Origin: Methanobrevibacter smithii ATCC 35061
GTDB lineage: Archaea; Methanobacteriota; Methanobacteria; Methanobacteriales; Methanobacteriaceae
Reading direction: 5' to 3'
Assembly (NCBI RefSeq): GCF_000016525.1
Contig: NC_009515.1
Location: forward strand, 956,501 to 1,020,500
Length of the DNA stretch: 64,000 nucleotides
In this document: piece by piece, positions 1 to 64,000 of the stretch
Layout of the letters: the number at the start of each line of letters is the position of its first letter
Position numbering within the stretch: the first letter of the stretch is position 1
Made by a program: the position numbers and the translations under genes
The notes under the pieces: model-generated
Databases searched by the model: none
Told to the model about the DNA's origin: nothing
The model's input: only the letters and a program-made list of their open reading frames with translations

Positions 1-2659
1 TAAAACTGCTGCCGTCAAGGTATTTCATAGAGAGATCACTTGTTACTAAAGTCGGCAATACATTTACATTATTACCCATAGCCAAATCATCAACAATAGT
101 AGTAATAATGTAATTTCCAGGTCTTAAAGCAATACCTAAACTAGCTACACCATTTTCATCAGTAGTTTTGTGATAGAATACACCGTTAATATTGAAAGTT
201 ACATTTTTATTGATAGCTAAAGTTCCATCTTTATTGTAGATAGTTGCTTCAAATCTTGATGCATTCATATAATATTTAGTTAAATCATTAGCTGCAATTA
301 AAGATTTGACAGTTACATCAAATCCTTTTTCTTCACCAGTTATATCATTATAAGCAGTTAAAATATAAGCTCCAGGCCTCAACCTAATACCTAATTTAGC
401 AATACCCTCAGCATCAGTAGTTTTAGTGTAGAACACCCCATTGATGTTGAATTTAACTGAAGTATTAGCTAATGCTTTTCCGGTTTTATCCAAGAATTTT
501 GCAACAAACTCAGTGCCGTCCTTATACATTAAAACAGTATCATTAGCTAAAATAGTTGGATTGACAGTTACAGTAATGTTTTTAGAGAGCTTATCATAAA
601 TATCTGAACCATTATAAGAAACAGTTGCATTATATATTTTTGATACTAAATTAATGCCTAAAGAAGCAGTTCCATTAGCATCAGTAGTTTTCTTATATGT
701 TTGACCGTTAATTGTAAAGTATAATGTTGCATTAGCTATAGGATTGCCTTTAATATCAGTTAAAATAGCTGCCATTCTTGTTCCATCACGATAGAACATT
801 ACAACATCAGAAATATTTAAATTAACTTTCATTGGATTAACAGCTAAATTAAATACATTATTTGAAACTTCATAAGTTTTATCTCCTGAATATGTAACAT
901 TTACTTTATAATCACCAGCAATTAAAGAGTTGATTTTTACACTAGCTACTCCATCAGTTACATTTGCTTTGTATGAATCTTTTCCAACAGTAACATTGAC
1001 AACACCAGTTGCATCTTCAGGTAAAATTATAACAAGAGTTGAATTTTCACCGGCGACAACATCAGTAGTGTTTAAAGTTACATTATAATCAGAAATTTTG
1101 CCAATTGAAAAAGTTTTAGTAATGTTGGTTGCATTATATTTAGCATTGCCATTATAAATTACAGTAACCTCATAATCTCCAACACCTAAAACTCCCAAAT
1201 CATAAACAATAGTTTGTGAAGCGTTGAAATTAATAGTTTCAGATTTTCCATTAAACTTAATAGTTACATTACCATTAGCATCAAATGGTAAAACATCAAT
1301 TTTGATTGTAGCATTTTTATTTATGATAGCAGATATATCTGCATTGATTGAAGCACCAGCAGGAGTGTTGTTTTCTATTATTGTATCGTTGCTTTTTGAA
1401 GTAACCGCACCATTTCCATAATAGTCTTTAGAAATAATATAATTGTTAGTTATGGATGTATTGGTACCTGTAGTACCTGCAACAGATACTGCATAATTTT
1501 TACCGGAAATAATCACATTATTGTCTACAGTAATATTTTTTGCATTTGCAGCAAGTTGAATTCCATCTCCAACAGCATCAATTGTGTTATTTTCAATTAT
1601 ACCATATCCTTTTTTAAGTGAAATACCAATATTAGATACATTTATAGAGTTGCCTTTAACAACTATACCCCCACCAACAACATTAGTGGACACATCAATT
1701 CCTGTTTTAATATTAACAAAAGTGTTATTAATTATAACTACTTCCCCAACATCTGCCACAGCATTAACACCTACAAATGCATTAGATATGACATTACCTA
1801 TAAAAGTATTCTGACCAACGAGTTTATTCTGCTTGGAATTGCCCTGCAACTTAATTGCATAACACCCCGCAGAACTTATACCAGTAGTTCCATTTATGAT
1901 GTTGTTTTTAAATATGTTGAATTCACTAATACCAGCTACACTATAAGTATTGAAACCCATTCCTATAAAAATAACATTTGAAGCTTTAGAATATATTTTA
2001 TTATCAGTCATATTATTATAACTTGATGAAACAATCTGTATTGGAGTTTTACCTGAAGATTGAGAAATGGTATTGTTCCTGATATTACAATAAGAAGCAT
2101 TCATCATATAAATCGCCCCGTTAATTGCTGGAACAGAAGCTGCTGATGAATGAATATAAGAATTAATAACGGTTATATCTTTAGCATGCTGAATTAAAAT
2201 AGGTACTAATTGTATAGCATCATTATTACTCCATTTGCCAACATTATTGTCAATAGTTAACCCATTTACAACAGAACCTTCACTTCCAGGAACAAAATTA
2301 AACCCTACATTTTTCAAGGTAATATTATCTCCCGCAGGCATGATAGTTAAATTTTTATTTATTACAAAATATTTATCAGACACATTATCAATTTTTAAAA
2401 TATCTCCATTATTAAAAGGAGCCTCTTCTAATGCATCACCAGTTTCATTATCAAAATAATTTCCATAATTGTCATTTGTTATTGTGTATTCCTTTGCATT
2501 ATTTGTATAAATAGGATTATCAATAATAACTGAATCAACAGGCACATCATTTACATCAATATTTGCATTGAAAGTGCTGTTAACATCATCTGCAGCACTT
2601 ACTGCACCCATTGAAACAATAAACATCAAACATAAAAATATTAAATACTTAAAATTCAT
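1..2659 (-). CDS. adhesin-like surface protein, 3' part outside window
   Basis: The frame stays open from an ATG at 2659 to the left edge (886 codons visible), so the C-terminus is missing. A GGAGG lies 9 bases before the ATG. Residues 1-23 form a signal peptide ending near VSAAD. Roughly residues 45-430 are Asn/Ile-rich short repeats of the parallel beta-helix kind. Two Ig-like domains follow. After them come at least three consecutive 86-88-residue repeats with a recurring core of FxINGxxYxKTTDxxGxAxLxI, and a fourth begins at the window edge. In Methanobrevibacter such proteins are called adhesin-like proteins and are thought to bind host or bacterial surfaces. Secretion and modular build are seen; binding is inferred. 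The cell-wall anchor cannot be seen. Confidence 0.85.
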   Translation of the reverse strand, partial: MNFKYLIFLCLMFIVSMGAVSAADDVNSTFNANIDVNDVPVDSVIIDNPIYTNNAKEYTITNDNYGNYFDNETGDALEEAPFNNGDILKIDNVSDKYFVINKNLTIMPAGDNITLKNVGFNFVPGSEGSVVNGLTIDNNVGKWSNNDAIQLVPILIQHAKDITVINSYIHSSAASVPAINGAIYMMNASYCNIRNNTISQSSGKTPIQIVSSSYNNMTDNKIYSKASNVIFIGMGFNTYSVAGISEFNIFKNNIINGTTGISSAGCYAIKLQGNSKQNKLVGQNTFIGNVISNAFVGVNAVADVGEVVIINNTFVNIKTGIDVSTNVVGGGIVVKGNSINVSNIGISLKKGYGIIENNTIDAVGDGIQLAANAKNITVDNNVIISGKNYAVSVAGTTGTNTSITNNYIISKDYYGNGAVTSKSNDTIIENNTPAGASINADISAIINKNATIKIDVLPFDANGNVTIKFNGKSETINFNASQTIVYDLGVLGVGDYEVTVIYNGNAKYNATNITKTFSIGKISDYNVTLNTTDVVAGENSTLVIILPEDATGVVNVTVGKDSYKANVTDGVASVKINSLIAGDYKVNVTYSGDKTYEVSNNVFNLAVNPMKVNLNISDVVMFYRDGTRMAAILTDIKGNPIANATLYFTINGQTYKKTTDANGTASLGINLVSKIYNATVSYNGSDIYDKLSKNITVTVNPTILANDTVLMYKDGTEFVAKFLDKTGKALANTSVKFNINGVFYTKTTDAEGIAKLGIRLRPGAYILTAYNDITGEEKGFDVTVKSLIAANDLTKYYMNASRFEATIYNKDGTLAINKNVTFNINGVFYHKTTDENGVASLGIALRPGNYIITTIVDDLAMGNNVNVLPTLVTSDLSMKYLDGSSF

Positions 2660-2687
2660 TAATATGTTTCCTCCATTTTATAATCTA

Positions 2688-2724
2688 ATCAAAAATATTT
2701 GTAAATAATTAAAATATTTTTGAT
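2688..2724. repeat. 13-bp perfect inverted repeat upstream of adhesin gene
   Basis: ATCAAAAATATTT (2688-2700) and AAATATTTTTGAT (2712-2724) are exact reverse complements around an 11-base spacer. The pair lies 15 bases upstream of the ribosome-binding site of the first adhesin gene and touches the TATA-like stretch at 2722-2735. It could be an operator or a leader hairpin. The sequence is almost only A and T, which raises the chance of a random match. Confidence 0.5.
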
Positions 2725-2827
2725 ATATAATATATGGAAAATTAAAATATTTAAATGTTATATTTTTTAAAAAAAAAACAGGATAATTAAACAAAAATAC
2801 AATATTCAAACTAGATTATATTTAAAT

Positions 2828-2874
2828 AGCCCCATAAAAAAACAAAAAATTAAAAATAAGAGGTGAAAAACCTC
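2828..2874 (-). terminator. terminator of second adhesin gene
   Basis: Read on the minus strand, GAGGT and ACCTC (2860-2874) form a hairpin with a five-base loop just after the stop of the adhesin gene. It is followed by several T runs down to about 2835. Confidence 0.6.
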
Positions 2875-2879
2875 AAAAA

Positions 2880-5270
2880 TTATCTTTTATTATATCCGAT
2901 AGCCAATAATGCAAATATAACTACAATAACCAAAACAATCCAAATCAGATAATTATCATCAGCAATATCTTTAGAAACATTGGATTTTTCAAGTTCATGA
3001 ACTTCAGGTGAAGAAGAATCACTACTCAAACCGGATGAACTATCACCCACATTTGATTCAGATTCACTAAGGCTATTCTTAGCAGAATAATGTGATTTAT
3101 CTAAACTATCACCAACATCGGAATCTCCACTGGAATCTGTAGAATTACTTTTAATATCATCTCTTGAATCATCAGTATTATCAGCAACATCAGAACCTGA
3201 ACTGGTTGTGTTTTTATTAGTATCTACATTATTTGGATCTTTAACAGAATTTTTACCTTTGACATACTCATCCCATAAATTCTTAACAAAATCAAATATT
3301 TTATCTAAAAATGAGGTGCTGTCCCCAGTATATTCTTCATTAGCTGAACCATCAAAATTTTTAGAATTATAGAAGTAGCTATAATCCATTATATCGCCAG
3401 TAAAATCTTTAATCTGATTTTTAGTAAAATTCATATATTGGGTTTTGTAGTATGTTTCATTAGCTAAAATTATTAAACCATCATTATTTTCAATGATATT
3501 ATGTTCAATATTAATTTTTGAAGCTCTTGACTCAAATATTGCACCGTCATTAAGGGAATTGTTTGCAAAATAATTATGATTAACTTCAACATTACCTAAA
3601 GGACCATCAACATCAGTTATACCATCAATATAATAAAATCCTCCAAACAATGAAGAAATAATTCCATTACCATGAGCAACAGTATTTTCAATGAATGCAT
3701 TACCTGCAATTGTAATATTATCTCTTACCTTAATATAAATAACAGGGCCAAAACTGTCTTCAGTACCTATTTTTCTAAAAACATTTCCGGAAATATCTGT
3801 GAAATGAGAGTTTATATCAATATACCCCTTACGGGAGCTGTTATCTGAACCTCCACCATAGAAATAATTATTTTTAATATTAATATGTCTTCCAGTGTAA
3901 GTACTAATAGCATAATTTGAATTTATAAATACATTTGAAGTTATATCCACATTATTTATATGTTCTACAAAAACAGACTTCTTGGAATTGTTAAACACAT
4001 TATTGCTAATAGTTAAATTGGCAGTTTTATCCTCACCAAATGAATTGAGATAATGAATTCCATTGGAATTTTCAAAATAATTATAAGAAATTGTATTATT
4101 TACACCTCCATCAATTAAAATTTCATATACTTCCCAGTAATCAGGATTTTCAAAATAACCTTTATCAGTAGCATTTTCATCCCTATAAAAAGTATTGCCT
4201 GCAATAAAAGTATTATTTCCATCCATCTTTATGGACTGTGCAAGAGATCTTGCATTATTATTAATAAAAGTATTGTTTAATATAATGCATCTTTCACCAT
4301 TGTCAATATTTATAGGCGGGCAGGCTGCAGAATTATTTGAAAAGGTGTTGTTAATTATAATTACTTTATTATATGCTGCAATAGCACTGGCTATACCTTT
4401 ATTGCTTAAGTATACTTTTTTAGTAACATATGAAGACAACATGGAATATATTTCATTAGAATCAAATTCATTATTTAAAAAAGCTGAAATATCTGCATTT
4501 GAGTAAACAGCCCCACCATATTTATCAGATAAATCCACATGTTTATTCATGCTGTCAGTATATCCATAAATATAATTTCCATTAAATTTAGAATTTTTAA
4601 CTATTAAATTGTTTCCGGAATTATAAATAGCTCCACCATACATTTTTCCGTTTTTATACCAGTTAGTATTAAACAGATGATTTTTAACAAAAGAACAGTT
4701 GTCAACAGTTAAATTATTAGCATAATTAGCTATTGCTCCTCCCTGTAAAATACCATTTTTAATTTTTGCATAATTTCCAATGAAAGTTGAATCATGAATA
4801 GTTAAATCATCCTGAAGATTATATATAGCTCCACCACTAACTGAAGCAATATTAAATTCAAAAGTACAATTATTTAAAATCATTGTTCCATTATTATAAA
4901 TAGCTCCCCCAAAAGTTGCTTTATTATTCACAAAAGTACAATTATTTAATACCAAAACACCGTTATTGTAAATAGCTCCACCTTTTACTCCATTGGCATT
5001 AGTCAGATTCAGATTAGATAAAGTTAACTTTGCATTTGAAGAAACATTGAAAATAACATTATTATTTTCCGCTGAAATAGTGGAATGATCCTTAGCAGCA
5101 ATTGAAACATCATGATCAATCAAAATAGTTTCACCAACAACATAATCAGACCCATCCAATAAAACATCATCATTTAAAGTCATATTATTCAAAGAATCGG
5201 CAGCAGAAACTGAATTGACACATAAAACCAGTAACAATCCTAAAAACAAAATCTTTAATTTAAAATTCAA
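2880..5270 (-). CDS. adhesin-like surface protein with beta-helix and C-terminal membrane anchor
   Basis: A 796-residue protein. The first codon is TTG, but GGAGGTG lies seven bases before it, so this start is well supported. Residues 1-23 are a signal peptide (hydrophobic, ending SVSAAD). Residues about 50-620 are repeats such as GGAIYNNG and NNTFxNN, typical of polymorphic-membrane-protein and parallel beta-helix surface proteins. Residues about 670-765 are a Ser/Asp/Asn-rich linker. One transmembrane helix follows, then a short basic end (GYNKR), so the protein should be anchored in the membrane and reach through the wall. It differs from its neighbour in having no Ig-like repeats. A role in adhesion is inferred from the family. 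Confidence 0.85.
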   Translation of the reverse strand: MNFKLKILFLGLLLVLCVNSVSAADSLNNMTLNDDVLLDGSDYVVGETILIDHDVSIAAKDHSTISAENNNVIFNVSSNAKLTLSNLNLTNANGVKGGAIYNNGVLVLNNCTFVNNKATFGGAIYNNGTMILNNCTFEFNIASVSGGAIYNLQDDLTIHDSTFIGNYAKIKNGILQGGAIANYANNLTVDNCSFVKNHLFNTNWYKNGKMYGGAIYNSGNNLIVKNSKFNGNYIYGYTDSMNKHVDLSDKYGGAVYSNADISAFLNNEFDSNEIYSMLSSYVTKKVYLSNKGIASAIAAYNKVIIINNTFSNNSAACPPINIDNGERCIILNNTFINNNARSLAQSIKMDGNNTFIAGNTFYRDENATDKGYFENPDYWEVYEILIDGGVNNTISYNYFENSNGIHYLNSFGEDKTANLTISNNVFNNSKKSVFVEHINNVDITSNVFINSNYAISTYTGRHINIKNNYFYGGGSDNSSRKGYIDINSHFTDISGNVFRKIGTEDSFGPVIYIKVRDNITIAGNAFIENTVAHGNGIISSLFGGFYYIDGITDVDGPLGNVEVNHNYFANNSLNDGAIFESRASKINIEHNIIENNDGLIILANETYYKTQYMNFTKNQIKDFTGDIMDYSYFYNSKNFDGSANEEYTGDSTSFLDKIFDFVKNLWDEYVKGKNSVKDPNNVDTNKNTTSSGSDVADNTDDSRDDIKSNSTDSSGDSDVGDSLDKSHYSAKNSLSESESNVGDSSSGLSSDSSSPEVHELEKSNVSKDIADDNYLIWIVLVIVVIFALLAIGYNKR

Positions 5271-5297
5271 TTCTTTTCACCTCCATTTAAATTCAAT

Positions 5298-5330
5298 ATA
5301 GTCAATAAAAATTAAAGAAAAATTGACTAT
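5298..5330. repeat. 9-bp inverted repeat in adhesin leader
   Basis: ATAGTCAAT (5298-5306) and ATTGACTAT (5322-5330) are exact reverse complements with a 15-base spacer. They end 13 bases upstream of the ribosome-binding site of the adhesin gene at 2880-5270. This could be a leader hairpin or an operator. Confidence 0.45.
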
Positions 5331-5439
5331 TAATTAAAGTATTACAATATACAATATTTAAAACTTTTTAATAAAATATAAACAACTAAAAAGATATTAA
5401 CTTAAAAAACCAAAACTAAAGTTAACAGAGGGATAAAAA

Positions 5440-6684
5440 ATGGACACCATAATAGAAAACTGTAAGCTAATCAATAAAACAGGAAATTTCAATGTTGGAA
5501 TTAAAAATGGAAAAATAGCCAAAATATCAAAAATACCATTTGAAGGCGGTAAAAAAATTGACATTAAAGGAAATTTACTTCTCCCAGGTTTTATTGACCC
5601 CCATGTTCATTTTAGAGACCCCGGACTAACACAAAAAGAAGATTTCAAAACCGGCAGTGAAAGTGCGGCTAATGGAGGATTTACAACAGTTATAGACATG
5701 CCAAATACCATCCCTAAAACAAACACCTACGATGCACTAAAAGAAAAAATAGCTATAGCTGATGAAAAAAGCATTGTAAATTACGAGCTTCAGGCAGGAT
5801 GGAACACTTTAGAAGAAATGGAAAAAATAATCAGCTTAAACCCAATAGCTTTTAAAGTGTTTATGGATCTGGAAGATAATGAAACTTTAGAGCAAATATT
5901 TAAAGATTTGGGAACTTTAAAAGAAAGCACCCCATATAACGGTCTTGTAGCAGTACATTGTGAAAATAAAGCCATCATAAATGAAGAAACCAATAAATTA
6001 AAACAAAAAGAAGAAAATATCCCTCTTGACTACAGCTATGCCAGACCTGCAAAAGCAGAAGATGAATCTGTAAAACAGGCTATTGAATTAGCCCGTAAAA
6101 ATAATTTAAACTTGCATATTTGTCATTTAAGCTCTAAAAAATCTCTAAATTTAGCCAGAAAAAATAATGTAAGCTATGAATTTACACCACATCATTTACT
6201 GTTAGACAACAGTGCATACAATACTTACGGCACTATGATAAAAACGAATCCTCCATTAAGAGAAGCTAAATATAAAATAAACATAAGCGATATTGATGAA
6301 AACACAATTATCGGAACTGATCATGCACCACATACATTAGAAGATAAAAATCAGGGAGTATGGAGTTCTTCACCGGGAATTCCTGCATTGGAAACTGTAG
6401 TTCCACTCTTATTGACACAGGTAAACCGAGGAAATCTTGACTTGAAACTGATTCCAAAAATATTATCCAAAAATGCTGCTAAACTTTACAATTTAAAAAA
6501 TAAAGGATCAATAGCTATCGGAAAAGATGCTGATTTTACAGTTATTGATTTGAAAAAAGAAGGTAAAATCAATATTGAAAATTTCAAAACAAAAGCACAG
6601 TATTCACCATTTGACGGTCAGGAATATGCTGGAGAAGCAGTAATGACTATAATAAATGGTAAAATAGTAGCAAATAAATTATAA
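5440..6684 (+). CDS. pyrC: dihydroorotase
   Basis: Dihydroorotase closes N-carbamoyl-aspartate to dihydroorotate in pyrimidine synthesis. The 414-residue protein has the amidohydrolase metal motif DPHVHFRDPG at residues 53-62 and GTDHAPH near 291-297, with further His residues (VHCEN, ICHLS) between them. Its length is usual for class I enzymes. The start follows GAGGGAT at a good distance. It stands alone on the plus strand between an adhesin gene and the mvh operon; pyrK and pyrD lie 44 kb away in this window. Confidence 0.95.
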   Translation: MDTIIENCKLINKTGNFNVGIKNGKIAKISKIPFEGGKKIDIKGNLLLPGFIDPHVHFRDPGLTQKEDFKTGSESAANGGFTTVIDMPNTIPKTNTYDALKEKIAIADEKSIVNYELQAGWNTLEEMEKIISLNPIAFKVFMDLEDNETLEQIFKDLGTLKESTPYNGLVAVHCENKAIINEETNKLKQKEENIPLDYSYARPAKAEDESVKQAIELARKNNLNLHICHLSSKKSLNLARKNNVSYEFTPHHLLLDNSAYNTYGTMIKTNPPLREAKYKINISDIDENTIIGTDHAPHTLEDKNQGVWSSSPGIPALETVVPLLLTQVNRGNLDLKLIPKILSKNAAKLYNLKNKGSIAIGKDADFTVIDLKKEGKINIENFKTKAQYSPFDGQEYAGEAVMTIINGKIVANKL

Positions 6685-6687
6685 CTA

Positions 6688-6730
6688 ATTTTTAAAAAAA
6701 AAGAAAAATGATGAAAAGGTGTAATACACC
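6688..6730 (-). terminator. mvh operon terminator
   Basis: On the minus strand GGTGTA and TACACC (6718-6730) flank one base and form a hairpin directly at the end of mvhB. It is followed by TTTTC and a run of nine T at about 6693-6701. The same A/T tract may also serve pyrC from the other side. Confidence 0.6.
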
Positions 6731-7971
6731 TATACATCATATAAAGCGTGTTTAGGACATGCATCAATACATTGACCACATAAGGTACAGAATCCCATAA
6801 TTGGGAATTTTTCATTACCTGTTGCATGGAGCATATTATATGGACATGCTTCGATACAGTCACCACATTCGTTACATTTGTATGGGTTAAATTCTATTCT
6901 GTCTCTGGTTACAGTTTCGCCATCAATAACTTTTTCTATTGAACCAACAGATAAAGCATCATTTGAACAAACTGCAGCACATGCTCCACATCTAATACAG
7001 CTTGCAAAAGATGGTTCAGCATCTGTTTCTTCTAATGCAGGACATAACATACCAGTTTTGGTTACTACACGAATTGCTTCAGTAGGACATTTATTAGCAC
7101 ATGCACCAACAAAGTCACATTTTTCAGCATCATAGCCTAATCCTTCAGTATCTGCAGGAACTCCTTCAGCCCATTCAACATCCATACTTAATGCATCAGT
7201 AGGACAGAGTTTTACACATAATTGACATGCAGCACATGCATCTGGAATTAAAACTGACAAGTTTGCAGAATTAGCTTTGATAAAGTCTCCAGGACATGCT
7301 TCAACACAAGTATTACATCCGATACATTTAGATAATTCTAAATCGAAAGCATTAATGGTTTTAGCACGTTTTGCAGGTTTTTTCTCAGCAATGAATACTG
7401 CATTCCAAGGACAAGTTTGTGAACATAAACCACATTTAATACAAACATCATCAGCTATTGAAATGGTTCCTCCAATTTCATCAAGAGTAATTGCACTAAC
7501 AGGACATGGATCTACACAGGTTCCACAACCTACACAATCATTAATGTAAATAGATCCTTTACCGTCAAGGTCAATAACTTCACCTTTAGGTTCTACAATA
7601 CCTGGAATACCAATTACATCAACAGGACAGATGTCTACACATTTTTGACACATTACACAGAAACCTTCAACTTCCATTAAATCGTTTCCAGTGAGTTTAA
7701 TAGTGTCTTGTGGACAAGCTTCTTCACATTTACCACAGGAATTACATAAAGTAGAATTGAATACTAACCTTATTTGCTCTTCAGCACCTTCTGCAATAGA
7801 ATATGTTTCTACTTTTAATGCGCCTTCAGGACAAACATCAGCACATTTTGGTTCTCCTCCACAAGTATCACAGTGAATAATGGAAGTAGGTGTTACATCA
7901 ATAGCTGAGGTTGGGCAGGTACCTTCACAAGCACCGCACCTAATACAGCCATCTTCATTAAATACTATCAT
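6730..7971 (-). CDS. mvhB: polyferredoxin of the F420-non-reducing hydrogenase
   Basis: A 413-residue ferredoxin with twelve cysteine clusters in six tandem 2[4Fe-4S]-like units, the number known for MvhB. It is thought to carry electrons around the Mvh hydrogenase and heterodisulfide reductase system; its exact role is unsettled. Most clusters are standard CX2CX2CX3CP (for example CIRCGACEGTC at residues 10-20). Cluster 2 is stretched to CX2CX5CX3C. Cluster 9 (CDFVGACANKC) shows only three cysteines. It is last in mvhDGAB, 16 bases after mvhA, with its own GAGGGG ribosome-binding site. The cytoplasm is expected, since no membrane helix is seen. Confidence 0.95.
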   Translation of the reverse strand: MIVFNEDGCIRCGACEGTCPTSAIDVTPTSIIHCDTCGGEPKCADVCPEGALKVETYSIAEGAEEQIRLVFNSTLCNSCGKCEEACPQDTIKLTGNDLMEVEGFCVMCQKCVDICPVDVIGIPGIVEPKGEVIDLDGKGSIYINDCVGCGTCVDPCPVSAITLDEIGGTISIADDVCIKCGLCSQTCPWNAVFIAEKKPAKRAKTINAFDLELSKCIGCNTCVEACPGDFIKANSANLSVLIPDACAACQLCVKLCPTDALSMDVEWAEGVPADTEGLGYDAEKCDFVGACANKCPTEAIRVVTKTGMLCPALEETDAEPSFASCIRCGACAAVCSNDALSVGSIEKVIDGETVTRDRIEFNPYKCNECGDCIEACPYNMLHATGNEKFPIMGFCTLCGQCIDACPKHALYDV

Positions 7972-7987
7972 TATTAAAACCCCTCAA

Positions 7988-9412
7988 TTAGAATTTTTTA
8001 ATGATGTTTCCTTCACTGTCTACAATATCTACTTCAGCTAATCTCATTTGGCTATCCATAGTGTGAGTTGCACAGGATAAACATGGGTCATATGCTCTGA
8101 TAACCATTTCCATTAAGTTGAATATTTTATCGTCTACTTCTACACCAGGTTTGATGTAATCTTTAGCTACTTGTTGAATACCCATTTCCATAGCTGGGTT
8201 GTTTTGGATAGTAGCTACAACAATGTTAGCTTCAGTTACTAAACCATTGTCATCACATGCGTAGTTGTGTATTAAAGTACCACGAGCAGCTTCTACAATA
8301 CCTGCACCTTCACCAGCAGTTCTTTCTAATTCTTCTGGGAATTTTGGACCAGATAAATCTTGGTCTAATGCATCAGCAGCACATTCAGCAGATGCTAATA
8401 ATTCAATAAGTCTTGCCCAGTGGAATAATAATGGTGCTTGTGCATATCCAAATTTGTCATGGAATTCTTCAAATGCCGCTTGTGCAAGAGGTGCTGCATC
8501 TGGCATTTTATCAGCAACGTTAATCCTGGATAATGGTGCTACTCTGTAAATACCTTCTGGGTATCCTAATTCTTTAATGTAAGGGAATTTTAACCAAGAG
8601 TAAGGTTTTACATGTTCAGCAACAACATCTTTGTATTCTAAGTTTTTGTATTCAGTGTAGATACTACCATCAACATCTTTTATTCTTACGTCACCGTTGT
8701 AAACATCCCATACACCGTCATTTACAAGACCACAGTGTCTGGTGTCACCAAAGTAACCTAAAGAATTGACTAAGTCTATTTTTTCTTCGAAAATAGGTTT
8801 AGCTAAGTCGAGAGTAGCTTGTGCTAATTCTACGTTTCTTTGAGCTCTTTGTAATAAATCTTTTTGAGTTTCATCATCTAATTCAGTTGAAATACCTCCA
8901 GGAGTAGAGGAAATTGGGTGAATTGGACGACCACCGATTTTTCTTACAATTTCTAAACCATTTCTTCTGAGTTCAATTGCTTGAAGTGCAATTTCAGGTT
9001 GATCTTTAATAATTTGGAAAACATTTCTGGTTTTTCTGGTTCCGTCAGGGATGATTAAATCAGGAGCAGCTAAGAAGTAGAAATGAAGTGCGTGGGAGTG
9101 CATGAATGAACCCCAGTTCATAATTTCTCTCATTTTATATGCTGTTGGTAAGATTTTTTCATCTTCGAAACCGAAAATTTGGTCAACTGCTTTTGCAGCT
9201 GCTAAGTGGTGTTGAACATCACAAATACCACAAATTCTTGGTACAATCCTAGCTAATTCTTCAACTGGACGACCTTGTAAGAATTTTTCGAAACCTCTGA
9301 ATTCCATAACATGTAATCTTGTATCGACTACATTTCCATCATCATCGAGCTGTACAGTAATTTTAGCGTGACCTTCAATACGTGTTACAGGCTCCATAGT
9401 AAGTTTTACCAT
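7988..9412 (-). CDS. mvhA: F420-non-reducing [NiFe] hydrogenase large subunit
   Basis: The large subunit holds the Ni-Fe active site that splits H2 in the MvhADG-Hdr electron-bifurcating complex. The first cysteine pair is in RICGIC (C61, C64) and the second in DPCLSCATH (C444, C447) near the end. About 24 residues follow H450, which matches the C-terminal peptide removed by a maturation protease after nickel insertion. The N-terminal RIEGHAKI motif is typical. The length of 474 residues fits the family. AGGAGGAG stands before the ATG, and mvhG ends one base upstream. Confidence 0.97.
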
Positions 9413-9413
9413 A

Positions 9414-10340
<927 letters not shown>

Positions 10341-10355
10341 AATAACTCCTCCAAT

Positions 10356-10781
10356 CTAGTTTTCAGCATCTAATTGTTCTTTCAATGGTGCAGGACCTAA
10401 TTCTTTGATTCTGTTAACCATCATTTTAACAGCTTCAGAGAATTTTTCACCTTCGGATGCAGAAATCCAATCGTGGTGAACTCTTTCTTTTCCAATTCCC
10501 ATATCTTCAACAAGTTTGTAGATTAATCTCATTCTACGATCTAACTTATAATTTCCAGCATCATAGTGGCAGTCACCCATGTGACATCCAGCTACAAATA
10601 CACCATCAGCCCCTTCTTTAAATGCTTTTAACACAAATTGTGGGTCAATTCTTCCAGAACACATTACACGAATAACTCTAATATTCGGTGGGTATTGCAT
10701 CCTTGCAGTACCTGCTGTGTCTGCTCCTCCATAGGAACACCAGTTGCAACAAAACATTACAATTTTTACATCATCAGCCAT
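10356..10781 (-). CDS. mvhD: F420-non-reducing hydrogenase iron-sulfur subunit D
   Basis: The 141-residue MvhD carries a [2Fe-2S] cluster and links the Mvh hydrogenase to HdrA of heterodisulfide reductase. Motifs seen are [12 protein letters not shown] at residues 9-20, MCSGRIDP near 40, and [13 protein letters not shown] near 61-73. It is the first gene of mvhDGAB. GAGGAGG lies eight bases before the ATG. The six bases ATAGAG before this site and CTCTAT at the start codon are complementary, so the site would sit in the loop of a small hairpin. Confidence 0.96.
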
Positions 10782-11036
10782 AGAGTTTATCCTCCTCTAT
10801 AATATTTTTACTAATTTGAAATTATTTTCAAACCAGTGAATTCAAATTTAAAAAATTTTTTAAATTCTTCTTTAAGACAAAAAATTTAGTCATACCTTAA
10901 TTTTTTACCTTAATTCACAATTTTATGTACTTAATGAGCTAGCTCAGCATAACATTAACGTACTGATTAATATATTACTATAATAATTAATATAAAGGTT
11001 ACTTAGAACTTAAAGCCAAAAAGTTTATATACTATA
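10782..11036 (-). promoter_or_regulatory. mvh promoter and long structured leader
   Basis: The minus-strand TATA box TTTATATTA is at 10988-10996, which predicts a start near 10966 and a leader of about 185 bases. Dyads inside: TTTGAAA/TTTCAAA at 10815-10832, a perfect 22-bp A/T palindrome at 10845-10866, the perfect 12-bp palindrome TGAGCTAGCTCA at 10935-10946, and around it GTACTTAATG (10927-10936) with CATTAACGTAC (10953-10963). A plus-facing TATA-like box lies at 11024-11036. Transcription start and function are inferred. Confidence 0.6.
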
Positions 11037-11074
11037 AAACAAGATTTTTAGAAATTAATAAAAAAAGTTAAAAT

Positions 11075-11108
11075 TTAAAAAAAAGAAAAGAAAAAGGGAT
11101 TACATCCC
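11075..11108 (-). terminator. suf operon terminator
   Basis: GGGAT and ATCCC (11096-11108) form a hairpin on the minus strand that includes the sufB stop codon. It is followed by T-rich tracts (TTTTTCTTTTCTTTTTTTT). Confidence 0.6.
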
Positions 11109-12335
11109 ATTTACGCTCATATCAATCATTTTTTGAGTTTCAGCAGCTAATTCATCAGGAAGTCCAGTAATATCCATACTTAAGAAACCTCTTACAATCA
11201 TGGATGCTGCTTCTTCTTCAGTTATTCCTCTTGAAGTTAAATAATTGATTTCGTCTTCATCGATTTTTCCAACTGCTGCTTCGTGAGACATTTCAAGATT
11301 TGCAGAACTTGCCTCAAGTTCAGGAACAGCATAAATCATACTATCATCAGACAATACTAATCCATGACATTCCAGATGACCTTTAACTTCAGGAACAGTT
11401 CCGGCCAAATGTCCTCTAGCAAATATTTGAGATTCATCCTGAGATACTGCACGGGAAATAATTTCTCCTCTTGAACCAGGAGCATTAAGGTAAGCTCTTG
11501 ATCCTACATCAATAATAGAATCTTTTTTACCTCCTTGAATACTTTGGAAAATAGCTCTTGAATTTGCACCGTCACAATAAGCAGTAGGATAGGACTGTAG
11601 AGTATTAACAGGACTGGTTAAAATATAATTATTTAAATAGGTACCGTTTTCTTCAACTTTAATTCCTGTTCTTGGACGTACTTCAACCTGCTCTGCCCAG
11701 TTATGAACCATAGTGAAAGTTATTTTAGCACCTGGTTTTACATACAATTCAGATACTCCGACATGCATTGCAGATGAAACATCTTCACCAGTTGCACAGC
11801 CTGTAATCAAATGTAATTCAGAGTTTTCTTCAGCAATGATAACATTATGTGCAGTTTGCATAATATCCTCATCACTGATAAACATACATGCTTGTACAGG
11901 GAAAACTTCCTTAGTTCCAGGTAAGGACCTTACAAAATATCCACTTTTAATTCCATCTTTTTCTTCACGTAAAGCGGTTTTAGCAGTATATTTATCTGCA
12001 TCAGGTTTTACAACATTCCACATGTAATCTTTAACCCAGTGATATTTATCCAGAGCAACACCAATATTCATAACTTCAACTGAATTGGACATTGAATTAT
12101 TTGTAAATATATTGGACTGATCAACTTGTAAAAATGAACCTGACCTTCCTTTTTCTTCAGTATCCACACCAACTTTCAAAAGAGTGTTTTTAGTTTTTTT
12201 AGATACATCATCTAAATCATCTAAAAGATCAATTCCATCTATAATTTCATCTGAAAAATTTTCAATTGTAACATCTACACCAATTGGAGCTTTTTTATCT
12301 TTAGCTCTTTCGGCATCATTTAATACATTGCGCAC
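11100..12335 (-). CDS. sufB: SufB/SufD-like Fe-S cluster assembly scaffold
   Basis: This SufBD-family protein of about 411 residues is the partner of the SufC ATPase in Fe-S cluster assembly, needed for the many Fe-S proteins nearby. The C-terminal half shows the beta-helix core typical of SufB/SufD (SQIFARGHLAGTVPEVKGHLECHG) and the family ending with DEDEINYLTSRGITEEEA. The start is uncertain. No ATG is available in the conserved N-terminal region. The longest frame begins with TTG at 12377 and would overlap sufC by 62 bases. I prefer GTG at 12335, with GGATGTG six bases before it; TTG at 12341 is also possible. In archaea this single subunit may serve as both B and D. Confidence 0.9.
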   Translation of the reverse strand: MRNVLNDAERAKDKKAPIGVDVTIENFSDEIIDGIDLLDDLDDVSKKTKNTLLKVGVDTEEKGRSGSFLQVDQSNIFTNNSMSNSVEVMNIGVALDKYHWVKDYMWNVVKPDADKYTAKTALREEKDGIKSGYFVRSLPGTKEVFPVQACMFISDEDIMQTAHNVIIAEENSELHLITGCATGEDVSSAMHVGVSELYVKPGAKITFTMVHNWAEQVEVRPRTGIKVEENGTYLNNYILTSPVNTLQSYPTAYCDGANSRAIFQSIQGGKKDSIIDVGSRAYLNAPGSRGEIISRAVSQDESQIFARGHLAGTVPEVKGHLECHGLVLSDDSMIYAVPELEASSANLEMSHEAAVGKIDEDEINYLTSRGITEEEAASMIVRGFLSMDITGLPDELAAETQKMIDMSVNGM

Positions 12336-13074
12336 ATTCAACACATCCGTTAAATCCTTCTTTCCTAATATCCTCAATAATCTCAGCAGGATTACCTGAA
12401 CAAGCTATTTTACCATCCATTAAAACATGAGCTTTATCCGCACTTACAAAGTTCAAAATATAACCTAAATGAGTAATCAAAAGACCGCTTCTTTTTCTGG
12501 AATCATGCTTTATATCCTTATCAAGTAAAGTACCAATTTCACCAGCTATTAATTCCACATTTTCAATATCCACACCAGAATCCGGTTCATCAAACATGGT
12601 GAAATCAGGCATTTGAGCGAGTAATTGTAAAATTTCAGAACGTTTAATTTCTCCTCCGGAAAATCCGAAATTAACATCCCTGTCTAAAAATTCATCATTG
12701 AATTTAAGTTTTTGAGCCAATTCCAACATTCTGGCATTTAACGGTTCATTAATTTCTTGATGGGATTCTATTTTAAGTAAATCACGAACTGATACTCCAC
12801 GAATAGACGGTGGAGATTGGAAGCTTACTCCAATTCCTAATTGGACACGTTCAGCTGTAGTTAAATTAGTAATATCTTCACCTTTAAATTTAATTGATCC
12901 ATTAACTACATTATATTGTGGAAAACCAAGAATTGTTAAAAACAATGTACTTTTACCGGCACCATTCGGACCTAAAAGAACATGAGTCTCCCCCTCATCA
13001 ATTGAAAGATTAATATCTTTCAGAACTCTTTTACCGGCCACTTCCACAGCCAAATTTTCAATTTCAAGTAACAT
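12316..13074 (-). CDS. sufC: SufC Fe-S assembly ATPase
   Basis: ABC-type ATPase of 252 residues that drives the SufB scaffold. The Walker A GPNGAGKST is at residues 36-44, the signature FSGGE near 139, and the Walker B segment ends MFDEPDSGVD. Its ribosome-binding site is AGGTGAT. It is first in the operon and its end overlaps the start region of sufB. The C-terminus ends with CVECAQCIK, a CX2CX2C cluster outside the ATPase core. That tail may bind metal, but this is inference. Confidence 0.95.
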   Translation of the reverse strand: MLLEIENLAVEVAGKRVLKDINLSIDEGETHVLLGPNGAGKSTLFLTILGFPQYNVVNGSIKFKGEDITNLTTAERVQLGIGVSFQSPPSIRGVSVRDLLKIESHQEINEPLNARMLELAQKLKFNDEFLDRDVNFGFSGGEIKRSEILQLLAQMPDFTMFDEPDSGVDIENVELIAGEIGTLLDKDIKHDSRKRSGLLITHLGYILNFVSADKAHVLMDGKIACSGNPAEIIEDIRKEGFNGCVECAQCIK

Positions 13075-13130
13075 TTTATCACCTTATTTAAAAAGACATA
13101 AATTATATAACATTATTACATTTAAATTAA

Positions 13131-13140
13131 GATATATAAA
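13131..13140 (-). promoter_or_regulatory. sufC TATA box
   Basis: TTTATATATC on the minus strand. The expected start near 13111 would leave a leader of about 37 bases with an AGGTGAT ribosome-binding site. Confidence 0.5.
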
Positions 13141-13207
13141 TATGTTATAATTATAAATCCCACATCTAAATGTTTAAAAGAAGTTAATATTCAATCAATG
13201 AATAAAT

Positions 13208-13252
13208 CAAATAAAAAAAATAGTCAAGTAACTGAAAATATTATTCAGTTAC
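13208..13252 (-). terminator. terminator after PRC-barrel gene
   Basis: GTAACTGAA and TTCAGTTAC (13228-13236 and 13244-13252) form a 9-bp stem with a seven-base loop, overlapping the stop codon region. A run of eight T follows on the minus strand at about 13213-13220. Confidence 0.65.
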
Positions 13253-13507
13253 AATAATGAATTCACCGACTTTTTCTACTTTAGCAAAAGGAACTAATAA
13301 TATATCTCCATTTCTTTTAGCACCTTTAACATGAATATTACGACCGCTTTCCACCCTAATAGCAATATCAACAATTTTTCCAGTTTTTTCGTTGATAATT
13401 AATTCATCCAAGACACCAAGAATACGAGCATTGTTGGTAGCTACCTGATAATTCTTAATTTCGCTCCATAACTTTTCTTCTCTTTTAGGAATTTGTTTGT
13501 TTTCCAT
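13241..13507 (-). CDS. PRC-barrel domain protein
   Basis: A small protein of 88 residues resembling the archaeal PRC-barrel family, beta-barrels often found near RNA-processing or division genes but of unknown exact role. Seen are the core LGVLDELIINEKTGKIVDIAIR and the later DILLVPFAKVEKVGEFIIV. The frame could be extended upstream into cobY, but the ATG at 13507 follows AGGTGAT closely and the upstream part is low-complexity, so I use the short form. It is the third gene of the mmp14-cobY-PRC group. Confidence 0.75.
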   Translation of the reverse strand: MENKQIPKREEKLWSEIKNYQVATNNARILGVLDELIINEKTGKIVDIAIRVESGRNIHVKGAKRNGDILLVPFAKVEKVGEFIIVTE

Positions 13508-13568
13508 CACATCACCTGATAAATTTTCATTAATTATATAAAATATTTTAATTTCATCATATTTAAAT

Positions 13569-14186
13569 TTAAATAGTTTTATTAATGAAAGCCTGATAAA
13601 ATTTTTCAGCAACGATACTGTCTTTAAGAGTATTAATATTTAATGCCAATTCAATTTTGGGCAAAATAAGCTGATCTTCATCCTGAATTTCATTAATACT
13701 TCTTAAAACATTCACACCAGAAGGTACCGCACCATTAAATTCATAAGAATACTTCAAATCTAATTTTTTAAAAATTTCAACCGGAACCTGTGCAGACAGT
13801 GAATCTTTACTGGATTCCAAATAGTTAGTCAGTATAAAATCAATAGTTTCACCACTGACAAACGGCAAATCAGCATTAATAAACAATAATGTGTCCTTTT
13901 TTGATTTGGACTCAAAAAGAGTTAAAATATAAGATAAATCATTTAAATAGTCAATTCCAGAAGTATTTAAAATTTGAAAATTGCCATTTAATGATTTTAA
14001 ATATTTGGTTGTTTCCTGAGTATGGGGGCTTACGGCAATAACAACATCTTCAACTAATTTAGATGAAGAAATATTATCAAGAACATATTTAATTAAAGGT
14101 TTGCCATGTAATTTAAATAGAGGTTTTTCAACATCAACTTTTAGACGAGTTCCCCTACCTCCAGCCATAACAATAGCATAAATCAT
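13569..14186 (-). CDS. cobY: adenosylcobinamide-phosphate guanylyltransferase
   Basis: CobY attaches GMP to adenosylcobinamide phosphate in the archaeal route to cobamides (vitamin B12 type), the cofactor carried by MtrA. The N-terminus IVMAGGRGTRL (residues 5-15) is the nucleotide-binding loop of the MobA-like transferase fold. PLIKYVLDNI and the LFINADLPFV motif follow. The protein is about 205 residues, as usual for CobY. The start is the ATG at 14186, preceded by AAGGT; a longer frame would begin with TTG at 14207. It follows mmp14 with 21 bases between. MTH1152 of Methanothermobacter is the best known relative, from memory. Confidence 0.85.
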   Translation of the reverse strand: MIYAIVMAGGRGTRLKVDVEKPLFKLHGKPLIKYVLDNISSSKLVEDVVIAVSPHTQETTKYLKSLNGNFQILNTSGIDYLNDLSYILTLFESKSKKDTLLFINADLPFVSGETIDFILTNYLESSKDSLSAQVPVEIFKKLDLKYSYEFNGAVPSGVNVLRSINEIQDEDQLILPKIELALNINTLKDSIVAEKFYQAFINKTI

Positions 14187-14207
14187 GACAAAAACCTTTA
14201 GAATCAA

Positions 14208-15677
14208 TTATGCATATTTGCTGCCCTGCAATTTCATCCTCTTACCGAGAATACATTTCTGACCTTGGCAGCCTCCAATAGGTGATTTTTGAGTTCCCAT
14301 AGAATTCATACAGCGAGCCATAATAGCTGAACCTAAAGCCAAACCGTCTTCAACAAATACGACCTTATCAAACTTATCCTGAACCGCTTCTAAAATAAGC
14401 TGTGGTTTACGTCCAGTAATACCTGCTCTTCCAGTAATACCTAATGCAGAACCTGGAGTAACAACATTTTCCTTAAATGCAACATCTAAAACACGTGTAA
14501 CAATTTTAGTACTTACATAATCCATAGTAGACAATAATGTTGGAAGACCATCTCTGTCATAGAATTTAGCTCCAAGATCCATTAAATCTTCTAATTTATC
14601 ACCATTAACACCTACATCACAACCAATTAAAGTTGTACCTGCATTTTCAGAAGCGACAGGATCTAATGGGACAGTACCAAATCTATCTACATCCATAGGA
14701 ACTTTACGAATATCAATTAATTTATGAGCTTCCTCAGCATTAGCCTGAGCTTTTTTAGTATTGGCTTTTTTAATCAACTTATCAGAATACAAATCTAAAG
14801 CAGCACCATTATTTTTATCGATTTCACCAGAACCTCTAGCTAGAGAATCGCTAACTACACCAGCCAAACCTAAAAAATTACCTACAGTATTTGCATAAGG
14901 CTGATTATCATTGACAATACGGCCAGCTAATGTTGATCCGAAATCAAGAGAAATACATGGGTTTCTATAATCAACATCTGTCCATTTAGCACCTAACTTA
15001 ATACCTGCAGTAACAAGTTCCCCTTCCATTTCATTTGCAACAGTTTCCTTACCTTTAGGAGGAACAACACTAACTACAGCACCGTCAAACATTACATTAT
15101 TTAAAAGAGAATGTTTTTGCAATCTTTCAGGAAGTTGGGAAACACTCATAGCCGGAGACATTTTTCTTGGTGGGATGCCTGCATCCAAACAGCCGTCAGC
15201 TAATGCAATAACTAATTGGCCTGCTTCTTCAGCAGTAGCAAAACCTGCTGTTACACCAGTAGATCTAACTACAAAATCCAAATCATTATCTTTATCAACA
15301 TGAGCTTTTTTTAAAGATTCCAAAACAGTATCTTTAATTAAATCAGCAACAGCTTCTTTTGAAAGTTCAATACCCCAAACAGTTTTACCAAAAACTTCTT
15401 CATTAGGTTTAGGCGGACGAATATCTCTAGTCATTTTCACTGTTTTATTGAGCAGATAACATTCACTAGTATTTAAATTAGTAGCCATAACAATACATTT
15501 GGTTGTAGTGTTACCTAACTCTACAGAAGCAGTTACATAAAAAACATCTGGCTTTTTAACAGCACCAGGACTTTGCGGTCCAGCCCTATTAGCCCTTAAA
15601 GAATCTAAATTTCCTTCATGAGACTTAGCTATTATAGGTTTAGGACCTTTATTAAAAATTTTACCTAAAAAAGACAT
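14208..15677 (-). CDS. methanogenesis marker protein 14
   Basis: A 489-residue protein that I recognise as the methanogenesis marker 14 family, found in methanogens and of unknown function. It has features of an ASKHA (actin/Hsp70-type) ATPase fold: TASVELGNTTTKCIV near residue 49, CISLDFGSTLAGRIV near 242, and GCDVGVNGDKLEDL later. The C-terminal part has many cysteines (CMNSMG, GGCQGQKCILG). It begins after GAGGT. It sits directly downstream of mtrH, with its own TATA box and a shared duplicated spacer. A role in maturing or reactivating a methanogenesis enzyme is plausible but inferred. Confidence 0.75.
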   Translation of the reverse strand: MSFLGKIFNKGPKPIIAKSHEGNLDSLRANRAGPQSPGAVKKPDVFYVTASVELGNTTTKCIVMATNLNTSECYLLNKTVKMTRDIRPPKPNEEVFGKTVWGIELSKEAVADLIKDTVLESLKKAHVDKDNDLDFVVRSTGVTAGFATAEEAGQLVIALADGCLDAGIPPRKMSPAMSVSQLPERLQKHSLLNNVMFDGAVVSVVPPKGKETVANEMEGELVTAGIKLGAKWTDVDYRNPCISLDFGSTLAGRIVNDNQPYANTVGNFLGLAGVVSDSLARGSGEIDKNNGAALDLYSDKLIKKANTKKAQANAEEAHKLIDIRKVPMDVDRFGTVPLDPVASENAGTTLIGCDVGVNGDKLEDLMDLGAKFYDRDGLPTLLSTMDYVSTKIVTRVLDVAFKENVVTPGSALGITGRAGITGRKPQLILEAVQDKFDKVVFVEDGLALGSAIMARCMNSMGTQKSPIGGCQGQKCILGKRMKLQGSKYA

Positions 15678-15715
15678 TATTCAAACCTCAATAAACTGTA
15701 TTAAAAGTTAGTTAA

Positions 15716-15814
15716 TAATATCTTTTTATAATAATATAAATCTTATTAAATGAATTTGAAAAAAAGTGAGTAATATCTTTTTAAACTTATTAAATGAATA
15801 TAAAAAAAAGTTGG
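15716..15814. repeat. imperfect tandem duplication between mtrH and mmp14
   Basis: The 29 bases at 15742-15770 recur at 15786-15814 with 25 matches, both beginning CTTATTAAATGAAT. Each copy is preceded by TAATATCTTTTT. The left unit contains the extra stretch used as the mmp14 TATA box. The A runs in both copies read as T runs on the minus strand, so the mtr terminator tract appears duplicated. Confidence 0.7.
15731..15740 (-). promoter_or_regulatory. mmp14-cobY TATA box
   Basis: TTTATATTAT on the minus strand, with an expected start near 15710 and a leader of about 33 bases. It suggests mmp14, cobY and the PRC gene are transcribed apart from mtr. Confidence 0.5.
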
Positions 15815-15841
15815 AGAATAGATTAGAATAAACTAATCTAT
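15801..15841 (-). terminator. mtr operon terminator
   Basis: ATAGATTAG (15818-15826) and CTAATCTAT (15833-15841) form a 9-bp stem with a six-base loop at the end of mtrH. On the minus strand a run of eight T follows. Confidence 0.7.
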
Positions 15842-16776
15842 ACTAATTTGTTGATTGGGTGATCTTCAACAGCTTCAGTACCGAAGTCAGCAGCTGCTTC
15901 TGCAATGAACATATCGGTTTGTGCTACAGCAGGGAATGCTATTTTAGCGTTATCGATAGGTCCAAAGAGAACGAAGTCTCCACCAGTCATAACTTGAACA
16001 ATGTTTGCACCAATATCACAAACAGTGTAAGCAGTTTTGTTTCCAGCTTTTTTGTAGTCTCTTAACCAATCCCAAGCGGAAGGTACATTGTGAATACCGG
16101 AACCTACTGGGTATCCCCATTTAGCTTTTTCTGCAAAAGTGGTTTTTGCAGCAATACCTGCACCTTGTCCTAATGGAGTAACTGCAGTATCCATCATGAA
16201 CTTGTCGATACCACAATCAGCAGCTACTTCAAGTAAACCTTTTTCGTAAGCTCCATCGTCTCCGTTTTCCCACATAGCCATTTTACCGTCAACGGTAGCA
16301 TTCATTGGGTTGAAACCTAAGATGATAGAAGCGGAAATATCAGTTTCTGCAAGAGCATCTAATTCAGATTTATCTGCAGCCATGTTAATGGAGTTGTAAA
16401 TAGCCCTTTCAGTTAAGCCAACTTCATCAGCATATTGTGCACCAGCAACTCTAGCATCACCGGAAGTAGAATCTATAAGGAATGGTTTATCACAGATGTC
16501 ACCAATGTACTCGATGTATTTTACAATAGCTTCTTCAGTTTGACCGAAAACTTGTACAATACATGGGTTACCAGTTACATCAGACATTTCAACCATGTCA
16601 TTAACTAAAGTTTCTGCTCTACTTTTATCAAAATCACCTGTCAATTCATCACTAATAATATTGTGTCCACCGTAGAAAATAGTACCTGCTAATACAGTAG
16701 GATATTCCCCTGGTTGACCTCCCATTTTTACACCAGCAAAGTCAAATACGACTTGCTCTTTATCAAATCTAAACAT
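15838..16776 (-). CDS. mtrH: tetrahydromethanopterin S-methyltransferase subunit H
   Basis: MtrH is the cytoplasmic subunit that moves the methyl group from methyl-tetrahydromethanopterin to the cobamide on MtrA. The 312-residue protein has the methyltransferase barrel sequence starting FRFDKEQVVFDFAGVKMGGQPG and conserved segments PFLIDSTSGDARVAGAQY and ASIILGFNP. There are no membrane helices. It is the last gene of mtrEDCBAFGH and has an AGGAGG site. Length and position are as in other Methanobacteriales. Confidence 0.97.
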   Translation of the reverse strand: MFRFDKEQVVFDFAGVKMGGQPGEYPTVLAGTIFYGGHNIISDELTGDFDKSRAETLVNDMVEMSDVTGNPCIVQVFGQTEEAIVKYIEYIGDICDKPFLIDSTSGDARVAGAQYADEVGLTERAIYNSINMAADKSELDALAETDISASIILGFNPMNATVDGKMAMWENGDDGAYEKGLLEVAADCGIDKFMMDTAVTPLGQGAGIAAKTTFAEKAKWGYPVGSGIHNVPSAWDWLRDYKKAGNKTAYTVCDIGANIVQVMTGGDFVLFGPIDNAKIAFPAVAQTDMFIAEAAADFGTEAVEDHPINKLV

Positions 16777-16788
16777 TACGCAATCCTC

Positions 16789-17034
16789 CTAAAACATAGT
16801 AGTTATCATAGCAAATACATTATATTTCATAGCTACTACTAAAATCATTAAACCTATTATCATACCATATAAAATACCAACATCCCTACCTGTTTGTTGG
16901 CCTAAACGTTGATAATATTCCCCCACAGTAAAATCAACTTTTTCTTCAGCATCGTTTAATTTTTCAACAATGTCTTTGAAATCATCGGGTGAAACCATTA
17001 CTTGAGGTATTGAATTATTTTCTTTTTCACTCAT
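16789..17034 (-). CDS. mtrG: tetrahydromethanopterin S-methyltransferase subunit G
   Basis: A small subunit of 81 residues. Its N-terminal part is soluble ([26 protein letters not shown]) and its C-terminus is one membrane helix ([22 protein letters not shown]). It belongs to the membrane-bound Na+-pumping Mtr complex. An AGAGGTG site precedes it. It lies between mtrF and mtrH with 12-base gaps. Confidence 0.95.
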
Positions 17035-17046
17035 AAATAAACACCT

Positions 17047-17253
17047 CTAACATCCACATAATTTTGCAATAGCTGGAATGACAACAAGTAAAAGAACTGC
17101 TAAAACAATACCAATAGCAAATCCTTTGAATCTAGTTGTGATTAAACCTGCAAAAAGTTTACCTTCCCTTGCAAGAAGTTTTGAGCTGTATTCAGCATCT
17201 TCTGAAACATCTTTAATACCACTAATATTAGGTTTATTAGAAATTTGTACCAT
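17047..17253 (-). CDS. mtrF: tetrahydromethanopterin S-methyltransferase subunit F
   Basis: A 68-residue subunit with a soluble N-terminus (SNKPNISGIKDVSEDAEY) and one C-terminal membrane helix. Its sequence resembles the C-terminal region of MtrA, as known for this family. Two ATGs are possible. The one at 17259 lies only one base after the GGAGG, while the one at 17253 is seven bases away, so I use the second. It is part of the Mtr complex. Confidence 0.93.
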   Translation of the reverse strand: MVQISNKPNISGIKDVSEDAEYSSKLLAREGKLFAGLITTRFKGFAIGIVLAVLLLVVIPAIAKLCGC

Positions 17254-17265
17254 ATTCATGCCTCC

Positions 17266-17982
17266 TTAAAATAGTAAGAATAAAGCTCCAATTACTAAAG
17301 AGAATGCTAAACCAATCATGATTCCTTGCACTTTACCAGCATAATTACCTGCAAGGTTTCTTTGAATTGATCCTACCATATCTATTTTAGTATTGATATT
17401 TCTCATTCTTGCTTCAATTAAAGCAGTTTCTGCAGAAACAACTTTCATTTCTTCGCCGTCATCTTCTTCTCCGTCGTCACCTTCAACGGAAATTACCATA
17501 GCTTCTTCTTCAAAAGCACCAGGGTCTTTTTCAACACATTCGTTAATTTTAGCTTGAATTGCACCGACATCCTCAGTGTCAATTAAATCAATTATTTCTA
17601 ATTGTTGTTGGAATCTTTCAACCCCGTCTAAAGGAACATTTTCAACAAAAGGAATTGCTCCAGTTGCTCCAATAATTTTCTTTTTATCAGGGTCAGCACC
17701 GTTTTCGTGTAATGCTTTGAAAGATTGACCTGTAATATGTCCTTGTACTTCAGCACCAGCTAAAATTAAGAAACGGATATTAGGATTAGATATAATGTTT
17801 GCAACAACTTTTTCTACACCTAAATTTTCTGTTTTACATGGACCTGCGATTGCTGCTCCAGAAAGTTCTGCTTCAATATGTGAAGCTAATGTTGTTACTG
17901 CAACAGGACTTTCAGGATCCCCTACAATGTAGTCTCCACTAATAACCGGCCAGCCAGCTGCTGGTTCTTTTTTATCAGCCAT
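17266..17982 (-). CDS. mtrA: tetrahydromethanopterin S-methyltransferase subunit A
   Basis: MtrA carries the corrinoid cofactor of the methyltransferase. The 238-residue protein has the cobamide-binding domain with [11 protein letters not shown], where H82 corresponds to the cobalt-ligating histidine known in this family. One C-terminal membrane helix ([21 protein letters not shown]) holds it in the membrane. Before it lies a very acidic linker ([12 protein letters not shown]). It begins directly at the end of mtrB, with a GGGGG ribosome-binding site inside the mtrB end. Confidence 0.97.
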
Positions 17983-18312
17983 CTATAAAACCCCCAATTT
18001 AATTAAAATAGGTAAAGCTGCGAATATGATAATTATAGCCAAGACAAATCCATAAACTATGTTTGTTAACATACCAGCAGTAACATATGAACCTTCCCTT
18101 CCAGGATAAGCTCCTGCAGGACTAGTATAAGGATCTAAAGAACTGACTAATTCATCTGCAGCACCTTGAAGTTTAGTTACTTCATTGTTTATTTCATCCA
18201 TAGAGAGGAGAATAACACCTTCACCTAAAGATGCACCAATAACTCCGGAAACAGGGTCAAGAGCCAAATTCATATTAGGTACAATTTGAATCATAGGTAA
18301 CATTTGAGCCAT
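17983..18312 (-). CDS. mtrB: tetrahydromethanopterin S-methyltransferase subunit B
   Basis: A 109-residue subunit of the Mtr complex with a mostly soluble N-terminal part (MIQIVPNMNLALDPVSGVIGA) and one C-terminal membrane helix (IVYGFVLAIIIIFAALPILI). It is located between mtrC and mtrA, with a GGAAGG site. Length and place match the family. Confidence 0.95.
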   Translation of the reverse strand: MAQMLPMIQIVPNMNLALDPVSGVIGASLGEGVILLSMDEINNEVTKLQGAADELVSSLDPYTSPAGAYPGREGSYVTAGMLTNIVYGFVLAIIIIFAALPILIKLGVL

Positions 18313-18328
18313 ACATAAAACCTTCCAT

Positions 18329-19141
18329 TTATTCCTCTAATTTAGGCCATAATCCAGCCCATTTAACTGAAGCTGCAGCATCGCATGAAGCTTGAACAAA
18401 TAATCTGAATGAAATGACCCATCCAATTAATCCAACGATAAGAACAGCAAACCATCCGAATCCGCCAGTAATACTGGATAAAAGACCAGTAATAATCATA
18501 GATAAGAATCCAGTAGATGCAGCACATTTAAGAGTCCTTACTTGATCTTCATTTGGACCTAAACATGCGTTGAATGGATGTTGAATTGCCATAGTACACA
18601 TTATAAAGAATACTGCGATAAATCCTGGAGCTACAACATATTCACAAATGGAATTTGCATCAAAAGCACCAGTTACAGCAGCAGATAAACATAAAACAGA
18701 TAAAGCACCTGCTCCAGCAATTTCAACAGTACATCTTACCATAATTGGGATTTTCATACCAATAATTTTAGTAGCGATTAATGCAACAACAGCACCGATA
18801 ATCATTGAAAATATTAAACCAAATACAGGTCCTAGCATGTTAAATTGTGGGTATATAAGACCTACAGCAAGACCTGCTAAAGAACCGATAATACCAATAG
18901 ATAATGTCATGTAACCAATAGAAGGTACACCAGTACCTAAACCGTAACTAGCTACACTACGTATAGCATTAGCTCCCCATACAGTAGCACATACTGAACC
19001 GAGACCTGCAATAACTGGACCAATAACATCATTGATACTACATAAATAAATTCCTACTAATCCACCAATAATTCCTAAAATCAATAAATGATTATTGTTT
19101 ATTGAACTGACAGCACCATCAGCACTTCCACCAGCAGACAT
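18329..19141 (-). CDS. mtrC: tetrahydromethanopterin S-methyltransferase subunit C
   Basis: A 270-residue integral membrane subunit with about seven to eight hydrophobic helices, part of the Na+-translocating core with MtrD and MtrE. It begins MSAGGSADGAVSS and shows the repeated small-residue membrane segments typical of MtrC. A GGAGG site stands before the ATG. MtrD ends one base upstream. Confidence 0.96.
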   Translation of the reverse strand: MSAGGSADGAVSSINNNHLLILGIIGGLVGIYLCSINDVIGPVIAGLGSVCATVWGANAIRSVASYGLGTGVPSIGYMTLSIGIIGSLAGLAVGLIYPQFNMLGPVFGLIFSMIIGAVVALIATKIIGMKIPIMVRCTVEIAGAGALSVLCLSAAVTGAFDANSICEYVVAPGFIAVFFIMCTMAIQHPFNACLGPNEDQVRTLKCAASTGFLSMIITGLLSSITGGFGWFAVLIVGLIGWVISFRLFVQASCDAAASVKWAGLWPKLEE

Positions 19142-19142
19142 T

Positions 19143-19844
19143 TTAAATACCTCCAGTTAATAATACACAAAATACTCCAACTACTATAGATGCAATAGCA
19201 CAAGATAATGCTCCTCTACCAATCCTTTTAAATTTAGGATCGTGCATACCTTCAATAGTACCACCAATGTTATAAGAAGCAATAACCGAATTAATAAAGA
19301 ACACACCTACACCTAATATAGCAGCTAAACCTATACTAATAGCAGGGTCAGTGAAGTAAGTAGATTTTTGAACAGCAGCATCAATAGCATAGTATACTAA
19401 TCCACCACCAAATCCTCCAAAGAGACCACCTATAAGACCACTAATAAAACAAGTAGTAGGTACACCGTGTCCTTCAGTACCCGGAGTTTTATACTTTTCT
19501 TGATTACGTTTGGTAATTATATCAACAGGCACTTTAGATGCTGCAGGAACAATACCTACACCATATACATATATGAAATTAGCAATGAGCATAGTAATAC
19601 CCATCATAATCATAGCACCTATTGCACCACCAATACCTACTACAAACCATGGCTCACCAGTCATAGTTGCAGCAGTAATAAGACCTGTTAAACCTGCACC
19701 AGCAGCTAACATAGCGGTACCAGTACCTACACCAGTAGCGGTTGCCATAGCTGCAGGAGCTCCCCCTACAGGAATAAAGTGCACACCTGCACCAATCATA
19801 ACTCCGCCTATAGCGACGAATAAAATTACAAAAATTGGATCCAT
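19143..19844 (-). CDS. mtrD: tetrahydromethanopterin S-methyltransferase subunit D
   Basis: A 233-residue membrane subunit rich in Gly and Ala with about six helices. The frame can be extended to 19895 into mtrE, but the ATG at 19844 (MDPIFVILFVAIGG) has AAGGAGG eight bases before it and matches the known MtrD start. It belongs to the Na+ channel part of Mtr. Confidence 0.95.
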   Translation of the reverse strand: MDPIFVILFVAIGGVMIGAGVHFIPVGGAPAAMATATGVGTGTAMLAAGAGLTGLITAATMTGEPWFVVGIGGAIGAMIMMGITMLIANFIYVYGVGIVPAASKVPVDIITKRNQEKYKTPGTEGHGVPTTCFISGLIGGLFGGFGGGLVYYAIDAAVQKSTYFTDPAISIGLAAILGVGVFFINSVIASYNIGGTIEGMHDPKFKRIGRGALSCAIASIVVGVFCVLLTGGI

Positions 19845-19857
19845 AATCGAAACCTCC

Positions 19858-20736
19858 TTAATCTTCCTCATATGGTCCGTAACGGTTTCTTGCAAATACT
19901 TCTAATCTGTCATTCATAATAATTAATAAAATGACAATGATGAAACCAACGACTAAACCACCATAAATTCCGAATACAACAGTATTCCAAAAACTAAAGA
20001 ATACTACAAGACCAAAACAGAAACCGGTTAAAGGTCCACCAAATTTAGCACAGAAGTTTACTACATCCATAGAGTTTTTTGCACCCATAGGAGCATTAGT
20101 AACAATATCTCCTTGAATAGCTACAGGAGTTCCTCCACCAAATTCGAACTTTTGATATTCACTTTCAGCACCGTAATGAACATCCCCAGTTGAAGAACCG
20201 ATAGCTCCAAGAGCAATACCCCAAAGTACTGCTAAGAGTGGTAATGGGAATACATGTAATGTAGTACCGTTTAATGGGATAATCATTAAATATGAAATTC
20301 CAACAATACAAAAGCTAGTTATAAATCCGTGACCAACAATAGGTCCTAAAGATTGAGTTAACACATCCATAAATAATGGCTGTTCAAATTGAGATTGACC
20401 AACAATCCTACCCATATGGGATGTGACAGTATAAATAGCGTGAACAAAAGCAGCGACACAAGATCCCATTGCAATTGAAATAATAGGTACGAAACCTAAC
20501 ATAATTAATACATATGCAATAGATCCAGCAACACCACACCAAACACCATAAGCGACCGGTTCACCAGAAGCCGCTTTGTTTATCATACGGTGTAAATGTC
20601 CCATTTGCGGAGCAAGTTGAACTTGAGAGTTTGGGTTACTTTGAGAACCGATATCAGATTCTAAATCCTCAGCAGCTCCACCAATAGTTGCAACTGCACC
20701 CATTAATGCGACAACACCTAATGTTACAGGGTCCAT
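19858..20736 (-). CDS. mtrE: tetrahydromethanopterin S-methyltransferase subunit E
   Basis: The first gene of the mtr operon codes for a 292-residue membrane subunit with six or more helices (for example GSIAYVLIMLGFVPIISIAMG). The frame opens at 20772, but the ATG at 20736 (MDPVTLGVVALMGAVATIGG) follows GGAGG and matches the family start. Its leader carries several inverted repeats described separately. Confidence 0.96.
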   Translation of the reverse strand: MDPVTLGVVALMGAVATIGGAAEDLESDIGSQSNPNSQVQLAPQMGHLHRMINKAASGEPVAYGVWCGVAGSIAYVLIMLGFVPIISIAMGSCVAAFVHAIYTVTSHMGRIVGQSQFEQPLFMDVLTQSLGPIVGHGFITSFCIVGISYLMIIPLNGTTLHVFPLPLLAVLWGIALGAIGSSTGDVHYGAESEYQKFEFGGGTPVAIQGDIVTNAPMGAKNSMDVVNFCAKFGGPLTGFCFGLVVFFSFWNTVVFGIYGGLVVGFIIVILLIIMNDRLEVFARNRYGPYEED

Positions 20737-20903
20737 AATTTTTTCCTCCATATTTTTTATTAAATTGATCATTTAATAAACGTGAGATATATTCAATAGA
20801 ATATATGCGATAAATTGCGATTTTTATTCCATATAAAAATCAATTAAATGATACCAATAGAATTTTCTATTGATACTTAACTTTTTTTCAATATTAATAT
20901 AAA
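20737..20903 (-). promoter_or_regulatory. mtr promoter and leader with three dyads
   Basis: The minus-strand TATA box TTTATATTA is at 20895-20903, predicting a start near 20873 and a leader of about 137 bases. At the predicted start lies CAATAGAATTTTCTATTG (20855-20872), two 8-bp arms around TT. Further in are ATATATTC/GAATATAT (20787-20806) and, 10 bases before the GGAGG site, ATTAAAT/ATTTAAT (20759-20777). Use as operator or RNA hairpins is inference. Confidence 0.6.
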
Positions 20904-20946
20904 TGTTTTACTAAAAAATTTTAAGGTATACTTAAATTTAAGGAAT

Positions 20947-20970
20947 AAATAGATGAAAAATCACCTATTT
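20947..20970 (-). terminator. hairpin after mcrA
   Basis: On the minus strand AAATAGGTGA and TCATCTATTT pair over ten positions (one G-U) with a four-base loop, 18 bases past the mcrA stop. No long T run follows, so termination here may be partial or depend on factors. Confidence 0.45.
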
Positions 20971-20988
20971 AACCTATTTGTTTCAAAT

Positions 20989-22644
20989 TTATTTTGCTGG
21001 GGTGATGACAGTTCTTTCACCGGATGGTTCGAACTCTCTTAATGCACCTTTAGCAAATTCTTCACGAGGTTTACTGAAGTCGAATACTAAGTTTTTATCA
21101 GCAAATGCGATTTTAACTAATGGGTTGAAAGACCAAGCATCTCCACGAGCTGCGTGAGGAGCTTGAGCGATACCAGCGTATTCACCTTGGTGACCTACGT
21201 TCATTGCGTAGTTAGGGTAGTTTGGTCCTCTCATTTCGAGTGGTAAACCTTCATCATTTCTGATGGAGAATACGTTAGCTGCACCACATTGATCTTGTAA
21301 ATCGTATCCGTAGAAACCTAATCTGGAATGTTGTTCTTTGTGTAAGTACATACCTAAGTACCATGCACTTAAACCAGTTTGAGCATTACCAGTAGCGAAT
21401 GCAGTGGAACAACCAGCTGCCGCTGAAATAACAGAAGCCCTTTGAGATCCACCGAAGTGAGTTTCAAGTAAAGCTGGGTATTCTTCGTATTGTTCTAATG
21501 CGTAGAATGAAACTTCAGAACCTACATCAAGAACAGTGTCCATGTTATTAGGTGCTTCAGTTAATCCACCATATTTGTCTTCTACGTAATCTTTACCATA
21601 GTAAGTGAAGTCATCTAATACATCATCAGTATATGCTGCAGTAGCATATTGAGTGAATCCTACACCACCAGACATGTAAGAACCTAACCAAATTTGGTCG
21701 TATAATGCAGCACCTAAAGCTACTACATCTAAGGTTGAACGTACTGGGTCGTCAGCATTTACTCTGGAAGATTGACAGATATCTGCCATGAAACCAAATG
21801 GAACTCCACCTAACTCGTTTTCTGCTCTTGCTCTTCTTACAGGTAAGTAAGTACCCATGTGAATAACTTCTGCGTGTTTGGATGCGTATGCGAAGTCACC
21901 AGTAGCTCCTTCACCAGCACATTGGTTGTATGCAGAAATCATTGACATACCAATTTGCATTGCAGACCATCTTGAGGTAGTACCTCCGTCACAAACTCTT
22001 CCTACGATAGCAGGAATTCTTACAGCTTGCCATACACTTCCACCAACTTCTTCTTTTAAAGCTGCTGCTTGTTCTTCATTGAACTCTTTGTTGATGTCTA
22101 AAACGAATGCTGAATCAATTTCATCAGCTAATTCATCGTCACCAGTAAATACTTTAACATAACTGTCTTGTACTACTAATGGGTCAGTTTCTACCATGTG
22201 TTCTTGAACTACTGCTGCACCAGGCATTGCGTGGTTTACAGTTTCTAAGTATTCAGTGATTGTTTCAGGAGTTACTTCAATACCTAACCTTTTTTCAAGA
22301 ACGTTGTGAGCAGTATTTAAACCTACAATTACAGTTCTTCTAATATCGTCCCAAGCTTGTTGGATAGCTGCGTTGTTAATGAAGTGTAAATCGTCACCTT
22401 CTACATAAGTATCAGTAGTAGATAATTGGTAAGACATTAAAGCCCTTTGACCTAAAGGAGTACCAATGTCTGGGTTGTACATTGGAATTCCTCTTTTTTC
22501 AGCGATTTCTTTACCTTCTTTTACGAATGCGCTTTTTCTTTCAGATTGTTTCCAACCGCCCATGTTATAGAAAGTGGTTCTTTTATCAGTTGGACCTTCA
22601 CTGAATTTGTTTTTCATTGCATCTAAGAATTTTTTATCTGCCAT
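20989..22644 (-). CDS. mcrA: methyl-coenzyme M reductase alpha subunit
   Basis: McrA holds the F430 active site that makes methane from methyl-coenzyme M and coenzyme B. The 551-residue protein shows the sites known to be modified in this enzyme: [11 protein letters not shown] (methyl-His), [11 protein letters not shown] (methyl-Arg, target of Mmp10), [10 protein letters not shown] (methyl-Gln), and [11 protein letters not shown] with the Gly that becomes thioglycine and the Cys that may be methylated. I use the ATG at 22644 (MADKKFLD), since an ATG at 22656 sits directly against its GG and overlaps mcrG. It is last in mcrBDCGA. Confidence 0.99.
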
Positions 22645-22646
22645 AC

Positions 22647-23408
22647 TTAATCCCATCCTTTAACTGGATTGAATGCACCAAATGATCTGGATACGTGAAT
22701 GTTTTTTAACACTTCAACAGCTTCAGTATCATCTTTGTATGCTTCACCATCAATTCTGTAAATTGTGGTTTTTGATTTTAAGGTTTCTTCATCTAATGGT
22801 TCACCTAATACTACTGGTTCGTCTAAGTCTACACCGATTTGGTCTCTTACCATTTCAACGTTACCAGTTTCTTTGTTGAATACTTGTCTTCTAAGCATAT
22901 CAAACATTAAACCATTTTCGTCTAACCTTAAAGAGTGACCGTGTACACCTGCACCTCTAATACCAGTTCTTGCAGTATCAAAGTATTCGGTTTCTAAGAG
23001 GTATTTGGAAATACGTTCAATATCTCTTTCCCTAGCTTCGATAACTTGTCTTCCGGATAAAGTACCAGTATCAATTCCTCTGAATCTGTTTAAATAAGAC
23101 CTTGCTCTTAAGTAAGGTTGAGCTGGTGCGAAGTACATTGAGTCTACAAATTGGATGTATCTAATCCTGTCCCCTGCTTTTGCACCTGCAATAGGGGTAA
23201 CTAATTCTCTTACAATGTCATCAGGCTCATCCATTTCATCTAATGGTGGGTGAACACTTTTGTATTCTTCACCTGGAGCTCTGTGACCTAATATTTTTAC
23301 TACGTCTTCATCAGAGATTTCTCTTAACTTTTCTAACTCGTAATCTGGATTACAAAAGTTTCTTCTGTTTTGAGCAACCTGAGAAGTACCTGGATAAATT
23401 TGTGCCAT
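22647..23408 (-). CDS. mcrG: methyl-coenzyme M reductase gamma subunit
   Basis: A 253-residue gamma subunit with the family start [25 protein letters not shown] and [14 protein letters not shown]. It forms part of the hexameric Mcr and lines the substrate channel. AGGAGATG stands before the ATG. The order mcrC, mcrG, mcrA with gaps of only two bases fits a single transcript. Confidence 0.98.
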
Positions 23409-23410
23409 AA

Positions 23411-24010
23411 TTATGCATCTCCTAATGCTAATTTAACTTTTCTAATAATTTCATCTAATTTTTCCTGTGAGATTGTTTCTCCGCGAATAACTCCACTAAC
23501 AATATCAACAATGTGTCCTTCTGTTTTAACATCCTCTTCAGATGGCATGACTTTAGAAGTTTTTACACCAATTTTGGCAAAATCTTCACAGTCAACTGGA
23601 GATTCACAAATGATAATACAAGGCTTGTTTACATTCCTTAAAATCAATCTAGCTTTGTAGATTAAATGATTTTTAACTCCTCCTAAATGAATAACAAGTA
23701 ATTTAAAATTACTCATTTGTTCCACTTCCTTATCAGTGAGACCAAATAATGTACCACCAGAAGCTGGAGCATCATGAGGAACACCTGCACCTGCATTTAA
23801 TACCATTGTACTAGTCAAAACATTGGATTCACGTAATCCAAAAGTGATTTCACAAACAGGTTTAGTAATATGTCTACGTCCTGGAGACATAGCAACAGCT
23901 AAAACTTCAGCCCCACATTCAGCAAATGTGCCTCTTTGTGCAAGACCTCCACCTTTGCCCATACCACCTGTTGCTCTGCAATCAACTACGTGAGTACATC
24001 TTCCAATCAT
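23411..24010 (-). CDS. mcrC: methyl-coenzyme M reductase operon protein C
   Basis: McrC is an accessory protein; in other methanogens it belongs to the ATP-dependent complex that activates Mcr. About 199 residues are present. The start [22 protein letters not shown] with two cysteines and a glycine loop is typical. I use the ATG at 24010, preceded by AAGGATGA. An earlier ATG at 24022 abuts its GG, and the longest frame (24034) overlaps mcrD. Confidence 0.94.
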
Positions 24011-24011
24011 T

Positions 24012-24464
24012 TTAAAAGTCATCCTTTCTAACAATATTTACATGATCTTCAAAACTTGAATATTGATCAGTCATTCCAATTAATTCATCAGGTAAATCTG
24101 CATCACCATATTTAATTCTATCAGAAACTGTTCTTTCCTTTCTGATGTAATTTGTTTTGTCTTGATTAATATCAAAACCAAAAGGAATATGTTTCTTGCA
24201 GATTTCTTCAATTTTTTTAACTGTAGACTCCATTGTCAATTCAACAAAAATTCTACCAGTTTTAACTTTAAGAACAACATCTTCGCCATTAATGTTAATC
24301 ACTCTACGTTCTCTATATTGTGGCGGTAAAGTTTCTTCAGTTTTTGGAAATCTCGGACCATGAATTACAGTCCTTTTAACATCTTCAAGTGATTCGATGT
24401 CATTTAACAACTTTTCTGTTGTGTCACTTCCAAGCACTCGGTATGGGAATATTTCAATATCCAT
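24012..24464 (-). CDS. mcrD: methyl-coenzyme M reductase operon protein D
   Basis: McrD is a small accessory protein of about 150 residues that associates with Mcr and is thought to help in assembly or F430 delivery. The start [20 protein letters not shown] matches the family. An ATG five codons upstream (24479) is also possible; neither has a strong ribosome-binding site. It lies between mcrB and mcrC. Confidence 0.92.
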
Positions 24465-24507
24465 TTTTTTGCCGTCCATGAAAAATTAGATTTAAATATT
24501 AAATTAA

Positions 24508-25839
24508 TTAGATGTCACCTTTAATATCATCAGCTGCTAAAGCAACATATTTGAGAGGTTCTCTAAATTCATCAACTTGACTGTATACTTCTTTAATTAA
24601 ACCAGAAGTTGCTTCTGGTGAAAAGAGTTGTGTTCCTGCATCTAAGGACATAGCAGCAGCTACACAAGGGATACAGAATCCTTTACTGTGTCTGGTTACA
24701 ACGTGGTTACCGTTAAAGAGACCAGGGCCTCCTCCACCGTAGATAGAGTGACTGAAGAAAGAGAATCCTACAGCTACACCTTCTGCTCTACCGTAGTCAA
24801 TACTTGGTAAACCAGTAGCAAATTCAATGTTATCATTGAAGTATAATAAAGTGGATGGAATACCTTGAGCAGCACGAGCAGCACCAATGTTTACCATAAC
24901 AGCAGCAGCAGCACCAGCAGCAGCATATGCGTTCCATAAAGCTGCGTCATCAGTGTTATAAATTGAGAAATCGGTTAAGTCTTTTTGAGGAGCAATAACT
25001 CCGTCAGCTTCAGCTCTAGCGATAGTTCCATTTACAACACTACCAACAGTACCTTCTTTTGCATTATCTTTTACTAAATCTAAAACCATATTGTCAGCAT
25101 TCATACCTTGGTAAGCTAAACCTAATAAGTGTAATCTTTCGTATGCACCAATAGCATCACCCATTTCAAACATAGCAGTTTGTTCGAAAATAGATGCTAA
25201 AGCAGTAGCTTGGAAAGTGTTTTTTAAGGTAGCAGCAGCAAAATCATTTGCTTTAACACCTCTTAATGCATAACCTGCACCTTCGAGTTTTTGTGGAATG
25301 TCTAACATAGTAGCAATGTTGGATCCTTTGTAATCTACAGATTGTGGGCATCTACCTAATACTGCAGCTTTTACGAAGTTTGCATCATAGATACTTACGT
25401 CACATACATCAATAATAGCTTGTACTAATGAAGTTGCGGTAGATAATGGAGCAACAGAGTATTCTGCAGCAACATCAATTCTTTTAGATGGAACTTGTAC
25501 TAATAATCTTTTACCTCCGGAAATAGGTTCAACTTTAGTATCATCATCTTCAGAAATTTGTATCATTTCTTTCATTTTTTCTGCAATTGCACCCGCATTT
25601 GCTACAATATCAATATCTAATTCCCTTCCTAATATTTTGGATTTGTCTCCACCGACTGAACCAGTTTTGACAGATTTTTCAAGACCTTCTAAGTTTACTG
25701 CAACAGTTCTTTTTACACCTTTAACGATGTTTTGAATAGCAGTGTTCCTGAGTGGACTTAAAGCTTCGATTGGAACATCAGATACAACTAATGAGCCTCT
25801 ATCGTCGTATAAATCGACTTTATCATCAAACTTTGCCAT
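24508..25839 (-). CDS. mcrB: methyl-coenzyme M reductase beta subunit
   Basis: A 443-residue beta subunit of Mcr, beginning [19 protein letters not shown] and holding the conserved [21 protein letters not shown] segment that contributes to the coenzyme B channel. It is the first gene of the operon. Its AGGAGGG site directly follows an 8-bp leader hairpin. Length is usual for the family. Confidence 0.98.
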
Positions 25840-26031
25840 TTTTTCCCTCCTAATTAAATAGAGTATTTAATATACCACCTATATTTGAGTGAAATTTTCA
25901 CACAAAATTGGATAAAGCTATACACAATAATTTTGTAGAATAGCTAACCATATGGTATACAGTTCTTATTTTAATTAAGATATAATATAAACATTACCAA
26001 TGGAATAATTTAGAAAACTTTATAAACTATA
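25840..26031 (-). promoter_or_regulatory. mcr promoter and leader
   Basis: The minus-strand TATA box TTTATATTA is at 25983-25991, predicting a start near 25961 and a leader of about 122 bases. Dyads: ACCATATGGT (25947-25956), GTGAAATTTTCAC (25889-25901) and, next to the AGGAGGG site, ATTAAATA/TATTTAAT with a three-base loop (25853-25871). A plus-facing TATA-like box TTTATAAACTATA lies at 26019-26031. The remaining gap to 26395 is A/T-rich and I see nothing else in it. Confidence 0.6.
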
Positions 26032-26395
26032 AGAGTTCCTAAAAACTTAAGAACAATAATTACAAAAGTAATACTTTAAACATAAGATATCTGAATATTT
26101 ATTTCAATAATAAAGCAATTAAAAACCATATTTAAAAAAATAAACTTGATATTATTATCAAAAATTATTAGACAACTATTATTATACAATAATTACTTTA
26201 AATTCCGTGTTAAATCAAAATTTAAAAAAATATATCAAATAAAAGCTCCAATAATATAAAAATTAATAAATTTAATACAAGAAATGACAAATTTTTTAAA
26301 CAAACAAACATATTTTATCAAAAATACTGTAAAATAATCAACAATTCAGAAAAATAAAATTATTATAAAAAATGGTAAAAATAATACTGAATTAG

Positions 26396-26406
26396 TTTAT
26401 ATAATA
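26396..26406 (+). promoter_or_regulatory. mmp10 TATA box, leaderless transcript likely
   Basis: TTTATATAATA starts 33 bases before the mmp10 ATG. Archaeal transcription usually begins about 25-30 bases after the centre of the TATA box, so the mRNA would start at or just before the ATG. No ribosome-binding site is visible. Confidence 0.55.
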
Positions 26407-26428
26407 CTAAAAACATAATAAAAATATT

Positions 26429-27676
26429 ATGCAAGTTGTAGCAGATGTTGGAGGAATTCCTGGAAAAGATTGTAACGGTTTTTGTAAGTACTGTTACTTC
26501 AGAAAGGTAAAAGAAGTTAAAGCATTTGGCTGTGCTCACTGCTTACCTAATAAAATTGGCTGTGACAGATGTAGTAAGGGAATAACCGACTCACAAAGTG
26601 AATTTAGATCTCCATTTGAAGTAATTACTGAAGTTCAAAATGCTTTGATGATGCAACCTAATTTTAGAGAAAACGACATTAAAGTAAATATTAGCGGAGG
26701 AGGAGATGTTAGCTGCTATCCCTATCTTGAAAATTTAACAGCTAATTTAAATCAGTTTTCACTTAAATCCCATTTAGGTTATACCTGTGGAAAAGGCATT
26801 ACTGAAAGTGAAATAGCTTCCAGATTAATTAATAATGGTGTCGATGAAGTTACATTTACTGTTTTTTCAACAGACCCTAAACTTAGGAGAGAATGGGTAA
26901 AAGACAAAAAACCTGAAGAAGCTCTAAAAGCTTGTCAAATCTTTTGTGAAAATGCTGATTTAACAGGAGCAGGAGTAATAATTCCTGGAGTTAATGACGG
27001 TGATGTACTTAGACAAACCTGCAATACCTTGGAAGAATGGGGTGCTAAAGGATTTATCTTGATGAGATTTGCAAACACCTTCAATGAGGGATTAATTTTA
27101 GGAAATGAACCTATTCTTAAAGGAATTGAATCACAGCCTGTTGAAGAATTTGGTCAGTTAGTTGAAGAAATTAATAAAGAATATAATTTCAGAGTAACAG
27201 GCACTCCATTATGTGATCCTGAAACTGGCGGCCCATTTGCAATAGCTAAAGATGAAAATGAAATATTTTTACAATTTATTAAAAAAGTGACCGGAGAAGC
27301 TACCATAATTACATCTAAAATAGCTGCACCATTTATAAGTAAAATATTTGATAAAATAGATGCAGATAATGTAAATGTAATCGGAGTTCCAAAAGAAATA
27401 GCTTGTTTAATTACAAAAGAAGACCTGGAACAAATTGATTTAAGTGAAGTGAAACAGGCAGTTATTATTCCAGGACGTGCCTTTGTTCATCAATTAGATG
27501 CTGAGAGAATTCTAAGTGCTGACGGTGTAGAACGTATTGTTGGCCGCGGCCCGGATACTTTAACAATAGATGGTGAACTCAGCTTTGATAAAACAGACGA
27601 AAATGTTATTGAAGAAGAATTAACACAATTTAATGATTTGGTTGATGCCATTAACTTCTTTGGAATGAGAATATAA
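26429..27676 (+). CDS. mmp10: McrA arginine methyltransferase, radical SAM (marker 10)
   Basis: Methanogenesis marker 10 is the radical SAM, cobamide-dependent enzyme known to methylate an active-site arginine of McrA. The 415-residue protein has CX3CX2C at C15, C19 and C22 for the [4Fe-4S] cluster. Another four-cysteine group follows (C35, C38, C45, C48), probably for an additional metal site. VNISGGGDVSCYPYLE follows, typical of radical SAM. It faces away from the mcr operon across a 589-bp gap, a sensible place for an Mcr-modifying enzyme. Confidence 0.93.
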   Translation: MQVVADVGGIPGKDCNGFCKYCYFRKVKEVKAFGCAHCLPNKIGCDRCSKGITDSQSEFRSPFEVITEVQNALMMQPNFRENDIKVNISGGGDVSCYPYLENLTANLNQFSLKSHLGYTCGKGITESEIASRLINNGVDEVTFTVFSTDPKLRREWVKDKKPEEALKACQIFCENADLTGAGVIIPGVNDGDVLRQTCNTLEEWGAKGFILMRFANTFNEGLILGNEPILKGIESQPVEEFGQLVEEINKEYNFRVTGTPLCDPETGGPFAIAKDENEIFLQFIKKVTGEATIITSKIAAPFISKIFDKIDADNVNVIGVPKEIACLITKEDLEQIDLSEVKQAVIIPGRAFVHQLDAERILSADGVERIVGRGPDTLTIDGELSFDKTDENVIEEELTQFNDLVDAINFFGMRI

Positions 27677-27690
27677 AAAAAGTAGATGAT

Positions 27691-28611
27691 TTAAGAATCA
27701 TCAATAAGGGAACTTTCAGTGTGGATTTTTACTAAGATATAATCATACATGAAAGACTTTTTAATTTCAGCCAAGTCGGATAATTTTTTACCTTCTATAA
27801 CTACATTTTCAATTAGTTCATGATATTTATCATAATTTAATTTTACCCTGACTCCATCAAGCTGCACTGTAATAGGTGCTGGAGATATGATATCTTCAAT
27901 AGCTGGAACCTGATTTTCAATAGCATTTTTAACTACAATAGATGGTACAAGTGGCGGATCCAATGCCATTTCTCTTTTTTTATTATTTAAAATTGTTTCA
28001 ATTGTATCCACTAAATTATTAAGAGCTCTTATATCTGGACCTCTTTTAAGTCTTCTTGGAATCCTGCCAAGCCCACCAACATATGCATCAGCACCTGGAA
28101 GTTCTTCAATTGGAATTTCTGGAGCTCCAGTTACAATAACAGGAACATTAATGTCATCATATAAAAAGGATTTTTCTTGAATACAATTTTTAAAACTGCC
28201 TAATGCAAAAACAGCCACATCATGTTCTTCAATTAAGCTTTTTTCTTCTTCAGTGATTCCTGAAGTTCCTTTCCCATCTCCTCTGGCCAATCCAATCATA
28301 TTGTCTTTAGCACCAAATTCACGCAAATACTCAGAAATATCACATGCTGCATGAGGCAGGTGATGTCTTGCAAGTGTTGGAGATACAATAGCTATTTCAG
28401 AACCTGCCATTGGAGCTACTGTTACCTTAGCAAGCAATTCTTTAGCCTTATTTTTAATAACATCAACATCTTCTAAAGGAATAGGTAAATTTAAAACCAA
28501 TTCCATTTGTAAAATGTTTTCCTGAAGGATGAAACCTCCTAAATCTTCAATAAGTTCCTTGACTTCTTCACTTTTGTGAACTCCACCAGTATATGTTAAT
28601 GTTTCATACAT
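27691..28611 (-). CDS. methanogenesis marker protein 7
   Basis: A 306-residue protein of the methanogenesis marker 7 family ([30 protein letters not shown] is written here only in part as [18 protein letters not shown]). In other methanogens it is reported with Mcr activation proteins; its chemistry is unknown. Conserved stretches include [22 protein letters not shown]-like residues 90-112 and a glycine-rich [17 protein letters not shown]. No membrane helix is present. It ends 14 bases after mmp10 in convergent orientation. The following 171-residue gene lies upstream in the same orientation. Confidence 0.8.
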
Positions 28612-28659
28612 CTAAAAAATCCCTTATATAATTTATTAAGTAAGTTTTTTACATTATTT

Positions 28660-29175
28660 CTATATTAACTTTTCCAAAATTTCGTATCTTTTTTCAAGTC
28701 TTACAAATGGATTTTTAGATACAAAATTGTGTGACGAAATCTCAATTAATGTTTGTGTTTCATTTTGAACTTCATCAGCCAAATAATCCGGATATACTAC
28801 ATAATCATAGTTTTCATCATCAATAGTAAACCCCATACTTTCAGCAGTGTCTTTTAAAAAGTTAGAATAAACTTTAATGTGAATACTGTTTTTGACATTA
28901 TTATTAAGATATTTTTTAGCTAATGGATAATCATCAAAAAATGAAAGTATTTCTTCATCAGTTAAATTATTGTTAAAATCTATTTTTTTAATGCTTTCAA
29001 AAATCTGGACTGATGAATTAACTTTAAGTGGAATAGAGTCTATTTCAACCTTACTTTCAGATAATAAAATAGCCAAATCCCCATCATTCTTATTGGGGTG
29101 TTTATTAACCTTATAATTTTTTATTCCAACTAACTTTACAAGATCTTCACACATAGGTGTTGTGACAATTTTCAT
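28660..29175 (-). CDS. conserved methanogen protein of unknown function
   Basis: A 171-residue soluble protein that I do not recognise with certainty. It begins MKIVTTPMCEDLVKLVGIKN, has DGDLAILLSESKVEIDSIPLKV in the N-terminal half and DYVVYPDYLADEVQNETQTLIE near residue 125. There is no membrane helix, no signal peptide and only one cysteine (C9). It lies 48 bases upstream of mmp7 on the same strand and may be co-transcribed with it. It has no visible ribosome-binding site and shares a 59-bp divergent region with comB. The place suggests a link to Mcr or coenzyme M; this is inference. Confidence 0.75.
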   Translation of the reverse strand: MKIVTTPMCEDLVKLVGIKNYKVNKHPNKNDGDLAILLSESKVEIDSIPLKVNSSVQIFESIKKIDFNNNLTDEEILSFFDDYPLAKKYLNNNVKNSIHIKVYSNFLKDTAESMGFTIDDENYDYVVYPDYLADEVQNETQTLIEISSHNFVSKNPFVRLEKRYEILEKLI

Positions 29176-29234
29176 ACTAATAATTATTATAAAAAGTAAA
29201 ATTTAAAATTAATTAATTTTTATAAATATGAATC

Positions 29235-29927
29235 ATGAAAATTACATTAAGCTTTGAAAAAACACAAACCAAAGATACATCCATAATGGTCGATGCACTT
29301 AGGGCAAGTACCACAATTACACTTGCTTTGAATAATTTTAATGAAATCATCCCATGCTTTACACCAGAAGAAGCATTTGAGTTAAAAAAAGAAATCAATG
29401 GAATAATAGCCGGAGAAAGAAGCGGAAAACGTGTTGAAGGCTTTGATGTTGGAAACTCGCCAAAAGATGTTGAAAATTATGACACTGATATTGAAACACT
29501 TATACTGACCACAAGTAATGGAACAAGAATTCTTAAAGATATGGATTCAACTGTTCTTGTAGGATCCATGGTAAATGCAAAAGCAGTTGGGTATAAAAGT
29601 GTAGAGATAGCTGAAAATGAAATTGATGTTGTAATGGCAGGATACAAAGGAAATTTTGCCCTAGAAGATTTTTTGGCAGCCGGTGAAATTCTTTACTGGA
29701 TTTGCGACAGGTTAAATAATGAGTGCGAAATAAGCGATTATGCAAAAGCAGCCATCATGGCCAGCAGAGATTATGATGCTCTAAAAGAAGGATTTTATAA
29801 TTGCAACTCCGGAAGAAAACTGTCCCGACTTAAATCCAAAAAAGACATCGACTGTTGCGTGTTAAAAAATATAAGTGAAAATGTGGCTATCTATGAAAAT
29901 AATATATTGAAATTAATTAAAGATTAG
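29235..29927 (+). CDS. comB: 2-phosphosulfolactate phosphatase
   Basis: ComB removes phosphate from 2-phosphosulfolactate, the second step of coenzyme M synthesis from phosphoenolpyruvate. The 230-residue protein has the family motifs VDALRASTTITLAL, GERSGKRVEGFDVGNSP and LTTSNGTRIL. There is no clear ribosome-binding site; TTTTTATAAATA lies just upstream, so the mRNA may have a very short leader. ComC, the third enzyme of the route, lies at 45617. Confidence 0.93.
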   Translation: MKITLSFEKTQTKDTSIMVDALRASTTITLALNNFNEIIPCFTPEEAFELKKEINGIIAGERSGKRVEGFDVGNSPKDVENYDTDIETLILTTSNGTRILKDMDSTVLVGSMVNAKAVGYKSVEIAENEIDVVMAGYKGNFALEDFLAAGEILYWICDRLNNECEISDYAKAAIMASRDYDALKEGFYNCNSGRKLSRLKSKKDIDCCVLKNISENVAIYENNILKLIKD

Positions 29928-29976
29928 ATTTATATACAAATTGTAAAATATATATTATAACATTAAATTAACCGAT

Positions 29977-31155
29977 GTGTTTTTTTTGAAAAGAGAATGT
30001 TTAACCATAATAGGAACTGCTCATGTATCTGCAAACAGTGTGGAAGAAGTTAAAAATACAATTTATGAGCAACATCCAGAAATAGTAGCTATTGAATTAG
30101 ATAGGGGAAGGTATACTCGATTGAAAAATGAAATGATGGGTATTGAAGAAGATGACACTATTTCTGTTTCAAAAATCATCAAAGAAGAAAAAGTAGGACT
30201 ATTTCTAGCTACAACAATCCTTTCATATTTCCAATCAAAAATTGGAGAGGATGTTGATGTAAAACCCGGATCAGAAATGATTGGAGCTATTGAAGCTGCT
30301 GAAGATTTGGAAATTCCAATAGCATTGATTGACAGAGAAATAAACACAACCCTGCAAAGGGCTCTTAATAAAATGGGATTTGTAGAAAAACTTAAATTTG
30401 CATTTAGTTTACTTACTTCAATTTTTTCAAGTGATGAAGAAGATGAAATTGATATTGAGGAGTTGAAAAATCCGGATAACCTTGATGAATTAATGGAATT
30501 TTTTAAAGATGAATCTCCAAAAGTATATGAAGTTTTAGTACAGGAAAGAGATGCTTATCTTGCAGGAAATATTTTAAGAATTCCTCAAGACCATGTAATA
30601 GCTGTTGTAGGTGCAGGACACAAACCTGGAATCAACAGATACTTAGACAATCCTGAAACTATTCCTCCTTTAAGCCAATTGGAAATTACTAAAGAAAAAA
30701 AAGGAATACCATGGTTTAAAATTATTTTAGCTTTAATTCCAATATTGTTTGTTGTGATATTTTTTCTGGCCTACATTAGCGGGATTAATATAACCTGGAA
30801 CCTCTATGACTTTATAATTATAAGCATGATAATGGGATTTATCGGTTCTGTACTTTCCGGATCAAAAATCCAATCTGCTGTTGTTGGAGGATTAGTAGCT
30901 CCTTTGACTATTATTCACCCATTACTTGCAGCAGGATGGTTTTCAGGACTGGTTGAAGCTAAATACAGAAAAGTTAGAAAAAGAGATATGGTCAATCTTA
31001 CTAAAATTGAAAGCTTAAAGGATTTGTGGCACAACAACATAGTAAGAATTTTACTTGTTGTAGTTGGGACTAATTTAGGAGTTAGCTTAGCTACACTTGT
31101 TATATTGCCTTCACAAGTCTTTATACCATTATTTATGAAAATATTTGGCGGATGA
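29977..31155 (+). CDS. TraB-family membrane protein
   Basis: A TraB/PrgY-type protein. The N-terminal domain has TIIGTAHVSANSVEEV and the GxxH-type segment VVGAGHKPGINRYL near residue 212. About three to four membrane helices follow (residues 245-390), then a hydrophobic end. The family resembles EreA/ChaN-like and TIKI metalloprotease folds; its role in archaea is unknown. The start is uncertain: GTG at 29977 opens the frame, and TTG at 29986 is possible. An ATG at 29975 is in a frame that stops at once. Confidence 0.8.
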   Translation: MFFLKRECLTIIGTAHVSANSVEEVKNTIYEQHPEIVAIELDRGRYTRLKNEMMGIEEDDTISVSKIIKEEKVGLFLATTILSYFQSKIGEDVDVKPGSEMIGAIEAAEDLEIPIALIDREINTTLQRALNKMGFVEKLKFAFSLLTSIFSSDEEDEIDIEELKNPDNLDELMEFFKDESPKVYEVLVQERDAYLAGNILRIPQDHVIAVVGAGHKPGINRYLDNPETIPPLSQLEITKEKKGIPWFKIILALIPILFVVIFFLAYISGINITWNLYDFIIISMIMGFIGSVLSGSKIQSAVVGGLVAPLTIIHPLLAAGWFSGLVEAKYRKVRKRDMVNLTKIESLKDLWHNNIVRILLVVVGTNLGVSLATLVILPSQVFIPLFMKIFGG

Positions 31156-31224
31156 AAAATAATAATTTTTATAAAGTATACTTACATAATTATTAAATGA
31201 AAAATTTTAATGGAATTAATTACT

Positions 31225-31437
31225 ATGTATTTCATATTTCGATGTGACTGTGGAAGAGTATTATATGCAAAAGAAGGAGTGGCTACCCGCAAGTGTGTTT
31301 GTGGAAAAACAATCAAAGTAAAACAACGCAGAATATTTAAAAAAGTAGAAACTCGTGAAGAAGCTTCCCTGGCAGTTCAAGAGATGCAGGATGAAATATA
31401 TGGAAATACTGACTTTAAGAGAGCCAGTGAATTATAA
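31225..31437 (+). CDS. DUF1922-like small zinc-ribbon protein
   Basis: A 70-residue protein with CDCGR and CVCGK, two CXC-type pairs that look like a zinc ribbon. It resembles the DUF1922 family, for which MTH1184 is the structurally studied member, from memory. Its function is unknown. I choose the ATG at 31225 (MYFIFRCDCGR) because it matches that protein; the frame opens at an ATG five codons upstream. It lies between the traB-like gene and the CBS transporter-like gene, all on the plus strand. Confidence 0.75.
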   Translation: MYFIFRCDCGRVLYAKEGVATRKCVCGKTIKVKQRRIFKKVETREEASLAVQEMQDEIYGNTDFKRASEL

Positions 31438-31468
31438 ACTATAAGTTTAACAAAAGGTCTGTTTAAAA

Positions 31469-32806
31469 ATGGCTAACGTAATATTTGAAATAGTATTAAT
31501 AATAATTTTAATTGTCCTTACCGGGATTTTATCGATGGCTGAATTGGCCGTTGTTTCGACAAAGAAAGCAAAATTAGAAAAACTGTTAAATGAAGGACAC
31601 AAAAGTGCTCAGATAATCATTGACTTTGCAGAAGATCCAAATCAATTTTTATCTACTGTGCAAATAGGAATTACACTTATCGGTATCTTAACTGGTGCTT
31701 ACGGTGGAGCTACTTTAGCTGAACCATTATCAGAAGTAATTGGTCCATATGTACCATATAGCGGAACAATAAGTATTTTAGTAGTTGTTATCATTACAAC
31801 TTACTTAACTTTAGTAATTGGAGAAATTGTACCAAAAGTTATTGCTCTAAATAACCCTGAAAAAGTTTCTTTAAAATTAGCTAAAAGCATGTCTGTACTT
31901 TCAAAAGTTTGCAAACCAATTAGTGCAGTTCTTGCCAAATCAACTGATTTCGTCTTATGGACCATAGGTATGAAAAGCAAATCCGAATCAATAGTAACAG
32001 AAGAAGAAATTGAGTTATTAATTGAAGAAGGAAGAGAAGACGGAACTATTGAAAAAGAAGAAGAAGATATTATTAAAAGAGTCTTTAAACTTGATGATAA
32101 AAAAGTCGAATCTATAATGACTCCTAGAAATGAAATTATCTGGGTTGATTTAGAAGATGATAAAAGAGCTAATGAAATCAAGATTATGGAAAGTAAAAGA
32201 TCCATTTTCCCGATAGCCAAAGGAGAATTAGATGATTTTATCGGAGTTGTTCAAGCAAAAGATATTTTAGCACTTTTATTTAGTGAAGAAAAATTTGACA
32301 TTAATTCAATTATTAAAAAACCTTTAGTTGTTTCTGAAAATCTTGAAACATTGGAATTATTAAAAGAATTTAAAGAAAACAAAGAATATGTCCATATGGC
32401 TCTTGCTGTTGATGAATTTGGTAGTGTTGAAGGATTAATAACCTTAAACGATTTACTTGAAGGAATAGTTGGAGATATTCCGGGCATTGATGAAACTGAT
32501 GACCCAATGGCTACTCAGAGATTAGACGGTACATGGTTAATTGATGGAAGATTCCAAATTGATAAATTTAAAGAACTTTTCGATTACGAAAAAGAGTTCC
32601 CTTATGAAAAAGAAGACCAATACACTACAATAGCTGGATTTATCCTAAGTTTAAGTGGTAAAATTCCTGATGAAAAAGAAATATATGACTGGGACAGATT
32701 CCACTTCGAAATTTTAGATATTGACGGGCATCAAATCGACAAAATTCTTGTAACTGATTTAGGTCCGCAAGAAGAAGAAAAAGAAACAGAAGAGGTAGAA
32801 GAATGA
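31469..32806 (+). CDS. CNNM/CorC-type membrane protein with CBS domains
   Basis: A 445-residue protein with the DUF21 membrane domain (about four helices, residues 1-175), a CBS pair (about 215-340, starting VESIMTPRNEIIWVD) and a C-terminal CorC_HlyC domain (LDGTWLIDGRFQIDKF). The family is linked to Mg2+/Na+ handling, often misnamed hemolysin. The end has a Glu-rich tail. Its stop overlaps the start of the next gene as ATGA, so the two are translated together. Confidence 0.9.
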   Translation: MANVIFEIVLIIILIVLTGILSMAELAVVSTKKAKLEKLLNEGHKSAQIIIDFAEDPNQFLSTVQIGITLIGILTGAYGGATLAEPLSEVIGPYVPYSGTISILVVVIITTYLTLVIGEIVPKVIALNNPEKVSLKLAKSMSVLSKVCKPISAVLAKSTDFVLWTIGMKSKSESIVTEEEIELLIEEGREDGTIEKEEEDIIKRVFKLDDKKVESIMTPRNEIIWVDLEDDKRANEIKIMESKRSIFPIAKGELDDFIGVVQAKDILALLFSEEKFDINSIIKKPLVVSENLETLELLKEFKENKEYVHMALAVDEFGSVEGLITLNDLLEGIVGDIPGIDETDDPMATQRLDGTWLIDGRFQIDKFKELFDYEKEFPYEKEDQYTTIAGFILSLSGKIPDEKEIYDWDRFHFEILDIDGHQIDKILVTDLGPQEEEKETEEVEE

Positions 32807-33744
32807 TTGAATTATTAATACAAATTGTATTGCTTATTGTAGGATTTGCAATTTTAATAAAAGGATCAGATATTTTTGTAAGCGGATCAAGCAATATAGC
32901 TACTATTTTAAAAATCCCAACACTTATTGTGGGATTAACTATTGTAGCATTTGGTACAAGTGCTCCTGAAGCTGCAGTATCCATATCCTCATCTATTCAA
33001 GGAAGCAATGCCCTGGCTGTAAGTAATGTTATTGGAAGTAATATCTTCAATATTTTAGGAATTATTGGTATTTGTGCTCTACTTAAAGAATTAAAACTTG
33101 GAGAAAATGTACTTAACAAAGATATGCCGTTTCTTTTAATTGTTAGTCTGCTTGTTGTTGGATTTATATTACTCAGCTGGGATTTAACAAGAATTGAAGG
33201 AATTGTATTATTGATTCTTATAATCGGATATACTGCCCATTTAGTTTATACTTCTAAAAAATCAAAAGGGGCAGATTTTGTTGAAAAGCCTAAATTCGGT
33301 ATTGGAAGAAGTATTGTTTATGTTGTTGTAGGGCTTGCTGCAATTATTCTTGGTGCTCAGCTTGTTGTAAACTCATCATCATATATTGCAATGGCATGTG
33401 GAATGAGTGAAACATTAGTTGGTTTAACAATTGTAGCTATCGGTACATCACTGCCTGAACTTGTAACTTCACTAACTGCTCTAAAAAGAGATGAAAATCA
33501 GTTAGTTATTGGAAATGTAATCGGATCAAACATATTCAATATCTTATTTGTACTTGGTTTAAGCAGTACCATAACTCCAATTCCTGTAAACTCAAATATG
33601 ATTGTAGATTTAGGTTTAATGATAATTGTTACAATTTTATGCCTTATATTTGGTAAAACACAAAGTAAATTTGATAGAAAAGAAGGAATAATCCTATTAG
33701 GACTATTCATATTATATATGGCTTTCGTGATTTTCAGAAATTAA
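32803..33744 (+). CDS. calcium/sodium antiporter
   Basis: A 313-residue CaCA-family antiporter with about ten membrane helices. The two alpha repeats are clear: GTSAPEAAVSISSS followed by NVIGSNIFNIL, and GTSLPELVTSLTAL followed by NVIGSNIFNIL. It exchanges Ca2+ (or another cation) for Na+. The start overlaps the preceding gene by four bases, which fits a role in cation balance shared with the CNNM-type protein. Its 3' end overlaps the convergent PP-loop gene by 33 bases. Confidence 0.92.
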   Translation: MIELLIQIVLLIVGFAILIKGSDIFVSGSSNIATILKIPTLIVGLTIVAFGTSAPEAAVSISSSIQGSNALAVSNVIGSNIFNILGIIGICALLKELKLGENVLNKDMPFLLIVSLLVVGFILLSWDLTRIEGIVLLILIIGYTAHLVYTSKKSKGADFVEKPKFGIGRSIVYVVVGLAAIILGAQLVVNSSSYIAMACGMSETLVGLTIVAIGTSLPELVTSLTALKRDENQLVIGNVIGSNIFNILFVLGLSSTITPIPVNSNMIVDLGLMIIVTILCLIFGKTQSKFDRKEGIILLGLFILYMAFVIFRN

Positions 33745-34578
33745 TTTTTTTAGCTCACAGGCTTTGCAGATATCTGAAGATGTAGGTTCTCCACATAACC
33801 TGCACTCATTCAAATTAGATGGAATATCACTTTCAAAGGTTAAAATCTTTTGGAAGGATTCCATAATATTATTTTTTATTCCAGGATATATATCCTCATT
33901 ATTATTTAAAAATTCCTTAATTTTAGCCCTCAGAGATAAATGAGAATAAGGACATTCATCTAAATGAATATTAATATCATTTAAAATTGCCCAGGTTCCA
34001 ACTTCCTTTTCCGGAGTGTTCCACAATGGTTTAATACGTGGAATCAACTTAGGATGAATAACATCAAGTTCAGGCCCGAATTTTGAGAATTTAATTAAAT
34101 CACCACGGGCAAAACTCATTAAAAAAGACTGAATTTCATCATCAAGATTATGTCCGGTAGCTATTTTATCTGCTCCAAGATCATATGCTGTTTTATTTAA
34201 AATATTTCTTCTAAAAACTCCGCAAGGAATGCATGCACTTTTAAATCCGCTATAAATGTCATCTAGTGCAAATCCCTCTTCTATTTTAAATGATTTTTGA
34301 ACTAATTTGACATCTAATTTTTCTGCATTGTCAATAGCTGCATCAATACCATGCTGACGGTAACCCTCAATACCTTCATCAACACTAACAGCAACCAAAT
34401 CAAAATCCAAATAATTTTGATAATTTTTTAAAGCATGCAATGTCAAAACACTGTCTTTACCTCCAGACAATGCAACAGCTATCAATTCATGTTCATTTAT
34501 TAAATTATAATCATGAATTAAATTATTAATCCTTGTAAATATCTTATCATTAAATTCTTTTTTGTTTAACTGAACCAT
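33712..34578 (-). CDS. PP-loop ATPase of tRNA 2-thiolation type (TtuA/NcsA-like)
   Basis: A 288-residue member of the TtuA/Ncs6 group that activates tRNA uridines for 2-thiolation. The PP-loop SGGKDS is at residues 38-43. CIPCG near 117 and GHNLDDEIQ follow. The C-terminal zinc site is CRLCGEPTSSDICKAC. Most members also have an N-terminal zinc finger; here none is present before the PP-loop, and the upstream region has no room for one. No ribosome-binding site is visible, so the mRNA may be leaderless. The tail overlaps the antiporter gene on the other strand. Confidence 0.82.
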   Translation of the reverse strand: MVQLNKKEFNDKIFTRINNLIHDYNLINEHELIAVALSGGKDSVLTLHALKNYQNYLDFDLVAVSVDEGIEGYRQHGIDAAIDNAEKLDVKLVQKSFKIEEGFALDDIYSGFKSACIPCGVFRRNILNKTAYDLGADKIATGHNLDDEIQSFLMSFARGDLIKFSKFGPELDVIHPKLIPRIKPLWNTPEKEVGTWAILNDINIHLDECPYSHLSLRAKIKEFLNNNEDIYPGIKNNIMESFQKILTFESDIPSNLNECRLCGEPTSSDICKACELKKLISENHESHI

Positions 34579-34632
34579 TACTAAATAAATTTATAATAAG
34601 ATAAATAAATAATTTTACTAGGTGAATTAAAA

Positions 34633-34938
34633 ATGATAACTGCAGATTTCGCAATATTACCTGTTGGAACTGAAGATACTGAATGTAAAGAATATGTAAC
34701 TGCTGCTGTTCAAGCAATTAAAGATTCTGGACTTAACTATCAATTAACAGGTATGGGAACTCAAATAGAAGCTGAAAATCTTAAAGAATTATACGAAGCT
34801 ATAGCTAATGCACAAGAAGCTGTATTTAAAACTGGAATCGATAGAGTTTACACTGTTATTAAAGTCGATGACAGACGTGATTTAGAAAACAGAACTTTAG
34901 ATGCTAAAATTGACACAGTAAATAAAATGTTAAAATAA
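34633..34938 (+). CDS. MTH1187/YkoF-like thiamine-binding family protein
   Basis: A 101-residue protein of the UPF0045 (MTH1187) family, a ferredoxin-like fold that forms tetramers; related proteins bind thiamine or its precursor. Motifs are MITADFAILPVGTEDTECKEYV and LTGMGTQIEAENLKEL. It begins after AGGTGA. Its role here is not known. It is divergent from the PP-loop gene. Confidence 0.85.
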   Translation: MITADFAILPVGTEDTECKEYVTAAVQAIKDSGLNYQLTGMGTQIEAENLKELYEAIANAQEAVFKTGIDRVYTVIKVDDRRDLENRTLDAKIDTVNKMLK

Positions 34939-34951
34939 AAAAAGAAAAAGA

Positions 34952-36058
34952 TTAGTTAAAGCTGTCACTAGCTTGTTTTACAGCATCAATAACTAAATCC
35001 AAATCTTCTTGTGTTAATGAAGGATGTACCGGTAAAGAAATTACATGATTTGCAGCAAGCTCTGCATCTGGTGCACTGCCTTCGATACCTAATTTTTTAT
35101 AAATTGGCTGATTATATAATGGAATAGGATAATGAACCCCTGTTCCAATACCTTTTTGAGTTAAGAAATCAACCCAATCATCTCTTTTTCCTTTTTCAAC
35201 AAGAATAGTATATTGATGGTAAACATGTTTAAAATCATCAGCAGAATAAGGAGTTACTACCCCATCAACATCTTTTAAACCTTCATTTAAATATTCTGCA
35301 TTAGCTATTCTTTTGTCATTGAATCCGTCAATTACATTTAATTGTGCAAGACCGATAGCTGCAGAAATATCCGTCATTCTAAAATTATAACCTATTTCAT
35401 CATGAGTGTATTTTATACTGGAACCATGAGCTCTAAAAATACGTGCTCTTTTAGCTAATTCCTCATCATCAGTAGTTATAATTCCGCCTTCACTGGTAGT
35501 CATGTTTTTAGTAGGATAAAAACTGAAACAACCCGCATCTCCAAGTGCACCCACATTTTTACCTTTGTACATTGCACCATGAGCCTGTGCCGCATCTTCA
35601 ATAACTTTTAAACCATGTTTATCAGCGATTTCATTAATTCTATCCATGTCTGCAGATTGCCCATATAATTGAACTGGTAAAATAGCTTTTGTCTTATCAG
35701 TAATCAATGCCTCAATACTGTCTGGATCTATAGTGTATGTTTTTAAGTCAATGTCTGCAAAAACAGGAGTTGCTCCCGTATAAATAATTGAATTTCCAGT
35801 AGCTATAAATGTAAATGGAGTAGTTATCACTTCATCCCCTTTACCTATTCCTGCTGCAAGTAAAGCTACATGTAGAGCAGATGTTCCAGAATTAGTTGCA
35901 ATTGCATATTTTGTTCCAATCCAAGCAGCAAATTTTTCTTCAAATTCAGTTACTTTAGGACCTTGAGCAATCATACCTGATTTTAAAACTTCTACAACAT
36001 TTTTAATTTCTTCTTCTCCAATTATTGGTTTTGCAATTGGAACTTTAATATCCGCCAT
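34952..36058 (-). CDS. DegT/DnrJ/EryC1/StrS-family sugar aminotransferase
   Basis: A 368-residue PLP enzyme that usually aminates a nucleotide-linked keto sugar for surface glycans. The PLP lysine lies in [16 protein letters not shown] near residue 185. [15 protein letters not shown] binds the cofactor phosphate, and EDAAQAHGA contains the pyridine-nitrogen Asp. The start has GGTGAT. It stands alone without other sugar genes in this window, so its substrate is open. Confidence 0.9.
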
Positions 36059-36160
36059 TTTATCACCAAATCCTAAAAATAGATTAATTTAAACTTACAA
36101 TAATATTTAAATCTAATAATATTTAAAATATTACTTGATTATTTAAAAAAGTGATAAACT

Positions 36161-37327
36161 ATGGACGAATATAAAATTAAAACAGTTGAAGAGGGATTAA
36201 CAAAAATTCAATTTCCTGAATTTGATAAAATTTCATCTGATGCTCCTGTTTTTTACAATCCACATATGGAACTAAATAGAGACATTTCCATTTTAGCTCT
36301 TCAAACTTTTCAAAAACAAGAAGACAGAAATATAAACATATGTGATTTGTTCGGAGGCAGTGGAATACGCGGTGTTCGTTATAAAAATGAAATTGATGGA
36401 GTGGGACATGTTTTTATAAATGACATTAGTGAAACTGCAAATGAATATGAAAGACACAATGTTGAGTTAAACAATTTGAAAGACATTGAAATATTTCAGC
36501 ATGATGCAAGTATGTTCTTAAGAATGCACAGAGGAGAATTTGATGTTATAGACATTGATCCCTTTGGAACACCTTCCCCATTTTTAGACTCTGCAGGATA
36601 CTGTTCCCGCAGAAACTCATTATTATGCGTTACAGCTACTGACACATCTGCACTGTGCGGAACCTACAAAGAACCGTGTATCCGCAAATACAATGCAAAA
36701 CCTTACAAAAGTGAATACTGTCATGAAACAGGTATTCGTATATTGGCAGGATTTGTAGCTCTTACACTGGCCAAATACAGCAAATCCATAGAAGTTAAAT
36801 TATCCCACAGTACTGAACATTATATGAGATTATATATAGAAGTCAAAAAAGGTTCCAAAAAAAGTGATGAATGTTTAAAAAATATCGGATACCTCAGTCA
36901 CTGCAAACATTGTCTGTATAGGGAAGAAAATAAAGGATTAGCTACATCTACACCAGATATTTGTCCAGAATGTGGTGAAAAATTAATTCAGGCAGGGCCA
37001 TTATGGCTTGGAGAAATTCAAAACGAAGAATTTATCTCAAAGATGATTGTAGAATCTGAAAATAAAAAATTAAATACTAAAGAAGATGTTTTGAAACTAT
37101 TGGAAAGCTGCCGTATAGAAGCAAAAAGTCCCGCCACATTTTATGATGTGCATAAAATCTGCAAAATCTTAAAAATCAGTGCACCAAAATTAGATTTGGT
37201 ATTTGGCAACCTTGAAAAAGAAGGATTTGAAGCTGTCAAAACACATTTCAACCCTCTTGGAATAAAAACAAACGCTCCCCTAAAAAAAATTAAGGAAATC
37301 ATAAAAACTTTGTCATCTTCAAATTAA
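36161..37327 (+). CDS. trm1: tRNA (guanine26-N2)-dimethyltransferase
   Basis: Trm1 methylates G26 of tRNA with S-adenosylmethionine. The 388-residue protein has the SAM-binding GGSGIRGVRY near residue 65, the catalytic DIDPFGTPSPFLDSA near 130, and a zinc-type CKHC...CPEC pair near 246-275. It begins after GTGAT. A structured element lies just behind its stop. Confidence 0.94.
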   Translation: MDEYKIKTVEEGLTKIQFPEFDKISSDAPVFYNPHMELNRDISILALQTFQKQEDRNINICDLFGGSGIRGVRYKNEIDGVGHVFINDISETANEYERHNVELNNLKDIEIFQHDASMFLRMHRGEFDVIDIDPFGTPSPFLDSAGYCSRRNSLLCVTATDTSALCGTYKEPCIRKYNAKPYKSEYCHETGIRILAGFVALTLAKYSKSIEVKLSHSTEHYMRLYIEVKKGSKKSDECLKNIGYLSHCKHCLYREENKGLATSTPDICPECGEKLIQAGPLWLGEIQNEEFISKMIVESENKKLNTKEDVLKLLESCRIEAKSPATFYDVHKICKILKISAPKLDLVFGNLEKEGFEAVKTHFNPLGIKTNAPLKKIKEIIKTLSSSN

Positions 37328-37349
37328 ACAAATATCCAAAATACACAAA

Positions 37350-37428
37350 TAGTGAAAAAACTAGATATAGCCTATGAATTATTTAGGAACACTAAATAAA
37401 TCCCTGCTTTATCTTCACTACTTTTTTT
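37350..37428 (+). ncRNA. structured element after trm1 (terminator or small RNA)
   Basis: An outer stem TAGTGAA (37350-37356) with TTCACTA (37414-37420) encloses an inner perfect 8-bp hairpin, TTATTTAG and CTAAATAA (37379-37386, 37392-37399) with loop GAACA. A run of seven T follows at 37422-37428. It may be the trm1 terminator or the end of a short RNA. No promoter was recognised inside. Confidence 0.4.
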
Positions 37429-37680
37429 AATAAAATTGAAAAAAATTACATATCAAAATAAATATCTCTTTTTTTACCATACAATCATTCAAAAAATATT
37501 TGAAAAAATAAATAAACTACAGTATAATGCTAATGGTATATTAATTTAATAAAAACAAAAAAATAGGGATTATATTTTAATTATATTCAAAAATACATAC
37601 CAAATGATTTACAATATAACTATTAATTTTTCGAATCATATTTAAAATAGTACTAAAAAAATTAAAAAATGTACGAATAG

Positions 37681-37695
37681 TTTATATAATATAAA
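37681..37695 (+). promoter_or_regulatory. TATA box of Lrp-type regulator gene
   Basis: CGAATAG followed by TTTATATAATATAAA. The expected start is near 37710, giving a leader of about 64 bases. The rest of the gap 37429-37673 is A/T-rich and I see nothing in it. An ATG at 37710 opens an 11-codon frame ending at 37745. Confidence 0.55.
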
Positions 37696-37773
37696 CATAA
37701 AAAATGTATATGCCTATATTAATTTGTTTACTTATAATCAATTAATATAATCATTTTTAGAGAGGTTATAAAT

Positions 37774-38250
37774 ATGGCTAATGAAAATAAAGACTTTATC
37801 AAATTAGATGATATTGATGTTAGCATTTTAAAAATCATTAATGAAGATGTCAGAACATCTTATAGACAAATATCCCGTAGTTTAGATGTATCTGTTGGAA
37901 CTGTTCACAACCGTATCGACAAAATGGTTAAAAGCGGAGTAATCAAAAAGTTTTCACCAGTAATTGACCATGAAATATTAGGATATGTCCTTACAACTAT
38001 AATTGGAGTGAGGGTTAAAGGTGGAAAACTCAAAAACTGGGAAGAAAAAACTTACTCTAATAAAAATGTAGTTGGAATATATGATGTAACCGGAGAATAT
38101 GATGCTTTCTTAATAGCTAAATTCAAAGATACAAATGAATTAAATACATTTATTAAAGATTTAGTTAAAGACCCTAATATAGAAAGAACATATACTCAAA
38201 CTGTATTGGATGTTATAAAAGAAGATATGGGTTCTTCAAATATATTATAA
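37774..38250 (+). CDS. Lrp/AsnC-family transcription regulator
   Basis: A 158-residue regulator. The N-terminal helix-turn-helix (residues about 9-55) reads LDDIDVSILKIINEDVR, then SYRQISRSLDVSVGTVHNRI. A RAM-type ligand and oligomer domain follows (GVRVKGGKLKNW, GIYDVTGEYDAFL). The family responds to amino acids and controls metabolism; targets here are unknown. GAGAGGT precedes the ATG. It stands alone between two large gaps. Confidence 0.92.
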   Translation: MANENKDFIKLDDIDVSILKIINEDVRTSYRQISRSLDVSVGTVHNRIDKMVKSGVIKKFSPVIDHEILGYVLTTIIGVRVKGGKLKNWEEKTYSNKNVVGIYDVTGEYDAFLIAKFKDTNELNTFIKDLVKDPNIERTYTQTVLDVIKEDMGSSNIL

Positions 38251-38424
38251 TCCAAATTTTTAATTTATTAAACCAAACCATCACAACATTCATTTAACAT
38301 TAATCAAGCCATATTCAATCAAATAACTTATTTTTACTTGTAAAAAATTGCCAAAAATAAGCTTAAAATATATAAGTTTCAAAAAACATAATATAAAAAA
38401 TAATTATATGATAGAGGTTATTAA

Positions 38425-39360
38425 ATGGCAGTTTGTTTACCTGACACCCAAGATGATACTCCCAGCATACCTATCAAATTAACAAGAGTAGGTGTAACCG
38501 GAGTTAAAAAATTATTGCAACTCGAAAGAAATAACAAAAGACCTATAATTTTAGTACCTACATTTGATGCATTTGTAGATTTACCAAACGATCAAAAGGG
38601 AGTGCATATGTCTAGAAACCCTGAAGCAATCAGTGAAGTATTAGACGAAGTAGCTAATGACAGTTCAGTGGAAGTAGAAACATTATGTGCTAAAATCGTA
38701 AGTAAAATGATGTCCAAACACGAATATGCAAAACGTGTTGAAATATCAATGACTACTGATTATATGTTTATGAAAGAATCACCTGTAACCAAAAATAAAA
38801 CACAGGAAATGGCTAAACTTAAAGCTAAAGCTGTAGGTTACAGAGAAGACGGTGAAATTAAAATTAGAAAAAGTATTGGTGCTGAAGTTATCGGAATGAC
38901 TGTTTGCCCATGTGCACAGGAATCTGTGAAAGAATCTGACAAAAACAAATTGTTGGAATTTTTAGACGAAGAAACTACACAAAAAGTATTAGATACTGTA
39001 ACTTTTGCTTCCCATAATCAGAGAGGAGTTGGAACTTTATTAATCGAAGTTCCGGAAGACAGGGAAGTTAAAGGTGAAGACATCATAGAAATAATTGAAG
39101 AATCCATGAGCTCTCCTGTATGTGAATTATTAAAAAGACCTGATGAAAATGCTACAGTTTTAAATGCTCATAAAAAACCTGTTTTTGTTGAAGACTGTGT
39201 AAGAAACATGATGGAAAAAATAGCTAAAAAATATGCTGATTTTCCTGAAGACACCATAATCACTTCACGTCAAGAGAATCATGAAAGTATCCACAGACAC
39301 AATGCTTTTGCAGAAAAAGTAACAACAATGGGCGAATTAAAAGAAGAGTTAAGGATATGA
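38425..39360 (+). CDS. mptA: GTP cyclohydrolase MptA (methanopterin synthesis)
   Basis: MptA opens the GTP ring as the first step of tetrahydromethanopterin synthesis and uses Fe(II). The 311-residue protein shows the family start DTQDDTPSIPIKLTRVGVTGVKKL, GVHMSRNPEAISEV and the metal-site segment GMTVCPCAQE. GAGGT precedes the ATG, and a TATA-like AATATATAAG lies about 60 bases upstream. It begins a three-gene group with an unknown gene and cofG. Confidence 0.95.
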   Translation: MAVCLPDTQDDTPSIPIKLTRVGVTGVKKLLQLERNNKRPIILVPTFDAFVDLPNDQKGVHMSRNPEAISEVLDEVANDSSVEVETLCAKIVSKMMSKHEYAKRVEISMTTDYMFMKESPVTKNKTQEMAKLKAKAVGYREDGEIKIRKSIGAEVIGMTVCPCAQESVKESDKNKLLEFLDEETTQKVLDTVTFASHNQRGVGTLLIEVPEDREVKGEDIIEIIEESMSSPVCELLKRPDENATVLNAHKKPVFVEDCVRNMMEKIAKKYADFPEDTIITSRQENHESIHRHNAFAEKVTTMGELKEELRI

Positions 39361-39364
39361 TTAA

Positions 39365-39805
39365 ATGCAAAAGTTTTATGAAGTAGCAGGAGAAGTGATG
39401 GGGTTTTTTGATGCATTCAAAGGATCAAGACCTGCAATTAACAATGAAAAAATCTTAATCGTCAGAGGAAGATCAAGAAAAACATTAGATATTAATGACT
39501 TTAACTCAAAGCTTGATGAAATTGGAAGCATAATAAACGGTAAAGAAATCGAATCCAATTCTGCAAAAATCGCCAAACTTTTAGAAATTGGTGATAAAAG
39601 TATACAGGAAAGCGAAGGCCAAACAGGAAATATAGACAAACATGGCTTAGAAAGAATGCAAGAAGAGCTTGAAGCCATTGGTCTTGTAGTTGAATACAAA
39701 GCTTTCGAATTACCTTGCTGTTATGCTGTAATTGCAATATGGCAGGACAAACATGGATATCCTCCATTATATGTTGAAGTAACAGTTTCAGAAAAAGAAG
39801 AATAG
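39365..39805 (+). CDS. conserved archaeal protein of unknown function (DUF2120-like)
   Basis: A 146-residue soluble protein that I think belongs to the archaeal DUF2120 family. It has EKILIVRGRSRKTLDIND near residues 29-46, two cysteines together (ELPCCYAVIAIW) and a strong C-terminal strand. No known catalytic motif is seen. Two starts are possible: ATG at 39365 (after AAGGA) and ATG at 39398 (after AGGAG). It lies four bases after mptA and three before cofG, so a role in pterin or F420 synthesis is possible; this is inference from position. Confidence 0.8.
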   Translation: MQKFYEVAGEVMGFFDAFKGSRPAINNEKILIVRGRSRKTLDINDFNSKLDEIGSIINGKEIESNSAKIAKLLEIGDKSIQESEGQTGNIDKHGLERMQEELEAIGLVVEYKAFELPCCYAVIAIWQDKHGYPPLYVEVTVSEKEE

Positions 39806-39808
39806 GTC

Positions 39809-40891
39809 ATGCAAAGAAAAGAAAAAATTCTCCAGATATTAGAATCAACTGACAACCAAATCATTGATTTCATGAATAAAGCATCAAAATACAGGGAGAA
39901 TAATCTTATTACATATTCCAAAAATATTTTCATTCCATTAACTGAAATCTGTAAAAACGATTGCGGTTACTGTAATTTTAAAAAAACTCCAGATGATCCA
40001 AGTGCAATTATTCTAAAAACAAAAGAAGAAGTATTGGCTAGTTTGAAAGAAGCTGAAAGATATGGGTGCAGTGAAGCTTTATTTACATTTGGAGAAGATG
40101 CTGATGAAGAAGAATCAGTACAGCAAAAATTAGCTGAATTCGGATATGAAAATATTGTAGATTATGTTTTTGATATCTGTAAAATGACTTTGGAAGAAAC
40201 TAGCTTATTGCCTCACACAAATGGAGGTAATTTTAGCTATGAAAGTCTAAAAAAGCTAAAGGAAGTTAACGCTTCTATGGGTATGATGCTTGAAAGCACA
40301 TCTGTCAGATTAATGAACACAGTAGCACACAATAAAAGCCCAGGTAAAAATCCTGAAATCAGATTAAAAACAATATCAAATGCCGGAAAACTTAAAATAC
40401 CATATACAACAGGAATTTTAATTGGAATTGGTGAGACCAAAGAAGAAATAGCCGACTCATTATTAGCTATCAGGGATTTATATGATAAATACGGCCATAT
40501 TCAGGAAGTAATTATTCAAAACTTCACCACCAGCCCCGGAATTGAAATGGAAAACTGGGAAGAACCTACTTTTTTAGATATGGTAAGAACAGTAATAGCA
40601 GGGAAGCTGTTATTTAGGGATACTGATGTTAGCATTCAAGTTCCGCCTAATTTAAACCATGACACTGCCCAGATATTTTTACTTTGCGGTGCAGATGATT
40701 GGGGAGGAGTTTCTCCAGTAAGTCCTGATTATGTAAATCCAACATCCCCATGGCCAACTCTAGATGAATTAAACAGACTAACACAGGATGCAGGATTTGA
40801 ATTAATCGAAAGAATGTGTGTTTATGAAAAATATGTTAATGATAAATGGCTAAATGAAACACTGCTTGAAAAAATAGCTAATTTATCCTAG
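39809..40891 (+). CDS. cofG: F420 precursor synthase subunit CofG
   Basis: CofG, with CofH, makes the 7,8-didemethyl-8-hydroxy-5-deazariboflavin ring of coenzyme F420. It is a radical SAM enzyme: CX3CX2C is at C48, C52 and C55 (ICKNDCGYCNF). PHTNGGNFSYESL and MGMMLESTS follow, typical of CofG. The 360-residue length is usual. It ends 14 bases inside the convergent wyosine gene. Confidence 0.95.
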   Translation: MQRKEKILQILESTDNQIIDFMNKASKYRENNLITYSKNIFIPLTEICKNDCGYCNFKKTPDDPSAIILKTKEEVLASLKEAERYGCSEALFTFGEDADEEESVQQKLAEFGYENIVDYVFDICKMTLEETSLLPHTNGGNFSYESLKKLKEVNASMGMMLESTSVRLMNTVAHNKSPGKNPEIRLKTISNAGKLKIPYTTGILIGIGETKEEIADSLLAIRDLYDKYGHIQEVIIQNFTTSPGIEMENWEEPTFLDMVRTVIAGKLLFRDTDVSIQVPPNLNHDTAQIFLLCGADDWGGVSPVSPDYVNPTSPWPTLDELNRLTQDAGFELIERMCVYEKYVNDKWLNETLLEKIANLS

Positions 40892-41615
40892 CATCACACA
40901 CCACATGAAATACTCCCGGAGAGTATTTCTTAACCTTATTTAATTTTAAAAATTCCACCGACCTATCTCCAGCCACTTCTTTAATCCTGTTTATCGGACG
41001 GGTATCCATTAATTTTTCGGGAACTGTTTCATGATAATGAATAACTCCACCTTTGTTCAGGCTGTCAATAGCTGTCTTTAAATAATGATGCGTTGTTTTT
41101 ACATAACCCATTATAATTCTATCTGCACTATACTCTGGAGTTATGTCCATGCAATCCCCAAGTAAAGGTATAATATTGTTTATTTTATTTAATTTAATAT
41201 TTTCTTTCAAATAATGAAATGAATTGGGATTAATTTCAATTGAATAAACTTGTTTTGCATTGCTGTGAACTCCTATCGGAATTGAAAAATAACCTATTCC
41301 TGCAAACATATCAATAACAGTTTCATTATCTTCAACAAGTTTAGCTATTCTTATTCGCTCGTTGTTATTTCCTTTTGACCACATTACTTTTTTTAAATCC
41401 AATTTAAAAAGACATCCATTTTCCTTATTGATTGTTTCAGTATCCTCACCATACAATAATTTTATAACAGGTTCCCTTTTAGTCCCATGAATATGGTCAA
41501 CTTTCATGACAGTTTTTACTTTATGTTTATCTGAAAGTTCTTTTAACTGTTTATCTGATTGTACAATGAATTTATTATCCAATATTAAAATATTGCCTAT
41601 TTTTTTCCATTTCAT
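40878..41615 (-). CDS. taw2: tRNA wyosine aminocarboxypropyl transferase Taw2-like
   Basis: A class I SAM protein of the Trm5/Tyw2 (Met-10) family, about 245 residues. GTKREPVIKLLYG precedes the SAM site VIDMFAGIGYFSIPIG (near residue 97). Where Trm5 has NLP, this has RIIMGYVKTTHHYL, which points to Tyw2/Taw2. That enzyme transfers the aminocarboxypropyl group to 4-demethylwyosine at G37 of tRNA-Phe. I use the ATG at 41615, with GGAG eight bases before; the longest frame begins with TTG. Trm5 remains the alternative. Confidence 0.83.
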   Translation of the reverse strand: MKWKKIGNILILDNKFIVQSDKQLKELSDKHKVKTVMKVDHIHGTKREPVIKLLYGEDTETINKENGCLFKLDLKKVMWSKGNNNERIRIAKLVEDNETVIDMFAGIGYFSIPIGVHSNAKQVYSIEINPNSFHYLKENIKLNKINNIIPLLGDCMDITPEYSADRIIMGYVKTTHHYLKTAIDSLNKGGVIHYHETVPEKLMDTRPINRIKEVAGDRSVEFLKLNKVKKYSPGVFHVVCDARIN

Positions 41616-41745
41616 TAACAAAGCTCCATTAAAGTATCTTAAAAAGAAAACTTTATATATGTAAATACATAATGTATTATTAGTTAGTTTATACTAATTA
41701 ATTGATTCTGATTTTATAAATATTAATAATTAAAATAATTACGTG

Positions 41746-41755
41746 TTTATATAAG
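41746..41755 (+). promoter_or_regulatory. psmB TATA box
   Basis: TTTATATAAG with an expected start near 41775 and a leader of about 50 bases ending in GAGGTG. The divergent taw2 gene has a TATATAAAG box on the minus strand in the same 208-bp gap. Confidence 0.5.
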
Positions 41756-41823
41756 ATTTATGTATAACCTACAATATAGTTGAAAAATACAAATATTTTA
41801 AATACTTACATGAGGTGTTTAAC

Positions 41824-42438
41824 ATGGATGATAAAATATTAGAAGGTACAACAACTGTAGGAATAACCTGTAAAGATGGTGTTGTATTTGCTAGCGAAAG
41901 AAGAGCTAGTATGGGAAACCTTGTAGCTCATAAAGTCGCAGAAAAAATATTTAAAATAAATGATCATATCGTAACAACCATTGCTGGTAGTGTCGGAGAT
42001 GCTCAAAATTTAATGAAAATAATTGAAGCAGAAGTTTCTCTTTATCAAATGAGAAACAATGACAAAATAAGTGTAAAAGCTGCCGCATCAGTAACAGCAA
42101 ACATTTTACGTTCCGGACCAATGTATGTGCAAACATTACTTGGAGGAATGGACGGAGATAAACCTTCACTATACTCCCTTGACCCTGCCGGAGGTATGAT
42201 TGAAGATACATACATATCCACAGGATCAGGTTCTATTGTAGCATATGGTGTTCTCGAAGACAGATACCATGAAGAAATTACAACTGATGAAGGATTAGAA
42301 ATAGCTGTAAGAGCTATCAAAGCTGCTAGCGAACGTGACACATTTTCAGGAAATGGATATTTAGTAGCTAAAGTAACTAAAGACGGCTTTGAAATGTTAG
42401 ATAAGGAAAAGGTTAATGATATTGTAGCGAAAATATAA
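41824..42438 (+). CDS. psmB: proteasome beta subunit
   Basis: The catalytic subunit of the archaeal 20S proteasome, 204 residues. A short propeptide MDDKILEG is cut before T9 (TTTVGITCKDG), the N-terminal nucleophile. The lysine in VFASERRASMGNLVAHK and the segment TTIAGSVGDA are typical. The frame opens with GTG at 41815, but the ATG at 41824 has GAGGTG six bases before it, so I use that. Confidence 0.96.
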   Translation: MDDKILEGTTTVGITCKDGVVFASERRASMGNLVAHKVAEKIFKINDHIVTTIAGSVGDAQNLMKIIEAEVSLYQMRNNDKISVKAAASVTANILRSGPMYVQTLLGGMDGDKPSLYSLDPAGGMIEDTYISTGSGSIVAYGVLEDRYHEEITTDEGLEIAVRAIKAASERDTFSGNGYLVAKVTKDGFEMLDKEKVNDIVAKI

Positions 42439-42482
42439 AGACTATTTTTCATAACTAACTACTTTTTATATAAATAGTGTGA

Positions 42483-42556
42483 ATAGTTTATGAAGTTTTA
42501 ACTAATTATAGCAAACAAGCTTTTTCATGAACTATATTTACACAATACTTTTTTTT
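42483..42556 (+). promoter_or_regulatory. leader hairpin and U-tract before aCPSF1
   Basis: ATAGTTTATGAA (42483-42494) pairs with TTCATGAACTAT (42524-42535) over twelve positions, with one G-U pair. A run of eight T follows at 42549-42556, 11 bases before the start codon of the next gene. A TATA-like TTTTTATATAAATA lies at about 42462-42475. The T run looks like the signals at which aCPSF1 itself ends transcription. Confidence 0.5.
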
Positions 42557-42567
42557 GAAGGGATTAT

Positions 42568-44478
42568 ATGACTTCAGAGATTTTAGAAGATATCAAAAAA
42601 GAAATAATGGACAAGTTACCAAAAAATGCTCAGGTTTCAAAAGTTGAATTTGAAGGTCCTGAAGTGGTACTTTACACCAAAAACCCAGAAATTATAACTG
42701 ACAACGGCGATCTTATACGATCATTAGCTAAAGAACTTAGAAAAAGAATCATTATCAGATCTGATAAAAGTGCATTATTAGGTCCTGAAGAAACCATTAA
42801 AAAAGTTCATGAAATAGTTCCGGAAGGAGCAGAAATTACAGACATTTACTTTGATACAGTTACCTGCGAAGTAGTTATAACTGCAAAAAAACCAGGGCTT
42901 GTTATTGGAAAATATGGTGTGACCTCCAGAACAATCGTTAAAAATACCGGATGGGCACCTAAAATTTTGAGAACACCCCCAATAAGCTCTGATGTTATTG
43001 GAAAAATCAGAACTACACTAAAAAACAGCAGCAAAGACAGGAAAAAAATGTTGCAGCGTCTCGGTAGACAGATACATCAGGGCACTAAACATCCTAATGA
43101 TTGGGCCAGAGTAACCTCAATGGGCGGTTTTAAAGAAGTCGGACGTTCTTCCATGCTTTTACAAACTCCAAACAGTAGAGTATTATTGGATTGTGGTGTT
43201 AATGTAGCTGCATCTGACAACAAAAATGCATTTCCATACTTGAATGTTCCTGAATTTTCAATTGAGGAATTGGATGCAGTCATTATTTCACACGCTCACC
43301 TGGATCACTGTGGATTTGTGCCATACCTTTATCATTATGGATATGAAGGTCCTATTTACTGTACAACTCCAACAAGAGATTTGACAACACTTTTACAACT
43401 TGATCACTTGGATATTGCTCACAGAGAAGGAAATCCTTTACCATTTAATGTAAAACATGTGCAAAAAGCTATTAAACATACAATAACCTTAGATTACGGT
43501 GAAGTAACTGATATCTCACCAGATATTAGATTAACACTCCATAATGCAGGCCACATCTTAGGTTCAGCTATTTCACATATGCATATTGGTGACGGAGCTC
43601 ACAATTTAGTTTATACTGGAGATTTCAAGTATGAAAGAAGCAGATTACTTGAACCTGCAACATTCAGATTCCCACGTGCTGAAACTGTAATTATGGAAAG
43701 TACCTATGGTGGCCGTGAAGACATACAGCCTTCAAGAAACTCTGCAGAAAAAGAAATGATGAAAACCATCTATAAAACTTTAAAACGTGGCGGAAAAGTT
43801 TTAGTTCCAGTATTTGCTGTAGGAAGGGCGCAGGAACTTATGGTAGTACTTGAGGAATACATGAGACATGGAATGATTGATGAAGTTCCTATTTACATTG
43901 ACGGTATGATCTGGGAAGCTACAGCTATCCATACTGCAAGACCAGAATATTTAAGTAAAGACTTGAGAGATCAAATATTCCACATGGGCAGAAATCCGTT
44001 TATCTCAGATATGTTTAACAAAGTTCAAAATCTTGACCAAAGAAAAGATATTGTTGAAAGCAACAGTCCGGCAATTATTTTATCCACATCAGGTATGTTA
44101 ACTAGAGGTAATTCTGTTGAATACTTCAAATGGTTATGTGAAGATGACAGAAACACATTAATATTTGTAGGATACCAATCTGAAGGTTCATTAGGTAGAA
44201 GAATCCAAAAAGGATGGAAAGAAGTGCCTCTTGAAGAAGACAATAAAACAAAAGTATTCAATGTTAAAATGGAAATTAAAACTATCAACGGATTTAGTGG
44301 ACACTCCAACAGACGCCAATTAATGGATTATGTAAAAAGACTTAATCCAAGACCGGATAAAGTTATTACTTGTCATGGAGACCCTTATAAAACAACAGAC
44401 TTAGCTTCATCAATACACAGAAGTTATAAAATTGAAACTAAAAGTCCTGTGAATTTAGATAGTGTAAGAATACACTAA
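42568..44478 (+). CDS. aCPSF1, beta-CASP ribonuclease for transcription termination
   Basis: The archaeal CPSF73-like nuclease (aCPSF1/FttA) cuts nascent RNA behind U-rich tracts and ends transcription. The 636-residue protein begins with two KH-type RNA-binding regions (residues 1-150, with [20 protein letters not shown]). The metallo-beta-lactamase motif HAHLDHCGF follows near 242, then the beta-CASP domain, with SGHSN and ITCHGDPY near the end. GAAGGGAT precedes the ATG. Confidence 0.96.
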
Positions 44479-44569
44479 TAAATAAATACTAATTGAAATA
44501 AATATAGTAATATAATTTAAATTTTTATTGATTTTAAAAAAAATAAAAATACCACTAGGTGTTAAAAAA

Positions 44570-45589
44570 ATGGTTACTTATTCAGAATCCGGTGTTGATA
44601 TTGATCTTGAAGCAGTTACTGTTTCAAAACTTGCATCAAAACTTAAATCAACACTGGAATATAGAGATATAATAACTGATAGCGGACATTATGCTGCTTT
44701 AGTTAGATTAGGTGATAAAGCTATTGCAATGAGTACTGATGGAGTAGGTAGTAAAATTTTAATTGCTGAAATGATGAATAAATATGATACTGTTGGTATA
44801 GATTGTATAGCTATGGTTGTAAATGATATTCTTTGTGTTGGTGCTGAACCAATAGCTTTAGTAGATTATCTTGCAGTGGAACAGCCTGATCCTGAAAGAG
44901 CTGAAGAAATAGCTGAAGGTCTTGTAACAGGAGCAAAAGAATCCAGAATTTCAATAATTGGTGGGGAAACTGCCTCACTTCCAGGAATAATAAAAGACTT
45001 TGATTTAGCCGGAACAGGAATAGGTTTTGTAGATGTTGATAAAATTATTACTGGAGAAGATATTGAAGCTGGAGATGTTTTAATAGGTATTGAAAGTAAT
45101 GGTATTCATTCAAACGGATACAGTTTAGCTAGAAAAGCATTGTTTGATGATGCAGGATTTTCAATTGATGACAAAATGCCTAACTGTGACACTACTATTG
45201 GAGAGGAATTAATAAGGCCAACTGAATTATATGTTAAACCAATAGTTGCTTTATTTAAAGAAGAATATGATATTCATGGATTAGCACATATAACTGGTGG
45301 AGGATTTACTAACCTTAGACGCTTGAAAAAAGGTGTCGGATATGATATTTATGACCTCCCAGAGGCTCCTGAAATATTCAAACTTATATATCAACAAAAT
45401 GTTCCTCTTGAAGAAATGTATAAAGTTTTCAATATGGGAATAGGTTTTGTTGTAATTACCAATGAAAATGAAGCTGAAAAAATAATGGAAACTTTGAAAG
45501 ACTACTGTAATTGCCAAATTATCGGTAAAGTAACTGATGATGAAAAAATTACCGTTAAAACTTTTGAAGGCAGTGAAGTTACATACTGA
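44570..45589 (+). CDS. purM: phosphoribosylformylglycinamidine cyclo-ligase
   Basis: PurM closes the imidazole ring in purine synthesis, using ATP. The 339-residue protein shows [40 protein letters not shown] and [12 protein letters not shown]. The frame opens at 44528, but the ATG at 44570 is preceded by AGGTG and matches the family start, so the shorter form is used. It lies between aCPSF1 and comC on the same strand. Confidence 0.95.
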
Positions 45590-45616
45590 TTCAATAACTA
45601 TAAGGAGAGTGAAAAA

Positions 45617-46645
45617 ATGAAAATAATGAAAGATAATGAAATAGCTCTTGTAAAAGAAATATTAAAAAAATTAGGAGCTAGTGAAGAAGACAGCGAATTG
45701 GTAGCAGAAGCTACAATTGATGCAGATTTAAAAGGATTTACTTCACATGGACTTGGTAGATTCCCACAATACTTAATTAGTATTGAATCAGGAACCATAA
45801 ACTTAAAAGACAACATAACTATTGAAAAAGAAACTCCTGCTATTGCTTTAATAAACGGTAACAGCGGATTCGGACAGGCTGTTGCATACAAAGCTATGAA
45901 ATTAGCTGTAAAAAAAGCTAAAGAAGTAGGTATCGGATGTGTGGGAGTACACAATTCAAACCACTTTGGAGTAACCGGATTTTACTCAGATATTGCAGTT
46001 AAAGAAGGTGTTATCGGAACTGTAATCGCAAATACTGACCCTGCAATTGCTCCATTTGGTGCAAGTGAAGCACTTATTGGAACAAACCCAATTGCTATTG
46101 GTATTCCAAGTGATTCCTACATTGCAGTAGATATGGCTACATCAGTTACTGCACGTGGAAAAATATTAGAATCAAAAAGAAAAGGATTGGAATTACCTGA
46201 AGGTTGGGCACTTGACAAAGACGGAAACCCAACAACTGATCCTGAAGCTGCTCTTGAAGGTTCAATTTTAGCATTCGGTGGATTTAAAGGATATGCATTA
46301 GCATTTATGATTGAAATTTTAACCGGACCTTTAGTAAATGCAGAATACGGAAAAGGAGTAACAGGTACAGCTTCACCAACTAAAAACTGTACAAAAGGAG
46401 ATTTATACATAGCTATTGATCCAAGCAAATTCGGTTCACTAGAAGATTTCAAAGCAAAAACTACAGATTTCTGTAATCAAGCCAGAGCTGCAGGAGAAAA
46501 TGTTTCAATTCCAGGAGACTTAGAAGTTAAAAAAATAGCTAATGCTGAAGCTAATGGAATGGAAATAGATGAAAAATTATACGAACAATTGAAAGAAATC
46601 TGCGACGATTTAGATATTGACTTTGATTCATATTTAGAAGAATAA
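45617..46645 (+). CDS. comC: L-sulfolactate dehydrogenase
   Basis: ComC oxidises sulfolactate to sulfopyruvate in coenzyme M synthesis, and belongs to the malate/lactate dehydrogenase type 2 family. The 342-residue protein has LKGFTSHGLGRFPQYL, GCVGVHNSNHFGVTGFY and GTNPIAIGIPSDS, typical of this NAD-dependent group. AAGGAG precedes the ATG. Malate dehydrogenase is the alternative for the same family; comB at 29235 supports the coenzyme M role. Confidence 0.85.
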   Translation: MKIMKDNEIALVKEILKKLGASEEDSELVAEATIDADLKGFTSHGLGRFPQYLISIESGTINLKDNITIEKETPAIALINGNSGFGQAVAYKAMKLAVKKAKEVGIGCVGVHNSNHFGVTGFYSDIAVKEGVIGTVIANTDPAIAPFGASEALIGTNPIAIGIPSDSYIAVDMATSVTARGKILESKRKGLELPEGWALDKDGNPTTDPEAALEGSILAFGGFKGYALAFMIEILTGPLVNAEYGKGVTGTASPTKNCTKGDLYIAIDPSKFGSLEDFKAKTTDFCNQARAAGENVSIPGDLEVKKIANAEANGMEIDEKLYEQLKEICDDLDIDFDSYLEE

Positions 46646-46658
46646 TATTTATTCTTCC

Positions 46659-48446
46659 TTATTTTTTATATTTAGCATAAAAACCATCAGTGTCTGCATA
46701 TATTGCATAAAAACCATAATCTTCCGCTTTTTTCATTGCTCTTTTAATATATTGCCTACCCCATGAAGTAATAGCTTTTGCACATTCATAAGAGTACCAT
46801 CTGAAGCGAGGAAAACCATAAATACCATACATAGTATTAGCTAAACGTTTTATAGCCTGCTGTTGCACATCTAAAGTCTTTTTTTCAGTTGGATCAACAG
46901 ATGCTTTCATGGCTTTTTTAATTTTAAATCTTTCATTAAGAATTTTAGCTATAACTGACGGAATAAAACCTTTTGGCTCTTTTTTAAATTTTAAATCATG
47001 TTCCGGAGAAATATTGTAATCCTGTCTATTTTCAACATCTCCAATAACCAGCACGTCAGGAGAAATGTTTTTTGAAATAATTATGCTGGGATACAGACTT
47101 CTGAAATCGAACTGGACTAAATTTTCATGCAATCCAATTTCGGGTTCCTTAACATATCCTCCTTCATTGTCTTCCTCAGCAGCTCTAAGTGCAAAGTTTG
47201 AACCTCCAGGTTTATTTGGTACAATCTCATTGTCAAAATATGCTTCCTTAACTAAAAACCATTCAGCCTGTTGACCCGTAGCCATACGGCTTAAGTCAAA
47301 AAGAGGCTGACCAACAATACGAGTAAGTTCCAGGTTAAGCGGAAGTGTTTGCTGAGCGATTTTTAATGTAGATACAACATCATCTAAAGAATAATCAAAC
47401 AAATCATCTAATTCAGTTGAATCACTGTCCCAGTACTCCCAGATGTGTTCTCCAGGAACATCGATTTTTTCCTCACCAAATAATTCATAGTATACTCTCT
47501 CTAAAGTATATCTCTCCAAAGTCATGTATCTTCTCATAACAAGATATAAATCAACATGAATCAGTCCTTTAAAAGAAGCTGCATTTGCAAAACCCCTTCG
47601 AATAAATTTAATATTAGAATCATCCATTCCCAAATCCAACTCCAAACCATAAAGTTTAGCTCTGTCTTTAAGATATGGAAGGTCAAAATTATCAGAATTA
47701 TATCCTACAATAATATCAACATTGCTTTTTTTAACTATATCAATAAATGTTTCAATCATTTCCTTTTCAGATTCTACCTGATTAACAAAATCATCCCTAT
47801 CTTCAGAATTTGTTTTGGTTGAAATAACCTGATTTATTCCAAAATTACTGGCTACTCCAATCATGATTATCTCATCAACTTCAGAATTTGGCATCCCATG
47901 AGGATTTCTAACTTCCAAATCAAAACTTAAAATTCTAAAGTCCTGCAAATCATCATTCACTCTTTCAAGAGGTTTGGTAAGTTTAATAATTTCCAAATCG
48001 TGTTTTTTAGAATCCAAATTTAAAAATGAATCAATTTTTTCCCCGCAGGCTTTAACCTCAGTCATTGGAATAACATCACGATCAATTAAATATCTTCTGT
48101 AAAATGGAATATCATGTTCCCTTATATGATCCACAGAGTCCAAATCACGTAAAGCATCCCTGTTTTTAGCTAATTCCTGAGGATTTAAAAAAGTCACTTT
48201 TAAAAATGTTTTTTCCACCTGAAAATCCTTTTTAATAACTTCTTCAATATGCACATCATCTAAAGTATCAAGAATCTGTTTTTGACACTCTTTATCATCA
48301 TCTTTAGGAGCAACATACAAATAAGGCTCAAAGGTGTCATCTAACAAAACAATGTTTTTATCCTTATCTTTTGAAAATAAACGGATTACAGGCTTGTTTT
48401 CATAAGTAACATAGTCAATATCTAAAATAACAACGTTTTTTTCCAT
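46659..48446 (-). CDS. polB1: family B DNA polymerase, large part of split enzyme
   Basis: A 595-residue fragment with the 3'-5' exonuclease motifs (DLE at 176-178 in ILSFDLEV, GYNSDNFDLPYL, YSLDDV) and polymerase motifs A (FDFRSLYPS near 444), B (QQAIKRLANTMYGIYGF) and C (YADTDG at 583-588). The protein ends ten residues after motif C, so the rest of the palm and the thumb are missing. Methanobacteriales are known to have PolB as two genes, the small part lying elsewhere, so this is a natural split. It is convergent with comC. Confidence 0.95.
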   Translation of the reverse strand: MEKNVVILDIDYVTYENKPVIRLFSKDKDKNIVLLDDTFEPYLYVAPKDDDKECQKQILDTLDDVHIEEVIKKDFQVEKTFLKVTFLNPQELAKNRDALRDLDSVDHIREHDIPFYRRYLIDRDVIPMTEVKACGEKIDSFLNLDSKKHDLEIIKLTKPLERVNDDLQDFRILSFDLEVRNPHGMPNSEVDEIIMIGVASNFGINQVISTKTNSEDRDDFVNQVESEKEMIETFIDIVKKSNVDIIVGYNSDNFDLPYLKDRAKLYGLELDLGMDDSNIKFIRRGFANAASFKGLIHVDLYLVMRRYMTLERYTLERVYYELFGEEKIDVPGEHIWEYWDSDSTELDDLFDYSLDDVVSTLKIAQQTLPLNLELTRIVGQPLFDLSRMATGQQAEWFLVKEAYFDNEIVPNKPGGSNFALRAAEEDNEGGYVKEPEIGLHENLVQFDFRSLYPSIIISKNISPDVLVIGDVENRQDYNISPEHDLKFKKEPKGFIPSVIAKILNERFKIKKAMKASVDPTEKKTLDVQQQAIKRLANTMYGIYGFPRFRWYSYECAKAITSWGRQYIKRAMKKAEDYGFYAIYADTDGFYAKYKK

Positions 48447-48449
48447 TGT

Positions 48450-49496
48450 TTATTCCCCTTTGCTTTTATTAAGTTCTATTCTAAAGTTATCTAAAACAGC
48501 ATAAGTTATACCCAGTATTAATGGACCTAAAATAAACCCTACAATTCCGTAAACTAATGGACCTGCCAAAAACCCTATAAGTAAAATTAAAGGATGGATA
48601 TCTGCATAATGACTGGATAATGCTGGCCTAATATACATATCACTTAAACTAAGGAAAAATCCAAATAAAATTACAATTACAACCCTTACATAATTTCCTG
48701 AAATCAAATCAACAATAGCCAAGGTCCAATAAATTGGCCAAGGTCCAAATATTGGAATTAACTGAAAAATACCGGTAAGCACTCCTAAAAATACTCCCTG
48801 AGAATATCCAAGTAAAGAATATCCAACAGTCGCAATAATACCAATAATTAAAGAAGTTAAAAAATGTCCATAAAATATACTTTTTAAAACCTCTTTAACG
48901 GAATTTACAGTTCTTTCAAAGAAATCTTTACTTTCCTGAGGTATGAATGATTCAACGAAATCATAACAGTTATCTCCATCACGAATAAAGTAATATATTG
49001 ATGCGAATAAAATAAATAAATCTACAGAAATTGAAAGAAGTTTGCTGGCCAAGCTTACAATATAATCCAGCACCACATTTCCAATATCCTTTATAAAACC
49101 GGATAAAGATGATTTAATTGATGCAGTATCAATACCAGAGCTTATATCTGCCGGCAGGCTATTAACCATCTGATTAATTACAGTATCCAAATTTAAGTTA
49201 AAACCACTTGGATTAACTACCAACACATCAGATAAAACACCAGATATTACTGAAATAATATATGCAATTAAAATAACCAATGGAATCATAACCAAAATTA
49301 CAGCCAGAAAAATAGAAACTGATCTGATTTTTATTTTAGAAGTTATTTTTCTAGCTAATGGGCGGATAGCATAAGCTAATATTGCCCCCAATATAACCAT
49401 ATTCAAAACCGGAGATACAATCATTAGTGATATTCCAAGCAAGAACAGTACCAGCAATACTGGAGGAGTTATATATTCTTTTAAGTCTTTTTCCAT
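48450..49496 (-). CDS. AI-2E/PerM-family membrane protein
   Basis: A permease-like protein of about 348 residues with seven or eight membrane helices; hydrophobic segments lie near residues 11-60, 63-90, 150-175 and 205-345. The family includes exporters of autoinducer-2 and Na+/H+ antiporters; the substrate here is unknown. The ATG at 49496 follows TGTGAT; the longer frame starts with GTG at 49505. It lies between pyrK and polB1 on the same strand, four bases before polB1. Confidence 0.85.
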   Translation of the reverse strand: MEKDLKEYITPPVLLVLFLLGISLMIVSPVLNMVILGAILAYAIRPLARKITSKIKIRSVSIFLAVILVMIPLVILIAYIISVISGVLSDVLVVNPSGFNLNLDTVINQMVNSLPADISSGIDTASIKSSLSGFIKDIGNVVLDYIVSLASKLLSISVDLFILFASIYYFIRDGDNCYDFVESFIPQESKDFFERTVNSVKEVLKSIFYGHFLTSLIIGIIATVGYSLLGYSQGVFLGVLTGIFQLIPIFGPWPIYWTLAIVDLISGNYVRVVIVILFGFFLSLSDMYIRPALSSHYADIHPLILLIGFLAGPLVYGIVGFILGPLILGITYAVLDNFRIELNKSKGE

Positions 49497-49511
49497 TAGA
49501 ATCACATTTAA

Positions 49512-50318
49512 TTACTGCTTTATTCCTGCAGCATTCCTTCTGTATTTACCGAACTCTGAAATTTCTTCTATTTTCTCATTTTTAAAAACAGGCCCTTCTA
49601 CACAGATTCTCCATCCAGTATTATCAACACAACACTGACCACATATACCTAGAGCACATTTCATGTATCTCTCTAGAGAATATTCTGCACTTATTCCAGC
49701 ATCTTCAAGTATTTCATAGATTCCTTTCATCATTATCTCAGGACCACAAACAAATGCAAAATCATAAGAGTTATCTTCAAGTAAACTTACAGTACAATCT
49801 GTTGCAAATCCTTCAAATCCAAAACTTCCATCATCAGTACACGGATGAATCTTTGCACCTGATTTTTCCAATGACTCCATAAACAGCAATTCTTCTTTTG
49901 TAACGGCTGCCGGAACTACATCAACAGCATTGCCTTTTTTAAGCAAATCACTAACTATTGCATTAATAGGAGCCATTCCAACTCCACCACCAATAGCTAA
50001 AACTTTTTTATCAGTTAAATCATTTGAAAATCCATTTCCATAGCTTCCTCGAATACCTATTTTATCTCCAACTTTTAAATCATGAAGCTGTGATGAAAAT
50101 TCACCAACATTTTTAACACTAATGGCCATTCTGGAATTTTCTTTGTCAATTAAAGAAATGGACATTGGTTTTTCATTATGGAAATTCCAAACCATCACAA
50201 ATTCCCCCGGAGAAGGAACACCGAACTTATCCATATCCCAATCAAAGACAAAAGTTTTAATTGTTGGAGTCTCTTCAATTATTTCATTAATTTCAACAAT
50301 TTGTGGAACATCATTCAT
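49512..50318 (-). CDS. pyrK: dihydroorotate dehydrogenase electron transfer subunit
   Basis: PyrK carries FAD and a [2Fe-2S] cluster and passes electrons from dihydroorotate dehydrogenase PyrD to an acceptor. The 268-residue protein has the FAD segment PMSISLIDKENSRMAISVK, the NAD-type GGGVGMAPINAIV and the cluster site MKCALGICGQCCVDNTGWRIC. GAGGAG precedes the ATG. It follows pyrD with three bases between. Confidence 0.95.
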   Translation of the reverse strand: MNDVPQIVEINEIIEETPTIKTFVFDWDMDKFGVPSPGEFVMVWNFHNEKPMSISLIDKENSRMAISVKNVGEFSSQLHDLKVGDKIGIRGSYGNGFSNDLTDKKVLAIGGGVGMAPINAIVSDLLKKGNAVDVVPAAVTKEELLFMESLEKSGAKIHPCTDDGSFGFEGFATDCTVSLLEDNSYDFAFVCGPEIMMKGIYEILEDAGISAEYSLERYMKCALGICGQCCVDNTGWRICVEGPVFKNEKIEEISEFGKYRRNAAGIKQ

Positions 50319-50321
50319 AAA

Positions 50322-51233
50322 TTACAACTCCTCATGTGCAAGGCCAATCATTTCATCAATAGATTCATAACCTTTTTTATTCATAAATTCTTCTAAATCT
50401 TTGTTGATTTTGCCAAATACTTCTACACCCTCATCCATAATAGAAGTACCAATTTGAACTGCCCTAGCTCCAGCAAATAAAAATTCAACAACATCTTCAA
50501 AGTTTGAAATACCTCCAACACCAATAATTGGAATATCTACATTATCATAAACAGTATAAACATTACGAAGAGCTATTGGTTTTATAGCCTTACCGCTCAT
50601 TCCGCCAAACTTATTTGATAAAACAGGTCTTGCAACATCAATATTGATTTTCATTCCAGGACCTAATGAATTAATTAAAGTCAATGCATCTGCTCCTGCA
50701 TCCTGAGCTGCCACAGCTATTTCAACAATATCAGTAACATTTGGAGTTAGTTTAGCTATTACTGGTTTATTTGCACTATCTTTAGCAGCACTAACAATTT
50801 TATGAGTTAAATTAGCATCCTGACCTATGGATGCACCATAACCTTCCATAGCATGAGGACATGAAATATTCAACTCAATCATATCAACATAATCTTCAAT
50901 TTCCAAAACTAACTTGCTAAATTCTTCAGGAGTTGCCCCGTAAATTGAAGCTATTGAAACATTTCCTTTCCTGTCAATTCTTTTAAGTTCCTCTTTAAAG
51001 TTTTCTGCACCGGGATTTGAAAGACCGATAGCATTGATAATGCCGCATTCAACACCTACAGTTGTAGGATTTGCATATCCCGGATTCGGTTCTAAAGAAA
51101 AAGATTTAGAAACAACACCTGCTGCACCGGATTTTAAAATCCAATTCATGGAAGAAGCATTACTTCCCATAACTCCTGCAGCCAACATTAAAGGATTTCT
51201 AAATTCAACTCCACAAACATTTGTCCTCAACAT
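50322..51233 (-). CDS. pyrD: dihydroorotate dehydrogenase, class 1B catalytic subunit
   Basis: PyrD oxidises dihydroorotate to orotate in pyrimidine synthesis. The 303-residue FMN protein has the family segments NPLMLAAGVMGS, NISCPHAMEGYGASIGQD with the catalytic cysteine, KPVIAKLTPNVTDI, and IIGVGGISNFEDVVEFL. GGTG precedes the ATG. It starts the pyrD-pyrK-permease-polB1 series on the minus strand. Confidence 0.96.
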   Translation of the reverse strand: MLRTNVCGVEFRNPLMLAAGVMGSNASSMNWILKSGAAGVVSKSFSLEPNPGYANPTTVGVECGIINAIGLSNPGAENFKEELKRIDRKGNVSIASIYGATPEEFSKLVLEIEDYVDMIELNISCPHAMEGYGASIGQDANLTHKIVSAAKDSANKPVIAKLTPNVTDIVEIAVAAQDAGADALTLINSLGPGMKINIDVARPVLSNKFGGMSGKAIKPIALRNVYTVYDNVDIPIIGVGGISNFEDVVEFLFAGARAVQIGTSIMDEGVEVFGKINKDLEEFMNKKGYESIDEMIGLAHEEL

Positions 51234-51292
51234 GATTACACCAAAAATTTTTATATGATATTAATTATGTATTATAAAACATTTATACATTT

Positions 51293-51850
51293 TTAATCAA
51301 GTTTTTCTTCATATTTCTTAATCAATTCACGATATTTATCATTCTGTAATTTTAAACTTATTACATTGGTTTTATTGGATTTAATAATTTCTTCTTTATC
51401 TTTTAATAAAGATTTAATGTTTTCATCCTGTTTTTCAATTATTAAATCTTTTTGAGCTAAAAGCCCCTCATAAGTTTTTGAAATTTTTCTTAATTGAACT
51501 TCCAAATTCTCAGTATTATTATGAACCTGCAACTTATAATCATCGATTAAAGTTCTTAAATATTTTATCTGGTCCTGTTTATCATCAATTATCTCCTGCT
51601 TTTCATTAAGTTTTTGTTGAAGATCATCTAACTCCTTAAACTTGGCTTTTTCATTATTAATCTCGCTGTCCACTTTAAGTTCCAGTGTTTTGATTTCATA
51701 CTTTTGTTTAGTGATGTAATTTTTAAATTTGTTAATTTCCTTATCCTTAGTGGCCAACTGCATATTAAGCTCATCAATTTCTGCATTTTTTAGCTCAATT
51801 GTTTCTTTAAGGTCCTGAAATTTCTTTTTATTATAGTTTGGTTTAGTCAT
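51293..51850 (-). CDS. coiled-coil protein of unknown function
   Basis: A protein of about 185 residues that is almost entirely coiled coil, with heptad-like spacing from residue 10 to the end (LKETIELKNAEIDELNMQL, KDKEINKFKNYITKQKYEIK). It is rich in Lys, Glu, Asp and Asn, has no signal peptide or membrane helix, and no cysteine. The frame opens at 51865; the ATG at 51850 (MTKPNYNKKK) is about as likely. It stands divergent from nop5 across about 130 bases. I do not recognise a family; a structural or chromosome-associated role is possible. Confidence 0.7.
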   Translation of the reverse strand: MTKPNYNKKKFQDLKETIELKNAEIDELNMQLATKDKEINKFKNYITKQKYEIKTLELKVDSEINNEKAKFKELDDLQQKLNEKQEIIDDKQDQIKYLRTLIDDYKLQVHNNTENLEVQLRKISKTYEGLLAQKDLIIEKQDENIKSLLKDKEEIIKSNKTNVISLKLQNDKYRELIKKYEEKLD

Positions 51851-51984
51851 GATTCCCAATTCCATAAAATATTCAATTAAACTATATTTTTTAAATCAAT
51901 TAAATGTTTGTAATTCTCTATATTAATATATCAGTTACAATAAATTTAGTATTAAATTAACAAATGCATTTTGAGTGAATAAAT

Positions 51985-53148
51985 ATGGAATGTTATATAA
52001 CCTATTGCATTAAAGGATTTTTAGCTTTTAGTGAGGATTTTGAATTAATAACTCAAAAATTATTTCCAAAAGAGAGTATTGTAACTGCACTAATGGAAAT
52101 TAAGAATAAAAAAATAGTTTCACAGGAAAAGGAAATTATTGAAGAAGTCTCAAAAGATTATGATAAAATCATTATTGAATCAAATAAACGAATCTCCGAT
52201 TATTCTGGCTTAAAATCCTTTGACAAACTAGAAATTAAAACACCAAATGCCGGTGGAGAGTATTTAAGAAGTAATTTGGAAAAATTTGTTGGTGATGACT
52301 ATCTTGAAGTTTATCAGCAGTTAGCTATTGCTAAAATGAAAGAAGCATCAAAATCAGAAGACAAACATCTTATCCAAGCTATAAATTCTATTGATGAAAT
52401 CGATGAATCAATCAGCAAATTAATTGAACGCATTAGGGAATGGTACGCTTTGTATTTCCCGGAAATGGATGTAATTAAAAATAATGAAACATATGTTCGT
52501 TTAATAGCTGAAAATAAAACCAAAGAAAAAATCATTGAAGCAAAGCCAGACGTATTTTTAATAGATTCCGATTATGATGAAGAAATCAACCAAAGTGATT
52601 TGGACATCATGAACAATTATGCAAATTCCATTTATGAATTGCAGAAAAGCAGAAAATCTATTGAAAACTACATTGAAGATAAAATGGAATCATTAGCACC
52701 GAATTTGAAATTATTGGTTGGAGCTTCACTTGGTGCTAAACTAATATCACATGCAGGAGGGCTTAAAAGACTAGCAACATATCCTTCAAGTACTGTTCAG
52801 ATAATGGGTGCTGAAAAAGCATTGTTTAGACATTTGAAAAGTGGAGACAGACCTCCAAAATATGGTTTAATCTATCAACACCCACAAATTAGAGGAGCCA
52901 AGTGGTGGAATCGTGGAAAAATCGCCAGAATGCTTGCATCCAAAATATCATTAGCATGCAGAAAAGATATTTTCACCAAAGATTTTGATCCGAATATTTA
53001 TGATGAATTTATCGAAAAGGCAGAACAGATAGAAAAAGAAAATCCGTTCCCAACAAAAACTACCAAAAAACGAAAAGAAGAACACTCAAAATCTAAAAAT
53101 AAACACCCAAAATCTAAAAAAAGAAGAAAAAATAAAAGGAGGAAATAA
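51985..53148 (+). CDS. nop5: Nop5 (Nop56/58) core protein of C/D box RNP
   Basis: Nop5 joins L7Ae and fibrillarin on box C/D guide RNAs that direct 2'-O-methylation of rRNA and tRNA. The 387-residue protein has an N-terminal fibrillarin-binding domain, a coiled coil (about 105-230) and the Nop domain with LVGASLGAKLISHAGGLKRL and GLIYQHPQIRGAKWWNRGKIAR. The last 40 residues are a Lys/Arg tail. It starts the operon and is followed by flpA three bases later. Confidence 0.95.
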   Translation: MECYITYCIKGFLAFSEDFELITQKLFPKESIVTALMEIKNKKIVSQEKEIIEEVSKDYDKIIIESNKRISDYSGLKSFDKLEIKTPNAGGEYLRSNLEKFVGDDYLEVYQQLAIAKMKEASKSEDKHLIQAINSIDEIDESISKLIERIREWYALYFPEMDVIKNNETYVRLIAENKTKEKIIEAKPDVFLIDSDYDEEINQSDLDIMNNYANSIYELQKSRKSIENYIEDKMESLAPNLKLLVGASLGAKLISHAGGLKRLATYPSSTVQIMGAEKALFRHLKSGDRPPKYGLIYQHPQIRGAKWWNRGKIARMLASKISLACRKDIFTKDFDPNIYDEFIEKAEQIEKENPFPTKTTKKRKEEHSKSKNKHPKSKKRRKNKRRK

Positions 53149-53151
53149 GCT

Positions 53152-53793
53152 ATGAAAGTTTATTTGAAAGATGGACAAATAGCTACCAAAAATTTAACCC
53201 CCGGAATTTCAGTTTATGGTGAAGAGCTAATTCAGGAAAAAGAAGAATACAGAATATGGAATCCTAGACGGTCAAAATTAGCAGCAGCCTTATTAAATGG
53301 ATTAGAAAATCTGGACATTTCTGAAGATGCGAAAGTCCTATACTTAGGTGCATCAACTGGAACAACAGTTTCACACATTTCAGACATAGTAACTGATGGA
53401 AGAATATATGCTGTTGAATTTTCACCAACAACAGCTAAAAAATTAGTCAGACTAGCCAGACAAAGGACTAATATTGCTCCGATTTTGGGAGATGCAACCA
53501 AACCTAAAAATTATTTGAATATAACCGAAAAAACAGACATTGTATACTGTGATGTAGCTCAACCAACACAAAGCCAACTGTTTATGAAAAACATGAACTT
53601 AATAGGGAAAGATGATGTTATAGGAGCATTAATGATTAAAGCCAGAAGTATTGATGTTGTACAAAAGCCTAAAAAGATTTTTAAAGAAGAAGAAAGAAAA
53701 TTGAGAGAAAAGGGTTTTAAAATTATTGAAAAAGTAAAACTGGAACCTTACGAAAAAGACCATATTGCATTTGTAGTAGAGAAAAATTTTTAA
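53152..53793 (+). CDS. flpA: fibrillarin, rRNA/tRNA 2'-O-methyltransferase
   Basis: The methyltransferase of the box C/D RNP. The 213-residue protein has EYRIWNPRRSKLAAAL, the SAM site VLYLGASTGTTVSHISD near residue 63, and the DVAQPTQ segment. AAGGAGG stands before the ATG inside the end of nop5. It is coupled to Nop5 by position and function. Confidence 0.97.
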   Translation: MKVYLKDGQIATKNLTPGISVYGEELIQEKEEYRIWNPRRSKLAAALLNGLENLDISEDAKVLYLGASTGTTVSHISDIVTDGRIYAVEFSPTTAKKLVRLARQRTNIAPILGDATKPKNYLNITEKTDIVYCDVAQPTQSQLFMKNMNLIGKDDVIGALMIKARSIDVVQKPKKIFKEEERKLREKGFKIIEKVKLEPYEKDHIAFVVEKNF

Positions 53794-53942
53794 TAAAAAA
53801 TATCCCCACTACACTTGTAAAACCTTAAAAAAAGGACAGACATAAAATTAAAAAAATAAGCCAAAACACCCAAAAAAGTATTACTTCGATAGCTATTTAT
53901 AACATAAAATGAAATATACAATATGCTAATGCAAATAAAAAA

Positions 53943-54020
53943 AAGTTCATTTTAAATGCCTTTAGGGAAAAAATCACTCTATTAATCACTCAAATTGGTA
54001 ATTCCTAAAGGAATGAACTT
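53943..54020. repeat. long imperfect inverted repeat between flpA and coaB
   Basis: AAGTTCATT (53943-53951) and CCTTTAGG (53959-53966) on the left are matched by CCTAAAGG (54004-54011) and AATGAACTT (54012-54020) on the right. The arms are exact apart from a seven-base bulge on the left, with a 37-base loop. The loop holds the direct repeat AATCACTC twice. It lies in a 332-bp gap between convergent genes. It could be a structured RNA, a two-way terminator or a remnant of a small mobile element. I see nothing else in this gap. Confidence 0.45.
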
Positions 54021-54125
54021 ATTTTTAAAAAATACTTATTTTTACCAAATTTTCAATAAATGTTTAAAAAAAGTTATTTTAACTAAAAAATATTACTTTT
54101 TAAGGCCTAAAAATTGCACATATCC

Positions 54126-54740
54126 CTAAATCTTTTCCAAAATAACATCAAAAATGATATTGGCTATTTCTTTTTTTGAAGACAGCGGAACACTTACAAT
54201 ATCATCGTCTACAATCCAAACCTTATTATTATCTGAACCAAAATGACAATTCTCATCACTAACATCATTAGCTATTACCAAATCTGTTCCTGCATCTTTA
54301 ATCTGTTGTTTTGCACTGGCTATTATGTCTTCTTTAGAAATATTAACTTCCGCCTTAAATCCAACTAAAAAAATATCCGGATTCAATTCTTTAATCTGGC
54401 GGATGATTTTAATGGTTGGTTTTAAATTTATAGACAGTGCCTTTGAAGAATCAATTTTATGAGTGTCCTTATCTTCAAATTTAAAATCAGAAACTGCAGC
54501 TGTTGAAATAAAAATATCCTGACTCGGAATTAATTTCTTAATTGCTTTATTCATTTCTCCAGCTGTTTCAACTTTAATAACATTAAATACTGAAGGGATT
54601 CTTACACTAACATTAGCTACAATTAGTGTAACATCAAATCCACGAATATAAGCCTGTTTAGCTAATTCCAAACCCATTTTTCCAGAGGATTTGTTGGTTA
54701 TTCCCCTTATCGGATCAATAGGTTCATAAGTTCCACCCAT
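54126..54740 (-). CDS. coaB: phosphopantothenoylcysteine synthetase part (CoaB) of CoaBC
   Basis: CoaB joins cysteine to phosphopantothenate in coenzyme A synthesis. The visible frame gives 204 residues beginning MGGTYEPIDPIRGITNKSSGKMG, with IFISTAAVSDFKF, LVGFKAEV and LVIANDVS, typical of CoaB. The first strand of the domain (HEKVLIS) lies before this ATG and is in frame with it. Eleven codons further upstream is a TGA that ends coaC in the same frame. So the two parts form one open frame interrupted by a single stop. GAGGTG overlaps this stop. Whether translation starts at 54740, at a rare codon such as ATC at 54764, or by read-through is not clear. Confidence 0.8.
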   Translation of the reverse strand: MGGTYEPIDPIRGITNKSSGKMGLELAKQAYIRGFDVTLIVANVSVRIPSVFNVIKVETAGEMNKAIKKLIPSQDIFISTAAVSDFKFEDKDTHKIDSSKALSINLKPTIKIIRQIKELNPDIFLVGFKAEVNISKEDIIASAKQQIKDAGTDLVIANDVSDENCHFGSDNNKVWIVDDDIVSVPLSSKKEIANIIFDVILEKI

Positions 54741-54773
54741 ACTTATTAAAACTTTTTCGTGGATAAAACCACC

Positions 54774-55280
54774 TCATTTATTTAAATTAATTGTTCTTAA
54801 TGCTTCTAAAACTATATCTTCTTTATCTGGGAATTTTGCTTTGCCTTCATCCATTTTAGGTTTGATAAATGAAGCAGAACCCTCTTCTTTAATTTTATCA
54901 ATATTGTCTTTAATAGCCTTAAACATTGAATCATGCATTGACGGAACGAACAAAATTGGAGTGTCATGTCCATATGCTGTAATCAAAAGTGTAGAGATTG
55001 GGTCATCAGCTAGCTTATATGCAAATTTGCTTATGGTATTCGCAGTAGCTGGAGCAACTAATATCAAATCCTCTTGTGAATATTTAACATGCTCAATCTT
55101 ACCAGTCAACCTGGTTACCACTTCATTACCTGTTGCAAATTCCATAGCATTTGGAGTGATAATATCGCAAGCAGCTTCGCTCATAAAACATTTAACTTCC
55201 ATATCATTTCTTTTAAGTTCCCTAGCTAATTTAATAGATTCAGTAGCGGCAATACTGCCAGTAACACATAATATAATCAT
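54774..55280 (-). CDS. coaC: phosphopantothenoylcysteine decarboxylase part (CoaC) of CoaBC
   Basis: CoaC is the flavoprotein that decarboxylates phosphopantothenoylcysteine to 4'-phosphopantetheine. The 168-residue part begins MIILCVTGSIAATESIKLAREL and has LILVAPATANTISKFAYKLADD and PILFVPSMHDSMF, which match the family including the PAMN-like region (here PSMH). AGAGGT precedes the ATG. In most archaea CoaC and CoaB are one protein (Dfp). Here the frame ends with TGA at 54774-54776, just where the CoaB domain would begin. Confidence 0.87.
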   Translation of the reverse strand: MIILCVTGSIAATESIKLARELKRNDMEVKCFMSEAACDIITPNAMEFATGNEVVTRLTGKIEHVKYSQEDLILVAPATANTISKFAYKLADDPISTLLITAYGHDTPILFVPSMHDSMFKAIKDNIDKIKEEGSASFIKPKMDEGKAKFPDKEDIVLEALRTINLNK

Positions 55281-55310
55281 GAAAATACCTCTAAAAAAAA
55301 ATAAAAAGAA

Positions 55311-55880
55311 TTATGCACCAATTTGCATATTTTCTAAAATATAATTAAATGAATTTAGATTTTCATTAAATTTATCAATTGGAGCACTATACAATACAAC
55401 ATAAGCCTGATCTCCTTTATCAAACCAAATAGCCTTATGTTCTTTAACTACTCCATCTACATCAGATGTATAAACATATTCAGTAGCATTTTTATCGTTG
55501 ATTAAAACCTGACCTGATGAAGTCAAATTAAAAGATGAATCATGCTGCATTGCAGTATAAGTCTTATTTATAAATGAATCAAAACTTCCCTCAATAGGCT
55601 GTTTTTCAACATTGATGGTAACTTGCCCTACTTTAGATGAATCAATAGAGTCAGATTTTGCAAGAGCAATTACTGAAGAATTTGAAGTTGATTCAGAAAG
55701 CACCCATTCAGAAGGATATTGAACCATGACTCCCCCTTTAGAAGAACTTAACATTTTAGTAGCATTATCACCACTACTTCCTGTAAGGTCAGCTGTAGAT
55801 ACATTATTCATAATCAAGTATCCGAACACACAAACAATTGCTACAATTATTATAACTCCACATATAATATTTTTTTTCAT
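55311..55880 (-). CDS. membrane-anchored extracytoplasmic protein, PsbP-like
   Basis: A 189-residue protein with one N-terminal membrane helix (IICGVIIIVAIVCVFGYLIM) and an outside domain. The domain has VMVQYPSEWVLSESTSNSSVIALAKS and ends with a YILENMQIGA strand, a pattern of PsbP-like or DUF-type domains in surface proteins of Methanobacteriales. Its function is unknown. GGTGA precedes the ATG. It lies 31 bases from coaC and 21 bases from the next gene on the same strand. Confidence 0.75.
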   Translation of the reverse strand: MKKNIICGVIIIVAIVCVFGYLIMNNVSTADLTGSSGDNATKMLSSSKGGVMVQYPSEWVLSESTSNSSVIALAKSDSIDSSKVGQVTINVEKQPIEGSFDSFINKTYTAMQHDSSFNLTSSGQVLINDKNATEYVYTSDVDGVVKEHKAIWFDKGDQAYVVLYSAPIDKFNENLNSFNYILENMQIGA

Positions 55881-55901
55881 AAATTCACCATTAATTAACT
55901 T

Positions 55902-56573
55902 CTATCCTGTCACAGTTCCTTCAACAGTTCCAGAATCTCCGGATCCAGAACTACTTCCAGAACCAGACTCTTCACCACCAGTTCCAGAATCATAACTTCC
56001 TGAACCTTGACCAGAAGATGAATCCCCACTATCGTATGAGTTATCTGAAGTATAAGTATCTCCAACTTGAACAGAATCATTATCCGTATCATTTACTTTG
56101 ACTTCTTCAACCTCTGGAAATGCCGTATCCTCAACAATAGCCTGCGCATCAGTTACTGAAATGTTTCCAAAGTCAAAAGTTAAAACTCCATAACCAATAC
56201 CTGCAGTAAATCCGATTACTAAAACTAAAACCGCAATTAATTTAAAAGTACCATTATCCATAGGAGGTTTTTTCTCTTTGTTAAAATCTTTATCTCCTTT
56301 TTTTGGATTGATAATATATTTTTGAACTAAATCTTGCTCCTCTTTTTTCTTCTTATTAAGTTTAGGAGGTTTAGGGTTAGTTTTTCTTTTACCAGATGGT
56401 TTACCCTGCATAGACCTAATTCTATTAGTAGCATCACGAGCATCTAATGTATTGAGCTTATCTTCATATTTAGAGCGAAAATATCTGTATTTTTCTTCAG
56501 AAATTTTGCCATGAGCATAGTCTGCATCTAAACAACGCATAACTCTTAGAAGTTTCTCCTTATCATTTGGCAT
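55902..56573 (-). CDS. single-helix membrane protein with Ser/Gly-rich outer tail
   Basis: A protein of about 223 residues with three parts. Residues 1-60 form a soluble region (MPNDKEKLLRVMRCLDAD, SEEKYRYFRSKYEDKL) like short bundle domains that follow SHOCT-type patterns. Then come a basic linker and a membrane helix (KLIAVLVLVIGFTAGIGYGVL). The outside tail is acidic and then almost only Ser, Gly, Asp and Glu. The ATG at 56573 follows GGGATGG; three codons upstream an ATG is possible. Function unknown. It may be co-transcribed with the PsbP-like gene. Confidence 0.72.
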   Translation of the reverse strand: MPNDKEKLLRVMRCLDADYAHGKISEEKYRYFRSKYEDKLNTLDARDATNRIRSMQGKPSGKRKTNPKPPKLNKKKKEEQDLVQKYIINPKKGDKDFNKEKKPPMDNGTFKLIAVLVLVIGFTAGIGYGVLTFDFGNISVTDAQAIVEDTAFPEVEEVKVNDTDNDSVQVGDTYTSDNSYDSGDSSSGQGSGSYDSGTGGEESGSGSSSGSGDSGTVEGTVTG

Positions 56574-56634
56574 GTATACCATCCCTGAATCTTATCATAA
56601 TATTAGTTTATTAAACCAATAATTTAAAGTTTTT

Positions 56635-57441
56635 CTAAAACTCCGGGTAAGAACCTAAAACCTTTAAAAAGTAAGTAAGCCCATCCAGTTCATTTAGAAT
56701 ATTCTGAACAGTTTTATCTTTTCTATGACCATAAAAATCAACAAAAAACAAATATTTGCCCAAACCTTTTTTAGAAGGTCTTGATTCAATTTTTGTTAAG
56801 TTAATACTTTCTTTTTCAAAAACACCTAATATTTTATAAAGCATACCAGGTTTATCTTCATAAATAGAGAATATTATTGAAGTCTTATCCCTGCCAGTAG
56901 GCTCATGATCATTTTTCGATAAAACTACAAAACGTGTTTCGTTATTATCCAAATCCTGAATATTAGGTTTGAGGATTTCCAAGCCATAAATCTCAGCAGC
57001 TTTAGAATTTCCAATAGCTGCCTTTGTTTTATCGCCTAAAATACTTTTAGCTGCACTGGCAGTACTTACAGCATAATGGGGCTGTATTTCATTATCCCTA
57101 ATAAACTCCTGACATTGAGCTATTGCCTGAGAATGAGAATATACATCAGTTATGTCATTCATAACTGTTTTAGGATTGACAATTAAATTCTGATTAATTG
57201 GAATTACCATTTCCTTAAATATTTTTAAATCAAATTTATGAGCTAAAGAATCTAGAGTAAGTCCTACCGGACCTTCAATAGAGTTTTCAATTGGCACTAC
57301 TCCAAATTGACACTCCCCATTTGAAACACTTTCCATCACTGCAGGAATCGTGCAATATGGAATTAAATTTCCCTCAAGTATATAAGCTGCTTCATGAGTA
57401 AAAGTTCCTTTCGGACCTAAAAATGAAATATTATTACACAT
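56635..57441 (-). CDS. pheA: prephenate dehydratase
   Basis: PheA turns prephenate into phenylpyruvate for phenylalanine synthesis. The 268-residue protein has the catalytic domain (FLGPKGTFTHEAA, PIENSIEGPVG, DNNETRFVVL with the TRF motif) and a C-terminal ACT domain (KPGMLYKILGVFEKESINLTKIESRP) for feedback by phenylalanine. No ribosome-binding site is visible before the ATG. Confidence 0.95.
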   Translation of the reverse strand: MCNNISFLGPKGTFTHEAAYILEGNLIPYCTIPAVMESVSNGECQFGVVPIENSIEGPVGLTLDSLAHKFDLKIFKEMVIPINQNLIVNPKTVMNDITDVYSHSQAIAQCQEFIRDNEIQPHYAVSTASAAKSILGDKTKAAIGNSKAAEIYGLEILKPNIQDLDNNETRFVVLSKNDHEPTGRDKTSIIFSIYEDKPGMLYKILGVFEKESINLTKIESRPSKKGLGKYLFFVDFYGHRKDKTVQNILNELDGLTYFLKVLGSYPEF

Positions 57442-57480
57442 AATACTTTGTGTTATATTGCTTGACAGTTAAAAAGTTTA

Positions 57481-57524
57481 TTGTAAAAAATAAAAAAGAA
57501 GAAATAGCTAAAATATTAGCTATT
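57481..57524 (-). terminator. terminator of CBS-domain gene
   Basis: AATAGCTAA (57503-57511) and TTAGCTATT (57516-57524) form a perfect 9-bp stem with a four-base loop. On the minus strand it is followed by TTTCTTCTTTTTTATTTTTT. Confidence 0.7.
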
Positions 57525-57533
57525 AAAATTTAA

Positions 57534-58352
57534 TTAAGACTCTAATTTAGCTATAAGTCTTAAAATATCTGTTTGGGTTATAATACCAATTACATTATTG
57601 TCTTCAACAACAGGCAAACCATTATAACCAGTATCCATCATTGTGTTGGCCACTTCGGAAATAGATGCATTCTTTGAAATAGATAACGGATTATCAGACA
57701 TGACTTCCTCAACTAAAATTTCTTTAATTTGAGTTTTTTGATATTTTTCAGGAACATTTTTTCTGAAATTGATAAATGCTTTCATAACATCTTTTGAAGT
57801 CATCATACCTACAAGTTCATCTCCATCAATAACAGGCAACCTTCCTACATGAGAATCAATCATGATTCTTCTTGCATGAACCAGTCTTTCCTGTGAAGAT
57901 ACTGCTTTGATATCATCAGACATTACTTCTTTAACAGTTATTTTATCAAATGCTCTACCAACTGCAAGAGTTACAAAGTCAGCTTTTGAAACTATTCCAA
58001 CCATCATATCATCGTCAGATACAATAGGTACTGAACCGATACCGTTTTCCAACATTAAATTTGCAACATCTGCCAAATCCATTGTTTCAACAACAGAGAT
58101 TACATCTTTAACCATAACAGATGAAATATGAAGTCTTGATGCGGGCATATTTTCATATTTTGAAGAACCTAATTTATCAGCTACATCTCTTTCTGAAATA
58201 ATTCCCACTAATTCCCTTTGATGATCTTTATTAGTATTGATTACCGGCAAACGTGAAACATCATTTTTAGCCAATAATTTTAAACCATCAGAAAGTTTTT
58301 GATCCTTATCAACAGTGATTAAATCTTCAGACATCAAGTTTTTTATTTGCAT
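57534..58352 (-). CDS. protein of four CBS domains
   Basis: A 272-residue protein made of four CBS domains and nothing else, beginning NLMSEDLITVDKDQKLSDGL. Each has the pattern of a target strand, a 'V/I PI/LPVI' segment and a 'GIIS/VT..D' ending. CBS pairs bind adenine nucleotides and act as energy sensors; here no partner domain is fused. It is preceded by GGAGATGAT. It lies next to a second four-CBS protein, suggesting paralogues. Confidence 0.92.
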   Translation of the reverse strand: MQIKNLMSEDLITVDKDQKLSDGLKLLAKNDVSRLPVINTNKDHQRELVGIISERDVADKLGSSKYENMPASRLHISSVMVKDVISVVETMDLADVANLMLENGIGSVPIVSDDDMMVGIVSKADFVTLAVGRAFDKITVKEVMSDDIKAVSSQERLVHARRIMIDSHVGRLPVIDGDELVGMMTSKDVMKAFINFRKNVPEKYQKTQIKEILVEEVMSDNPLSISKNASISEVANTMMDTGYNGLPVVEDNNVIGIITQTDILRLIAKLES

Positions 58353-58392
58353 ATTATCATCTCCATTTAGTTACGAATAAACTATGTCATCT

Positions 58393-58429
58393 AAAAAAAT
58401 AGGAATAAAAAGAAATACTCCTATTTTTT
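58393..58429 (-). terminator. terminator of second CBS-domain gene
   Basis: AAAAAATAGGA (58394-58404) and TCCTATTTTTT (58419-58429) form an 11-bp stem. On the minus strand the second arm ends with seven T. Confidence 0.7.
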
Positions 58430-58434
58430 AAAGT

Positions 58435-59373
58435 TTATAATGTTTTAATTGCGTTCAATATATCTTTTTCAGTAATGATACCAATAATCTCGCTGTCTTT
58501 AGTTACAGGCACACCACCAATATTTTTCTCGGCAAATAATGCACAAATATCTCCAATTCTTTCTGTTTGAGATACAGTAATTGGATCTTCTGCCATAATA
58601 TTAGAAACTATGTTCTTCAATACTTCTGAAGCAGCATTAGAATTTAAGTTATCAAATAATTCTTTTGCATTGAAATACCTAATAATATCAGTAGAAGTTA
58701 CTATACCTAACAGTTTTTTACTTGCTTTAGATATGTCAGCTTCACCCCCAACAATAGGTATCCTTCTTAAACCGTTTCTAACCATTATTTTACAAGCACT
58801 TTCAATTGGAGTTCCAGGAGTGGTTGTAAATACTTTAGTAGACATGTAATCCTGTGCAACTTCTTCAGTCAATACGCCAGCTAATGATAATACAATATCC
58901 CTTTCAGTTACAATACCTGCAAGCTTATCATTAGCATCTACAAGAGGAATAGCACCAATTTGATTAGATAACATTGTTTCAATAGTATCCTTAATAGAAG
59001 ATTTATCAGAAAGGCAAATTACATCACGAGTCATAATTTCTCTAATAGGTTCATTAATAGCTGCTAAAAAGTTATCTTCGTATTTTTTCTCAATAATGTT
59101 AAATTTCTTTCCTCCACCAAAGAAATCCAAAATATCCATTACTGTAACAATACCTAAAACCTTACCAGAACCCGGATCAGCTATTGGTAACCTCCTGAAC
59201 TCATGTTCCATCATTACTTTAGCAGTATCTTTGATACTTTTAGTTGGAGGTATAGAAATCACGTCTTTGCTTGCAATAGCCATGATTTCTCCTTCTTTAT
59301 TAGAAACTTTTGTTTCATGCTCGACTGAGCCCATCTTTATAGATTTTCTTAAAATGGATGATTTATCTTTCAT
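58435..59373 (-). CDS. protein of four CBS domains with extra N-terminal segment
   Basis: A 312-residue protein made of four CBS domains. It differs from its neighbour by a basic N-terminal segment (KDKSSILRKSIKMGSVEHETK) and by a longer linker between the first two domains (residues 95-120). Each domain has the usual 'RRLPIADPGSGKVLGIVTVMDIL'-like pattern. AGAGGTG precedes the ATG. Its ligand is unknown; adenine nucleotides or SAM are usual. Confidence 0.92.
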   Translation of the reverse strand: MKDKSSILRKSIKMGSVEHETKVSNKEGEIMAIASKDVISIPPTKSIKDTAKVMMEHEFRRLPIADPGSGKVLGIVTVMDILDFFGGGKKFNIIEKKYEDNFLAAINEPIREIMTRDVICLSDKSSIKDTIETMLSNQIGAIPLVDANDKLAGIVTERDIVLSLAGVLTEEVAQDYMSTKVFTTTPGTPIESACKIMVRNGLRRIPIVGGEADISKASKKLLGIVTSTDIIRYFNAKELFDNLNSNAASEVLKNIVSNIMAEDPITVSQTERIGDICALFAEKNIGGVPVTKDSEIIGIITEKDILNAIKTL

Positions 59374-59455
59374 TTTATCACACCTCTAGTAGTTCTAAGT
59401 GTACGCCTAACAAAAAATAATTCAATAAAATTCAAAACAAAAAAGATTTCCACAT

Positions 59456-60154
59456 TCACTCAATATTCAATATCTTGTGTACCTGTGGAATGGTGGATAC
59501 TTCAAAATATTGCCCAACAATTTCTGAAAATTCAAATAATTTAGAATTAGAATTACCCCAATCCTCTAAAGGACTAGATGGCTGGATAATTATTTGAAGT
59601 TTGTTTTTGCTTGAAATATTATTAGATAATTTTTCCATTACCTCTTGAATTAAATTTGTTTTTGTTGAAGGCAATACAACTACTTTACAATATAACATTA
59701 TAGACTTCGCCATTAATAAATTTACTGATTTGATTTCATTGATAAAAATATCTTCATTAAAATCATTGTTAAAATGTTCAGGTAATTTAATATCCAATGA
59801 TACAATGTCTAATTTTTCAATGAAATCAATTTTTTCAGGCAAAGTGCCGTTTGTTTCTAAAAGAATTTTCAAATCAGTCTGACGAGCAACTTCATTAATA
59901 AATTCAGGATATAAACTAGGTTCCCCACCAGTAAAAGAGATTACATGACAATCAGGAGTTCTAACATTTTCAATAGCTGCCAAAACATCATCAACTGTCA
60001 TTAATTTACCTGATTTTTCAGATTTGCTATCATTAGTATCGCAATAGCTGCAGTTTAAGTTACATCCTGCAAATCTAACAAAGATTTGTCTTTGACCAAT
60101 GAAAAGGCCTTCCCCCTGAAAACTTGAAAAAATTTCGATTATTGGAGCTTTCAT
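59456..60154 (-). CDS. queE: 7-carboxy-7-deazaguanine synthase-like radical SAM enzyme
   Basis: QueE converts carboxytetrahydropterin to carboxydeazaguanine, on the way to preQ0, which archaea use for archaeosine in tRNA. The 232-residue protein begins with SSFQGEGLFIGQRQIFVRF and has CX3CX2C at C31, C35 and C38, then SFTGGEPSLYPE. It is the last gene of a queD-queE pair with a two-base gap; the start lies at the end of queD. Confidence 0.92.
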   Translation of the reverse strand: MKAPIIEIFSSFQGEGLFIGQRQIFVRFAGCNLNCSYCDTNDSKSEKSGKLMTVDDVLAAIENVRTPDCHVISFTGGEPSLYPEFINEVARQTDLKILLETNGTLPEKIDFIEKLDIVSLDIKLPEHFNNDFNEDIFINEIKSVNLLMAKSIMLYCKVVVLPSTKTNLIQEVMEKLSNNISSKNKLQIIIQPSSPLEDWGNSNSKLFEFSEIVGQYFEVSTIPQVHKILNIE

Positions 60155-60156
60155 AA

Positions 60157-60678
60157 CTAATCATCAAGCACTTTTTTATAAATTGCTCCCTGTCCGATTC
60201 CCTCATTAACTCCAACTGCAACATATTCCAGATTATCATATTTTTCAGCTAATTTTTTAGTTAATGTTTCAGCAAAAAATTTGGACAACTCTTCAGCAGA
60301 AGAATAAGGGAGAGGTAAGAAAACACAATCTTCACCAGGAATAGAATATCCTTTTCCAGCTATTTTAAAATGAACTGTTTTTTCTTCTTTTAAATCGAAA
60401 ATAGAGTCTGATTTTTTATTAAAATCTTTAATATCTATTAAATCATTGTAAACAGGAATTAATAACCTGTGGTCCAATTCATTACAAATTGCTTTAGTGT
60501 ATGCTTTGACATCTTTAAAGTCCACTACAAATTCAAAATCCCCTGCACGTTCTCCTTCGATTTCCACATCTACAAAATAGGAATGTCCATGAATATAACC
60601 GCATGATTCATGTCCCGGAATAACATGAGCTGAAGAGAATCTTAAATTTGATTGTATACCGTTAATCATAATTTTCAT
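60157..60678 (-). CDS. queD: 6-carboxytetrahydropterin synthase-like protein
   Basis: QueD makes 6-carboxytetrahydropterin from dihydroneopterin triphosphate and binds zinc. The 173-residue protein has [21 protein letters not shown], with the histidines and cysteine that form the site, and [11 protein letters not shown] later. The protein is longer than typical bacterial QueD and has an extra segment ([16 protein letters not shown]). GGTGAT precedes the ATG. Confidence 0.92.
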
Positions 60679-60690
60679 AAAATCACCATT

Positions 60691-61284
60691 CTATAATAAG
60701 TTAGTTTTGCTAATATCTTTTTCAATTGTTTCTAATTCATCAATATATCTGCCAGCAACATCATTAACCAATTCAGTTAAGTTATCCTTGTTGAATATTT
60801 GATTGCCATTTTTATCTTTAATATCAAAAAGACCGATAGTTTCAACATCATCTGGAGTTCCCTTATCCTCAAGATTTAGAGCAAAATGTATTTTCATAGA
60901 ACTTAAGGATGCACTAGCTATTGAAATACTTAATTTTCTATTTTCCACAAATATATCATCACCTTCTCTTTTAGAAACAATTCCCTTTTCAAAAAGAACT
61001 TCTCTAAAAATCATGACAATCAATCTTTGACGAAGGTAAGCTATTCTCATATTTGCAGGCTGGCAGTCAAAAAATTCACAAATAAAATTAATCATATAAT
61101 TAGATTTGATTTCAAGTCCAACATCTGCAAAATCCTTTAAATTACCAGGAGTAATATTTACAGGACCTACCCAAGTAATAATAGATGATCCATAAATTCC
61201 AAATTCATTAAAAGCCCAGGAAGGATTAATTTGACTTCCATCATACTCGAAAATATCATCAATATGTTTATGAATAATAGTCAT
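60691..61284 (-). CDS. DUF366-like conserved protein
   Basis: A 197-residue soluble protein that I think belongs to DUF366, an archaeal and bacterial family often found beside preQ0 genes. It has [27 protein letters not shown] and [26 protein letters not shown], the second resembling the core of biotin/lipoate ligase-like folds. It starts the DUF366-queD-queE series (12 and 2 base gaps), so a role in the archaeosine route is likely but not shown. Confidence 0.75.
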
Positions 61285-61435
61285 GATTTAATGTTAGATG
61301 CTATTTTTATATAAAAATATTGTGAAGTGCTGAAAAATAATTTCACTTTAAAAAGAAATTTAACACAACTAAAAATTAAATAGAAAATCAAGTTTAATAT
61401 TAATTTCATAATAATAAAGTAAGGAAGTTATTTTT

Positions 61436-62509
61436 ATGAAACAAGTTAGAACAAGAGATTTTATTTATACAACAGATGGATTATTCTTTGCTTCTACCAA
61501 TTATGTTCATCCTGATGATAGATTTATCTCATTTTTAAGATATATTCCAGATTCAAATGGAGACAGGGAAAAAGACGGTAAAAAATACAGGAAAGTTACA
61601 TCTGATGAAGCTTACAGTTATTTAAGAGAAAATCATCCGGATTATCTATATTTCTGTGACGTGACAAATGTTGAAATGATGGGTGTTCCCAAAGATAAAG
61701 TAGCTGAAATTATTAAACCTGAAGAAAGACTGGCTGAACTTAGAGATGCTTTCAATAAAGGTGAAAAGCTAAAAAATCCGGAAATAATGGCTAAACTAAT
61801 GGATGTCAGTGACTTTTTCCATTATGTTGCCGGTGTGCCTTATGAAAACTTGGGAATTTCCGGATCTATCCTCCCCGGACTTCACAAAGAGGATGTGTCT
61901 GATATTGACTTTGTAATCTTCGGACTGGAAAATCATAGAAAAGCCATGAAAGCATTTAGAGAAAATAAAGGTAAAAATGTCCATATTGATGAAGTTGACA
62001 AAGATATTACAGTAAATGGAATTGTAGATGAATTTTGGGAAAAAGTCTACAACAAACGTATGAAAGATTCCAGTTTAACCATGGACGAATTCAAATGGTA
62101 CGAAAACAGAAAAGGAAACAGAGGAACAATAAACGGAACTTTATTTGATATTTTATGCACTAAAAATTATGATGAAATTAGCGGCGAATGGGGAGATACT
62201 GTTTATGAACCATTAGGAATCGCTCAAATAGAATGTGATATTGTAAGTGCACTTGGCGCATTTGATAATCCTTCATTATACACCATTGAAAACTTAAAAA
62301 TACTTGATGGAGTTGAAGCACCAATATCTGAAGTTGTTTCATTTACCCACACATATGCAGGAGAAGTTATTGACGGCGAACATGTCGTAGCTAAAGGAAA
62401 AGTCGAAAAAGTCATTAGTGAAGGTAAAAAAGATTCCTACAGACTTGTTATTGGAACTACCAGAGAATCCATGGACGAATATGTTAAACTCAAAGAAAGT
62501 CCTGCATGA
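61436..62509 (+). CDS. nucleotidyltransferase-domain protein of unknown substrate
   Basis: A 357-residue protein. The N-terminal 140 residues hold RTRDFIYTTDGLFFASTNYVH and LRYIPDSNGDREKDGKKYRKV, not known to me as a motif. The middle has the polymerase-beta type signature GISGSILPGLHKEDVSDIDFVIFG (residues 142-165), with Gly-Ser and Asp-x-Asp. The C-terminal part is a beta-rich tail (SEVVSFTHTYAGEVIDGEHVVAKGKVEKV). AAGGAAG precedes the ATG. The substrate is open; nucleic acid or protein is possible. Confidence 0.75.
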   Translation: MKQVRTRDFIYTTDGLFFASTNYVHPDDRFISFLRYIPDSNGDREKDGKKYRKVTSDEAYSYLRENHPDYLYFCDVTNVEMMGVPKDKVAEIIKPEERLAELRDAFNKGEKLKNPEIMAKLMDVSDFFHYVAGVPYENLGISGSILPGLHKEDVSDIDFVIFGLENHRKAMKAFRENKGKNVHIDEVDKDITVNGIVDEFWEKVYNKRMKDSSLTMDEFKWYENRKGNRGTINGTLFDILCTKNYDEISGEWGDTVYEPLGIAQIECDIVSALGAFDNPSLYTIENLKILDGVEAPISEVVSFTHTYAGEVIDGEHVVAKGKVEKVISEGKKDSYRLVIGTTRESMDEYVKLKESPA

Positions 62510-62521
62510 TAAAATTGTTTT

Positions 62522-62555
62522 AATAGCTAAATATTATTAGCTATTCTCTTTTTTT
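62522..62555 (+). terminator. terminator of nucleotidyltransferase-domain gene
   Basis: AATAGCTAA (62522-62530) and TTAGCTATT (62537-62545) form a 9-bp stem with a six-base loop, followed by a run of seven T. The stem arms equal those of the terminator at 57503-57524. Confidence 0.75.
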
Positions 62556-62648
62556 ACTTATTTTTAAATAATTTAAGACATTTATAACCTCTTATTATTT
62601 ATATTATCTAATTCTAATCAATAATATCGATTTTAAAGAGGTTAAAAA

Positions 62649-63443
62649 ATGATAAATATATCATCTATAAAAATGTATATGTACTGCCCAATGAAATTAT
62701 ATCTAAAAACACATGTTGATATTTCTCAAAATGACGAATATCAATTATATAATGAAATTAAAAATCTCAAAATAGATATTCAGGATTTATTGCAGAAAAA
62801 TATGCGCAAACTAAATAAAACTATGAATTTAAATGAAATAGAAACTGCTTTAGGTCAAAATATAGCTGCATACACCGAAAATAATATCGACACCATAAAG
62901 AATTTGAAATTAGGAATTACACAAGAGCAGACAGACGAAATAGTAGATGAAACTTATTTTAACATAAAAATATTGGCTCTCAAAGCCAAAAAGGCCATGA
63001 ATATTCTGGACAAGGACGGAATGGAAATTGTCGAAATGTTTTTTCCAAATTGTATGTATTCATACCTAATGAAAGACAAACACCTTGATTTAGTAGGAAT
63101 ATGTGACAAAATAGAAATTATTGATGGAAAATATTATCCGATAAGTTTTAAAAGTTCAAAACCACCACTTAAAGGAACATGGGACGGTGATGCAATAGAA
63201 CTAGCTGCAAATGCCATCTTAATTGAAGAAGAATTTGACACCGAAGTTTTTGTAGGATTTGTAAAATATTCAAAAATAGACGATAAACGACCGGTAATTA
63301 TGGATATGAATCTTAGAAAAGGACTGTTTAGTGTATTGAATGAAGTTAAAGAAATCATAATTAATAAAAAAATTCCAAAAGTAAAAATAAATGAAAAAAA
63401 GTGTAGAAACTGCGAATATTATGCAATTTGTACAAAAGATTAA
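62649..63443 (+). CDS. Cas4-like (PD-(D/E)XK) protein without CRISPR context
   Basis: A 264-residue protein of the Cas4/RecB-type family. The cluster cysteines are in place: C13 (YMYCPMK) and C252, C255 and C261 near the end ([12 protein letters not shown]). The nuclease region is unusual. After GICDKIEI the usual P-x-E-x-K reads YPISFKSSK, with Ser in place of Glu. The following usual Q-L-x-x-Y motif reads [12 protein letters not shown], without Gln and Tyr. It may therefore be inactive or altered. GAGGT precedes the ATG. No cas1, cas2 or repeat array lies in the window. Confidence 0.78.
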
Positions 63444-64000
63444 TATTTAATATTCCCATGAAGCTTTTTAATGTCAAAGACTGCAGTATCAGCTATTGCC
63501 ATTACAGCAAGCACTCCCGCCTGTACAGGATCAGTTATAATTAAATCTGCATGCTCCGTAACACTTCCAGGCATATTTAAGGAAATTACAATTACTCCTT
63601 TTTCCTTTTTTATTTTTTTAACAGCTTCAGATATTTCTCCACCCATTAAAGAACCTGCCAATACCAAAACATGCGCTCTTGGAAGTCTTGATACTGCATC
63701 AGTAGCTTCAGCTATATTCTCTTCACCAACAATAGGAAGCGTATCCACACTAATACGTTCTCCACGAATATTATGCCTGTCAGCTTCAGTGATTGCACCT
63801 AAAGCTACTTGAGATACCTGTGCTCCACCACCAACAATAATAATACGTTTTCCATAAATATTTGATTGTGAAGAATGAATTTCTACAGATTTAACTTCTT
63901 TAAGAGATTCCAAATCAGCTATTAATGAATCAATATCTTCCACATGTTCAAGTTCCAAATCTATTGTACCCACATTATTTTTTTCAATAAAAAGGTGAGT
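63440..64000 (-). CDS. ACT-domain and DUF5612-like protein, 5' end outside window
   Basis: The frame stays open from the stop at 63440 to the right edge (186 residues visible), so the start is missing. The edge shows [17 protein letters not shown], the first strand of an ACT domain, ending about residue 55. A second domain follows with [17 protein letters not shown] and [16 protein letters not shown], a nucleotide-like fold that I assign to DUF5612. A GTG at 63973 is internal. It overlaps the Cas4-like gene by four bases, convergent. The function is unknown; ligand sensing through the ACT domain is likely. Confidence 0.75.

Follow-up and report, generated by a model that had tools for sequence, protein, structure and literature searches.

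One described setting for the gene analyzed here is the MCR activation complex, in which, according to the available sections of the report on it, nitrogenase-type clusters are held by Mmp7, one of them via C143 and H84, and NifB is the probable maker of the clusters (PMC12176620). The same sections count Mmp17 and DUF2098 among the accessory proteins of the complex, the latter being a small McrC-binding protein, and hold no description of the route by which clusters arrive at McrC and Mmp7 or of a protein that hands them over (PMC12176620). A second frame of reference is structural and consists of two groups of proteins: the class III binding proteins (TroA/BtuF/FpvC-type), which have a two-lobed fold, and the nitrogenase family (NifD, NifEN and methylthio-alkane reductase), for which binding of [8Fe-9S-C] via Cys and His is characteristic.

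The window, that is, the whole stretch of DNA that was analyzed (64,000 nucleotides of Methanobrevibacter smithii ATCC 35061), contains beside mmp7 an open reading frame, here called X, which the initial annotation had described as a protein of 171 residues. The frame is exactly as claimed in position, strand and length, and its surroundings are as follows.

26429..27676, plus strand: mmp10, MCR arginine methyltransferase (TIGR03278), near X
27691..28611, minus strand: mmp7, methanogenesis marker 7 (TIGR03274), same strand as X and 48 bp downstream of it
28660..29175, minus strand: X, 171 aa with an ATG start, undescribed family, predicted two-lobed metal-receptor-like fold
29176..29234: intergenic region between X and comB, 59 bp between divergent genes, presumed divergent promoter
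29235..29927, plus strand: comB, 2-phosphosulfolactate phosphatase (TIGR00298) of coenzyme M biosynthesis, divergent from X

X is a genuine gene. The longest open frame at its position spans 180 codons, compared with a maximum of 137 and a median of 57 when the surrounding 800 bp were shuffled 1000 times, and a spurious ORF is rejected because none of these shuffles reached the observed length. The start residue is backed by orthologues that align from it (N-terminus MKIVTTPMCE), and a dN/dS of ~0.2-0.33 against four orthologues (NG86) points to purifying selection. Orthologues were recovered from 46 of 61 relatives with a single-sequence query and, by profile search, from 139 of the 151 genomes of the phylum, including 89 of the 91 with at least 90% completeness and at most 5% contamination. 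In the two good genomes without X (G002 and G064), no full mmp7 match is present either, so that their assemblies may simply not contain the region; G064, which belongs to the family of the window organism, is 95% complete in 490 contigs and could reflect either loss or an assembly gap. A scan of named genomes with two short peptide patterns gave 73 X loci, nearly all of them in genomes titled as Methanobacteriaceae genera, but such a scan misses divergent members, and the absence of X is therefore judged from whole-genome profile searches. One X locus (L084) lies on a contig whose title names a Clostridia MAG, where the protein is 54% identical to that of the window; the contig is probably mis-binned Methanobrevibacter. 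In another (L169 of G140, ~9190-9310), the gene is split between two frames in what looks like an assembly error, and a pseudogene is rejected here, since the break falls at an ambiguous assembly base and the remainder continues in another frame.

The designation of X as a member of an unknown family also holds. The window protein matched 0 Pfam families, and its matches in NCBIfam are sub-threshold only (the best scores 16.2 bits where the cut-off is 494). Searches of Pfam and NCBIfam with all 22 aligned orthologues, plus relatives, yielded matches to the X domain that were inconsistent and all below threshold, and PDB sequence-profile searches returned nothing credible. We take MTH1181, MTBMA_c15580 and MJ0786 to be probable family members, in part from their neighbors; a search of the open-licence literature for these tags gave a single paper, on DNA periodicity. 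Methanogen signature-protein papers were not found in that literature, and the portions of it that were available contain no description of X, including PMC12176620 (which in these portions does not name X for the M. maripaludis activation complex), PMC10100467 and PMC3087415. As far as the open-licence literature goes, X is undescribed.

With respect to the surroundings of X, a family scan confirmed mmp10, mmp7 and comB as neighbors and also recognized a TraB-family gene, and the mcr genes were recognized by reading. X and mmp7 are probably co-transcribed, as spacing, strand and conservation suggest an operon. For neighbor counts, 142 X-carrying loci were reduced to 108 distinct sequences. 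In 92 of these, mmp7 lies within the compared stretch, always on the same strand with X upstream (92/92): at less than 300 bp downstream in 82 loci, at 319-1495 bp downstream in 6, and abutting or overlapping X in 4 (L032, L035, L099 and L113). The other 16 loci are without mmp7 in the compared stretch, some of them because the stretch cuts off there. Likewise, comB is found within the compared stretch in 95 distinct loci, divergent from X in every case and at less than 400 bp in 92; in L171 and L176, mmp7 has moved away and comB stays with X. A Methanothermus-like locus (L031) keeps X, mmp7 and comB together, and mmp10 and mcr are not in its 18-kb stretch. However, in many X loci the synteny of traB, ncs6, degT and trm1 equals that of comB, and the argument from neighbors to the function of X is weakened because the whole block, unrelated genes included, is syntenic.

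More distant homologues were found with a profile of 22 aligned X orthologues (A1), which was run against 36 genomes, 34 of them mmp7-bearing genomes outside Methanobacteria (best E 3e-14). These fall into two groups, X' and X'', which together with X make up a second alignment (A2). X', from Methanococci-like genomes, is a stand-alone gene flanked by hcgA and hcgG, which belong to the [Fe]-hydrogenase cofactor genes, and is presumably MJ0786, judging from gene order. One or both of hcgA and hcgG adjoin it in all eight loci compared (L141-L148); in L141, its flanks are HmdB/HcgA (TIGR03957) and HmdC/HcgG (TIGR03958). It does not figure among the hcgA-G genes named in those sections of the literature that were covered. 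Small membrane-protein-like ORFs lie near X' in L143, L144 and L147. X'', from Methanosarcinales-like genomes, makes up the C-terminal end of ScpB (PF04079) and is encoded behind scpA; all 44 matches in the Halobacteriota-like sample are in frames of 357-414 aa, and the order ScpA-ScpB is found in all 18 loci compared, some of which are repeats of one place. The ScpB proteins of L149-L154 and L180-L191, encoded in the order scpA-scpB, carry an extra C-terminal metal-receptor-like domain without a Pfam model, and a TBP gene lies beyond scpB in several Methanosarcinales-like loci. A tree of 21 sequences separates X from X' plus X'' by a fully supported branch. The residues T6, M8, P129, D130, Y131, H149, R159 and Y164 do not vary in any of the three, whereas at position 9 the Cys of X contrasts with a Tyr in X' and X'', so that the putative site is not the same throughout the superfamily. 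X' shares homology and predicted fold with X, and differs from it further by SKGY in place of SE(S/T), a long linker helix and another neighborhood; X'' has the invariant T, M, PDY, H, R and Y in common with X, and differs by the fusion to ScpB and by adjoining scpA and the TBP gene. Neither was seen beside mmp7 or comB. The conserved neighbors to which the initial annotation looked for support are real for X itself, in its fixed relation to mmp7 and comB, but they do not extend to its distant relatives, nor, in many loci, do they set these two genes apart from the rest of the block.

The distribution of the superfamily was followed with mmp7 as a proxy for mcr. In 395 genomes, the A2 profile matched 162, namely 139 Methanobacteria and 23 others, and 22 of these 23 have an mmp7 match. 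The exception, G357, is the sole match among 210 genomes lacking mmp7 outside Methanobacteria and is weak (E 0.0058); the match in G220 is also weak (7e-4). A profile search of a Halobacteriota-like sample of 246 genomes gave the superfamily in 0 of 94 genomes without mmp7. By this proxy, the superfamily is absent from non-methanogens, and X itself is limited to Methanobacteria, with X' or X'' found elsewhere; judged from these matches, the distant relatives occur only among some other methanogens. The superfamily is not, however, present wherever mcr or mmp7 is: it was matched in 22 of 34 mmp7-bearing genomes outside Methanobacteria, leaving 12 without a match, and in the Halobacteriota-like sample in 44 of 152 mmp7-bearing genomes, with no family member in 108. 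X is not a core MCR factor, because most other mmp7-bearing lineages are without it. The proposal in the initial annotation that X is a methanogenesis-linked protein is partly supported: the confinement to mmp7-bearing lineages agrees with it, whereas the many mmp7-bearing genomes without a family member speak against a general role in methanogenesis. Within Methanobacteria, G080, G081, G091 and G094 have X and no mmp7 match, and three incomplete genomes (G033, G095 and G155) have mmp7 with X not matched. Among mmp7-bearing genomes more generally, G146 (a single contig, 99% complete) gave no match to Mmp17 (TIGR03291), and G163 and G191 gave none to DUF2098.

AlphaFold models of X (pLDDT 92.1, pTM 0.87) and X' (pLDDT 95.4) predict the two-lobed fold of the TroA/BtuF/FpvC receptors and of nitrogenase NifD/NifEN, with the lobes of X predicted at about residues 1-65 and 97-171. 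The top Foldseek matches of the X model are YfeA, BtuF, MntC and nitrogenase MoFe (E 2e-5 to 2e-4), and VIA-align 2 places it closest to FpvC (Z 10.7, rmsd 3.4 Å, 164 aligned), the haem binder 3md9 (Z 10.5) and BtuF (Z 9.5), so that metal, haem and B12 binders are near-tied in Z as fold neighbors. The X' model aligns with AztC over 178 of 179 residues (Z 13.0, rmsd 3.3 Å), and its Foldseek matches also include apo-NifEN, nitrogenase and a nitrogenase-like reductase. Among the 22 aligned X sequences, T5, T6, P7, M8, C9, E40, N53, S104, P129, D130, Y131, H149, R163 and Y164 are invariant, together with others. Of the 27 invariant A1 residues, 17 fall in five-residue windows at strand C-ends, which cover 35 of the 171 positions (p ~1e-7, for a class picked after the pattern was seen). 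In the model, the invariant residues clustered at strand ends, Cys9, Asp130 and His149 among them, should line the cleft between the lobes. Binding proteins of the class III type place their ligand contacts at strand C-ends.

Although the predicted models of X and X' share the two-lobed fold of class III proteins over their whole length, X is smaller (171 versus ~260 residues), only 6-16% identical and has a short or broken linker helix. No export signal or lipobox was seen in X by eye, and no gene for a partner ABC transporter is among the neighbors read, those of X being mmp7 and comB. Furthermore, relatives of X are fused to the cytosolic ScpB, unlike class III binding proteins. To members of the nitrogenase family the likeness is one of fold (Foldseek TMq ~0.56-0.64, E ~1e-4 to 1e-3), and the pairing of Cys with His as cluster ligands could have a counterpart in the invariant Cys9 and H149 of X. 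On the other hand, X is one small polypeptide compared with a three-domain nitrogenase subunit, X' and X'' are without the Cys, and Pfam, NCBIfam and PDB profile searches gave no sequence homology to NifDKEN or CfbD. The shared fold alone does not show the function of X.

The explanation that we tentatively favor, as a possibility short of a probability, is that X works in the cytosol as a carrier or assembly protein that binds a metal or metallocofactor, its client in Methanobacteria likely being the mmp7 system. We infer that X binds a ligand, as well as the chemical class of this ligand, the part of X as a carrier or in assembly, and its client. X would be a soluble, cytosolic mini-version of the class III or NifD/NifEN two-lobed fold, which would hold its ligand, a metal ion or metallocofactor, in the inter-lobe cleft with Cys9, Asp130 and His149 as likely contacts, and would hand the ligand over, or aid its insertion, into a methanogenic enzyme system; in Methanobacteria, this would likely be the mmp7-linked machinery of MCR activation or assembly. 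In support are the two confident models, the clustering of invariant residues at strand ends, the co-direction of X with mmp7, the nitrogenase-type clusters of Mmp7, and the constant position of X' next to hcgA and/or hcgG, genes making an iron cofactor. Against it stand the absence of X from many mmp7-bearing lineages and the distance of ~10-19 kb between X and mmp7 in some genomes (G062, G077 and G079). In addition, metal delivery does not account for the ScpB fusion of the Methanosarcinales-like group, and together with the Cys-to-Tyr difference in X' and X'' this fusion speaks against one fixed function.

The predicted fold would serve as well if X took part in general iron, nickel or Fe-S homeostasis without a special tie to MCR, its position by mmp7 being old synteny. 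The synteny of the whole comB-traB-ncs6-degT-trm1 block and the involvement of Fe cofactors in two of the three contexts agree with such a role, which nevertheless appears somewhat unlikely in light of the restriction of the superfamily to mmp7-bearing lineages and the strict co-direction with mmp7.

It is improbable that X instead acts in coenzyme M or general carbon metabolism with a tie to comB, be it as an enzyme or as a ligand sensor, whose cleft would bind a small anionic metabolite and whose Asp130 and His149 would serve in catalysis or binding. The constancy of the divergent comB, also where mmp7 has moved, and the retention of the Asp-His pair across the superfamily would fit, and in the part of a 2011 review that was available the last CoM step, ComF, is listed as unidentified (PMC3087415). 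However, X and comB are not on one transcript because the genes diverge, the fold neighbors are metal, haem and B12 receptors, and relatives of X occur in the Methanosarcinales-like group, whereas Methanosarcina spp. are without comABC according to the same part of the review (PMC3087415).

Small, too, is the chance that the superfamily serves in chromosome maintenance, as the C-terminal domain of ScpB that has survived on its own in class I methanogens, with X having kept a DNA/SMC role. The consistent fusion to ScpB behind scpA suggests this, as do the absence of ScpB from all 14 Methanobacteria, Methanococci-like and Methanopyrus-like genomes tested and the retention of ScpA in 5 of 5 Methanococci-like genomes. 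Yet ScpA and ScpB are both absent from the 6 Methanobacteria tested, a class that keeps X; X' adjoins hcg genes and not scpA; and the predicted fold is not a winged helix, its top matches not being DNA-binding families. The ScpB winged-helix domain (PF04079) gave no match in X, nor in genome G000.

X as a replacement of Mmp17 or DUF2098 in Methanobacteria is rejected, because these small Mmp7-system proteins have genes of their own and in general occur alongside X (of the 7 Methanobacteria tested, all have DUF2098 and 6 have Mmp17). A general FeGP-cofactor role of the superfamily is likewise rejected, as it is not present wherever hmd/hcg occurs. In profile searches, G180, which we take to be Methanopyrus kandleri, gave no A1 match and was not among the A2 matches. 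For Methanopyrus kandleri, hmd/hcg are reported in the accessible part of the review (PMC3087415).

Returning to the metal or metallocofactor carrier, its most specific form would make X the protein that hands over the cofactor when MCR is activated in Methanobacteria. As a minimal carrier of nitrogenase-like kind and a NifEN analogue for methanogenesis, X would receive a NifB-made [8Fe-9S-C] cluster (or F430) in its cleft, with Cys9 and His149 as ligands, and insert it into Mmp7/McrC. This we regard as quite improbable: X would fit the gap in cluster hand-over in Methanobacteria, yet lineages without X would need the same step. For this gap, X is nevertheless a direct candidate: it is near-universal in Methanobacteria, runs in the direction of mmp7, has an invariant Cys and His, and is predicted to fold like a metal receptor or nitrogenase. 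For annotators, a superfamily that occurs in three contexts (mmp7, the hcg cluster and the ScpB fusion) and is without a family model constitutes a definable target.
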